From the NCBI GenBank assembly GCA_022843825.1, contig JALHMX010000019.1, forward strand, positions 1 through 36,921: a DNA stretch of 36,921 nucleotides. Direction: 5' to 3'. This DNA comes from Pseudobdellovibrionaceae bacterium. Its GTDB lineage: Bacteria > Bdellovibrionota > Bdellovibrionia > Bdellovibrionales > Bdellovibrionaceae. Positions 1-36,921 of the stretch are shown piece after piece (within the stretch, counting starts at the first letter, position 1; every line of letters starts with the position of its first letter). A program made the position numbers and the translations under genes. The notes beneath the pieces are model-generated. The model saw only the letters and a list, made by a program, of their open reading frames with translations, did no database searches and was not told the origin of the DNA.

Positions 1-35
1 GCACCACAAAGAAAGTTGAAAATCTTCAGCTTCAT
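1..35 (-). CDS. Possible start of a gene running off the left edge
   Basis: On the minus strand an ATG at 33-35 opens a frame reading MKLKIFNFLCG to the edge of the window. The lysines followed by hydrophobic residues resemble the start of a signal peptide, and the gene would lie about 125 bases downstream of pilQ. No convincing Shine-Dalgarno precedes it (only an A-rich stretch), and 11 codons cannot prove a gene. The 36-159 interval between it and pilQ holds nothing I recognise and no clear terminator. Confidence 0.2.
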   Translation of the reverse strand, partial: MKLKIFNFLCG

Positions 36-159
36 CTAGATCTTTTTTTAATCAGTCAGTTTATTTAATCCAATAGAAGTCATGCGATCCGTAAATCCAA
101 TATCTTAAGGAGTGATTAGGGGTAGCTTTGCACCTTGTAAGAGATCAGTTTCTGAATTT

Positions 160-2478
160 CTAAAACGGGTCCTGAGATGACTCTGCTCCTGAGTCCGCCT
201 TAAACATCTGATTCAGCAACGGAATAACTTTTGGAGTGACAAAAATCATTAACTCAGTTTTTTGCGATGCTCTTTTATCCCCTTTAAAAAGGGTACCTAA
301 AATAGGAATGTCTTTTAATCCCGGCACGCCGTTTATATTATGAGAAACATCAGACTGGAATACGCCGCCCACCACTGATGTGTCTCCGCTTTTGACAATA
401 ATTTCTGTCACCACGTTGCGATCAGTTGTCTCGCCAGGCTGACCCGTTGGTGTAGGCGCCGTTCGACTGACGTCAAGTTTTAGCCGAACTGTTCCTATAT
501 TTGATACCTGTGGTGTTACTTTCAACGTTACCCCGACTTTAACAGAAGTAAAGGTATCCGTCGAGGCTCCTGTCGTAACAGCTCCTGTAGTTGTCGAAGC
601 TCTCGATAGTATTGTAGCTCCTTGATTAATAGTCGCAGTGGTATTTGTTAATACAGCAACTCTGGGTGAAGATAAAATCTTAACACGACCTTCTGATTCA
701 TCTAATGCCAACTGTGCATCTAGATTACCAAAAGCACCCAAGGTACCAAAAAAGATTTGCCCCAGGAACGACCCACTTTGAGCTTCAGTAGGTGTAATGT
801 TTAATGAGGGACTTACATAGTTCGGTCCTTGCGGGGTTGTAATACGATTTGGCAAAAATGTAGGAGAAGTCGTACCAGGTGCCAACACGCCAGGACTATG
901 AAATGGTTGACGATTCAAACCAATATTTCCCCCAATCGTGCGTGCATAAGTATCTGAAGCTTCTACAATGCGCGCTTCGATCATCACTTGTTGGGGCTGA
1001 GTATCTAGCGCACGAATAAGTTGCGCAATTTGATCCAACTTAGTTGCCGTCTCAGTAATAATTAAAGTGTTCGTGCGACTATCCGTTGTAACACGCCCAC
1101 GCGTAGCAGCTCCGGCCTTGCTTTCAGCAATGAAATCTTTAATTTTTGATTCCAACTTATCCACTTCGGCGTAATTGATCATAAAATTTCGTACGATTAA
1201 AGGCTCGACTGTGGCTTTAGACTCTTTAAGTTTAACTGCATCTGTATCTTCCTTAACTAACGTATCAATCTTTGCAATACGCAAGACTGAACCCTGTCGA
1301 CGAAATCCTAGTTTTTTAGATCTCAGTAACGTTATTAAGGCTTGATCCCAAGGAACTTTTCGAAGCTTCAAAGTCGAACGTCCCGAGACATCATCATCGA
1401 AAACCATGTTGACGCCACTTTCTTCTGAAATCAGTTTTAAAATATCTCGTATATCCATATCAGTTGTTTCAATGGAAATGGGTTTTCCATAAAATTTATT
1501 ATTGCTGGCTAAAAAAGCCTCCAGATCATCTGAACTCATTAGGCCTTCACCAGAAGCAGAAGTGCTTTGCGCCATAGTATCTGATGCAAATCCGCTATCT
1601 TCAGAAGCGCCGTCAGCAATCATATCGTTACGACTCGGACTTGGCCCAGAGCCATCAATGGCACTTCCGATGATTAACAATGAATTCCCCTCCGGTTGCA
1701 CTAAGGGTTCAGGAGAGTTGGGTCGCAACTGCACCACAAAACGTGCGATATTAGAATCACTCTTTTGATAGACGTCTACATGTCCTATGGACGACGACAT
1801 ATCCTTTGTATTCAGAGGTCTTTTTAATCGATCTGCCACAACGACATCCTGCACTTCGACAATCACTTGATTCGTCGTTGAATTTATTCGTGTTGTGTAG
1901 TTAAGCGGCTGATCTGAACTAATAATAACTGTACCGCCACTGTCATTTCCTTTATATTGAATATTATTAACACGTGACAACACGACGGCTGGCGCTTCTT
2001 CCACTGGAGTAACATCTGCTAAAACAGGTTCTTCTGTTATCGGAGCCTCTACCAACGGTGGAGTTTCAACTGGCGGATCTACTTCAACAATTTCAGGTGC
2101 TGGAATATTCTCTACCTCAGCTTCAGGAGCAACATCAGGGCTAACTTCTGCCTCAGCAATCTCAGACTCCATCGACTCGTCAGAAATATTATTCAACTCG
2201 TCCTCAATACTGAGAGCTGTTTCTTCGCCATCTTCAGTACCGTCAAGCTCTAGATCAAGTTCGTTAAAGTCATCCGTCCCCTCAGCGATATCGACAGACT
2301 CATCAGGCTCTCCGTCTAAAACTAAATCCTCTTCACTAAAACCTGCTTCAGCGCTATCGACTGCGAAATCATCGTCAATCACCTTTTTCTTGCTCGTGCA
2401 AGAAACAGAAAAACTAAGTGTCACTACTAAAATAAATACACTTACCCATTTTATACTTTTTATACCTTGAGATTTCAC
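160..2478 (-). CDS. pilQ: Type IV pilus outer-membrane secretin PilQ
   Basis: PilQ forms the multimeric outer-membrane channel through which the type IV pilus extends. The 772-residue protein has an N-terminal export signal with a cysteine at residue 27 (FSVSC), a poor but possible lipobox. Next comes a very acidic, proline-containing stretch at about 34-163. An AMIN peptidoglycan-binding domain follows at about 168-255, then an STN/secretin-N0 domain at about 330-400, an N1 domain at about 425-495, and the secretin barrel domain to about 755. The barrel carries the family signature around VPGLKDIPILGTLF. It is the last gene of pilMNOPQ, 20 bases after pilP. The acidic linker is unusually long for PilQ and may be lineage-specific. 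The family assignment is secure; lipidation is not. Confidence 0.96.
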   Translation of the reverse strand: MKSQGIKSIKWVSVFILVVTLSFSVSCTSKKKVIDDDFAVDSAEAGFSEEDLVLDGEPDESVDIAEGTDDFNELDLELDGTEDGEETALSIEDELNNISDESMESEIAEAEVSPDVAPEAEVENIPAPEIVEVDPPVETPPLVEAPITEEPVLADVTPVEEAPAVVLSRVNNIQYKGNDSGGTVIISSDQPLNYTTRINSTTNQVIVEVQDVVVADRLKRPLNTKDMSSSIGHVDVYQKSDSNIARFVVQLRPNSPEPLVQPEGNSLLIIGSAIDGSGPSPSRNDMIADGASEDSGFASDTMAQSTSASGEGLMSSDDLEAFLASNNKFYGKPISIETTDMDIRDILKLISEESGVNMVFDDDVSGRSTLKLRKVPWDQALITLLRSKKLGFRRQGSVLRIAKIDTLVKEDTDAVKLKESKATVEPLIVRNFMINYAEVDKLESKIKDFIAESKAGAATRGRVTTDSRTNTLIITETATKLDQIAQLIRALDTQPQQVMIEARIVEASDTYARTIGGNIGLNRQPFHSPGVLAPGTTSPTFLPNRITTPQGPNYVSPSLNITPTEAQSGSFLGQIFFGTLGAFGNLDAQLALDESEGRVKILSSPRVAVLTNTTATINQGATILSRASTTTGAVTTGASTDTFTSVKVGVTLKVTPQVSNIGTVRLKLDVSRTAPTPTGQPGETTDRNVVTEIIVKSGDTSVVGGVFQSDVSHNINGVPGLKDIPILGTLFKGDKRASQKTELMIFVTPKVIPLLNQMFKADSGAESSQDPF

Positions 2479-2498
2479 AAATCCTCCTGATCAGTGTC

Positions 2499-2915
2499 TT
2501 ATTTTGTCGTGCCTTTATCTATTTTAATAACATGAGGCACGTTATTTTCATTCACGACGATTTCGCCTTCATTAATTTCAGTAACAATTCCATTTTGATT
2601 CCCAATGCGATAATTTTTCTTCAGCAGATGCATTACGTTATTCGCATCAAGTACCATTACTTTAGGATCCGACACATCCCAAATGACAGCAATAGGTTTA
2701 TACACTTGCAGCGGCCACCTTCGTATCGCTTCAATACTTTCGTCAGTAATTTTATCATTTACTGGTGGTTTTTGCGTATCTTCAATGTATGCAGGCGGCC
2801 TAAATGGATCACGCTCCCCTAGCACTAGTCCCTCGTCCTCTTGAGCCACTAAAAAAGGGCTGAATACTATGATTAGAAAAAATAAAAAAAGTTTTTTTAC
2901 TAATTTTTCCATCAT
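2499..2915 (-). CDS. pilP: Type IV pilus assembly protein PilP
   Basis: PilP is the periplasmic link between the inner-membrane PilN-PilO complex and the PilQ secretin. The 138-residue protein starts with a hydrophobic signal sequence (residues about 5-24, ending FLVAQ). It then carries the family motif GERDPFRPP at about 33-41 and a small beta-rich C-terminal domain (about 65-135) typical of PilP. Many PilP proteins are lipoproteins, but no lipobox cysteine is visible here, so this one is probably a soluble or anchored periplasmic protein. There are two consecutive ATG codons at the start. The pilO stop lies one base upstream, which indicates translational coupling. Confidence 0.88.
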   Translation of the reverse strand: MMEKLVKKLFLFFLIIVFSPFLVAQEDEGLVLGERDPFRPPAYIEDTQKPPVNDKITDESIEAIRRWPLQVYKPIAVIWDVSDPKVMVLDANNVMHLLKKNYRIGNQNGIVTEINEGEIVVNENNVPHVIKIDKGTTK

Positions 2916-2916
2916 C

Positions 2917-3609
2917 TTACCTTTTCTGACTTCCTCTACCTTTAGGCTTTGCTTTCAATTCCTGTTCTTTTATTACGTCTGGTGGCGTTTGCTTATACCC
3001 AATAATATTTGCTCTAAAAATTAAATCTCTGGTTCGCACTTTTCCTAGACCAGGATTTTTAGAAATTATCATATTAAAATCTCCAACTTTGATTATCTTT
3101 TCTAATCGAGAAATCTCAGTAACAAATTGAGAGATATTTGCGTAAGTACCTTCAAGTTCATAGGACAACATGACCTGTTGAACCAAGTTTTCTCCTGCAT
3201 CAATCATCACTTGAGTAAATTGCCGCGGATTCTGTGGACGTCTTTCAGTTTTAACTGTTTTTAAATTGTATTTAGTTACATGTTGATGAACAGTGTCTCT
3301 TAACTCGGATTCTAAAAATTCGAGTGGAATTTTTGAACGTACTTCTTCAAACTTTGTCGCAAGTAATTCAACGTCCGCCTTCATTTGTTGTTCTTTTTTT
3401 AAAACTTTTTGTGTTTCTATCTTTTTTTTATTTTCATTAGCTAATGAGGTTTTGGCCGTTTGAATTTTGGCCAGCAATGCCTTGCCATCATCATATACAA
3501 AACTATAATAAAGCCCCGTAATCACAACAGCCACTATAGCCACTCTTCCCAGTGACATAATCGCAACAGTTTCTATAAATCGACTTAAACCTGAAGATGA
3601 CTCATTCAC
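2917..3609 (-). CDS. pilO: Type IV pilus inner-membrane protein PilO
   Basis: PilO pairs with PilN in the periplasm to form the alignment complex that joins the pilus motor to the secretin. The 230-residue protein has a short cytoplasmic N-terminus and one transmembrane helix at about 18-38. A lysine- and glutamate-rich coiled coil follows at about 42-95, and then a ferredoxin-like periplasmic domain to about 212. The tail (KAKPKGRGSQKR) is basic. Its start overlaps the end of pilN by 4 bases and its stop lies one base before pilP. Identity rests on topology, size and position between pilN and pilP as much as on motifs. Confidence 0.9.
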   Translation of the reverse strand: MNESSSGLSRFIETVAIMSLGRVAIVAVVITGLYYSFVYDDGKALLAKIQTAKTSLANENKKKIETQKVLKKEQQMKADVELLATKFEEVRSKIPLEFLESELRDTVHQHVTKYNLKTVKTERRPQNPRQFTQVMIDAGENLVQQVMLSYELEGTYANISQFVTEISRLEKIIKVGDFNMIISKNPGLGKVRTRDLIFRANIIGYKQTPPDVIKEQELKAKPKGRGSQKR

Positions 3610-4265
3610 TGTGTCTCTCCTGGCTCTACAGGTGGCGGTGCTGGCGCATCAACGCCCTGCTGTGAATCCATATTTGCCATCTGCGCAATATCAGCATAAC
3701 TAGCCTTAATATTAAATGTCTGAAGTGGCGTTTTATTTACCATTTTTAGAACACTTGAAACGATAACAACATCTTTTAAATAGCTCTCGCTAGCTAAGCG
3801 AGCATTGAACTCATTAACATCATTTGTACTTTCTGCCTCACCTTTAACGTCAATAGAAGTACCGGAAGCCTGGATAGAGGTAAGCCAAACACGTTCGGGA
3901 ACGGCGAATCTTATTCGATTAATTAGCTCTACTGAAAGTGCGCGCTCTTTTTGAACGCGATTTAAAAACTCCATTTGAGTATTTAAACGATTTAAATCTT
4001 TCTCGTATTTTTCGATCTCTTTTTTAAGTGGCCCCATTCTTTGATTGAATCGGGTGGCCTCACCAATCTCCGCAGTAACACCTTTAAGTTGCTTCGTTAG
4101 TTCAGGTATATTAATCGACTCGTGTATAAATAAAGCCACTACGCCTAATAACATTACTGCTACGTGTTTTAAAAAGGCTGCTGTTTGCCCTGGATTCTCT
4201 TCGGCAACTTGCAAGGCCTCTGCAGCACTTCCTGTATATGATTTTAGTAGATTCACTTTTATCAT
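3606..4265 (-). CDS. pilN: Type IV pilus inner-membrane protein PilN
   Basis: PilN docks the cytoplasmic PilM protein through its N-terminal peptide and pairs with PilO in the periplasm. The 219-residue protein begins MIKVNLL, which matches the conserved PilM-binding peptide (usually I-N-L-L) of the family. A transmembrane helix lies at about 32-52, a coiled coil at about 55-110, and a ferredoxin-like domain with the typical VWLTSIQ stretch at about 125-190. The C-terminus is proline-rich. It overlaps pilM and pilO by 4 bases each, so the set is probably translated as a coupled unit. Confidence 0.92.
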   Translation of the reverse strand: MIKVNLLKSYTGSAAEALQVAEENPGQTAAFLKHVAVMLLGVVALFIHESINIPELTKQLKGVTAEIGEATRFNQRMGPLKKEIEKYEKDLNRLNTQMEFLNRVQKERALSVELINRIRFAVPERVWLTSIQASGTSIDVKGEAESTNDVNEFNARLASESYLKDVVIVSSVLKMVNKTPLQTFNIKASYADIAQMANMDSQQGVDAPAPPPVEPGETQ

Positions 4266-5308
4266 GAATCACCAACTGCTCGAAGTGCTAATCCTAATGA
4301 AACCGCAAGAAATGGCGAAATTTGCTGAAGATAACCAGGTGTTATTTTTTTATTGTTAGATCTTACTTTAATCAATGGATTTAAAACTTCAAATTTAATT
4401 TTGAGTTGTTCTGATACGTGGTCAATGAGTCCCTCTGTTAAGCTAGCACCACCGGTATAAAAAGCCTTAGATATTTGAAAATCTCCTCCGGAGGCCGAGT
4501 AAAAATCAATACTGTTTCTTAATTCTTCTGTCACGTTATCTAAAGCCATATTCATAAATGTTTTGGTGCTTTCTGGAACCTCTCCCGATTGTCCAGAAAG
4601 CTTTAATGACTCTGCCTCTTCTAAAGTGATACCCATGTTTTTAGAAATCTCATTGGTAAATGTAAACCCTCCAACAGGAATATCTCGAGCGAAAAGAATT
4701 TCTCCCTGAAAAACCACTACAAACTGCGTTGAAATAGAGCCAAAGTTAAATATCCCGACGGGCTCATTAAGCTTTCCATAATTAAATTCGAAAATATTAG
4801 ATAAAGCTAGGCTGCTGACATCAATGATCGAAGTTTTCAGACCCCCATGGGCCATGACTTCGATATATTTAGCAATCAAATCGTTCTGACCTGCAACGAT
4901 AAGGATATCCATTTGGTCAGGACTAGATGAAAATGGCAAAATATGATGCTCTAAGGTAACTTGAGAAATATCAAAGGGCAGATATTGCTGAGCCTCATAT
5001 TTAATTTGTTCTTTTAAAGCTTTGCTATCTACTTTTGGCATAGTAATTTTTTTTACTATCGAAGTGGCTCCCCACATACCTATGCATGCGTTCTTACTTG
5101 AAAACCTCTGCTCTTTATGAATCATTTTAATGGCTTCACCAAGCAGGTAGGTATCAATGATATCGCCGTTGTTTATGGTTTGCATTGGCGTTTGAGTCAG
5201 GGCAAAATTTTCCAGCAAGGCACTGCCCTTAGATTTGGAAACTTGAGCGAGTTTTATCGAACTTGATCCTAAATCAATTCCGACGACTTTTTTAGATGAG
5301 AAAATCAT
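4262..5308 (-). CDS. pilM: Type IV pilus actin-like ATPase PilM
   Basis: PilM is a cytoplasmic FtsA/actin-fold protein that binds the PilN N-terminus and completes the inner-membrane ring of the pilus machine. The 348-residue product shows the phosphate-1 nucleotide-binding motif GIDLGSSSIK near residue 10 and the adenosine-binding TGGASLTEG motif near 287, as expected for this family. It is the first gene of pilMNOPQ. The best nearby Shine-Dalgarno (AGAGG) sits about 12 bases upstream of the ATG, rather far, but no better start is visible. A promoter-like sequence precedes it (see 5335-5364). Confidence 0.95.
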   Translation of the reverse strand: MIFSSKKVVGIDLGSSSIKLAQVSKSKGSALLENFALTQTPMQTINNGDIIDTYLLGEAIKMIHKEQRFSSKNACIGMWGATSIVKKITMPKVDSKALKEQIKYEAQQYLPFDISQVTLEHHILPFSSSPDQMDILIVAGQNDLIAKYIEVMAHGGLKTSIIDVSSLALSNIFEFNYGKLNEPVGIFNFGSISTQFVVVFQGEILFARDIPVGGFTFTNEISKNMGITLEEAESLKLSGQSGEVPESTKTFMNMALDNVTEELRNSIDFYSASGGDFQISKAFYTGGASLTEGLIDHVSEQLKIKFEVLNPLIKVRSNNKKITPGYLQQISPFLAVSLGLALRAVGDS

Positions 5309-5334
5309 GCTGCTTACGTACCTCTGCAGCTTTA

Positions 5335-5364
5335 ATTATCTGACCTAACGCTGGGTCCTGTCAA
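5335..5364 (-). promoter_or_regulatory. Predicted sigma-70-type promoter of pilMNOPQ
   Basis: Reading the minus strand, TTGACA (5359-5364) matches the -35 consensus exactly. GATAAT (5335-5340) matches the -10 consensus at five of six bases. The spacer is 18 bases. The expected transcript start near 5328 would leave a leader of about 20 bases before pilM. The element lies in the 65-base gap between pilD and pilM, one of the few gaps in this block, so pilMNOPQ can probably be transcribed independently of the upstream carB/ABC/pilD genes. Confidence 0.7.
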
Positions 5365-5373
5365 AAGAGAACA

Positions 5374-6162
5374 CTACTCAAGAGTTGGAAAGAACAGATC
5401 TACGTACCAAAGACCAGCTGACTTAAGTCCTAAAATATACAATATGGCTCCCAGAGCGATAAATGGACCAAACGGAATTACTGCTTTAAGTTTGTCTTCA
5501 CTGTTACGTGAAATATACAAACCAACAAGTGCACCTAAAACGGATGACGACAAAATAATAAATGGAACTGCCTTCCACCCCAACAGTGTTCCCAACCAAG
5601 CCAGCAACTTAATATCGCCGCCACCAAGTCCCTCGCGGCCAGTAAATACAAAATACACATAGGCAACCAACCATAGAACTCCGCCCCCAAAAAGGAAACC
5701 CAAAAAAGCATCTAAGAACGATCGTTCAGGGTTTAAATAAGCGCCGATGAAGCCCACTACAATACCTCCCAATGTAAAGACATCGGGAAGTATCATGTGC
5801 TCTAAATCGATAAAACTACAAACTACAAGTGCCCAAACTAAAATGAAATACTCCAAACTTGTCCAGGTAAAACCGTAGTAAAAATAAATTGCCGCAAATA
5901 AACCGGCAGTAATCAACTCCACCAACGGATAGCGAATTGAAAACGGCGCTGAGCATTGAGAGCACTTACCTTTCAAAATAAAAAAAGAAAATAATGGTAT
6001 ATTATTCCAGGCGGAGATTTTTGACTTACATTGTATGCAGAAACTACGACCTAAAATTGAAATGCCTCTTGGCAGTCGATATATTATCGCATTTCCAAAA
6101 CTGCCCAGGCACGCACCTAAAAGAAAAATAAACACGATGTAGACCAACTCTAGTTCAGACAT
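5374..6162 (-). CDS. pilD: Type IV prepilin peptidase / N-methyltransferase PilD
   Basis: This inner-membrane aspartyl protease cleaves the leader of type IV prepilins (and type II pseudopilins) and methylates the new N-terminus. The 262-residue product has the N-terminal cytoplasmic domain with the zinc-binding tetracysteine C42-x2-C45...C67-x2-C70. About seven hydrophobic segments follow. The two catalytic aspartates are visible: D119 in FIDLEH and D183 in the GGGD motif, 64 residues apart as in characterised family members. It sits between the ABC transporter and pilM. Having both the cysteine pairs and the protease core suggests a bifunctional enzyme. Confidence 0.95.
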   Translation of the reverse strand: MSELELVYIVFIFLLGACLGSFGNAIIYRLPRGISILGRSFCIQCKSKISAWNNIPLFSFFILKGKCSQCSAPFSIRYPLVELITAGLFAAIYFYYGFTWTSLEYFILVWALVVCSFIDLEHMILPDVFTLGGIVVGFIGAYLNPERSFLDAFLGFLFGGGVLWLVAYVYFVFTGREGLGGGDIKLLAWLGTLLGWKAVPFIILSSSVLGALVGLYISRNSEDKLKAVIPFGPFIALGAILYILGLKSAGLWYVDLFFPTLE

Positions 6163-6189
6163 GCTTTATTGTGTACTCAAGCCCCGGAA

Positions 6190-6942
6190 CTAGACAATAT
6201 CTTTTTTGCGTATGAACACCGAGGCCAGAAACATCAGCAGGAAAACCCAACCAAAACAATGCAAGCTGGCCCATACCACATCATTCACGATGAAGCCCGC
6301 CTCCACATCGCGATAGCTTTTCCAATTAAATAAATAAAACTGTGGAAAAATATAATCAAACACTATACTCGCGCGCTCTAGTGATGATGACTGTATTTTT
6401 TGAATAAAATAACGAATATCTGGTACGGAGTAAGCCATCGCCCAATAACTAAATACCATCACGAGTCCAAACATCGGACGCGCTAAGGTGCTTAACATTA
6501 GGCCAAATGCGCCTACGACCACTGACTTTAAAAGTAAAGAATAGGACACAACAATTACATTCAATAAATCAACTTGAAGACCAAAAAAAATGACCATAAC
6601 CAATGTCATAAAGAATACTAGGATCGCGTTCAGAAAGAAAATACTGCCCAGGTATCCAATTAATAAGTGCCAACGAGCAATCGGCCTAGCCAAGATCACT
6701 TGAAAAGTTTTTCGCTCAATATCACGATCCAAGGCATGCGTTGATATGAAAGCTGCCACTAGGACCGTGGCTAACTCTAAACCTGTAAAACCTAAATTAA
6801 ATTTAATTCTGAGTTGATCGGTGAAACTTAGAGTGGCCAATAAATAACTTAAGCAGACATAGGCAAATGCTAAAAAGAATACAACTTGTAAAAACTTAAG
6901 TCGCAACCATTCTTGGGTGTTAATATATATTAAGTTAATCAT
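6190..6942 (-). CDS. ABC-2 type transporter permease
   Basis: This is a multi-pass inner-membrane protein of 250 residues with about six hydrophobic helices, matching the ABC-2 permease family (NosY/Gld-like). A typical cytoplasmic stretch after the second helix reads DRDIERKTFQVILARPI (about 73-89), the coupling region of such permeases. It overlaps the ATPase gene upstream by 4 bases and would form the membrane half of that transporter. The substrate cannot be read from sequence. Position beside pilD-pilMNOPQ recalls the pilG-pilH-pilI ABC system next to the pil genes of Myxococcus, so a role in pilus biogenesis is a reasonable guess only. Confidence 0.85.
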   Translation of the reverse strand: MINLIYINTQEWLRLKFLQVVFFLAFAYVCLSYLLATLSFTDQLRIKFNLGFTGLELATVLVAAFISTHALDRDIERKTFQVILARPIARWHLLIGYLGSIFFLNAILVFFMTLVMVIFFGLQVDLLNVIVVSYSLLLKSVVVGAFGLMLSTLARPMFGLVMVFSYWAMAYSVPDIRYFIQKIQSSSLERASIVFDYIFPQFYLFNWKSYRDVEAGFIVNDVVWASLHCFGWVFLLMFLASVFIRKKDIV

Positions 6943-7688
6943 GCGTTGTAATTATACCCTATTTGGCGTTTAAAGGCCGCGTAAGCAACTTCGAGTGAAT
7001 CAAAATTCTTTTTAAAATCAATTGTTGGGCCGTTAAATAATGTTTCTCCCTGATGAAGAATAATAAGCTCTTCACAGAGCTCCTCTAAGTCTTCTAAAAG
7101 ATGACTACTCATTAAAACTGTTATGTTTCTTTCTTTGAGCTTTTTTAAAATGTCTTTTATCAAAATCCGACCATCCGGATCTAATCCAGACATAGGTTCA
7201 TCTAAAATTAGAAAATCGGGACTTGCCAACAGAGCTTGAGCAATTCCTATTCTTTGTAGCATTCCTTTAGAATAATTTTTAAGTTTCAAATTTTTTGCAT
7301 GAGTCAGTTTAACTTGAGCTAAAATTGTTTCCGCGTTTTCAGCGAATTTATTTCTAGGTAGCCCCGATAAATTCCAGTGAAACTTAAGAAACTCTATCCC
7401 CGTTAGAAATTCTTGAAAATACGGACGTTCGGGCAAAAATCCAATTCTTTTTTTAGCACTTTGAATATCCATGTGGTCAAAATATTGAATGGTTCCAGAT
7501 TCTGGAAAAATGAATTGCATCATACACTTGATCGTCGTGGTTTTTCCAGCGCCGTTCGGTCCAATAAAACCTACAAATTGGCCTTCTTCAATTTTAAAAC
7601 TTATATTTTTCAAAATATGAATAGGCTTTTTATAAAAGTCAGTTCGAAATGACTTTGACAGGTTATCAACTTTACAGATGACCGACAT
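6939..7688 (-). CDS. ABC transporter ATP-binding protein
   Basis: This is the cytoplasmic ATPase partner of the downstream ABC-2 permease. It has a complete nucleotide-binding domain: Walker [10 protein letters not shown] near residue 43, Q-loop, signature [10 protein letters not shown] near 140, Walker B FLILDEP near 161, D-loop SGLDPDG and switch histidine in [12 protein letters not shown] take the ATG at 7686-7688 rather than the TTG one codon upstream. It lies inside the 3' end of carB (17-base overlap), with a G-rich possible ribosome site (GGGG) about 9-12 bases before it. That overlap suggests co-transcription and coupling with carB. The family is drug/polysaccharide/Gld-type exporters; PilH-like function is possible but unproven. 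Confidence 0.88.
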
Positions 7689-10600
7689 CAATTTGCCCCG
7701 TTTTAGAATTTTCTAAAGCCTTTACAAACGCTTCCGCAGCATCGCTTTCAGTTAAACAGGGAATGCTATAATCAGTACAGGCGCGACGAATTGCAAAACT
7801 GGCCTCGATGGCATGCTTGCCCGCAGTGGTATTAATAACAAACTGAACATGTCCTGATCTTAAGTGGTCTACACAATGAGGACGTCCTTCGTGAACCTTA
7901 TTTAAACTGAGACAATCTAAGCCCTGCTGTTTTAAATAATCCGCCGTTCCCTTCGTTGCTGAAAAGGTATATCCCATTGTCTTCAATTGTTTTAAATAAG
8001 GCAGTAATGGCTCTTTATCTTTGTCTCGCAAAGAAAGGAAGGCCTCTCCCGCTTGTGGCAAAGATATATGAGTTGAAACGAAGGCTTTAACCAAAGCTTC
8101 TGAATATGTTTCAGCGCGGCCCATCGTTTCTCCTGTGGATTTCATTTCAGGCCCCAGAATAGAATCGCTCTCAGAAAATTTCTTAAATGGAAAAACTACA
8201 CCTTTAACACAAACATTTTTAATCGAACGCCATTGATATTTTTCTAACTCCGCTGCATCTGGAGTTAAACCCATCTGCGCCATAATACCGATATCAACTA
8301 GCGGAATTCCCGTTGCTTTTGCTAAAAAAGGAACCGATCGTGAACTTCGCGGGTTGGCTTCAAGAACATAAACCTCATCATTTTTAATAGCTAACTGTAA
8401 ATTGAGATGACCTTCTATTTGCATTCGATCCGCCAAAGCTCCACACATTTTTTCGATATGAGCCAAAGCTTCTTCTTTTAACCGTTGAGGCGGCACGACA
8501 CCCATACTGTCTCCGGAATGAACACCAGCGGCTTCGATATGTTCTATAATTCCACCATGCAAAATCCAACCTTTGCCACGCACTAAATCGACGTCAACTT
8601 CTAGAGCCCCGGAAAGAAACTGATCCATCAAACATGGATTCTTATTACTAATAAATTCTTTATGACGCTCAAAATAAGATTCTAGCTCCTGACGATTTTC
8701 AATCACTTCCATCCGACGCCCGCCCAAAACATAGCTTGGACGACATATCATTGGGTAACCCACTTTGCCTTCATTCATTAAGGCTTCTGTTAAATTTGCC
8801 ACCATACTTGAAACAGGAATCAATAAGTTAAGTTCGCGACAAATTTCTGCAAACTTTTTTCGATCTTCTGCCAAATCAATTGAGTTCAGCGAAGATCCTA
8901 GTAATTTATATCCATTATCAACTAAATTTTTAGCTAAATTAATTGGAGTTTGTCCCCCAAGCTGAGCAATAAATCCCACCGGCTTGATGACACTAAAAGT
9001 CTCTTGAATAGATTCGGCTGTTAAGGGTTCAAAAAAGAGACTGTCAGAAGTATCATAGTCCGTTGAAACAGTTTCGGGATTGGAATTCAACATCGCCACA
9101 CTATAACCCAGTTTCTGTAACGCTTTAACTCCTCGCACACAAGAGTAATCGAATTCAATACCTTGACCGATACGATTTGGACCGCTTCCAATCACGGCCA
9201 CAACTTTTTTATCACTGAGGGGAAGAACCTGACCTTGCGGCTTACTCCAGTAGGTCGAATAAAAGTAAGGAGTACTCGAGGCAAACTCTGCCGCACACGT
9301 ATCAACCTGAAAAAAGGCCGGTCGAACTCCAAATTTGTTTCTTAGTGCTTTAATATTTTGGGTAGAAAAAGATTTTAAATGTGCTAATCGCGCATCGGTA
9401 AATCCAAATCGCTTAGCTTTTTGTAATAACTCAACTGTAAGTTCAGAATTTTTAAATACTGTTTCAAAATTAACGATGGCTTCAATTTGCTCTAAAAACC
9501 ATGGCGTGATTTGAGTCATTTGCTGAAGCATATCAATACCTACTCCATGTCTAAAAGCCTGAAAGACATGCCATATGCGGTCGCTATTAGGATAAGATAT
9601 TTTTTCCATATCAAATTCCACATGGGGAATGGCCTCAGCATTTTTCTCTAAAGAAGCCAGCGCCTTCATCAAAGACTCTTGAAAAGTCCGACCTATGGCC
9701 ATAACTTCTCCGACACTTTTCATCTGCGTAGTTAACAAATCTTTCGATCCACTAAATTTTTCGAAAGCAAATCGAGGAATTTTTGTCACGACGTAATCCA
9801 GCGAAGGCTCATAACAAGTTGGTGTCACTTTTGTAATATCATTTTTGATCTCATCCAGCTGATACCCTATCGCCAGTAGCGCTGCAATCTTTGCGATCGG
9901 AAAACCGGTTGCCTTACTGGCTAACGCCGAAGATCGAGATACGCGTGGATTCATTTCAATAACCACACGCTCACTTGTTTCAGGGTGAACAGCGAACTGA
10001 ATATTTGCTCCGCCTGTTTGAATACCTACTCTGTTGACGATACGACAAGCCTCATCGCGCATCTCTTGATATTCGCGATCTGTTAGTGTTTGCTGAGGTG
10101 CTACAGTAATACTGTCACCCGTATGCACACCGCACGGATCAAAATTTTCTATCGAGCAGACGATGACGAAAGTACCTGATGAATCGCGCATCACCTCAAG
10201 TTCAAATTCCTTCCACCCTAAAATACTTTCCTCAACTAAAACTTCTTTAGTAGGGCTTTCATGTAGGGCTTGCGCTAACATTTTTTGATAATCTTCGGGA
10301 GAATACGCTACCCCGCCGCCGCCACCGCCTAAAGTGTAGTTAGGTCTTAAAATAAGCGGGTATCCCAAAGTATCTGCTACTTTTAAACCTTGCTCAAAGT
10401 TTTTGACCATTTCACTTTTGGGATACTTAGCACCTAAAGTGTCTAAAATAGCTCTGAATTTTTCACGATCTTCAGCGGCTTCAATCACTTCGGCAGTAGC
10501 ACCCAACATTTCCACATTATGTTTTTTAAGAAAACCGCTTTTATCTAACTCTAAAGCCAAATTTAATGCGGTTTGACCACCTAAAGTAGGGATAATCGCA

Positions 10601-10851
10601 TCGGGCTTTTCTTTTTCGATTATTTTTTCTAAGTAAGCCGCTTTTAGGGGCTCTACGTATGTACGCGTGGCTATTTCTGGATCCGTCATAATCGTAGCGG
10701 GATTAGAGTTAACCAATATAACTTCTAATCCTTCAGCCATTAATGCTTTGCAGGCCTGAGTGCCCGAATAATCGAACTCGCACGCTTGTCCTATTTGTAT
10801 AGGACCGCTGCCAATAATTAAAACTCTTTTTAAATGTGGTAACTTAGCCAT
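7672..10851 (-). CDS. carB: Carbamoyl-phosphate synthase, large subunit CarB
   Basis: CarB uses ammonia delivered by CarA, bicarbonate and two ATP to make carbamoyl phosphate for pyrimidine and arginine synthesis. At 1059 residues it is full length (the E. coli enzyme is about 1073). It shows two homologous ATP-grasp halves (about 1-400 and 550-935), each beginning with the synthetase motif GSGPxxIGQ. An oligomerisation region lies between them and an MGS-like allosteric domain at about 940-1059. The first-half phosphate loop reads six consecutive glycines (175-180), where most CarB proteins have GGxGGG. It follows an unknown gene rather than carA directly, 9 bases downstream, and overlaps the ABC ATPase start at its 3' end. 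Confidence 0.97.
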
Positions 10852-10860
10852 TTCATTCCT

Positions 10861-11517
10861 TCACAGTCTTAATTTATTTTCATTAGTATAAATCATTTCT
10901 GGCTTAATGTGAGAGTACTGTTCTAATTTGTATCTCATTTTATTTAAGCGAATTAAAAAATCTTTAAAATTCAAATCTGGGTTTTTACGATAAAGCTTAA
11001 GCTCTTCTGTAATATACTTAAGAGCCGACTGGGGATGAAAACAAAATCCTTTTAAAAAATAATTCTTTCCACCCACTCCGATCACGCGGGCTTCGAAGGT
11101 TTCCTTATCCTCAAAACTGAAGATTAAGCCTTCCGAATGAACATCCATTTTTTTTCCTGCAAACAAATCCCTGATCGTCAGAACACCATTTTTATTTTTC
11201 AGAACTTCATACAAAGAATGTTCGTGTCTATTTAAAACATCAATAGTTTCTATATCTTCAGCTGATAAACGCAAATCTCGCTGTGAGGCCGCAACGGCAA
11301 GCGGTGTTTTCATATGACTTGATAGCTTGCGAGTCAAAAAATACCAATCAAAAAACTGAGTCATTCGCAGTGCATAGTTGGCTCTGTTTTCATCCAATAT
11401 ACCCGTGTTGCTAAAAAAATCCTTTTTGGCAGTCAACATTTCATCTTGATAAATACCTGCGGTGAAATATCCAACTAGTTTTCTGTAAGACTCTTCAAAC
11501 TGACTTAATGTTAACAT
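10861..11517 (-). CDS. Conserved-looking protein of unknown function between carA and carB
   Basis: I do not recognise this 218-residue product. It has no signal peptide, membrane helix, cysteine cluster or nucleotide-binding motif. It looks like a soluble, mostly helical cytoplasmic protein with many aromatic and charged residues. A central segment reads like a small beta domain (about 125-155: DVHSEGLIFSF...EARVIGVGGKNYFLKGF) and the C-terminal part is helical and basic. Its ATG overlaps the last 7 bases of carA, and its stop is 9 bases before carB, so it is almost certainly translated as part of the pyrimidine operon. A role linked to carbamoyl phosphate synthesis is only suggested by position. 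Confidence 0.75.
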   Translation of the reverse strand: MLTLSQFEESYRKLVGYFTAGIYQDEMLTAKKDFFSNTGILDENRANYALRMTQFFDWYFLTRKLSSHMKTPLAVAASQRDLRLSAEDIETIDVLNRHEHSLYEVLKNKNGVLTIRDLFAGKKMDVHSEGLIFSFEDKETFEARVIGVGGKNYFLKGFCFHPQSALKYITEELKLYRKNPDLNFKDFLIRLNKMRYKLEQYSHIKPEMIYTNENKLRL

Positions 11518-12644
11518 GTCTGCTCTTTAAGTAATGATGGGTTTGCGTTCACTTTTTTTTTATTCATAACAGTTACAAAATAATTGAACAGCTCAACGGC
11601 CTCATGCGGCCCCGGATGACTTTCAGGGTGATACTGTATACCCAAGCAGTTATATTTTTCCGAATAAACTCCAGCGACAGTCTGATCATTTAAGTTTACA
11701 TGAGTAACTTGTATGTGCTCAGGTAAGGTTTTTTCATCAATAGCATAACCATGATTTTGGCTAGACATATAAATACGATTTAATAGCATATCTTTGATCG
11801 GGTGATTCACTCCGCGGTGACCAAATTTTAATTTGTAAGTTTTTGCTCCTAAAGCTCGTCCTAAAATCTGATGACCCATGCAAATTCCAAAAATGGGCTT
11901 TTTACCCAAAAAATGTTTAACAGTTTCTACAGCGTCTTGGACTTCTGCTGGGTCTCCAGGCCCATTTGTTAACATAATAGCATCTGGATTCCATCGTTCA
12001 ATTTCACTGACAGTAGCGCGCGATGGATAAATATTTATTTCAGAACATCTCGATTTTAATTCGCGCAAAATATTTTCTTTAGTACCAAAATCCATAACTG
12101 CGACGCGTGGTCCCTGCGAATTAGAGCCTTTTATGTTTTCAATCTCTTTGCGGGAGACTAACCATGCCCAGTCGGAATCAATTTTTTGAGTTTCTGTAAT
12201 CAAAACTTTAGCTTTAGCTAAAGCCTCTTTTTCACTTGCCGCACAAACAACGGCGCCCCAAGGAGTGCCTTGACTCCGCAAAGAAATAGTAAGCAATCTG
12301 GTATCAACTTCAGTTAAAATAGGCACCTTGTGATCAACCAATCTTTGCATCCAAGAAGAATTTCTTTTGGTGTTTTGTAACTGTAAACAAATAAATCCAT
12401 GGATCCACAACCGTGAGGATTCCCAGTCGTTTTGAGTCGATCCGTAATTTCCCTGCATGGGCGCTGTCATCACCACAATTTGATGGAAATAAGATGGATC
12501 CGTTGCTACTTCTTCGTAACCAGAGTGAGCTGTATTAAAAACAACTTCACCAGCTTTTTCAGGAAATGCCGAAGCCATTTGCTGATCGACAGCAGCTCCT
12601 TTATAAATTTCACCGTTCTCTAAGGCTAAATAATAGTTCATCAT
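11511..12644 (-). CDS. carA: Carbamoyl-phosphate synthase, small (glutaminase) subunit CarA
   Basis: CarA hydrolyses glutamine and channels ammonia to CarB. The 377-residue product has the CarA-specific N-terminal domain (about 1-150) and a class I glutamine amidotransferase domain (about 178-365). The catalytic nucleophile C255 lies in GICMGHQ, and H339 and E341 lie in GIQYHPES. Length and motifs are normal. The gene starts with tandem ATG codons that overlap the pyrB stop (ATGATGA). The second ATG (12639-12641) is better spaced from the GGGGA ribosome site. The order pyrB-carA-x-carB makes it part of a pyrimidine unit. Confidence 0.97.
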   Translation of the reverse strand: MMNYYLALENGEIYKGAAVDQQMASAFPEKAGEVVFNTAHSGYEEVATDPSYFHQIVVMTAPMQGNYGSTQNDWESSRLWIHGFICLQLQNTKRNSSWMQRLVDHKVPILTEVDTRLLTISLRSQGTPWGAVVCAASEKEALAKAKVLITETQKIDSDWAWLVSRKEIENIKGSNSQGPRVAVMDFGTKENILRELKSRCSEINIYPSRATVSEIERWNPDAIMLTNGPGDPAEVQDAVETVKHFLGKKPIFGICMGHQILGRALGAKTYKLKFGHRGVNHPIKDMLLNRIYMSSQNHGYAIDEKTLPEHIQVTHVNLNDQTVAGVYSEKYNCLGIQYHPESHPGPHEAVELFNYFVTVMNKKKVNANPSLLKEQTC

Positions 12645-13552
12645 AATTCCCCAAACATCATTTTATGTATTACAGCTTCTCGAACAAACACACCATTTTC
12701 AACCATAGTCATAACCACGCTGCGCGGGTCTTTTAACACATCACTATCAATCTCAACCCCATAATTAATTGGACCTGGATGCAAAATTAGACCACTAGGC
12801 TTTAATAGTTTTGTGCGCTCGATATTTAAACCGTACTTATCATTGTAGTTAGTAGCCAATGATAATCCTTCAGAGTGCCTTTCCTTTTGTACGCGCAAGG
12901 TCACAATCGCATCAGCCCAGTCCAAACCTTGCTCTAAACTAGAATGGCTTTGAATATCTAATGTTTTAGGCACTGAAAATTCAGCAGGCGCACAGTATCC
13001 TATGCTGTATCCTAAAATTTTTGAAAGCTCTTGGTGAGAGGTAAAAACACGCGAGTGCTTAATATCCCCAACAAATAAAATTTTCTTGCCACGAAGATCT
13101 TTCCAGGACTCAAACATTGTCGCCACATCCAACAAAGCTTGAGTGGGATGTCCCTGTATTCCCCACCCAGCATTGATGATTGGCACCTTCAATTGAGAGG
13201 ATATCGCTGCTAAATCTACACTATTTGGACAGCGGATGACAAAAAAAAGAGGCCTCATGGCCTCTAAATTAAAAATCGTGTCCTCAATGGACTCGCCCTT
13301 TGCCAAGCTGGTGCCGTCAGCCCCATCCATGATTAATGGAGAAACGCCGGCACGAACACAGGCGGTTTGAAAACTAAAACGCGTTCGGGTGCTGGCTTCG
13401 AAAAATAGTAACGCACCAGTTCCGCGCAAATTTGTATGAAATACTTTGCTGTTATTTTTTTTATTTTCTAGGGCAGTTTCGATAATTGAAAAAATTTGGG
13501 ATTCAGTAAAGTTTTTAAGGCTGATTAAAGATCGAGGCGCTGTTTTAACCAT
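12641..13552 (-). CDS. pyrB: Aspartate carbamoyltransferase catalytic subunit PyrB
   Basis: PyrB condenses carbamoyl phosphate with aspartate to give carbamoyl aspartate, the committed pyrimidine step. The 303-residue product has the carbamoyl-phosphate motif FEASTRTRFSF near 51-61, the HPTQALLD motif near 135-142, and the C-terminal HPGPIN segment. Length is typical of the catalytic chain; no pyrI or pyrC is nearby. The ribosome site GGGAGGA abuts the ATG with essentially no spacer, which is unusual, but no in-frame alternative start is visible before an upstream TAG. No PyrR-type or attenuator structure is evident in the 41-base gap before it. Confidence 0.95.
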   Translation of the reverse strand: MVKTAPRSLISLKNFTESQIFSIIETALENKKNNSKVFHTNLRGTGALLFFEASTRTRFSFQTACVRAGVSPLIMDGADGTSLAKGESIEDTIFNLEAMRPLFFVIRCPNSVDLAAISSQLKVPIINAGWGIQGHPTQALLDVATMFESWKDLRGKKILFVGDIKHSRVFTSHQELSKILGYSIGYCAPAEFSVPKTLDIQSHSSLEQGLDWADAIVTLRVQKERHSEGLSLATNYNDKYGLNIERTKLLKPSGLILHPGPINYGVEIDSDVLKDPRSVVMTMVENGVFVREAVIHKMMFGEL

Positions 13553-13593
13553 TCCTCCCAGACTAGGATTCTAAAAAAAAAATGTCAAAATGA

Positions 13594-14280
13594 TTATGGA
13601 ATTTTCTTGAAAAAGCGCTTAAGTCGAAACGTTTGCGGGTTGCAAATAAAAGGAGCGGATTCCAAGGTCGCATCACAGCTGAGCCAAATATACTGGGCTT
13701 TACCTATAAGCAGATTCTCCGGCACATAGCCCCAAAAGCGTGAATCCTGAGAGTTATAGCGGTTATCGCCCATGACAAAGTATGCTCTCTCAGGAACTAC
13801 AAAGGTTTTTTCATCTACATCAGTAATTTCAGAATCTGGATAGAAGGCTACGGTGTAAGCTTTATCTCCATTATTTTCTGTGAAAACTCCAGCCTCAAAT
13901 TGCGGCGTCAGTGAAAGCACCCGGCCATTCACTGTTACCGTCATATCCTGAATGACTATTCGATCTCCAGGAAGGCCAATGAGTCGCTTAATGTAGAACA
14001 CCTCTCTATTTTCAGGATATCGAAAAACAACCGCATCTCCGCGTTGAGGCTGACGAAATTTTATGATCCAGCCATCACCTATTGGTGAACGCAAGCCATA
14101 GGTGTTTTTGTTCACTAAAATATGATCGTGAATCATTAAGTTGGGTAACATGCTTTCTGATGGAATCACAAAGGGTTCAAAGAAAAAACTGCGTATCGCC
14201 AAAAAAAGAAAAAAAGGAAGGAAGAACACCAAAAGTGTTTGGGGCCATCGTCCTTGTTTTCCTTTTTTTTTGATCAACAT
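13594..14280 (-). CDS. lepB: Signal peptidase I (second of a tandem pair)
   Basis: This membrane-bound serine protease removes Sec/Tat signal peptides. It has 228 residues, with one N-terminal transmembrane helix (about 14-32). The catalytic serine is S43 in PSESMLP and the catalytic lysine K98 in FYIKRLIGLPGD. The late signature MGDNRYNSQDSRFWGYVP is present. It is shorter than its upstream neighbour by about 60 residues, mainly at the N-terminus and in the middle insert. The gene begins one base after the stop of the first lepB copy. Both catalytic residues are intact, so it should be active. Confidence 0.94.
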   Translation of the reverse strand: MLIKKKGKQGRWPQTLLVFFLPFFLFLAIRSFFFEPFVIPSESMLPNLMIHDHILVNKNTYGLRSPIGDGWIIKFRQPQRGDAVVFRYPENREVFYIKRLIGLPGDRIVIQDMTVTVNGRVLSLTPQFEAGVFTENNGDKAYTVAFYPDSEITDVDEKTFVVPERAYFVMGDNRYNSQDSRFWGYVPENLLIGKAQYIWLSCDATLESAPFICNPQTFRLKRFFKKIP

Positions 14281-14281
14281 A

Positions 14282-15154
14282 TTATTGATTAACTGAGTGA
14301 CCGAATCGCGAAAGTCTTAAGGTTAATGGGTTACATATTATCGGCAAAAAGGGCAGCATATTTTCGCAACTGAGCCATACGAAACTAGCTCGACCCAAAA
14401 TATTTTTCTGCGGCACAAATCCCCAAAACCGAGAATCATGCGAGCTGTATCGATTGTCACCCATAACAAATAATTTATCCGGGGGAACTGTCCACTCACC
14501 GTCTCCAGCAAAACCGATGACATCCGTTTTGGGCATCAAAAGGCTGTACTCAATCGACTCATTTTCAGTTCGCTTAAGCCTTTCAAAAAAATGAACGTAA
14601 TTCGATTTAGAGTCATCGAAAGTTCCATCGTGACTATTAAAATCCTCGTCTCTCAACCAATCAAAGGCCACACTAGAGTTGGGTACGATTTTTTCTTGCA
14701 ACTGATCGTTAACATACAACGCTCCGTTATCAAATCGAACCTTATCTCCGGGAATTCCTACTACACGCTTAATAAAAAAAGTGCTCATGTCCACGGGATA
14801 CTTAAAGACTATAATGTCCCCACGCTGCGGTTCTGAAAACTTTACAATCCATTTTTCACTAAACGGCGCGCGCACTCCATAAACCATTTTATTCACAAAA
14901 ATATGATCATTGATCAATAGAGTAGGAAGCATCGACCCTGACGGAATAACGTAAGCCTCAAGAAACAACCAACGAATAGTCAGTGCTGCTAATATTGCCA
15001 GCAACATCGATCCCCAGCCCTCAGTCCAAAATAAGCGGTTGCTTGGATTAAGTCCGTTATACTTCTTATATCCTGGTTCTTTTTTTCCAAAGAAAGCTTT
15101 AAAAAAACCTACTTTTTTTCCTGTATTATTGCTGGCGCTTTGAATCTCACTCAT
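14282..15154 (-). CDS. lepB: Signal peptidase I (first of a tandem pair)
   Basis: This is a second complete signal peptidase I of 290 residues. An N-terminal cytoplasmic extension of about 45 residues is rich in lysine and glycine, followed by one transmembrane helix (about 48-68). The catalytic serine is S74 in PSGSMLPTL and the lysine K129 in FIKRVVGIPGD. The signature MGDNRYSSHDSRFWGFVP is present. A good ribosome site (AAGGATGG) precedes the ATG. It resembles the downstream copy closely in the five signature boxes, and the pair looks like an old tandem duplication with divergence outside them. Confidence 0.95.
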   Translation of the reverse strand: MSEIQSASNNTGKKVGFFKAFFGKKEPGYKKYNGLNPSNRLFWTEGWGSMLLAILAALTIRWLFLEAYVIPSGSMLPTLLINDHIFVNKMVYGVRAPFSEKWIVKFSEPQRGDIIVFKYPVDMSTFFIKRVVGIPGDKVRFDNGALYVNDQLQEKIVPNSSVAFDWLRDEDFNSHDGTFDDSKSNYVHFFERLKRTENESIEYSLLMPKTDVIGFAGDGEWTVPPDKLFVMGDNRYSSHDSRFWGFVPQKNILGRASFVWLSCENMLPFLPIICNPLTLRLSRFGHSVNQ

Positions 15155-15392
15155 TATCCATCCTTGCAGCTGTTATTTTGCCCCTATTTTTCCTTAAAAT
15201 ACAATGACTTAGTTACGCACGCCACATCATGTGAAACAAAAAAAGGAAAGGCTCCCGAGTTATGATTTTTTAAAAAAAGAAGGCCCCAACAACATTCCAT
15301 CGCTCATATACCCTCTGGGTTAAAGTCCCAACCTTGGTCTTGATTTCAAGTCAAAACAGTGAACGTACCGCAGTAGTTTTCTTTTTTAGGCA
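15155..15392. other. Intergenic region upstream of the lepB pair
   Basis: These 238 bases between the small membrane ORF and lepB hold no recognisable gene. On the minus strand I see a perfect short palindrome CTTGAAATCAAG near 15341-15352 and a CACATCATGTG palindrome near 15223. A GGGGCC run followed by seven T residues (about 15275-15290) has no convincing stem before it, so I do not call it a terminator. A 15-codon frame starts at 15307 but has nothing else to support it. A promoter for lepB is likely somewhere here, but I cannot pinpoint one. Confidence 0.4.
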
Positions 15393-15503
15393 CTAAATGC
15401 TTTGAATTATTGCAATGACTATAAAAATCATCACAATCAGCTTCAAAGACTCTTCAGAAATCTTTAAAAAGCGTCGATAACGTAAATACGTGGGTTTACG
15501 CAT
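15393..15503 (-). CDS. Small single-span membrane protein (36 residues)
   Basis: A 36-codon frame on the minus strand encodes a basic N-terminal half (MRKPTYLRYRRFLK) followed by one hydrophobic helix at about 20-34, ending IIQSI. An ideal Shine-Dalgarno, AAGGAGGT (15509-15516), lies 5 bases before the ATG. It is much better than any signal for the longer frame starting at 15581. The ribosome site sits in the loop of a small hairpin (15504-15522). The gene lies about 86 bases downstream of lepA and 238 bases before lepB. I do not recognise the protein; small basic single-span proteins include regulators of membrane complexes and type I toxins, but neither can be claimed. Confidence 0.6.
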   Translation of the reverse strand: MRKPTYLRYRRFLKISEESLKLIVMIFIVIAIIQSI

Positions 15504-15522
15504 ATCGGACCTCCTTCCGGAT
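15504..15522 (-). promoter_or_regulatory. Hairpin displaying the ribosome-binding site of the small membrane ORF
   Basis: In the minus-strand RNA, AUCCGGA (15522-15516) can pair with UCCGAU (15509-15504), giving six pairs with one bulged C. The loop is AGGAGG. The start codon follows immediately. This places the core Shine-Dalgarno in an exposed loop, and could modulate translation initiation. It is a short, computationally unverified structure. Confidence 0.35.
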
Positions 15523-15589
15523 GTTCGAAGATATATTCGCATAAAAGCTGTGGGGCCAATAAGCCTTACAGCTTTTTGCATTTTTAGAG

Positions 15590-17392
15590 CTAATCTTCGA
15601 CTTTAAGGATGGCCAGGAAGGCCTCTTGCGGTACGTCCACAGATCCGATCTGCTTCATACGCTTCTTGCCCTCTTTTTGTTTTTCTAAAAGTTTTCTTTT
15701 ACGAGAGATATCACCGCCGTAACACTTGGCTGTAACGTCTTTTTTGATGGCTCCGATGGTTTCACGAGCTATGACTTTTGATCCAATCGCCGCTTGAATA
15801 GCAACCTGATATTGCTGACGCGGAATAAGTTCTTTCATTTTTTCAACTAATGAACGTCCGCGAGCTTGAGCTTTCGAGTTGTGAACTATAATGGAAAGCG
15901 CATCCACTGGTTCGCCATTTAATAAGATATCCATTTTAACTAAGACCGCCTCTTGAAACTCAAGAAACTCATATTCAAGCGAGGCATAACCCTTAGTGAT
16001 CGACTTTAAACGGTCATAAAAATCCATCACCATTTCATTCATAGGAAGTTTGTATTCAATAATGACTTTTTTCTCGGTGATGTATTCCATTCTTACTTGA
16101 ATACCCCGCTTGTCTTCACAAAGTTTTAACAAGGCGCCAATGTATTCTGTCGGCGTATGTAGAGTTACTTTAACATAGGGCTCTTCCATTTTAGCTATTT
16201 GTGTTTCCTCTGGCATGCCCGAAGGATTTTCTAACATTAAAACGGTACCATCAGTTTTGGTAATTCGATATACCACCGTGGGAGCTGTGGTGATCAGATT
16301 CAAATTGAACTCTCGTTCAAGGCGCTCTTGAACGATCTCCATATGAAGAAGGCCTAAGAAGCCGCAGCGATAGCCAAAGCCAAGAGCCAATGATTTTTCA
16401 ACTTCAAATGTGAGTGATGAATCGTTTAAGCATAATTTATCTAAAGCATTTTTTAAATTTTGATACTCACTGGCCACCACTGGAAAAATTCCGGCAAAAA
16501 CCATGGGTTTAACTCGTTGAAATCCTGGAAGTTGTTCTTTTGACGGGTGCTTCGCACTGGTTAAAGTATCGCCGACCTTCACGTCGCGAATATCTTTAAT
16601 TCCACAAATTATAAATCCCACTTCTCCGGCCTGCAGAATATCCACAAAAACGGGAAATGGAGTGTACTTTCCCATACGTAGAACTTCGTAATCTTTATCG
16701 GTGGCCATGAATTTAACGCGATCGCCTTTTTTAATCTCACCATCCACGAGTCGAATCAGAACGACAACCCCTTGATAAGCATCAAACCAAGAATCGAAAA
16801 TTAATCCACGTGGAGTCAACGAACGATCGGCCTTGGGCGGCGGTATTTTTTCAATAACCGCTTCTAGGATCTCTTTAATCCCCAGCTTTTCTTTTGCTGA
16901 GGCATGAATTATGTCTGTGCAATCCAGGCCTACGGTATCTTCGATTTGCTTTTTAACTCCTTCAGGGTCAGCTGTGGGAAGATCAACTTTGTTGAGTACA
17001 GGAATAATTTCTAAATTGTTTTCAAGCGCCAAGTAAACGTTAGCCAGCGTTTGAGCTTCAACGCCTTGAGCTGCATCAACGACCAAAATTGCGCCTTCAC
17101 AAGCGGCTAATGAGCGCGATACCTCATAGGAAAAATCCACGTGCCCTGGGGTATCGATCAGATTGATTTGATACTCTTGCCCGTCTTTTTCAGATTTATA
17201 TTTAAGACTTACCGTCTGCGCCTTAATGGTGATTCCGCGTTCTCGCTCGAGATCCATGTTATCCAGAAACTGCTCTTTAGACTCGCGATCAGAAAGCGAT
17301 CCCGTGTACGACAAAAGCGCATCGGCCAGGGTAGATTTACCATGATCAATGTGAGCTATTATCGAAAAGTTTCTGATGTATTTGGGATCCAT
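15590..17392 (-). CDS. lepA: Elongation factor 4 (LepA)
   Basis: LepA is a ribosome-associated translational GTPase linked to initiation and back-translocation. At 600 residues it is the normal length. GTPase motifs are G1 AHIDHGKS near 13, G3 DTPGH near 81 and G4 NKVD near 135. EF-G-like domains II, III and V follow, and then the LepA-specific C-terminal domain with its basic region (residues about 480-600, including [18 protein letters not shown]). Its ATG overlaps the metK stop by one base (TAATG), showing translational coupling. Downstream are the small membrane ORF and the lepB pair, which recalls the common lepA-lepB linkage. Confidence 0.98.
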
Positions 17393-18558
17393 TAACCAAT
17401 CGCTGCTTTAAGTTGCTCGATTTTATTTACTTTTTCCCACGTGAAGAATCCTTGATCTAAGTTTTCTTCACGGCCAAAATGCCCATAGGATGAAGTCGGC
17501 GCATAAATTGGTTTTAGCAAATCAAACTCTTTAACAATTCGAGCGGGTCGCAAATCCCAAACTTTTTTTACGGCCTCAACAAGTTTTTCAGATCCTACTT
17601 TACTTGTCCCATAATCATTAACTGCAATGCTGACAGGCTCTGCTACTCCAATTGCATATGCTAACTGAACTAAACACTTTTCTGCTAACCCAGCGGCCAC
17701 GATATTTTTAGCCACATGCCGTGCTGCATAGGCGGCCGAACGATCTACTTTAGAGGGGTCTTTTCCAGAAAAAGCACCACCGCCATGAGCCCCATGTCCA
17801 CCGTACGTATCTACAATAATTTTACGTCCCGTTAATCCCGCATCACCCATGGGACCACCTGTGACAAAGCGACCTGTTGGATTAATATGAAATTTAGTAT
17901 TTTTATCCATCCACTTTTCAGGAACCGTTTTTTTAATGAGCTCTTCCATAATAAATTCTTTTATTTGAGCTTGTGATGCAGAGTCTGCATGTTGAGTCGA
18001 TACCACAATTGTATCGATGCGCTTAGCTTGTCCATTTTCATATTGGACTGAAACTTGAGATTTAGCATCGGGCCTTAACCAATTAACCACGTTCATTTTA
18101 CGCAATGAAGCCAGATCTTTAACCAGCTTGTGGGACAACGATAATGTTAAAGGCATGAACTCTGAAGTTTCATTCGTGGCATATCCGAACATTAAACCCT
18201 GATCACCGGCACCTTGATTATCAGAACCTGTTTCTTTAACACCCATAGAAATATCTGCGGACTGTTGACCTACAGAAACCATAACTCCACAGGTTTTATA
18301 ATCAAAACCTTTATCGGTGTCGTCATATCCAATTTTCTTAACGGTCTCACGAGCAATTTCAGAAAAATTAACTTGTGCCGAGGTTGTAATTTCACCAGCT
18401 ACGACAATTAAACCTGTAGTTAACAAAGTTTCACAAGCGACTCGGCCTTTATTATCTTGAGCCAAAACTGCATCCAAAACCGCATCACTGATTTGATCCG
18501 CCATTTTATCTGGGTGACCTTCAGAAACTGATTCACTAGTAAAAATGTAATTTTTCAC
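17392..18558 (-). CDS. metK: S-adenosylmethionine synthetase
   Basis: MetK makes S-adenosylmethionine from methionine and ATP in the cytoplasm. The 388-residue product is full length, with the family motifs [13 protein letters not shown] near 15-27, [10 protein letters not shown] near 118-127 and the phosphate loop [19 protein letters not shown] near 260-278. The start codon is GTG (18556-18558), with an AGAGGT ribosome site about 9 bases upstream. No ATG lies nearby in frame. It is followed without a gap by lepA, so the two are co-transcribed. No S-adenosylmethionine riboswitch is recognisable in the short leader. Confidence 0.98.
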
Positions 18559-18599
18559 GATTAATTACCTCTCGTATAAGCTGTGTTAAATGACATTGA

Positions 18600-18628
18600 A
18601 AAGTACCCCCTCGGGCAGCAAGGGTCAA
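18600..18628 (-). promoter_or_regulatory. Possible promoter of metK-lepA
   Basis: On the minus strand, TTGACC (18623-18628) matches five of six -35 bases. It is followed after 17 bases by TACTTT (18600-18605), a weak -10. The spacer contains a C-rich and G-rich stretch that could fold. The element lies between the hpf terminator and the metK start, where a promoter is needed, which is the main reason to believe it. Confidence 0.45.
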
Positions 18629-18666
18629 ATAGAATTAAAAAAGCCTTTTGGGTTGGCAATTTGGAT

Positions 18667-18694
18667 AAAAAAAGAGCCCCTCTCAGAGGGCTCT
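18667..18694 (-). terminator. Rho-independent terminator of hpf
   Basis: On the minus strand a perfect 7-base-pair stem AGAGCCC/GGGCTCT (18688-18694 with 18673-18679) has an 8-base loop and is followed by a run of seven T residues. It lies 38 bases after the hpf stop and upstream of metK, so hpf is a separate transcription unit from metK-lepA. Confidence 0.88.
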
Positions 18695-18731
18695 AATAGA
18701 TCATAAATTGTGATGATATGCAGTAGAACTG

Positions 18732-19034
18732 CTAAGCAGCTGACTTTTTATGATTAGTATACACTTCCTTAATTTTCAAAAATTGCTTTTCAAGCTTGGA
18801 ACATACAAGATCCATAGCTACATAAATATCATCAGCGTGTGCTACTGCTTTGAAATATTTTTGTGGGCTATTTACTGTAACTTCGGCGAAAAATTCATGT
18901 CTGTCTTTCCAAAAATACACGTTAAACTGACCATCTTTCAGCAAAAATTTGCCAATCTCTATAAAGCGACTATCTGCATACTGCACTAAGGCATCTGAAT
19001 AATCTAAATGTTTAAACGCGTAATTTGACTTCAT
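18732..19034 (-). CDS. hpf: Ribosome hibernation-promoting factor (short HPF / RaiA family)
   Basis: Short HPF proteins bind the 30S decoding region of idle ribosomes in slow-growing or starved cells. The 100-residue product has the S30AE-family layout: beta strand, helix around SDALVQYADSRFIEIGKF (13-30), strands with FAEVTV, and a final helix with DDIYVAMDLVCSKLEKQF (about 68-85). A short lysine tail follows and there is no long-form C-terminal dimerisation domain. It is a single-gene unit with its own terminator. The family call is good; whether it acts by 100S dimer formation or RaiA-type silencing cannot be told. Confidence 0.85.
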   Translation of the reverse strand: MKSNYAFKHLDYSDALVQYADSRFIEIGKFLLKDGQFNVYFWKDRHEFFAEVTVNSPQKYFKAVAHADDIYVAMDLVCSKLEKQFLKIKEVYTNHKKSAA

Positions 19035-19056
19035 ATTGGAAGACCTTTCTGGTTAG

Positions 19057-19100
19057 TAACTGCTGAATCGCAGTTAAAATTTTTATCGGCTGATTAACCG
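19057..19100 (-). promoter_or_regulatory. Two hairpins in the hpf leader
   Basis: In the region upstream of hpf, TAACTGC (19057-19063) and GCAGTTA (19070-19076) form a perfect 7-base-pair stem with a 6-base loop. A second stem (19087-19100, CGGTT with AGCCG) is possible in the hpf-strand RNA only, using one G-U pair. If transcription starts upstream of both, they would lie in the leader just before the AAAGGT ribosome site. I see no confident promoter for hpf here. Confidence 0.35.
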
Positions 19101-19131
19101 AATCCGTTGATAGATTTTTTAAAAAAATAGG

Positions 19132-19161
19132 GTGACTTAGCCAGAATTAAATTCCTATGAT
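19132..19161 (+). promoter_or_regulatory. Possible promoter of the di-haem cytochrome gene
   Basis: GTGACT (19132-19137) and TATGAT (19156-19161, five of six -10 bases) are 18 bases apart. The predicted transcript start falls at about 19168, on the ATG of the cytochrome gene (19167), and no Shine-Dalgarno precedes that ATG. The mRNA may therefore be leaderless. Confidence 0.4.
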
Positions 19162-19166
19162 TTAGT

Positions 19167-20870
19167 ATGACACACAGACTATGTGTTAATTTGATACGGG
19201 CATATATTTTACTTTTTTCTCCTCAGCTTTTAGCTCATAACATATGGGTTGAAGGCCTTTTAGTGCCACCTGAAGGTCGCTCCAATATTCTTAATTTAGA
19301 ATCTGTAACCCATGGCGAATATGTTAAAAATGGAAAAATTCATACTCAAATTTATCCGGTAGAAATCACAGGTGCGCTACCGCCGCTTAGACCATTAGAG
19401 CACTTCTTTGAAAATAGATCTTCATCCTTGTTTCAAACAATTCTAAAAATGATAGGAAAAAGTTTTAGCGGTTTTAAATCTATGGATGATGTCACTAAAG
19501 CCATGGGACTTCATCCTTATCCGCATCAAAACGATTTAGGAGTCTACAGCGTGCCATTCCCGTTTGATGAAAGACCTGAGCATCGTATGGGATTTGGCGT
19601 GATTCCGCGCCAGGGAACAGATGGCTTTAGCTTTAGTTGCGCCTCATGCCACAGTAGTAATCTATTTGGCAAAACAGTGTTGGGACTAACTAACCGCTTT
19701 CCACGCGCGAATGAGTTTTTTGTAGAGATGATAGAGTTATCACCAAAGATTAAGCCTCTGATCGGTTCGTGGTTGTTAAATAAGGCGGCCGACATGACAA
19801 CGCAAGAAAATCAAATGTTAGCAGATACCTTGAATAACCTAGATCGCGTAAACGTAAAAAAACCTTTGATTTTAGGTTTAGATACTTCACTGGCGCAAGT
19901 TTCACTTTCTTTAAATAAAAGAGCTGCTGATGAATGGGCTACTCCCGATAAAAATTTACAAAAAAAGCCTCGACCAGATGCTATCTTAGATCATCACCCG
20001 GCTGATTCAAAACCCGCAGTGTGGTGGAATCTAAAATACAAAAATCGTTGGCTTAGCGATGGCTCAGTCATCAGTGGAAATCCCGTTATCACCAATCTTT
20101 TATGGAACGAAGTTGGGCGCGGTACGGATTTAAAATTACTTAATAACTGGATATTGCAAAACCAAAAAACTATCGATGAAATCACTGTAGCTATTTTTTC
20201 TATTGAACCTCCGCGAATAACTGATTTTTTTACCGAGAAAGAAATTAGTTCTAGATTAGATCAGTTAAAAAATGGTGAAGCGCTATTTAACACTCACTGT
20301 GCCCGCTGCCACGGAAACTATGAAAAAGCCTGGAATCAACCCACCGCAGAAAAGTTGCCTTTTGAAGATCAAATTAAGACCACCAAAGTTATTTACCATA
20401 CAAACACTCCGGTAATTGACGTAGGAACTGATCCGCGTCGATATCAAGGGATGAAATCTTTAGAACAACTGAATCGCCTTCAAATTTCAAAAGATCATGG
20501 CGTCCAAGTTAAAGCACAGAAAGGTTACGTGCCTCCGCCACTGGTCGGCATCTGGTCACGCTGGCCCTATTTTCATAATAACGCAGCTCCAAGTTTATGT
20601 GCAGTACTAACGGCCTCAAAATTTCGTCCTGTGACTTATTATGCCGGCGCTGCCAACGATAAACACCGCGATTTTGACCTTGAATGCAACGGCTACCCCA
20701 TGGCTGACAATACTCCGCCAGAATGGAAACAACCTGTTCTTTTATTTGATACTCGTCGCGACGGCCTTCGCAACACCGGACACGACGAAGGCATCTTCCT
20801 TCGCAACGGCCAAGAAATTTTATCCCTAGATGACAAACGAAATTTAATTAAATTTTTGCAAACTCTTTAG
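19167..20870 (+). CDS. RoxA-like / peroxidase-like di-haem cytochrome c
   Basis: The 567-residue product is predicted to be exported. It has a hydrophobic N-terminal segment (about 9-23), though the signal is short and not ideal. It carries two covalent haem motifs, CASCH at 158-162 and CARCH at 378-382, in the wide spacing of the di-haem cytochrome c peroxidase/MauG/RoxA superfamily. The segment GYVPPPLVGIWSRWPYFHNN (about 450-470) resembles the conserved region after the second haem in RoxA-type proteins. Members include rubber oxygenases and uncharacterised periplasmic oxidases, so the substrate is unknown. It stands alone on the plus strand, divergent from hpf. Confidence 0.85.
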   Translation: MTHRLCVNLIRAYILLFSPQLLAHNIWVEGLLVPPEGRSNILNLESVTHGEYVKNGKIHTQIYPVEITGALPPLRPLEHFFENRSSSLFQTILKMIGKSFSGFKSMDDVTKAMGLHPYPHQNDLGVYSVPFPFDERPEHRMGFGVIPRQGTDGFSFSCASCHSSNLFGKTVLGLTNRFPRANEFFVEMIELSPKIKPLIGSWLLNKAADMTTQENQMLADTLNNLDRVNVKKPLILGLDTSLAQVSLSLNKRAADEWATPDKNLQKKPRPDAILDHHPADSKPAVWWNLKYKNRWLSDGSVISGNPVITNLLWNEVGRGTDLKLLNNWILQNQKTIDEITVAIFSIEPPRITDFFTEKEISSRLDQLKNGEALFNTHCARCHGNYEKAWNQPTAEKLPFEDQIKTTKVIYHTNTPVIDVGTDPRRYQGMKSLEQLNRLQISKDHGVQVKAQKGYVPPPLVGIWSRWPYFHNNAAPSLCAVLTASKFRPVTYYAGAANDKHRDFDLECNGYPMADNTPPEWKQPVLLFDTRRDGLRNTGHDEGIFLRNGQEILSLDDKRNLIKFLQTL

Positions 20871-20936
20871 GTTCCAGGTCCTAACTGTATAAGCAGCGCA
20901 ACACGAAACTCAACCGGGAACCTATTTGGAGTTAGG
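20868..20936 (+). repeat. Interleaved inverted repeats (pseudoknot-like) after the cytochrome gene
   Basis: TAGGTTCC (20868-20875, beginning at the stop codon) is perfectly complementary to GGAACCTA (20917-20924). CCTAACT (20880-20886) is perfectly complementary to AGTTAGG (20930-20936). The order A-B-A'-B' is interleaved, so the RNA could form either an H-type pseudoknot or two mutually exclusive stems. No T run follows, so it is not a standard terminator. The rest of the 20871-21020 gap has nothing else I recognise except the ribosome site of the next gene. Confidence 0.55.
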
Positions 20937-21020
20937 CTACTAACCAATGGTCGAGGTATTCTGCAATTATTAAAGTAACTAACTAGTGCATCCGATTAAA
21001 TGTTGTGAAAAGAGGTCTTT

Positions 21021-21650
21021 ATGAAAAAATTAATATTGTTTATTATCTGTTTATTTTCAACACAATATGCATTTTCCCAGTTTACATTACCCAACGGTAA
21101 ATCATTTTCTTGTACCACCGTAAAGGATAGTAAACGTTACTTTGAAGGAAGTAATGTAACAGATTGCAATATTACTTTTAATGGCATTAAAAAAATTTAC
21201 AAGTTGAGCACGAAAGAATGTGATAACTATTGTGAGGAAGCTAAAACTTATAATATTAAACTCGCTCATGAAGAAATTGCTAAAGGTAAGGAGCAAGAGC
21301 GATTAAATAGCCTGCCTCCAGAGCCATGCTCAATTACCGACGATGAAGCTGTAAATTATTCTTGTAAAGTAAAGGTTTCTTGTCCAGTACGAGGAAGAGA
21401 ATTCTCTTCTGTTAAACGCTTTAACTGCGATTTCGCTTGTCCTACTAGAAAAAATAAAGACCTAAAAATTAACTTAAGCGATAAGGACTCAGCCTTAGTC
21501 AGAGAATCATTTGGATTAGTAGACTCAGAGTCCGTTAATGCTATCAAATCAGTCTGCGCTACATATAAAAAGGAAACTGCACACCCATTAGCACAGGGCA
21601 AACCTGACGAACAGAATCAAAAACCTAAAAAAAATCAATTCAATAAGTAA
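21021..21650 (+). CDS. Secreted cysteine-rich protein of unknown function
   Basis: I do not recognise the family of this 209-residue protein. A classical Sec signal peptide covers residues 1-19, with likely cleavage after YAFS before QFTLPNG. The mature part has ten cysteines, an even number that suggests disulfides in the periplasm or outside. They fall in two groups: FSC...TDC...KEC...NYC (about 31-74) and EPC...YSC...VSC...FNC...FAC...SVC (about 101-176). The two halves may be related small disulfide modules. The C-terminus is a lysine, proline and asparagine-rich tail. A ribosome site AGAGGT precedes the ATG. It lies between the cytochrome gene and the convergent murB. Confidence 0.75.
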   Translation: MKKLILFIICLFSTQYAFSQFTLPNGKSFSCTTVKDSKRYFEGSNVTDCNITFNGIKKIYKLSTKECDNYCEEAKTYNIKLAHEEIAKGKEQERLNSLPPEPCSITDDEAVNYSCKVKVSCPVRGREFSSVKRFNCDFACPTRKNKDLKINLSDKDSALVRESFGLVDSESVNAIKSVCATYKKETAHPLAQGKPDEQNQKPKKNQFNK

Positions 21651-21698
21651 ACTATAAATACAAAGTATCTACGCTTTTTGTTGCGCCGCTTACAGTTT

Positions 21699-21716
21699 GG
21701 TTGCCTGGCACCTTTT
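21699..21716 (+). terminator. Possible weak terminator / GGTTGCCTGGCACC palindrome
   Basis: Between the convergent secreted-protein gene and murB, the plus strand reads GGTTGCCTGGCACC followed by TTTT. It can form a short stem with one bulge. It could end the plus-strand transcript, but the stem is short, the T run is only four bases, and it touches the murB stop codon. It may instead be a copy of a dispersed palindromic element. Confidence 0.3.
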
Positions 21717-22605
21717 ACCACTTCCCAAGACGGATGACTTCGGTTTTAAGTTGTATGTTGTGCTTTTCCAAAACAGTTTTTTGGACATGTTGGATAACGC
21801 TCCAAATATCCGAAGCTTTGGCTTGATCAAGATTTACGATAAAGTTGGCGTGCTTCAGTGACACTTGAGCGTCGCCGATACGAAAGCCTTTTAGGCCGCT
21901 TTGATCAATCAGTTGTGCGGCCTTAAAACCTTCGGGATTTTTAAATACAGAACCGCAACTGGGCATATCGAGCGGTTGTTTGGATAATCGTAATCGGTTG
22001 GCATCTTTTACTTTTTGTAAAATGGTTTCGTCTATTTCTAAAGGCCATGAAATTTTGACCTTGGTCACAATACCAGGCTGCCAGCCGTCAGTATGACGAT
22101 AGGTGATTTTAAGATCGTTTTTTTTATGTGTTTTTTTATTTCCATCGAAATCCATCACTTCGATTTCGTCGACAAATTCCATAAATTCGCGCGGAGTAAA
22201 CATCTCGGCCACACCGGCATTCATCACCACTCCTCCACCGATATCACCAGGAAGACCGGCCAGGAACAAGGCCGGACCTAGTTTATTTTTTAAGAAAATT
22301 TTTAAAAGTTCTGATTTTGCTGTGCCAGATAGGGCTTCGATATAAATTTTATTGTTTTCAATTTTGGAACTGATTTGACTGAACTGTCTTAAACAAATCG
22401 TTAAACCTTGAATGCCTTGATCAGAAACCAACACATTCGATCCACCGCCAAGTAAAGTTATCGGTAATTGATTTTTATTTGCATGCTGGAGAGCTTGCAA
22501 CAAATCATCTTCTGTTTTTGGCATACAAAAATGTTCGGCGGGGCCGCCCACTATCCAGGATGTATACTGGGCTAAATTAACATTATTTAAGACGACTAAG
22601 GACAT
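21715..22605 (-). CDS. murB: UDP-N-acetylenolpyruvoylglucosamine reductase MurB
   Basis: MurB is an FAD enzyme that reduces the enolpyruvyl product of MurA to UDP-N-acetylmuramic acid. The 296-residue product has the FAD-binding domain with LLGGGSNVLVSD (about 51-62), LAGLPGDIGGGVVMNAG (about 114-130), and the catalytic-serine motif SCGSVFKNP near 217-225. The length and absence of a long extra C-terminal domain fit the type II form. It overlaps the end of murC by 23 bases and is the last dcw gene in this direction. No ftsQ, ftsA or ftsZ follows. Confidence 0.96.
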   Translation of the reverse strand: MSLVVLNNVNLAQYTSWIVGGPAEHFCMPKTEDDLLQALQHANKNQLPITLLGGGSNVLVSDQGIQGLTICLRQFSQISSKIENNKIYIEALSGTAKSELLKIFLKNKLGPALFLAGLPGDIGGGVVMNAGVAEMFTPREFMEFVDEIEVMDFDGNKKTHKKNDLKITYRHTDGWQPGIVTKVKISWPLEIDETILQKVKDANRLRLSKQPLDMPSCGSVFKNPEGFKAAQLIDQSGLKGFRIGDAQVSLKHANFIVNLDQAKASDIWSVIQHVQKTVLEKHNIQLKTEVIRLGKW

Positions 22606-23947
22606 CCATACCTAACTTCCAGCCATCGCCAGCACCTAAAGTGATAAATACATCCTTGGGTTTCAATTCTTTTAAAATAAAATCAAGTTGCTCTGTACTT
22701 TTCGGACAATAGTAACTTTTTGCATGCTTCATTTCAGACAAAAGTTTTTCCGAACTCACGCCATCAATCGGATTTTCACCTGCGGCATAAATATCCGCTA
22801 AAAACAAAACGTCAGCTTCTTTAAAGCAGGTTTTAAAATCCTCCCATGCATGCTGAGTTCGCGAATAGCGATGCGGCTGGAAATAAACCACTAAACGCTG
22901 ATTTCCAAATTTTTCTTTAAACCCCTGCAGTGCCGCGCGTACTTCGGTGGGGTGATGACCATAATCATCATAAACAACTATATTATTTGCTTCGCCTTTA
23001 TAATGGAAGCGGCGATCAACACCCTCAAATTTTCTTAGACCCTCGGCACAAGTTTCAAAATCAATCCCTGCGGCCATTCCTACGGCAATCGAGGCTAAGC
23101 TATTTAAGGCGTTATGTTTACCGGGAATTCCCAGCTGAAATTCTCCAAGCAGAGATTTCTCGCCGGTTTGAAGATTTTTAAGATGAACTTTGTATTTTCC
23201 TTTTTCGCCAGAAAGTATGTAGTTGTTGTCTTCACCAAATCCGTAAAAAATTATTCGCTTATTATAATCTGCAAACAAAGATCTGATTGTCGGGTCATCT
23301 CCACAGGCAATGACCATTCCATAAAAAGGCACACGATAAGCAAAATCTAAAAATGCCCGCTTAAGATTGTCATCATTTTTAAAGTGATCCATGTGGTCTG
23401 AGTCAATATTCGTGATCACCGCAATTTCTGGAGACAGCCTGTTAAAACTTCCATCACTTTCATCGGCTTCAGCAATTAACCAATCCCCTTTTCCCAATAG
23501 TGCTGTGGATTTAATTCGGTCGAAACGTCCGCCAATGACAATCGTTGGGTCTCGGTGACCTTCCAAGAAAATGGATGATATCAAGCTGGTAGTGGTTGTT
23601 TTGCCATGGGTCCCCGCTACGGCTACACCTCGGCGAAGTCGCATAATTTCTGCCAAGGCCTCAGCGCGGGGAATTAAAGGAATCTCCCGCAGTCGTGCCT
23701 CTCGAATTTCAGGATTCGAAAAAGGAATGGCGCTGGAATAGACCACCACATCTGCAACACCAACATTTTTAGCGTTGTGCCCTTTATAGATTTGTAACCC
23801 GAGTTGCTTCAATCGTTCGGTATTTGCATTTTCATTAGCATCTGATCCAGTCACCTGAGCTCCGATATTATGTAGAAGTTCCGCTAATCCACACATGCCG
23901 ATACCGCCGACCCCAATAAAATGAAATTTCGCTGAATCAAGCTTCAT
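22583..23947 (-). CDS. murC: UDP-N-acetylmuramate-L-alanine ligase MurC
   Basis: MurC adds L-alanine to UDP-MurNAc, the first amino-acid step of the murein stem peptide. The 454-residue product starts with the UDP-binding GVGGIGMCGLAELL motif (about 12-25), then the ATP loop GTHGKTTTTSL near 112-122. It also has the Mur ligase central motif AEADESDGSF near 158-167 and YDDYGHHPTE near 328-337. Its ATG overlaps the murG stop by 4 bases. Confidence 0.98.
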   Translation of the reverse strand: MKLDSAKFHFIGVGGIGMCGLAELLHNIGAQVTGSDANENANTERLKQLGLQIYKGHNAKNVGVADVVVYSSAIPFSNPEIREARLREIPLIPRAEALAEIMRLRRGVAVAGTHGKTTTTSLISSIFLEGHRDPTIVIGGRFDRIKSTALLGKGDWLIAEADESDGSFNRLSPEIAVITNIDSDHMDHFKNDDNLKRAFLDFAYRVPFYGMVIACGDDPTIRSLFADYNKRIIFYGFGEDNNYILSGEKGKYKVHLKNLQTGEKSLLGEFQLGIPGKHNALNSLASIAVGMAAGIDFETCAEGLRKFEGVDRRFHYKGEANNIVVYDDYGHHPTEVRAALQGFKEKFGNQRLVVYFQPHRYSRTQHAWEDFKTCFKEADVLFLADIYAAGENPIDGVSSEKLLSEMKHAKSYYCPKSTEQLDFILKELKPKDVFITLGAGDGWKLGMDVLSRLK

Positions 23948-25041
23948 AAAGTACTTTCCTTTTTGGAAGGGCCCACAGAAGCTATAATATCTTCTGCAAT
24001 TTTTCTAGCCGCTCCCTTTTGAACCATTTGCTTTAAGCGATCTGACATCTCTTGTAAAACTTCTGGATGTTTAATCATCTCTGCAATTTTGTTTTTAAAT
24101 TGTTCACTATCAAAGGTGTTTTGTAAAAACATAAATCCGGCATTTTGATTAACTAACGCTTCAGCATTCCTTTGTTGATGATCATCTGCTGCAGGCAAAG
24201 GCACCACCAGCGGAACTACCCCATAAACTGCCGCCTCAGCCAAAGTGCTCGCTCCGCCACGACAAAAAAGCATGTCTGCCTGACTGTAATATTTAGGCAT
24301 ATTAAAAATATACTCATGCACTTCAACACGAGCATGATTATCATATTTGGTTTTTATTCTTTCAAAATCTTTTGACCCAGTTTGATGAATAATATGCATT
24401 TTTTCCACCAACTGAGGATTATTCAAAACAAAATCACTTAAGCAATCATTGAGAAACATAGACCCTTGGCTTCCACCAAAACATAAAAGAGTAAAATTAT
24501 TTTTAGCAGTTGATAACTCAGCTGAATAATTCTCAATATCATCTCGAAGAGGCATTCCTAAAGTTATATTATTTTTAGATTTCAAAAATTTGACAGCGTC
24601 CGCAAAAACCAAATACGTTTTATCCACGTAACGAGACAAAATTCGATTCGCCATACCCGGATGAGCATTGGGCTCCCATATCGCCGTCTTAACTCGTATT
24701 AAAGCTGCCGCCAAGGTCATTGGTGCCGAGGCATAACCACCTACTCCTATAACAAAATCAGGCCTTTCTTTTATAAGAATTATTACGGACTGTATTATGC
24801 CCAAAGGAATTTTAAATACAGACTTTATTTTCTGAAAAAATTGTCCTTGATAGTTTAATTTGCCACTTTGTATAAGGCGCAAATCATATCCGGCCTGAGG
24901 AATTATTTTTTTTTCTAAGCCTTGTGCTGTTCCAACAAAAATAATTTGCGTGGACGGGTTTGATTTCTTTAACGCCTGCGCTATGGAAATAGCTGGATAG
25001 ATATGACCGCCAGTACCACCACCGGCTATAATTATTTTCAT
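23944..25041 (-). CDS. murG: Lipid II synthase MurG
   Basis: MurG is a peripheral inner-membrane GT-B glycosyltransferase that adds GlcNAc to lipid I. The 365-residue product has the N-terminal donor/acceptor loop GGGTGGHIYPAISIA (7-21), a second glycine loop FGGSQGSMFLN near 193-203, and the UDP-GlcNAc-binding CRGGASTLAE near 260-269. Length is typical. It starts with a TAATG overlap on ftsW and overlaps murC by 4 bases. Confidence 0.98.
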   Translation of the reverse strand: MKIIIAGGGTGGHIYPAISIAQALKKSNPSTQIIFVGTAQGLEKKIIPQAGYDLRLIQSGKLNYQGQFFQKIKSVFKIPLGIIQSVIILIKERPDFVIGVGGYASAPMTLAAALIRVKTAIWEPNAHPGMANRILSRYVDKTYLVFADAVKFLKSKNNITLGMPLRDDIENYSAELSTAKNNFTLLCFGGSQGSMFLNDCLSDFVLNNPQLVEKMHIIHQTGSKDFERIKTKYDNHARVEVHEYIFNMPKYYSQADMLFCRGGASTLAEAAVYGVVPLVVPLPAADDHQQRNAEALVNQNAGFMFLQNTFDSEQFKNKIAEMIKHPEVLQEMSDRLKQMVQKGAARKIAEDIIASVGPSKKESTL

Positions 25042-26132
25042 TAATTATTTTCCGACATTTCTATGTTTAATAAAATTCCGAACATAAAACACAACATAAC
25101 CAAAGAACTTCCACCATAACTTAGAAAGGGCAGTGTTAACCCCTTGGTCGGAAGCAATCCCATAACGACACCCATATTAATAAATACTGACAACGCAAAC
25201 GTCATACTTAAACCTACAGCCAGTATTTTTTTAAAAGCATCTTCGACTTTTAAAGCTATGCTAAATCCTCGGAATACAACAAAACCATACAATGTTAATA
25301 CAGCCGCAATGCCTATAAATCCCAACTCTTCACCAAGGACGGCCATCGTAAAATCAGTATGAGCTTCTGGAAGAAAAAACAGTTTCCCTTGCCCTTGCCC
25401 TAAACCCTGTCCCGTCAGTCCACCAGAGTGCACTGACAACATACTTTGTATAACCTGGAATCCTTTTTGGGCTGGATCCGACCACGGATCCAGAAATGCT
25501 TGAACACGAGCTCGACGATACGGCGAATGCCACACTAACATATAAAATACCGGAAGCATCGTTAACCCTACACCAACAAGCCATTTCAAATTAAGTCCCT
25601 GTGCATAAAGCAAACTGACCATCACCAAAAGAATGATCGTAAAACTTCCAAAGTCCGGCTGTTTTATTAACAACGCCAGCGGAGCAATAAAGAATATAAA
25701 CAGCCATCCCCATTTTATGTTTTTTAAAAAATTCTCATGACGACAGACCAGGCTTGCAAATAAAAAACTAAACGCAATTTTTAAAAATTCCGATGGCTCA
25801 AATCGAAATCCCATAGGCAGTTGCAACCATCTCTGAGCGCCTCCAACTTTAACGCCCAAGCCCGGAACAAATGTGGCACACAAAAGTAGAAATCCTAAGA
25901 ACCAAAAAATCCAACTGTATTTTTTTATTAGAGTAAATGGAATCTGTGTTGCAACCACCAAGACAACAAGACCCAATAAAGTAAATATCATTTGCTTTTT
26001 AAAAAAATAAAGACCATCGCTATAGGACTCAATGGCAAAAATATAGCTAGAGCTATAAACCTGGACTAAACCAATACCTAAAAGTGCAAAAACTGAAACA
26101 AACAAACTAGATGAAAGAAACCTTGAGTTCAT
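25041..26132 (-). CDS. ftsW: SEDS peptidoglycan polymerase FtsW
   Basis: FtsW polymerises lipid II at the division septum together with its partner FtsI. The 363-residue integral membrane protein has about ten hydrophobic helices. It also has SEDS family landmarks: GGAQRWLQLP and FEPSEFLKIA near 97-123, WSDPAQKGFQ near 217-226, and the C-terminal LPFLSYGGSSL near 338-348. The N-terminal cytoplasmic part is minimal. The partner ftsI is in the same cluster. It begins 48 bases after murD, the largest spacing in the murD-murB block, where a hairpin is found. Confidence 0.95.
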   Translation of the reverse strand: MNSRFLSSSLFVSVFALLGIGLVQVYSSSYIFAIESYSDGLYFFKKQMIFTLLGLVVLVVATQIPFTLIKKYSWIFWFLGFLLLCATFVPGLGVKVGGAQRWLQLPMGFRFEPSEFLKIAFSFLFASLVCRHENFLKNIKWGWLFIFFIAPLALLIKQPDFGSFTIILLVMVSLLYAQGLNLKWLVGVGLTMLPVFYMLVWHSPYRRARVQAFLDPWSDPAQKGFQVIQSMLSVHSGGLTGQGLGQGQGKLFFLPEAHTDFTMAVLGEELGFIGIAAVLTLYGFVVFRGFSIALKVEDAFKKILAVGLSMTFALSVFINMGVVMGLLPTKGLTLPFLSYGGSSLVMLCFMFGILLNIEMSENN

Positions 26133-26159
26133 AGGCTAATTTCATCACGCCTGTATTAA

Positions 26160-26182
26160 AAGCTCACCTAAAAAATGAGCTT
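26160..26182 (-). terminator. Hairpin between murD and ftsW
   Basis: On the minus strand AAGCTCA/TGAGCTT (26176-26182 with 26160-26166) form a perfect 7-base-pair stem with a 9-base loop, followed by only about four T residues. It begins inside the murD stop codon. It may be a partial terminator or processing site that tunes expression of ftsW-murG-murC-murB. It is too weak to call a full terminator. Confidence 0.4.
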
Positions 26183-27572
26183 ATTTAAATTTTTGTATTA
26201 TTTCACGAAAGTAGTTTCCGCGCTCCATATAGTTATCAAACATATCGAAGCTTGAGCAGGCCGGAGATAACAAGACGACATCAGCAATCCTAGACTTTTG
26301 GTAAGCAATTAGAACCGCTTCTTCAAAAGTTCCAATAAGATAAGTCTCACAGTAGTCACCCAAATCACGATTGATACGCTCTTTCGCTTCCCCGACCAAG
26401 ATCAAGGTTTTTACCTTTTTTCGGATCATATTCGCCAATGGCTCGTAATTAAGATTGGTATCTTTCCCGCCAGCAATCAAAATAACATTCTCGTCAAAAC
26501 AATCTAAGGCGCGAATAACCGCATGCACATTAGTTGCTTTTGAGTCGTTAAAAAATAAAACCCCACCAACTTTTCTAACATATTCTAAGCGATGACGCAG
26601 CCCCGGGAAATTATCTATGCTTTTTTGAATGGCCTCATTCGTTGCACCATGCTCGCGCGCCAAAAGCAAAGCAGCCATCACATTTTCGATGGAGTGCTTA
26701 CCTCTAAGTTTAATATTTTTAACACTAAATGTTTCTATTTCAGGTCCTGTACGCACGCGAATTTCAGAGCCAATATTGACGGCTCCGCCAATGTTCATAA
26801 TTTGTGGCTCTAATGCAGGTTTTCTTGAAAAATAAAAAATACGTCCTCGCTGGACTGCGGGATCGCGAGCTAATTCGACCACTGCATTATCGTCTGCATT
26901 TAAAATAGATGTGGTTGCTTGATTCGTATTTTTAAAAACTTTTCTTTTAGCATTAACGTAATCTTCCATAGAGCGATAACGATCTAAGTGATTTTCAGCT
27001 AAATTACAAAATACAATATTCGCTGGAGCAAAATCCATGCAGTGTTCTAACATAAAACCAGAAACTTCAGCTAATACGACCTTGGCTTTTTTATCTTCCA
27101 ATAAGTAATTAGTAATAGGATTCTCATTAGAGCCGCCGACCCAGACATCGACTTGGCTTTCCTTAAGCATCATTTCTGCTAAACGTGCAATAGTGGTTTT
27201 TCCATTGGTACCAGTTATCGCCACAATGGGTTCTTTAATAAAATTAGCTGAGAACTCAAACTCTCCGGTTATTTTAACTCCTTGTTGGCGTGCATATTCA
27301 AAAATTTTCAAGTGTGGCGCTACTCCGGGCGACAAGATGACTAAATCCTGCGACAAAAATGTTTTTGGCGAGTGCGATCCTAGCTCAAATTTAATGTTAG
27401 TATAACCATCTAACAAATCCAGCTGAGAAGATAGCTCGGGCTTTGATTTATGATCAGTGACCGTAACCTGCGCTTCATACTTAGTTAGAAACTTAGCTAA
27501 AGATACTCCCGTCTTTCCTAATCCCACAATCAATATTTTTTTATCTTTTAACTCAGAAACTTCTTTCCACAT
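26181..27572 (-). CDS. murD: UDP-N-acetylmuramoylalanine-D-glutamate ligase MurD
   Basis: MurD adds D-glutamate to UDP-MurNAc-L-alanine. The 463-residue product has an N-terminal Rossmann-like domain (ILIVGLGKTGVSLAKFL near 14-30), the ATP loop ITGTNGKTTIARL near 119-131, the central-domain motif AENHLDRY near 190-197, and the C-terminal FNDSKATNVHA near 318-328. An AGGA ribosome site lies about 7 bases before the ATG. It follows mraY after a 42-base AT-rich gap with no evident signal. Confidence 0.97.
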   Translation of the reverse strand: MWKEVSELKDKKILIVGLGKTGVSLAKFLTKYEAQVTVTDHKSKPELSSQLDLLDGYTNIKFELGSHSPKTFLSQDLVILSPGVAPHLKIFEYARQQGVKITGEFEFSANFIKEPIVAITGTNGKTTIARLAEMMLKESQVDVWVGGSNENPITNYLLEDKKAKVVLAEVSGFMLEHCMDFAPANIVFCNLAENHLDRYRSMEDYVNAKRKVFKNTNQATTSILNADDNAVVELARDPAVQRGRIFYFSRKPALEPQIMNIGGAVNIGSEIRVRTGPEIETFSVKNIKLRGKHSIENVMAALLLAREHGATNEAIQKSIDNFPGLRHRLEYVRKVGGVLFFNDSKATNVHAVIRALDCFDENVILIAGGKDTNLNYEPLANMIRKKVKTLILVGEAKERINRDLGDYCETYLIGTFEEAVLIAYQKSRIADVVLLSPACSSFDMFDNYMERGNYFREIIQKFK

Positions 27573-27614
27573 AATTTTTCCTACTTTTTTTATTTTTAAT
27601 TTTTATAAAATATT

Positions 27615-28691
27615 TTATCGAAGCTTCAGTGATGCTAGGCTTAACATAGCTAGCAAAATTGAAATAATCCAAAACCTGACGATAATTTTATTTTCAGTTA
27701 ATCCTTTTAATTCATAGTGATGATGTATCGGGGCCATTTTAAAAACTCTTTTTCCCGTCATTTTGAAAGACAGCACCTGAGTTATAACTGACAACGCCTC
27801 TAAGACGAAAATTCCCCCCAGAAGCACCATCAAAATTTCATTCTTCGTTAGAACGGCCATAACTCCCAAGAACCCACCCAAACTAAGGCTTCCCACGTCT
27901 CCCATAAACAATTGCGCCGGGTACGCATTAAACCACAAAAATCCTAGGCCCGCTCCTACAATAGCTCCAGAGAAAGGGGCTAACTCTCCAGCTCCAGCAA
28001 CATGAATAATCTGTAAATAGTTTGCAATTGTTAAGTGCCCTGCCACATAAGAAAACAACCCCAAGGTGGCAGCACATACGACAATAGGAACAATCGCTAA
28101 GCCATCCAATCCATCCGTAAAATTCACAGCATTAGCTGTGCCCACAATAACTAAAGAACCCGCGACCACATACCAATACCCTAGATCAAAAACTAATTGC
28201 TTAATGAAAGGAACGGTAATCACGGTATTAAAATTATAATACTTAATAAGTACAAACAAAGTTATACCTGCAACTAAAAACTCTGCCACCAGTCTTACTT
28301 TTCCCGATAGTCCTTTCGAGTTCTTTTTAGAAACCTTCAAATAGTCATCTGCATAGCCTATAAGCCCAAAGCACCAAGTGATAACCACGGCAGCCATAAC
28401 CAACGGGTTTTTTAAATCCAACCACAGCAAAATAGGCACTAAGCATGTCAAAAGAATCAGCCAGCCTCCCATCGTCGGAGTGCCTGCTTTCTTTTTGTGC
28501 TCTTGAGGACCATCATCTCGAATGGACTGACCAAAACTAAGAATCTTAAGCTTCTCAATAAATGCCGGCCCCCAGATAATACACAGAAAAAAACTGGTAA
28601 AAAAAGCGATGAAAGTTCGGACTGTGATGTAGCGGAAAACGTTAAAAATAGGAGAATACTCTGACAGTGAATATAGCCATTGATAAAACAT
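27615..28691 (-). CDS. mraY: Phospho-MurNAc-pentapeptide transferase MraY
   Basis: MraY moves phospho-MurNAc-pentapeptide onto undecaprenyl phosphate to make lipid I. The 358-residue integral membrane protein has about ten hydrophobic helices. It carries the signatures [18 protein letters not shown] near 60-77, [13 protein letters not shown] near 187-199, and the C-terminal [12 protein letters not shown] near 320-331. It would normally follow murF directly. Here the convergent queF gene intervenes, so it probably needs its own promoter in 28692-28763 or read-through across antisense queF. Confidence 0.97.
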
Positions 28692-28713
28692 CTACACACC
28701 CTAGCATAAAGTC

Positions 28714-28742
28714 TTGCATAAGTTCAAGAGAAACTTTATAAA
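28714..28742 (+). promoter_or_regulatory. queF promoter with a palindromic -10 shared with mraY
   Basis: On the plus strand TTGCAT (28714-28719) and TATAAA (28737-28742) are 17 bases apart. Transcription from about 28749 would leave a short leader with the AAGGAG ribosome site of queF. The -10 lies in the perfect palindrome TTTATAAA (28735-28742), so the same bases give a TATAAA -10 on the minus strand facing mraY, with a leader of about 37 bases. No good minus-strand -35 is visible. Confidence 0.5.
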
Positions 28743-28769
28743 TTGTTGAAATTTAAGGAGTTTATGAAA

Positions 28770-29282
28770 ATGTCTAAAGCTCAAAAAAATCGCGCAGAGG
28801 AACTTAAGAAATTTAAACTAGGATCAAAAGAGACAACCTACAGTTTTAAATACTCATTTAATCACCTTGAAGCTTTTGAAAACAAAAATCCTGATCACAC
28901 AGCATGGACCTCTTTCGTTTGCACCGAGTTCACTTCGCTTTGTCCTAAAACTGGCCAACCTGATTTTGCAAAAATTTTTATAAATTACATCGCTGATAAA
29001 AAAATGGTCGAAAGCAAGTCTATGAAACTTTATTTATTTGGTTTTCGCAATCACGGAGATTTTCATGAGGACTGTATTCAAACGATCTGTAATGACTTGG
29101 TAAAATTATTAAAACCTAAATACATCGAAGTCATTGGAGAGTTTACTCCTCGCGGTGGGATAGCCATCTTCCCATATGCTTCAGCACATAATGGCACAGC
29201 GGAATTTAAAACGTTGCACACACATCGCCTGCTCGGGTACGCACCGGGTAAGTATTCGTGCGATTTAAGTAAAGTTTATTAA
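28770..29282 (+). CDS. queF: NADPH-dependent preQ0 reductase QueF
   Basis: QueF reduces 7-cyano-7-deazaguanine (preQ0) to preQ1 in queuosine tRNA-modification synthesis. The 170-residue product is the short unimodular form, with catalytic cysteine C58 and D65 in FTSLCPKTGQPD. The NADPH-binding QueF motif ESKSMKLYLF lies at 81-90 and H99-E100 in DFHED. I choose the ATG at 28770, 9 bases after AAGGAG. The ATG at 28764 is also possible but only 3 bases from it, and upstream TTG codons precede the likely transcript start. It is embedded on the opposite strand between murF and mraY, and its stop overlaps the murF stop by 4 bases. Confidence 0.95.
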   Translation: MSKAQKNRAEELKKFKLGSKETTYSFKYSFNHLEAFENKNPDHTAWTSFVCTEFTSLCPKTGQPDFAKIFINYIADKKMVESKSMKLYLFGFRNHGDFHEDCIQTICNDLVKLLKPKYIEVIGEFTPRGGIAIFPYASAHNGTAEFKTLHTHRLLGYAPGKYSCDLSKVY

Positions 29283-30697
29283 TATTTCGTCGACCAGTTT
29301 AAAGGCTCGCAAAGTTCGACAAAACGTTCAGTTCTAATGCCGCGCGACCCTTTCACGAATATAAAATCTTTAGGTTTAATCAGTTTAAAAAATGATTTCT
29401 CCATGGCCTCTGTTAGATCCGCGTCTAAATTATAATTTTTAAAGCCTGCAGCTTTTAATCCGGCTTCGAAATCTTTAAAGTTTTCCCCAATAAAAAACAC
29501 AAAATCAAATTTTTGCTGGCCGACAAGTTCACCCAGCTCTTTATGTAAAGCTGCAGATTGCGCACCCAATTCCCGCATTTGACCTAAGGCTGCAATTTTT
29601 CGTCCCTGCACTGAAAGTGTTTTAATATTTTCTATAAGAGCTTTCATGCTGTCTGGATTGGCGTTATAGCCATCGAACAAAATATCAACTTTTCTATCAC
29701 TTTGAATAAACTGATTTCTTCCCCAACTGGATTTACAAAAGGGTAAAGAATGCCAAATATCTTCTGGCGGCATGCCTGCAGCGTAACTTAAACAGGCGGC
29801 AGCCATAAGGTTAACAATATTGTGTTGACCAAAAACAGGAATCTCCGCTACGCCGGGAACGGCGGCGATACTTCCATGAATTTTTAAACCGCTTTGAGTG
29901 AATGACTCAACCTGAAAAAAGACGTCGGCTTCTTTGTTTTTTTCAGAAAAACTGAGCATCCGACCTGCTGGAAATTTTTTAGCAGAGGGGTACATCATAT
30001 CAAATGTCAGATCCTGATCTTGATTAAAAATTCGAACTGTGTTTTCGCCTGAAGACAAATAAATTTCTTGCTTAGCCTCAGCAATTTTTTCAATGGTCCC
30101 AAAATATTCAATATGGGCTCGTCCTACCATGGTGCATACGACATAATCAGGCTGAGCCAATTCCACCAAACGGGAGATTTCTCCCGCATGATTCATTCCC
30201 ATTTCTATTACTGCAAAGGCCGCATCAGTCGGTGTAGAAAGTAAAGTTAAAGGCACACCCCAGTGATTATTGAAGCTGCCTTGATTAAAATGTGTTTTCT
30301 GATAATTATTTAAAATGGCTGCTGTAAATTCTTTAGTGGTCGTCTTACCATTCGATCCAGTGATAGCGATAAACTCTGTAGCTAAACTTTGACGATAATT
30401 TTTCGCGAAACTCTGTAGCGCTATCAGCGTATCTTCCACCACAATAACACTGATCTTATCTGACAAAACTTCGAAGCGGTGATCCAAACGATGTATAATA
30501 AGCAGACCAGCCCCAGCCATATAGGCTTTACTGAGGTACTCATGGGCATCGTAGGTTTCTCCCACTAGGGCAATGAATATTTTATCTTTAAGATTTTGTC
30601 GTGTATCCGTACCAATTTCAGAAAATTCCGTACGTACGCGCGAAATAATTTTTCCATCTGTCCACTGCGCAACCTGTTCAATCGTCCACTTACCCAT
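29279..30697 (-). CDS. murF: UDP-MurNAc-tripeptide D-alanyl-D-alanine ligase MurF
   Basis: MurF adds D-Ala-D-Ala to complete the UDP-MurNAc-pentapeptide. The 472-residue product has the N-terminal substrate domain with DTRQN near 31-35, the ATP loop ITGSNGKTTTKEF near 111-123, the motif EMGMNHAGEI near 162-171, and the C-terminal DGYNANPDSM near 336-345. It starts 3 bases after the murE stop. Its 3' end is tail-to-tail with queF, with a 4-base overlap and no space for a terminator. Confidence 0.97.
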   Translation of the reverse strand: MGKWTIEQVAQWTDGKIISRVRTEFSEIGTDTRQNLKDKIFIALVGETYDAHEYLSKAYMAGAGLLIIHRLDHRFEVLSDKISVIVVEDTLIALQSFAKNYRQSLATEFIAITGSNGKTTTKEFTAAILNNYQKTHFNQGSFNNHWGVPLTLLSTPTDAAFAVIEMGMNHAGEISRLVELAQPDYVVCTMVGRAHIEYFGTIEKIAEAKQEIYLSSGENTVRIFNQDQDLTFDMMYPSAKKFPAGRMLSFSEKNKEADVFFQVESFTQSGLKIHGSIAAVPGVAEIPVFGQHNIVNLMAAACLSYAAGMPPEDIWHSLPFCKSSWGRNQFIQSDRKVDILFDGYNANPDSMKALIENIKTLSVQGRKIAALGQMRELGAQSAALHKELGELVGQQKFDFVFFIGENFKDFEAGLKAAGFKNYNLDADLTEAMEKSFFKLIKPKDFIFVKGSRGIRTERFVELCEPLNWSTKY

Positions 30698-30699
30698 AC

Positions 30700-32187
30700 T
30701 TATTTTTCCATGTACTTTCTAGCTATTGTAAAATCACTAAAATATTTTTTTTCTTCGCCAACAATTTGATAATCTTCGTGTCCTTTACCTGCAATTAAAA
30801 CCACATCTTCATCTTTAGCTTCTTGGATGGCCCAAGCAATTGCTCGTTCTCGGTCTACTTCAGACTTATATTTTTGATAACCAGCAGGGATACCTGATTC
30901 AATATCTCGAATAATTTTCTGCGGTTCTTCCAGTCGTGGATTATCCGAAGTAATAACGACAAAATCACTTAACTCACAGGCTATTTTAGCCATCTGTGGG
31001 CGTTTTCCTTTATCTCGATCCCCACCGCAACCGAACACACAAATTACTCGGCCGTCGGCGCGATTCTCTTGCTGAATTCGACGTATTGACTGCAAGGTAT
31101 TAAGTAAAGCATCTGGTGTATGTGCGTAATCCACAAAAACCACTCTTTGAGAATTACTGGCATCGACTTTTTGCAAACGACCAGGAATGCCTTTAAAATC
31201 TAACAGCGCCTCTGCGCACTCCTGTAAAGTAATTCCACAAGTGAGTGCCGCGGCGATACAGGCTACGACATTGTAGACCGTGTGCACGCCGGGAACATAA
31301 ATTTTAAACTCTTTTATTTCTGTCGCTGTATGCAAATCAAATATAGTCTCTCCAAAATTCATTTTTTTAATTTTAAAATAAAAATCTGACTCCGTTTGCC
31401 CGTACGTCCATGTGATAACGTGCTCAGGGATTTTTAGTTTACGCCCGTACTTATCATCTACATTTATAATTGCAAACAAAGGAGACTTCTGCGACTTCCA
31501 CAATAAGTTGCTAAAAAGTTTTTGCTTGGCTGCAAAATAATTATCCATTGTTTGATGATAATCCAGATGATCTAACGTTAAATTAGTGAAAATAACAGTA
31601 TTAAAGTGAACACTGTCCGCACGGTTTTGATCTAGCGCGTGTGAGGAAACCTCCATCGCAGCCGCAAAGGCCCCTTGCGCAACAAACTCAAAAAGCCGCG
31701 ACTGAAGTGTCACAGGATCTGGAGTTGTCATCTGCGAGTCCCAAATATAACTGCCCACACGGTGATTGACAGTACCCATTACGCCAGTCAATTTTTTTTG
31801 TGAGTTAAGAATGTGCTCTAAAATGTAAGTGATCGAAGTTTTTCCATTTGTACCGGTCACGCCGATACAAAACAATTTCTGAGAAGGTTGGTGATAATAC
31901 TTTGAAGCGATGTCGTCTAAGGCCTCGCGAGCACTTTTTACTTTAAAAACGGCTCCAGAAAATTCTTTGGGCACAGCCTTAACGTTTTCAACCACTAAAG
32001 CCGAAGCCCCATTTTCAATTGCAATTGATATAAACTGATGACCGTTGCTTTTAGTGCCCACAATTGCAAAATAAACTGACCCAGGTTTAGCTAGTTTTGC
32101 ATCAAAAAAAAGACCTGTGACTTCTGTGTCTAAATGCCCTGAGGCTGACTCCAAGCTATAGCCTAAAAATAGTTGCTGCAGTTTCAC
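30700..32187 (-). CDS. murE: UDP-MurNAc-L-Ala-D-Glu: meso-diaminopimelate ligase MurE
   Basis: MurE adds the third residue of the stem peptide. The ATP loop GVTGTNGKTSITYIL and the C-terminal motif TSDNPRLEEP are visible. DNPR is the form found in meso-diaminopimelate-adding enzymes, so meso-DAP is the likely substrate. An open frame reaches back to an ATG at 32239-32241. I prefer the GTG at 32185-32187 (VKLQQLFLGY), because family members usually begin at this point and the longer form would overlap the divergent hydrolase start. No Shine-Dalgarno is seen before either, so the start is uncertain. The product is 495 residues from the GTG, or 513 from the ATG. Confidence 0.93.
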   Translation of the reverse strand: MKLQQLFLGYSLESASGHLDTEVTGLFFDAKLAKPGSVYFAIVGTKSNGHQFISIAIENGASALVVENVKAVPKEFSGAVFKVKSAREALDDIASKYYHQPSQKLFCIGVTGTNGKTSITYILEHILNSQKKLTGVMGTVNHRVGSYIWDSQMTTPDPVTLQSRLFEFVAQGAFAAAMEVSSHALDQNRADSVHFNTVIFTNLTLDHLDYHQTMDNYFAAKQKLFSNLLWKSQKSPLFAIINVDDKYGRKLKIPEHVITWTYGQTESDFYFKIKKMNFGETIFDLHTATEIKEFKIYVPGVHTVYNVVACIAAALTCGITLQECAEALLDFKGIPGRLQKVDASNSQRVVFVDYAHTPDALLNTLQSIRRIQQENRADGRVICVFGCGGDRDKGKRPQMAKIACELSDFVVITSDNPRLEEPQKIIRDIESGIPAGYQKYKSEVDRERAIAWAIQEAKDEDVVLIAGKGHEDYQIVGEEKKYFSDFTIARKYMEK

Positions 32188-32199
32188 ATACAACAGGCT

Positions 32200-32207
32200 A
32201 GTATACT
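32200..32207. promoter_or_regulatory. Palindromic -10-like element between murE and the embedded hydrolase gene
   Basis: The perfect palindrome AGTATACT reads TATACT (five of six -10 bases) on both strands. It lies in the 30-base gap between the divergent murE (GTG at 32187) and hydrolase (ATG at 32218) starts. Transcripts would begin about 4-7 bases before either start codon, giving nearly leaderless mRNAs, in keeping with the lack of ribosome sites. No clear -35 is present on either strand, so this is a tentative call. Confidence 0.35.
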
Positions 32208-32217
32208 TCACACAACT

Positions 32218-32901
32218 ATGCAAATTAACAAACCTATTCAATTTTTAGATGACATTCAATACTCGCAGCACCCTGATGCCTTTTGGGTGTTTATGTTTCA
32301 CGGCTTTGGCGCCGATGCTTCGGACTTAAAACCACTGGCCGATGTCCTAACTCCTGAGAATATGAAAATAAATTGGGTTTTTCCCAACGGCATTTTTACT
32401 GTGCCGATTGGCCCAATGATGAGCGGGCGCGCATGGTGGCCTCTTACATTATCGCAACTTCCATCTGATTGGTCGCATTATTCCCCGCCTGAATTAACTT
32501 CACTAAGACCACAAATTTGGAAAATGATTGAATCTTTTAAAATTCCTTGGAACCGCATTATTCTAGGTGGCTTCTCACAGGGCGCCATGCTGGCGACAGA
32601 AGTTTACTTGTCTGCACCCGAGACTCCGGCAGGATTGATTAGTTTTTCAGGCTCGCTAATTCGAAAAAAAGAATGGACCGAGGCACTCGCTCAGAGGAAA
32701 AACCAAAAAGTCTTTCTGTCACACGGAGAAATGGATCCTGTTTTGCCATCAAGTGGCACTCAAAAGTTAATGCAAATTTTAAAGGAAAACCAAATTCAAT
32801 GTGACTTTTGCTCTTTCCGGGGCGGTCACGAAATTCCTACTCAAGCCATAACCAAAGCTAAAATATACCTGCAGTCTATTCAGTCAAAGTTTCTTTCATA
32901 A
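32218..32901 (+). CDS. Alpha/beta hydrolase, carboxylesterase/phospholipase family
   Basis: The 227-residue cytoplasmic product matches the short carboxylesterase/lysophospholipase-like (YpfH/abhydrolase_2) family. The oxyanion-side motif is FHGFGADASD near 28-37. The nucleophile is S120 in GGFSQG, the acid D173 in SHGEMDPVLP, and the histidine H204 in RGGHEIP. The start at 32218 (MQINKPIQFL) is chosen because the upstream part of the frame lies inside murE; no ribosome site precedes it. It is embedded on the opposite strand between ftsI and murE, and its 3' end overlaps that of ftsI by 26 bases. The natural substrate is unknown. Confidence 0.88.
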   Translation: MQINKPIQFLDDIQYSQHPDAFWVFMFHGFGADASDLKPLADVLTPENMKINWVFPNGIFTVPIGPMMSGRAWWPLTLSQLPSDWSHYSPPELTSLRPQIWKMIESFKIPWNRIILGGFSQGAMLATEVYLSAPETPAGLISFSGSLIRKKEWTEALAQRKNQKVFLSHGEMDPVLPSSGTQKLMQILKENQIQCDFCSFRGGHEIPTQAITKAKIYLQSIQSKFLS

Positions 32902-34882
32902 AAACAGTCATGTTTCTGTCTTCATCTAGTGCTTCTCCAGCTTCAGGATGAGTGCGATATACACGACCGGACTTGCCCACGATTTTCAGTTTTATTTCTT
33001 TTTCAGAAACTTTGCCTAAAGCTTCTCTCAGCGTAAGACTTTTCAGATCTGGCGCCGAAGTAATGACCGAGGAAATACTGTGAAGTTGTTCGCGAGAATA
33101 TGTTTCTAGCTTTTTCTCACTATTAATAAAATCGTCAGTATCTTCGTGCTGTTCGTCGTGAGCGTTAGCCAAGCTTCTCTCGTGCTGATTTGGGGCTAAG
33201 CCATCTTTTCTGATTGCATAAGAAGCTATACTTGCAAATAGTGGAGAAGCTATTGCAGATCCGTAGTAACCTAATTTTTTAGGGTAATCCACAGCCACAT
33301 AAATCACATACTGCGGATCATTGGCCGGAATAAAACCTGCAAAACTGGCTATATAGGCTCCTTTTAAGTATCCACGTGCAGACGCATTGATTTTTTGAGC
33401 GGTTCCGGTTTTTCCAGCCACTTCATATCCAGGAACACGCGCTGTTAACCCTGTGCCCTTACCTGTTGTTACTCCAACTAACATTTTACGCATTTCTTGA
33501 GCTACATTTTCAGAGATAACCCTTCGAGCTTCCCGATCTGGCGCAGAACTTACCTCTCCGGTATCTAAATCAGTTACCCGTTCAACAATATACGGCGTAT
33601 TTAAGTAACCACCGTTAGCAATTACCGCATAGGCATTGGCCATCTGAAGCGGCGTTGAAGTTATTCCGTGGCCAAAAGAAATATTAGCTAAAAGATGATC
33701 CCCCCATGGCAAGCCAAGCATAATTCCTTTAGCTTCTCCTGGTAAATCAACCTGCGAACGTGATCCAAAACCGAATTTTTTAAGTATTTCTTGTACATTA
33801 CTTGCACCCAGTTGCAATGCTATTTTGCTGGTTCCCACATTGGATGAATAAGCCAAAACTTCATTGACAGTAATAAGTCCCTGATTGTGGCTGCGCTCTG
33901 CCTCGCGGATAACTCGCTTGCCAATTTTAAAGTGTCCGTTCTCACAAAATATTTTACTTTCCGGCGTCAAAATATTCTTCTCCAGCGCACCTGCAATAAC
34001 AAAAGTTTTTAATGTGCTTCCAGGCTCGAAAGTATCAGTTACAGATCTATTTCGACGAACATAGGAATTAAATTTCTGTGGGTTATTAAGATCATAATGA
34101 GGAAGGCTTGCGATGGCTCGAAGAGCTGATGTCTTAGCATCAAGTACTATTGCATAAGCCCCATCGGCATCATGTTTTTTTATCGCCTCCATGAGTTCAG
34201 TCTCAACAAAATATTGAAGGTCTGCATCGATGGTCAGCTTAACTTCTTTGCCCTGCGGAGTTTCTTTAAAAATCATTCCATCTAGGACCAGCGGACGACC
34301 TTTAGCATCTCTACGCATAGACACTTTTTTATTTTCGCCTCGCAGGTCCTGGTCTAAAGCCAGCTCTATGCCTTCAAGACCGTTACCTTCTTTCCCGACA
34401 AATCCTAAAGTCGAAGACAGCATATAGTCATTGGGATAGACGCGCTTCCATTCTTCCACAAAACCAATTCCCCGTATTTTGTGTTCCTTAATTTTATTGA
34501 TGATATCACTACTCACTAACCGTTCAATCCACACAAATCTTTTATCTTTATCGCGCATTTTTGAGTATATTTTAGAATAAGAGTCCGTTAAATATTTCGC
34601 TAGCAGCCGCGCTGTTTTTCTACGATCATCTATACTTTTAGGATCGGCGTATACCGAATATGCAGGTGCTGACATAGCTAAATCTTTTCCGTTAATATCA
34701 ACTATATTTCCGCGACGCGAAGGCAATGTGACTACGGTTTGAAACTGTCGCTCTTGCAGAGTATTTAATCTTTCATGTGGTAAAAACTGAAGATAAGCTG
34801 CTCGACCCAATAACACGATCCACAAAGAAACAACGAAGAAAAACAATGAAACTATTTTAATTTTGGATTTTTTTTTCGTCAT
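32876..34882 (-). CDS. ftsI: Septal peptidoglycan transpeptidase FtsI (PBP3) with C-terminal PASTA domain
   Basis: FtsI cross-links septal murein with FtsW. The 668-residue class B PBP has a short cytoplasmic N-terminus, one transmembrane helix (about 10-30), and the PBP dimer domain (about 50-210). The transpeptidase domain carries all three active-site motifs: S289-TLK, S346-SN, and K491-TG. A PASTA-type domain lies at about 605-663. PASTA tails are absent from E. coli FtsI but occur in Gram-positive class B PBPs and some delta-type bacteria. It begins 10 bases after ftsL and overlaps the embedded hydrolase gene tail-to-tail by 26 bases. Confidence 0.95.
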   Translation of the reverse strand: MTKKKSKIKIVSLFFFVVSLWIVLLGRAAYLQFLPHERLNTLQERQFQTVVTLPSRRGNIVDINGKDLAMSAPAYSVYADPKSIDDRRKTARLLAKYLTDSYSKIYSKMRDKDKRFVWIERLVSSDIINKIKEHKIRGIGFVEEWKRVYPNDYMLSSTLGFVGKEGNGLEGIELALDQDLRGENKKVSMRRDAKGRPLVLDGMIFKETPQGKEVKLTIDADLQYFVETELMEAIKKHDADGAYAIVLDAKTSALRAIASLPHYDLNNPQKFNSYVRRNRSVTDTFEPGSTLKTFVIAGALEKNILTPESKIFCENGHFKIGKRVIREAERSHNQGLITVNEVLAYSSNVGTSKIALQLGASNVQEILKKFGFGSRSQVDLPGEAKGIMLGLPWGDHLLANISFGHGITSTPLQMANAYAVIANGGYLNTPYIVERVTDLDTGEVSSAPDREARRVISENVAQEMRKMLVGVTTGKGTGLTARVPGYEVAGKTGTAQKINASARGYLKGAYIASFAGFIPANDPQYVIYVAVDYPKKLGYYGSAIASPLFASIASYAIRKDGLAPNQHERSLANAHDEQHEDTDDFINSEKKLETYSREQLHSISSVITSAPDLKSLTLREALGKVSEKEIKLKIVGKSGRVYRTHPEAGEALDEDRNMTVFMKETLTE

Positions 34883-34892
34883 GAGTTATCCA

Positions 34893-35231
34893 TCACTTAA
34901 TAGTGCTTACGGTCGCCACTGGATTTAAATGAATAATCTGTTTGTCAGTGGCTCTTTTCAAAGTCAGTTTTCCCTTCGCTATGTGCTCTACGAATTGAGG
35001 TCTAGATAACTTAGCCAGCTGAATTTCTTTCTGCTTTTTGATCTCAGTCACAGTTTTGAATTCTCTAGTAAGTTTTAAAACAGCATAGGACATGCGACGC
35101 TCTTCCATCTTAAGAAAGACTAAGGTAAATAATGTGAAAATAATAAAACAAACACTAATAAAAGGCTTAAAATGCTTAACATCGGTTTTATTTTGCGATT
35201 TAAATGCGGATTGACTTGATCGTGAGTTCAT
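34893..35231 (-). CDS. ftsL: Cell division protein FtsL
   Basis: FtsL is a bitopic divisome protein that, with FtsB and FtsQ, activates FtsWI. The 112-residue product has a cytoplasmic N-terminus of about 22 residues rich in Ser, Lys and Gln. One transmembrane helix follows (about 23-41, PFISVCFIIFTLFTLVFL), then a periplasmic coiled coil (about 43-75) containing the typical YAVLKLTREFKTV pattern. FtsL sequences are poorly conserved, so the call depends on topology, size and its position between rsmH and ftsI. Confidence 0.82.
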   Translation of the reverse strand: MNSRSSQSAFKSQNKTDVKHFKPFISVCFIIFTLFTLVFLKMEERRMSYAVLKLTREFKTVTEIKKQKEIQLAKLSRPQFVEHIAKGKLTLKRATDKQIIHLNPVATVSTIK

Positions 35232-35257
35232 CCTGAATCTCCACTTATATAAGTAAA

Positions 35258-36187
35258 CTATTTCAATAACTGCGCGCGCCTTAAAGCGAACTTATCTGGC
35301 TTTTCAGGCTCTTTTCCCTTCTGGAAAATTCGCAACTTAGCACTTCTTGCTCTTGGGTTTAGTTTACACTCTTCCTCTGACGGCACAATGACTTTTTTAT
35401 TCACTAGAAACCCACTCTTTGTCGATTTGAAAATATTTTTGACTAATCTATCTTCTAGCGAGTGAAACGTAATAATAACAATACGCCCCCCTTCGCTGAG
35501 TAAATCAATTAAAAGCGGAATGGCGTCTTCTACGACTTGTAGTTCACGATTTACGACCAGTCTTAAGGCCATAAAATATTGAGTTGCCGGATGAAAACCT
35601 TTTTTCTGCCACCCATCGACTCTTTCAATTAAACCAGACAATTGTAAAGTTGTATTGAAGGGGTTTTCTACTCTGTCTTTCACAATTGCACGCACCACAC
35701 GGTGCGGTTTCAAGACCTCACCGTAATCTTTGAAAACCTTTACCAAATCCTCTTCTGAAAATTCATTTATAACCTTCATCGCCGTTAAATCTGATTTTTG
35801 GTTCATCCTCATGTCGAGAGGACCATCTTTATTAAAACTAAATCCTCTCTCGGCCACATCAAGCTGCGGCGAACTTACCCCTAAATCCAGCAAAACCATA
35901 TCCAATTGAATTTTTTTTTGATTTCGTTGAGAAAATTCTAAAAAATTTTCATGACTGATTTGAATTTCAGGAAACCGGCTTTTAGCATATTCTACTGCGG
36001 CAAGATCTTGATCACTGGCATAGACCATTTCAGGTTTATAAAGCTCAAAAATACGACTGGCATGACCACCGCGCCCAAATGTGCCATCAAAATAAATCAA
36101 CGATTTTTTGTTTTTAAAAATCGAAAATGCATCTATTACTTCATTTAAAAGAACAGGAATGTGTCCTGATATATTGGCTTCAGACAT
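35258..36187 (-). CDS. rsmH: 16S rRNA C1402 N4-methyltransferase RsmH (MraW)
   Basis: RsmH methylates N4 of C1402 in 16S rRNA using S-adenosylmethionine, tuning the decoding centre. The 309-residue product shows the SAM-binding GTFGRGGHASRIFE near 35-48. It also has LLDLGVSSPQLDVAERGFSF near 98-117, DGPLDMRMN near 119-127, and the C-terminal IITFHSLEDR near 233-242. It is the first gene of the dcw cluster here: mraZ, which normally precedes it, is absent from the 97 bases upstream. Its start has an AAGG ribosome site and a good promoter. Confidence 0.98.
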   Translation of the reverse strand: MSEANISGHIPVLLNEVIDAFSIFKNKKSLIYFDGTFGRGGHASRIFELYKPEMVYASDQDLAAVEYAKSRFPEIQISHENFLEFSQRNQKKIQLDMVLLDLGVSSPQLDVAERGFSFNKDGPLDMRMNQKSDLTAMKVINEFSEEDLVKVFKDYGEVLKPHRVVRAIVKDRVENPFNTTLQLSGLIERVDGWQKKGFHPATQYFMALRLVVNRELQVVEDAIPLLIDLLSEGGRIVIITFHSLEDRLVKNIFKSTKSGFLVNKKVIVPSEEECKLNPRARSAKLRIFQKGKEPEKPDKFALRRAQLLK

Positions 36188-36213
36188 AAGAACCTTACCT
36201 CGACCTTAGTTAG

Positions 36214-36242
36214 ATGTTAAGGCCGTAAAAATTGTGCGTCAA
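36214..36242 (-). promoter_or_regulatory. Predicted promoter of the dcw cluster (rsmH-ftsL-ftsI)
   Basis: On the minus strand TTGACG (36237-36242) matches five of six -35 bases. TAACAT (36214-36219) matches four of six -10 bases. The spacer is 17 bases. Transcription would start near 36207, giving a leader of about 20 bases containing the rsmH ribosome site. No repeats of the TGGGN-type MraZ operator are seen, in keeping with the missing mraZ. Confidence 0.65.
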
Positions 36243-36257
36243 GATAGAATGAAATAC

Positions 36258-36263
36258 TATAAT
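36258..36263 (+). promoter_or_regulatory. Perfect -10 hexamer for the divergent zinc-ribbon gene
   Basis: TATAAT on the plus strand lies 22 bases before the ATG at 36285. The -35 position overlaps that of the dcw promoter on the other strand, but no good -35 hexamer is visible. The two divergent promoters would compete for or share polymerase binding. Confidence 0.45.
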
Positions 36264-36284
36264 ATTCAGGAAATAATAATATTT

Positions 36285-36921
36285 ATGTTAATTAATTGTC
36301 CACGTTGTGGATTCTCTCAGCCAAAAGATCAGTACTGCGCCAGCTGTGGTATTAATATGGAAACTTTTGTTCCTCAAAAAGTCAGCCTGATCAAAAGGCT
36401 TTTATCCAGCACTTTGCTTCAAGTTTTCTTGGTGGTGGGGATTACCTTAGGCGTATCTTACTACGCCTTAAAGAACAGATACGACGACTCATCTTTCACG
36501 CCTCGTCGTAAACAATCTATTTCGGGTTTTGTATCTCAGCCCAACTTAACAGCCAATGAAGAAAGCTCAACAGTAGGCACTGAAAACTCAAGTGACACCG
36601 ATGCAACGAAGAGTACTGAAAACACCAAAAGTGATCGCGTCGAGTTAGCGTTGCAAAATGAGGATCAACAAAACACGCTGGCAGGCTCTGCATCTGTTCA
36701 ACAGTCAGGTGCCCGCACAGCTCCAGCTAAAGTCGTCACCATTAAATACAGTTTTTACGAAATAGATCGACAACTTTTTAATTATTGGATTCAGTTAAAT
36801 CCTTCTTCAGCACAATCAGATCAATCTGGAAATTACCGGGCTGGATTAGTGAATGCTGAAATCTTAGAAAAGCAGTTACAAATTGAACCACTCAAAACCG
36901 AAACCAAAAAGTCAGGCGTGG
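36285..36921 (+). CDS. Zinc-ribbon membrane protein (3' end beyond window)
   Basis: An open frame of 212 codons runs off the right edge. It begins with a zinc ribbon (residues 5-21: CPRC...CASC, two CxxC pairs ten residues apart) in the cytoplasm. A single transmembrane helix follows at about 47-64 (LQVFLVVGITLGVSYYAL), and then a long Ser/Thr/Gln/Asn-rich, low-complexity linker (about 80-150). A folded-looking segment begins at about 155 (TIKYSFYEIDRQLFNYWIQL). The architecture suggests a sensor or anchored periplasmic protein, but I do not recognise the family. The nearest AGGA is about 13 bases upstream of the ATG. Confidence 0.75.
   Translation, partial: MLINCPRCGFSQPKDQYCASCGINMETFVPQKVSLIKRLLSSTLLQVFLVVGITLGVSYYALKNRYDDSSFTPRRKQSISGFVSQPNLTANEESSTVGTENSSDTDATKSTENTKSDRVELALQNEDQQNTLAGSASVQQSGARTAPAKVVTIKYSFYEIDRQLFNYWIQLNPSSAQSDQSGNYRAGLVNAEILEKQLQIEPLKTETKKSGV

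What the first reader, a model, noticed from the sequence alone, without database searches (positions are those of the whole stretch)
15393..15522. Unannotatable-size 36-residue membrane protein with an ideal, loop-displayed ribosome site
A full AAGGAGGT at optimal spacing precedes a 36-codon frame with a basic head and one hydrophobic helix, between lepA and lepB. The AGGAGG core falls in the loop of a 6-base-pair hairpin ending at the start codon. Gene callers would skip it or choose the longer, unsupported start at 15581. Candidates include a small partner of signal peptidase or Sec machinery, or a toxin-like peptide.
Basis: partly seen in the sequence, partly recalled or inferred. Interest (0 to 1): 0.55.

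Follow-up and report, generated by a model that had tools for sequence, protein, structure and literature searches.

The report
Multicopy toxin-like peptide with antisense RNA

Summary
The 36-codon ORF is a real gene (15393-15503, minus). It is not a lepA/lepB partner: this genome's second copy follows rpsI, and the element is absent at nine of nine other readable lepA-lepB junctions in the genus. The family occurs in 35 of 140 genomes of the order (93 places); at a stricter cut-off all 29 positive genomes of 368 in the phylum belong to that order. Across 92 copies I find: a GG-N10-GC, sigma54-like box; a 5' mRNA end that covaries with a segment about 106 nt after the stop codon; a strongly folded mRNA; a basic head plus one hydrophobic helix; a 5' hairpin with a terminator tail on the opposite strand (48 of 76) but rarely on its own (3 of 76); and, inside the ORF on that opposite strand, two boxes matching the published Bdellovibrio FliA promoter (TTAAG-N16-CCGATA), kept beyond protein needs (z 11.2 and 11.9). 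Best reading: a new type I toxin-antitoxin-like family with a predicted antisense RNA of about 98 nt. Toxicity and transcription are untested. The window copy departs from consensus in all three boxes (AG at -24, TTCAG, TCGATA).

The parts
15393..15503 (-). 36-codon toxin-like ORF: basic head, one hydrophobic helix
15509..15516 (-). Shine-Dalgarno AAGGAGGT
15577..15592 (-). sigma54-like -24/-12 box TAGCTCTAAAAATGCA (family: GG-N10-GC; here AG instead of GG); overlaps the lepA stop codon; predicted transcript start about 15566
   Evidence: in the anchor-only control 59 of 78 copies have GG exactly 10 nt before GC
15543..15557 (-). 5' strand of the 5'-3' long-distance pairing (GGCCCCACAGC and on)
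   Evidence: window copy: -26.2 kcal/mol, matched or beaten by 3 of 40 non-cognate partners
15282..15298 (-). 3' partner of the long-distance pairing (GGAATGTTGTTGGGGCC)
15272..15281 (-). T-rich tract after the 3' partner, possible 3' end of the mRNA (inferred)
   Evidence: sequence
15453..15457 (+). -35-like box TTCAG of the antisense FliA-type promoter, inside the ORF (4 of 5 of the published TTAAG)
15474..15479 (+). -10-like box TCGATA of the antisense FliA-type promoter, inside the ORF (5 of 6 of CCGATA); predicted antisense start about 15486
15543..15586 (+). terminator-like hairpin for an antisense RNA (14-pair stem 15543-15576, then TGCATTTTTA)
15486..15586 (+). predicted antisense (antitoxin-like) RNA, about 100 nt, covering start codon, ribosome site and leader (inferred)

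Best explanation
It is one copy of a new, dispersed family of type I toxin-antitoxin-like modules of the Bdellovibrio order. Sense strand: a 30-45 residue peptide with a basic head and one membrane helix, read from a compact, heavily folded mRNA. The mRNA's first nucleotides pair with a segment about 106 nt after the stop codon, and local hairpins tend to involve the ribosome site and start codon, so the full-length message should be poorly translated until its 3' end is trimmed, as in hok and aapA. Opposite strand: a FliA-type promoter inside the ORF makes an RNA of about 98 nt that runs across start codon, ribosome site and leader and stops at a terminator at the mRNA's 5' end; it would pair with the mRNA and block or destroy it. 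When the antisense RNA falls and the mRNA is processed, the peptide enters the inner membrane and slows or kills the cell. Shown: the gene family, its dispersal, 5'-3' covariation, terminator direction, nucleotide-level selection on the two antisense boxes, the GG-N10-GC box. Inferred: that the promoters are active, that the antisense RNA exists, repression, 3' processing, toxicity.
For: Family: 93 places in 35 of 140 order genomes at E<=0.001; at E<=1e-5, 29 of 368 phylum genomes, all in the same order. 5'-3' pairing: cognate duplex mean -26.7 kcal/mol against -18.9 non-cognate and -18.0 shuffled; in 63 of 79 copies at most 3 of 40 foreign partners do as well; 47 of 82 have a fixed-register 12-nt helix with several Watson-Crick types per position, against 72 of 400 non-cognate draws; 3' partner ends a median of 106 nt after the stop in the 69 copies measured. 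mRNA fold z mean -4.18, 69 of 81 below -2. 5' hairpin: cognate arms -13.9 against -7.6, n 82; terminator tail on the antisense strand in 48 of 76, on the sense strand in 3 of 76; the tool finds the window's terminator on the + strand only. Antisense promoter: published consensus TTAAG-N16-CCGATA (PMC3627812, passages read); synonymous resampling of 82 distinct ORFs: -35 matches 275 against 206.0 (sd 6.1), -10 matches 348 against 273.0 (sd 6.3), none of 2000 resamples reaching either. Intact peptides: 84 of 92, median 36 aa, median head charge +4. Three copies whose peptide is cut to 5-22 residues keep the leader (L064, L021, L067), which fits loss of a costly product.
Against: No expression or toxicity data. 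No sigma70 promoter enrichment on the antisense strand (9.43 against 9.53 shuffled, n 86). The unconstrained scan for the FliA pattern is only modestly enriched (22 of 91 at >=9/11, against 5 shuffled and 3 sense); spacing N15 gives 24; the best hit is at the predicted place in 55 of 91. The -35 variants counted as acceptable were chosen after seeing them. The -10 constraint could partly come from a start-codon hairpin (cognate -12.0 against -9.4). One of 15 slid control registers also deviates (z 5.2). A plain T count after the hairpin is less one-sided (mean 6.8 of 14 antisense, 5.2 sense; >=9 in 16 against 4 of 76). SD hiding is weakly supported: SD core paired in 75 of 81, but 71% with shuffled leaders; aSD/SD cognate -12.9 against -10.95. 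13 of 79 copies rank 15 or worse of 40 in the pairing test. The window copy departs from consensus in all three boxes. The seven G079 copies lack the 5' hairpin, though several keep the pairing. The FliA consensus comes from B. bacteriovorus and is carried over to relatives.
Confidence: 0.75

Rival explanations
1. A dispersed small regulatory or stress membrane protein, not a toxin: it modulates membrane physiology, and the RNA structure and antisense RNA only tune its dose.
For: Purifying selection on the frame; canonical sigma54-like sites of the own genome precede stress-type genes such as hsp20 and hemerythrin as well as flagellar genes.
Against: Copy number and patchy presence (35 of 140), a lineage-specific insertion at lepA and copies with a cut peptide that keep the leader fit a toxin-like selfish module better than a housekeeping peptide; so much layered repression is typical of toxins (general knowledge).
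Confidence: 0.15
2. A miniature mobile element (MITE-like) whose inverted repeats are transposition ends; the ORF is a passenger.
For: The two own copies are alike only within about 315 bp (alignment, boundary by eye); insertions at varied sites, often soon after a stop codon.
Against: The paired segments differ in sequence between copies while staying complementary, which transposase ends would not be expected to do; the frame is under selection. Transposases and target-site duplications were not searched for.
Confidence: 0.06
3. The hairpin with T-tract only stops antisense read-through into the neighbouring gene, and the ORF's codon bias comes only from mRNA structure; there is no antisense RNA.
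For: A start-codon hairpin overlaps the -10 box; no sigma70 promoter; 39 of 88 copies lie between convergent genes.
Against: The -35 box is constrained by itself (z 11.2): in [TASP]-K codon pairs the wobble base is T in 56 of 56 and Lys is AAA in 56 of 56, and no covarying stem was found around it; the spacing equals the published N16.
Confidence: 0.15
4. A partner of signal peptidase, LepA or the Sec machinery.
For: Position between lepA and lepB only.
Against: Absent at 9 of 9 other readable junctions in the genus; the second own copy follows rpsI.
Confidence: 0.01

Closest known systems
AapA/IsoA type I toxin-antitoxin family (Helicobacter pylori and relatives)
   Same: Several chromosomal copies, small toxic protein, 5'-3' long-distance interaction, SD-hiding hairpins, cis-overlapping antisense RNA (PMC6733600, passages read).
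   Different: No sequence family shared with any library searched; sigma54-like sense box and FliA-type antisense promoter; here the long-distance helix uses the extreme 5' end rather than an anti-SD. AapA itself was not aligned.
Hok/Sok family
   Same: Small membrane peptide, mRNA that needs 3'-end processing, multiple chromosomal homologues partly inactivated (passages of PMC6733600); antisense RNA over the leader (recalled).
   Different: No significant Pfam match, a library that holds Hok_Gef as far as I recall; antisense promoter lies inside the ORF; a second frame like mok was not looked for.
FliA (sigma28) attack-phase promoters of Bdellovibrio bacteriovorus
   Same: Box sequences and N16 spacing of the antisense promoter (PMC3627812, passages read).
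   Different: Here they lie inside a coding sequence and read antisense; -35 is mostly TTTAG, since the reverse complement of TTAAG would place a TAA stop in frame.
sigma28-dependent CjNC1/CjNC4 RNAs with predicted sigma54 targets in Campylobacter
   Same: A sigma28-driven RNA set against sigma54-driven genes (PMC4626219, title and start of abstract in the listing only).
   Different: Described there as RNA paralogues acting in flagellar assembly, not a toxin-antitoxin pair.

Membership tests
Type I toxin-antitoxin system | small hydrophobic peptide under about 60 aa | tested here: met
   84 of 92 copies intact, 30-45 aa, median best 15-residue hydropathy 2.58
Type I toxin-antitoxin system | antisense RNA overlapping the toxin mRNA | tested here: inconclusive
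   directional terminator and nucleotide-level selection on FliA-type boxes; no transcript data
Type I toxin-antitoxin system | peptide toxic, RNA neutralises it | not testable with these tools
   needs expression experiments
Type I toxin-antitoxin system | heavily folded toxin mRNA | tested here: met
   fold z mean -4.18; 5'-3' covariation
Type I toxin-antitoxin system | ribosome site hidden in the mRNA fold | tested here: inconclusive
   75 of 81 paired but 71% with shuffled leaders; aSD/SD -12.9 against -10.95
AapA/IsoA | sequence homology to AapA peptides | not tested
   no direct comparison made; Rfam gave no match at gathering score for the window and 10 loci
AapA/IsoA | 5'-3' long-distance interaction | tested here: met
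Hok/Sok | Hok/Gef family peptide | tested here: not met
   no significant Pfam match for any of 29 members; one chance-level hit to an unrelated family, E 0.14
sigma54-dependent gene | GG-N10-GC at -24/-12 | tested here: met
   59 of 78 by anchor-only control; but the window copy has AG, and the -12 part reads ATGC, not TTGC
sigma54-dependent gene | rpoN in the genome | tested here: met
   G000:C6; 126 of 140 in the order
sigma54-dependent gene | binding site for an activator | tested here: inconclusive
   nothing conserved in the 30 nt upstream of the box beyond a mild A/T bias; farther upstream not examined
FliA-dependent gene | TTAAG-N16-CCGATA boxes | tested here: met
   61 of 91 copies have a -35 variant accepted after the fact plus NCGA at -10; z 11.2 and 11.9
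FliA-dependent gene | fliA in the genome | tested here: met
   G000:C7; 126 of 138 over the curated cut-off

The most novel reading that the evidence does not exclude
The pair is wired into the flagellar and predation programme. The toxin message comes from a sigma54 promoter (the class whose canonical sites precede fliL and an flgF/G-like gene in this genome) and its antisense antitoxin from a FliA/sigma28 promoter (the late flagellar and attack-phase class). A cell with sigma54 on but FliA off or lost (stalled flagellum, failed switch) would lose the antitoxin and arrest itself: a toxin-antitoxin checkpoint on the predator's life cycle, spread as small selfish units.
Probability: 0.4. Interest if true: 0.9.

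Novelty: new variant of a known kind. Interest (0 to 1): 0.78.

Why it matters
In the open library I found no type I toxin-antitoxin system described for Bdellovibrio (read as listings only; most subscription papers are not held), and no significant match to a protein or RNA family library searched. It would give about 90 natural variants in which three overlapping codes (peptide, mRNA fold, antisense promoter) can be read apart, and a testable link between sigma54, FliA and toxin control in predatory bacteria.

Tried and rejected
Longer start at 15581: rejected, it lies in the -12 box. Sigma70 antisense promoter: no enrichment. Host-gene read-through as the general source of the mRNA: upstream gene on the same strand in 58 of 88 only. 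Hairpin around the ORF's CTAAA as the reason for its conservation: cognate 4.56 against 3.95, best in 0 of 60. Spread by phage or plasmid: no tblastn match of one member to phages or plasmids, no exact match of two patterns in viral contigs. rpoN and fliA presence as discriminating evidence: both near universal. A first look at the 5' boundary of the pairing was spoiled by window choice (part A: most duplexes start at the window's edge, offsets 4-6); the ungapped version peaks at 13-14 nt after the -12 C, 32 of 75 copies, though its score threshold is passed by 65% of non-cognate pairs too. Rfam at a lax threshold on the element: three chance-level hits. No structure prediction was run, since a single helix would add little. 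No covariance model was built.

Full report
What was checked. The ORF, its ribosome site and its place between lepA and lepB are as described; it is the only AGGAGG followed by ATG at 4-9 nt in the window. The claimed 6-bp hairpin is 4 bp and not better than chance.

It is a family. The 36 residues match a second place in the same genome (C23, 86% identical, next after a Ribosomal_S9 gene) and five places in one congener. A nine-row profile reached a sister genus; a 29-row profile found 93 places in 35 of 140 genomes of the order at E<=0.001, and 29 of 368 genomes of the phylum at E<=1e-5, all in that order. Of 29 members scanned, none has a significant match in Pfam, NCBIfam or PHROGs; in PADLOC one has a weak hit (E 0.0098). 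Rfam gives no match at gathering score for the window or 10 loci. I assembled 92 distinct copies; 84 have an intact peptide of 30-45 residues. In-frame selection: pN/pS 0.21 between the two own copies, median 0.56 over 136 pairs of 17 copies, against 0.74 and 1.94 in the other frames.

It is inserted, not resident. Of 11 lepA loci found in 10 of 14 genomes of the genus, one is the window and one contig ends 50 nt after lepA; in the other nine (eight genomes) lepB follows lepA with no element, including G005, which has five copies elsewhere. Nine named relatives whose junction I printed also lack it; at least some are the same genomes. The own copies are alike only over about 315 bp (boundary by eye). 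Upstream genes are on the same strand in 58 of 88 copies, with a median of 23 nt from stop codon to the box in those 58.

Sense promoter. 82 of 92 copies pass the filter for a box like TGGYNYNAAAAATGCA at 78-110 nt before the ATG. Because that score favours the pattern, I also anchored on AAAATGCA alone: 59 of 78 copies then have GG exactly ten bases before GC, against at most 10 at any other offset from -25 to -1. That is the sigma54 spacing (consensus recalled). In the 30 nt upstream nothing is conserved beyond a mild A/T bias, so no activator site is visible there. Canonical sites TGGCAY-N5-TTGCW occur 10 times in the own genome against 1 in the backward control, but 11 against 7 in G013. 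Of the own genome's 10 sites, seven downstream ORFs were given to Pfam; they include FliL, an FlgE/F/G-type rod protein, HSP20, hemerythrin and a response regulator. The family's -12 part reads ATGC, not TTGC, and both own copies have AG at -24, so sigma54 control of this copy is uncertain.

The mRNA closes on itself. The segment expected at the 5' end of a sigma54 transcript is complementary to a stretch whose end lies a median of 106 nt after the stop codon (69 copies). Cognate duplexes average -26.7 kcal/mol, non-cognate -18.9, shuffled -18.0; 33 of 79 copies beat all 40 foreign partners and 63 of 79 are matched by at most 3 of 40; the window copy by 3. Thirteen of 79 rank 15 or worse, four of them (L021, L063, L067, L069) with visibly altered ORFs. 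In 47 of 82 copies a 12-nt helix sits in one fixed register with several pair types per position; 72 of 400 non-cognate draws pass the same bar (helices were selected by score, so the share paired is inflated but not the variety of pairs). The ungapped helix starts most often 13-14 nt after the -12 C, that is at +2/+3 of the predicted transcript (32 of 75, with a weak threshold). The whole mRNA folds far better than shuffles (mean z -4.18, 69 of 81 below -2). Local SD and start-codon hairpins are only modestly better than non-cognate controls.

The opposite strand. The 5' hairpin's arms covary (-13.9 against -7.6, n 82). By the terminator criterion it has a T-tract on the antisense strand in 48 of 76 copies and on the sense strand in 3 of 76; a plain T count is less one-sided. 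In the window the tool calls it on the + strand only. Its left arm lies upstream of the predicted sense start, so it is best read as the terminator of an antisense RNA. In the ORF, [TASP]-K codon pairs are NNT-AAA in 56 of 56 (elsewhere T is the wobble base of such codons in 110 of 270 and Lys is AAA in 134 of 239). A Bdellovibrio bacteriovorus RNA-seq paper gives TTAAG-N16-CCGATA as the FliA-type motif of 92 of 140 attack-phase promoters (PMC3627812, passages read). On the antisense strand the constrained codons spell TTTAG (51 of 91), TAAAG (7) or TTCAG (4), 16 nt before CCGAAT (24), CCGATA (15), TCGAAT (10) and like boxes. Drawing synonymous codons for 82 distinct ORFs, the -35 and -10 matches exceed the null by 11.2 and 11.9 sd; 15 registers slid by whole codons give at most |z| 5.2. 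The reverse complement of TTAAG would put TAA in frame, which may explain TTTAG. An unconstrained scan is only modestly enriched (22 of 91 against 5 shuffled and 3 sense). The predicted antisense RNA has a median length of 98 nt (73-151) and starts inside the ORF in 91 of 91 copies by construction of the anchor. FliA is encoded in 126 of 138 genomes over the cut-off, own genome included.

Reading. The layout (multicopy, membrane peptide, fold-back mRNA, likely antisense RNA across the start site, some decayed copies) works like Hok/Sok and AapA/IsoA (PMC6733600, passages read) without a shared sequence family. Membership in 'type I' stays provisional because toxicity and the antisense transcript are not shown. 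The bold reading, a toxin under sigma54 and an antitoxin under sigma28, is not excluded by anything seen here.

Noticed in passing
window 13594-15154 (-): Two signal peptidase (Peptidase_S26) genes in tandem after lepA.
   Followed up: no
L096 (G068:C10) and L097/L098 (G079:C33, C24): Local arrays of three copies 0.7-2 kb apart with other ORFs between them; the G079 copies lack the 5' hairpin but several keep the 5'-3' pairing.
   Followed up: partly
L102 (G050:C12:139246 and 139614): Two very similar copies 368 bp apart, head to tail.
   Followed up: no
L121, L122, L123 (G001): A subfamily with a 27-residue peptide and AAGGACGG rather than AGGAGG before the start; L122 and L123 lie near contig starts.
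   Followed up: no
3' UTR of own-genus copies, window 15335-15356 (-): A well conserved hairpin TCTTGATTTGNAATCAAGACCA after the ORF (a variant in the window copy), not seen by eye in the sister genus's 3' UTR.
   Followed up: no
ORF codons 6-7 after the RR pair, family-wide (e.g. L003): CTAAA is fixed at nucleotide level in 56 of 56 [TASP]-K pairs; read here as the antisense -35 box, but it is also a YUNR-type loop sequence, a feature recalled from antisense RNA targets.
   Followed up: partly
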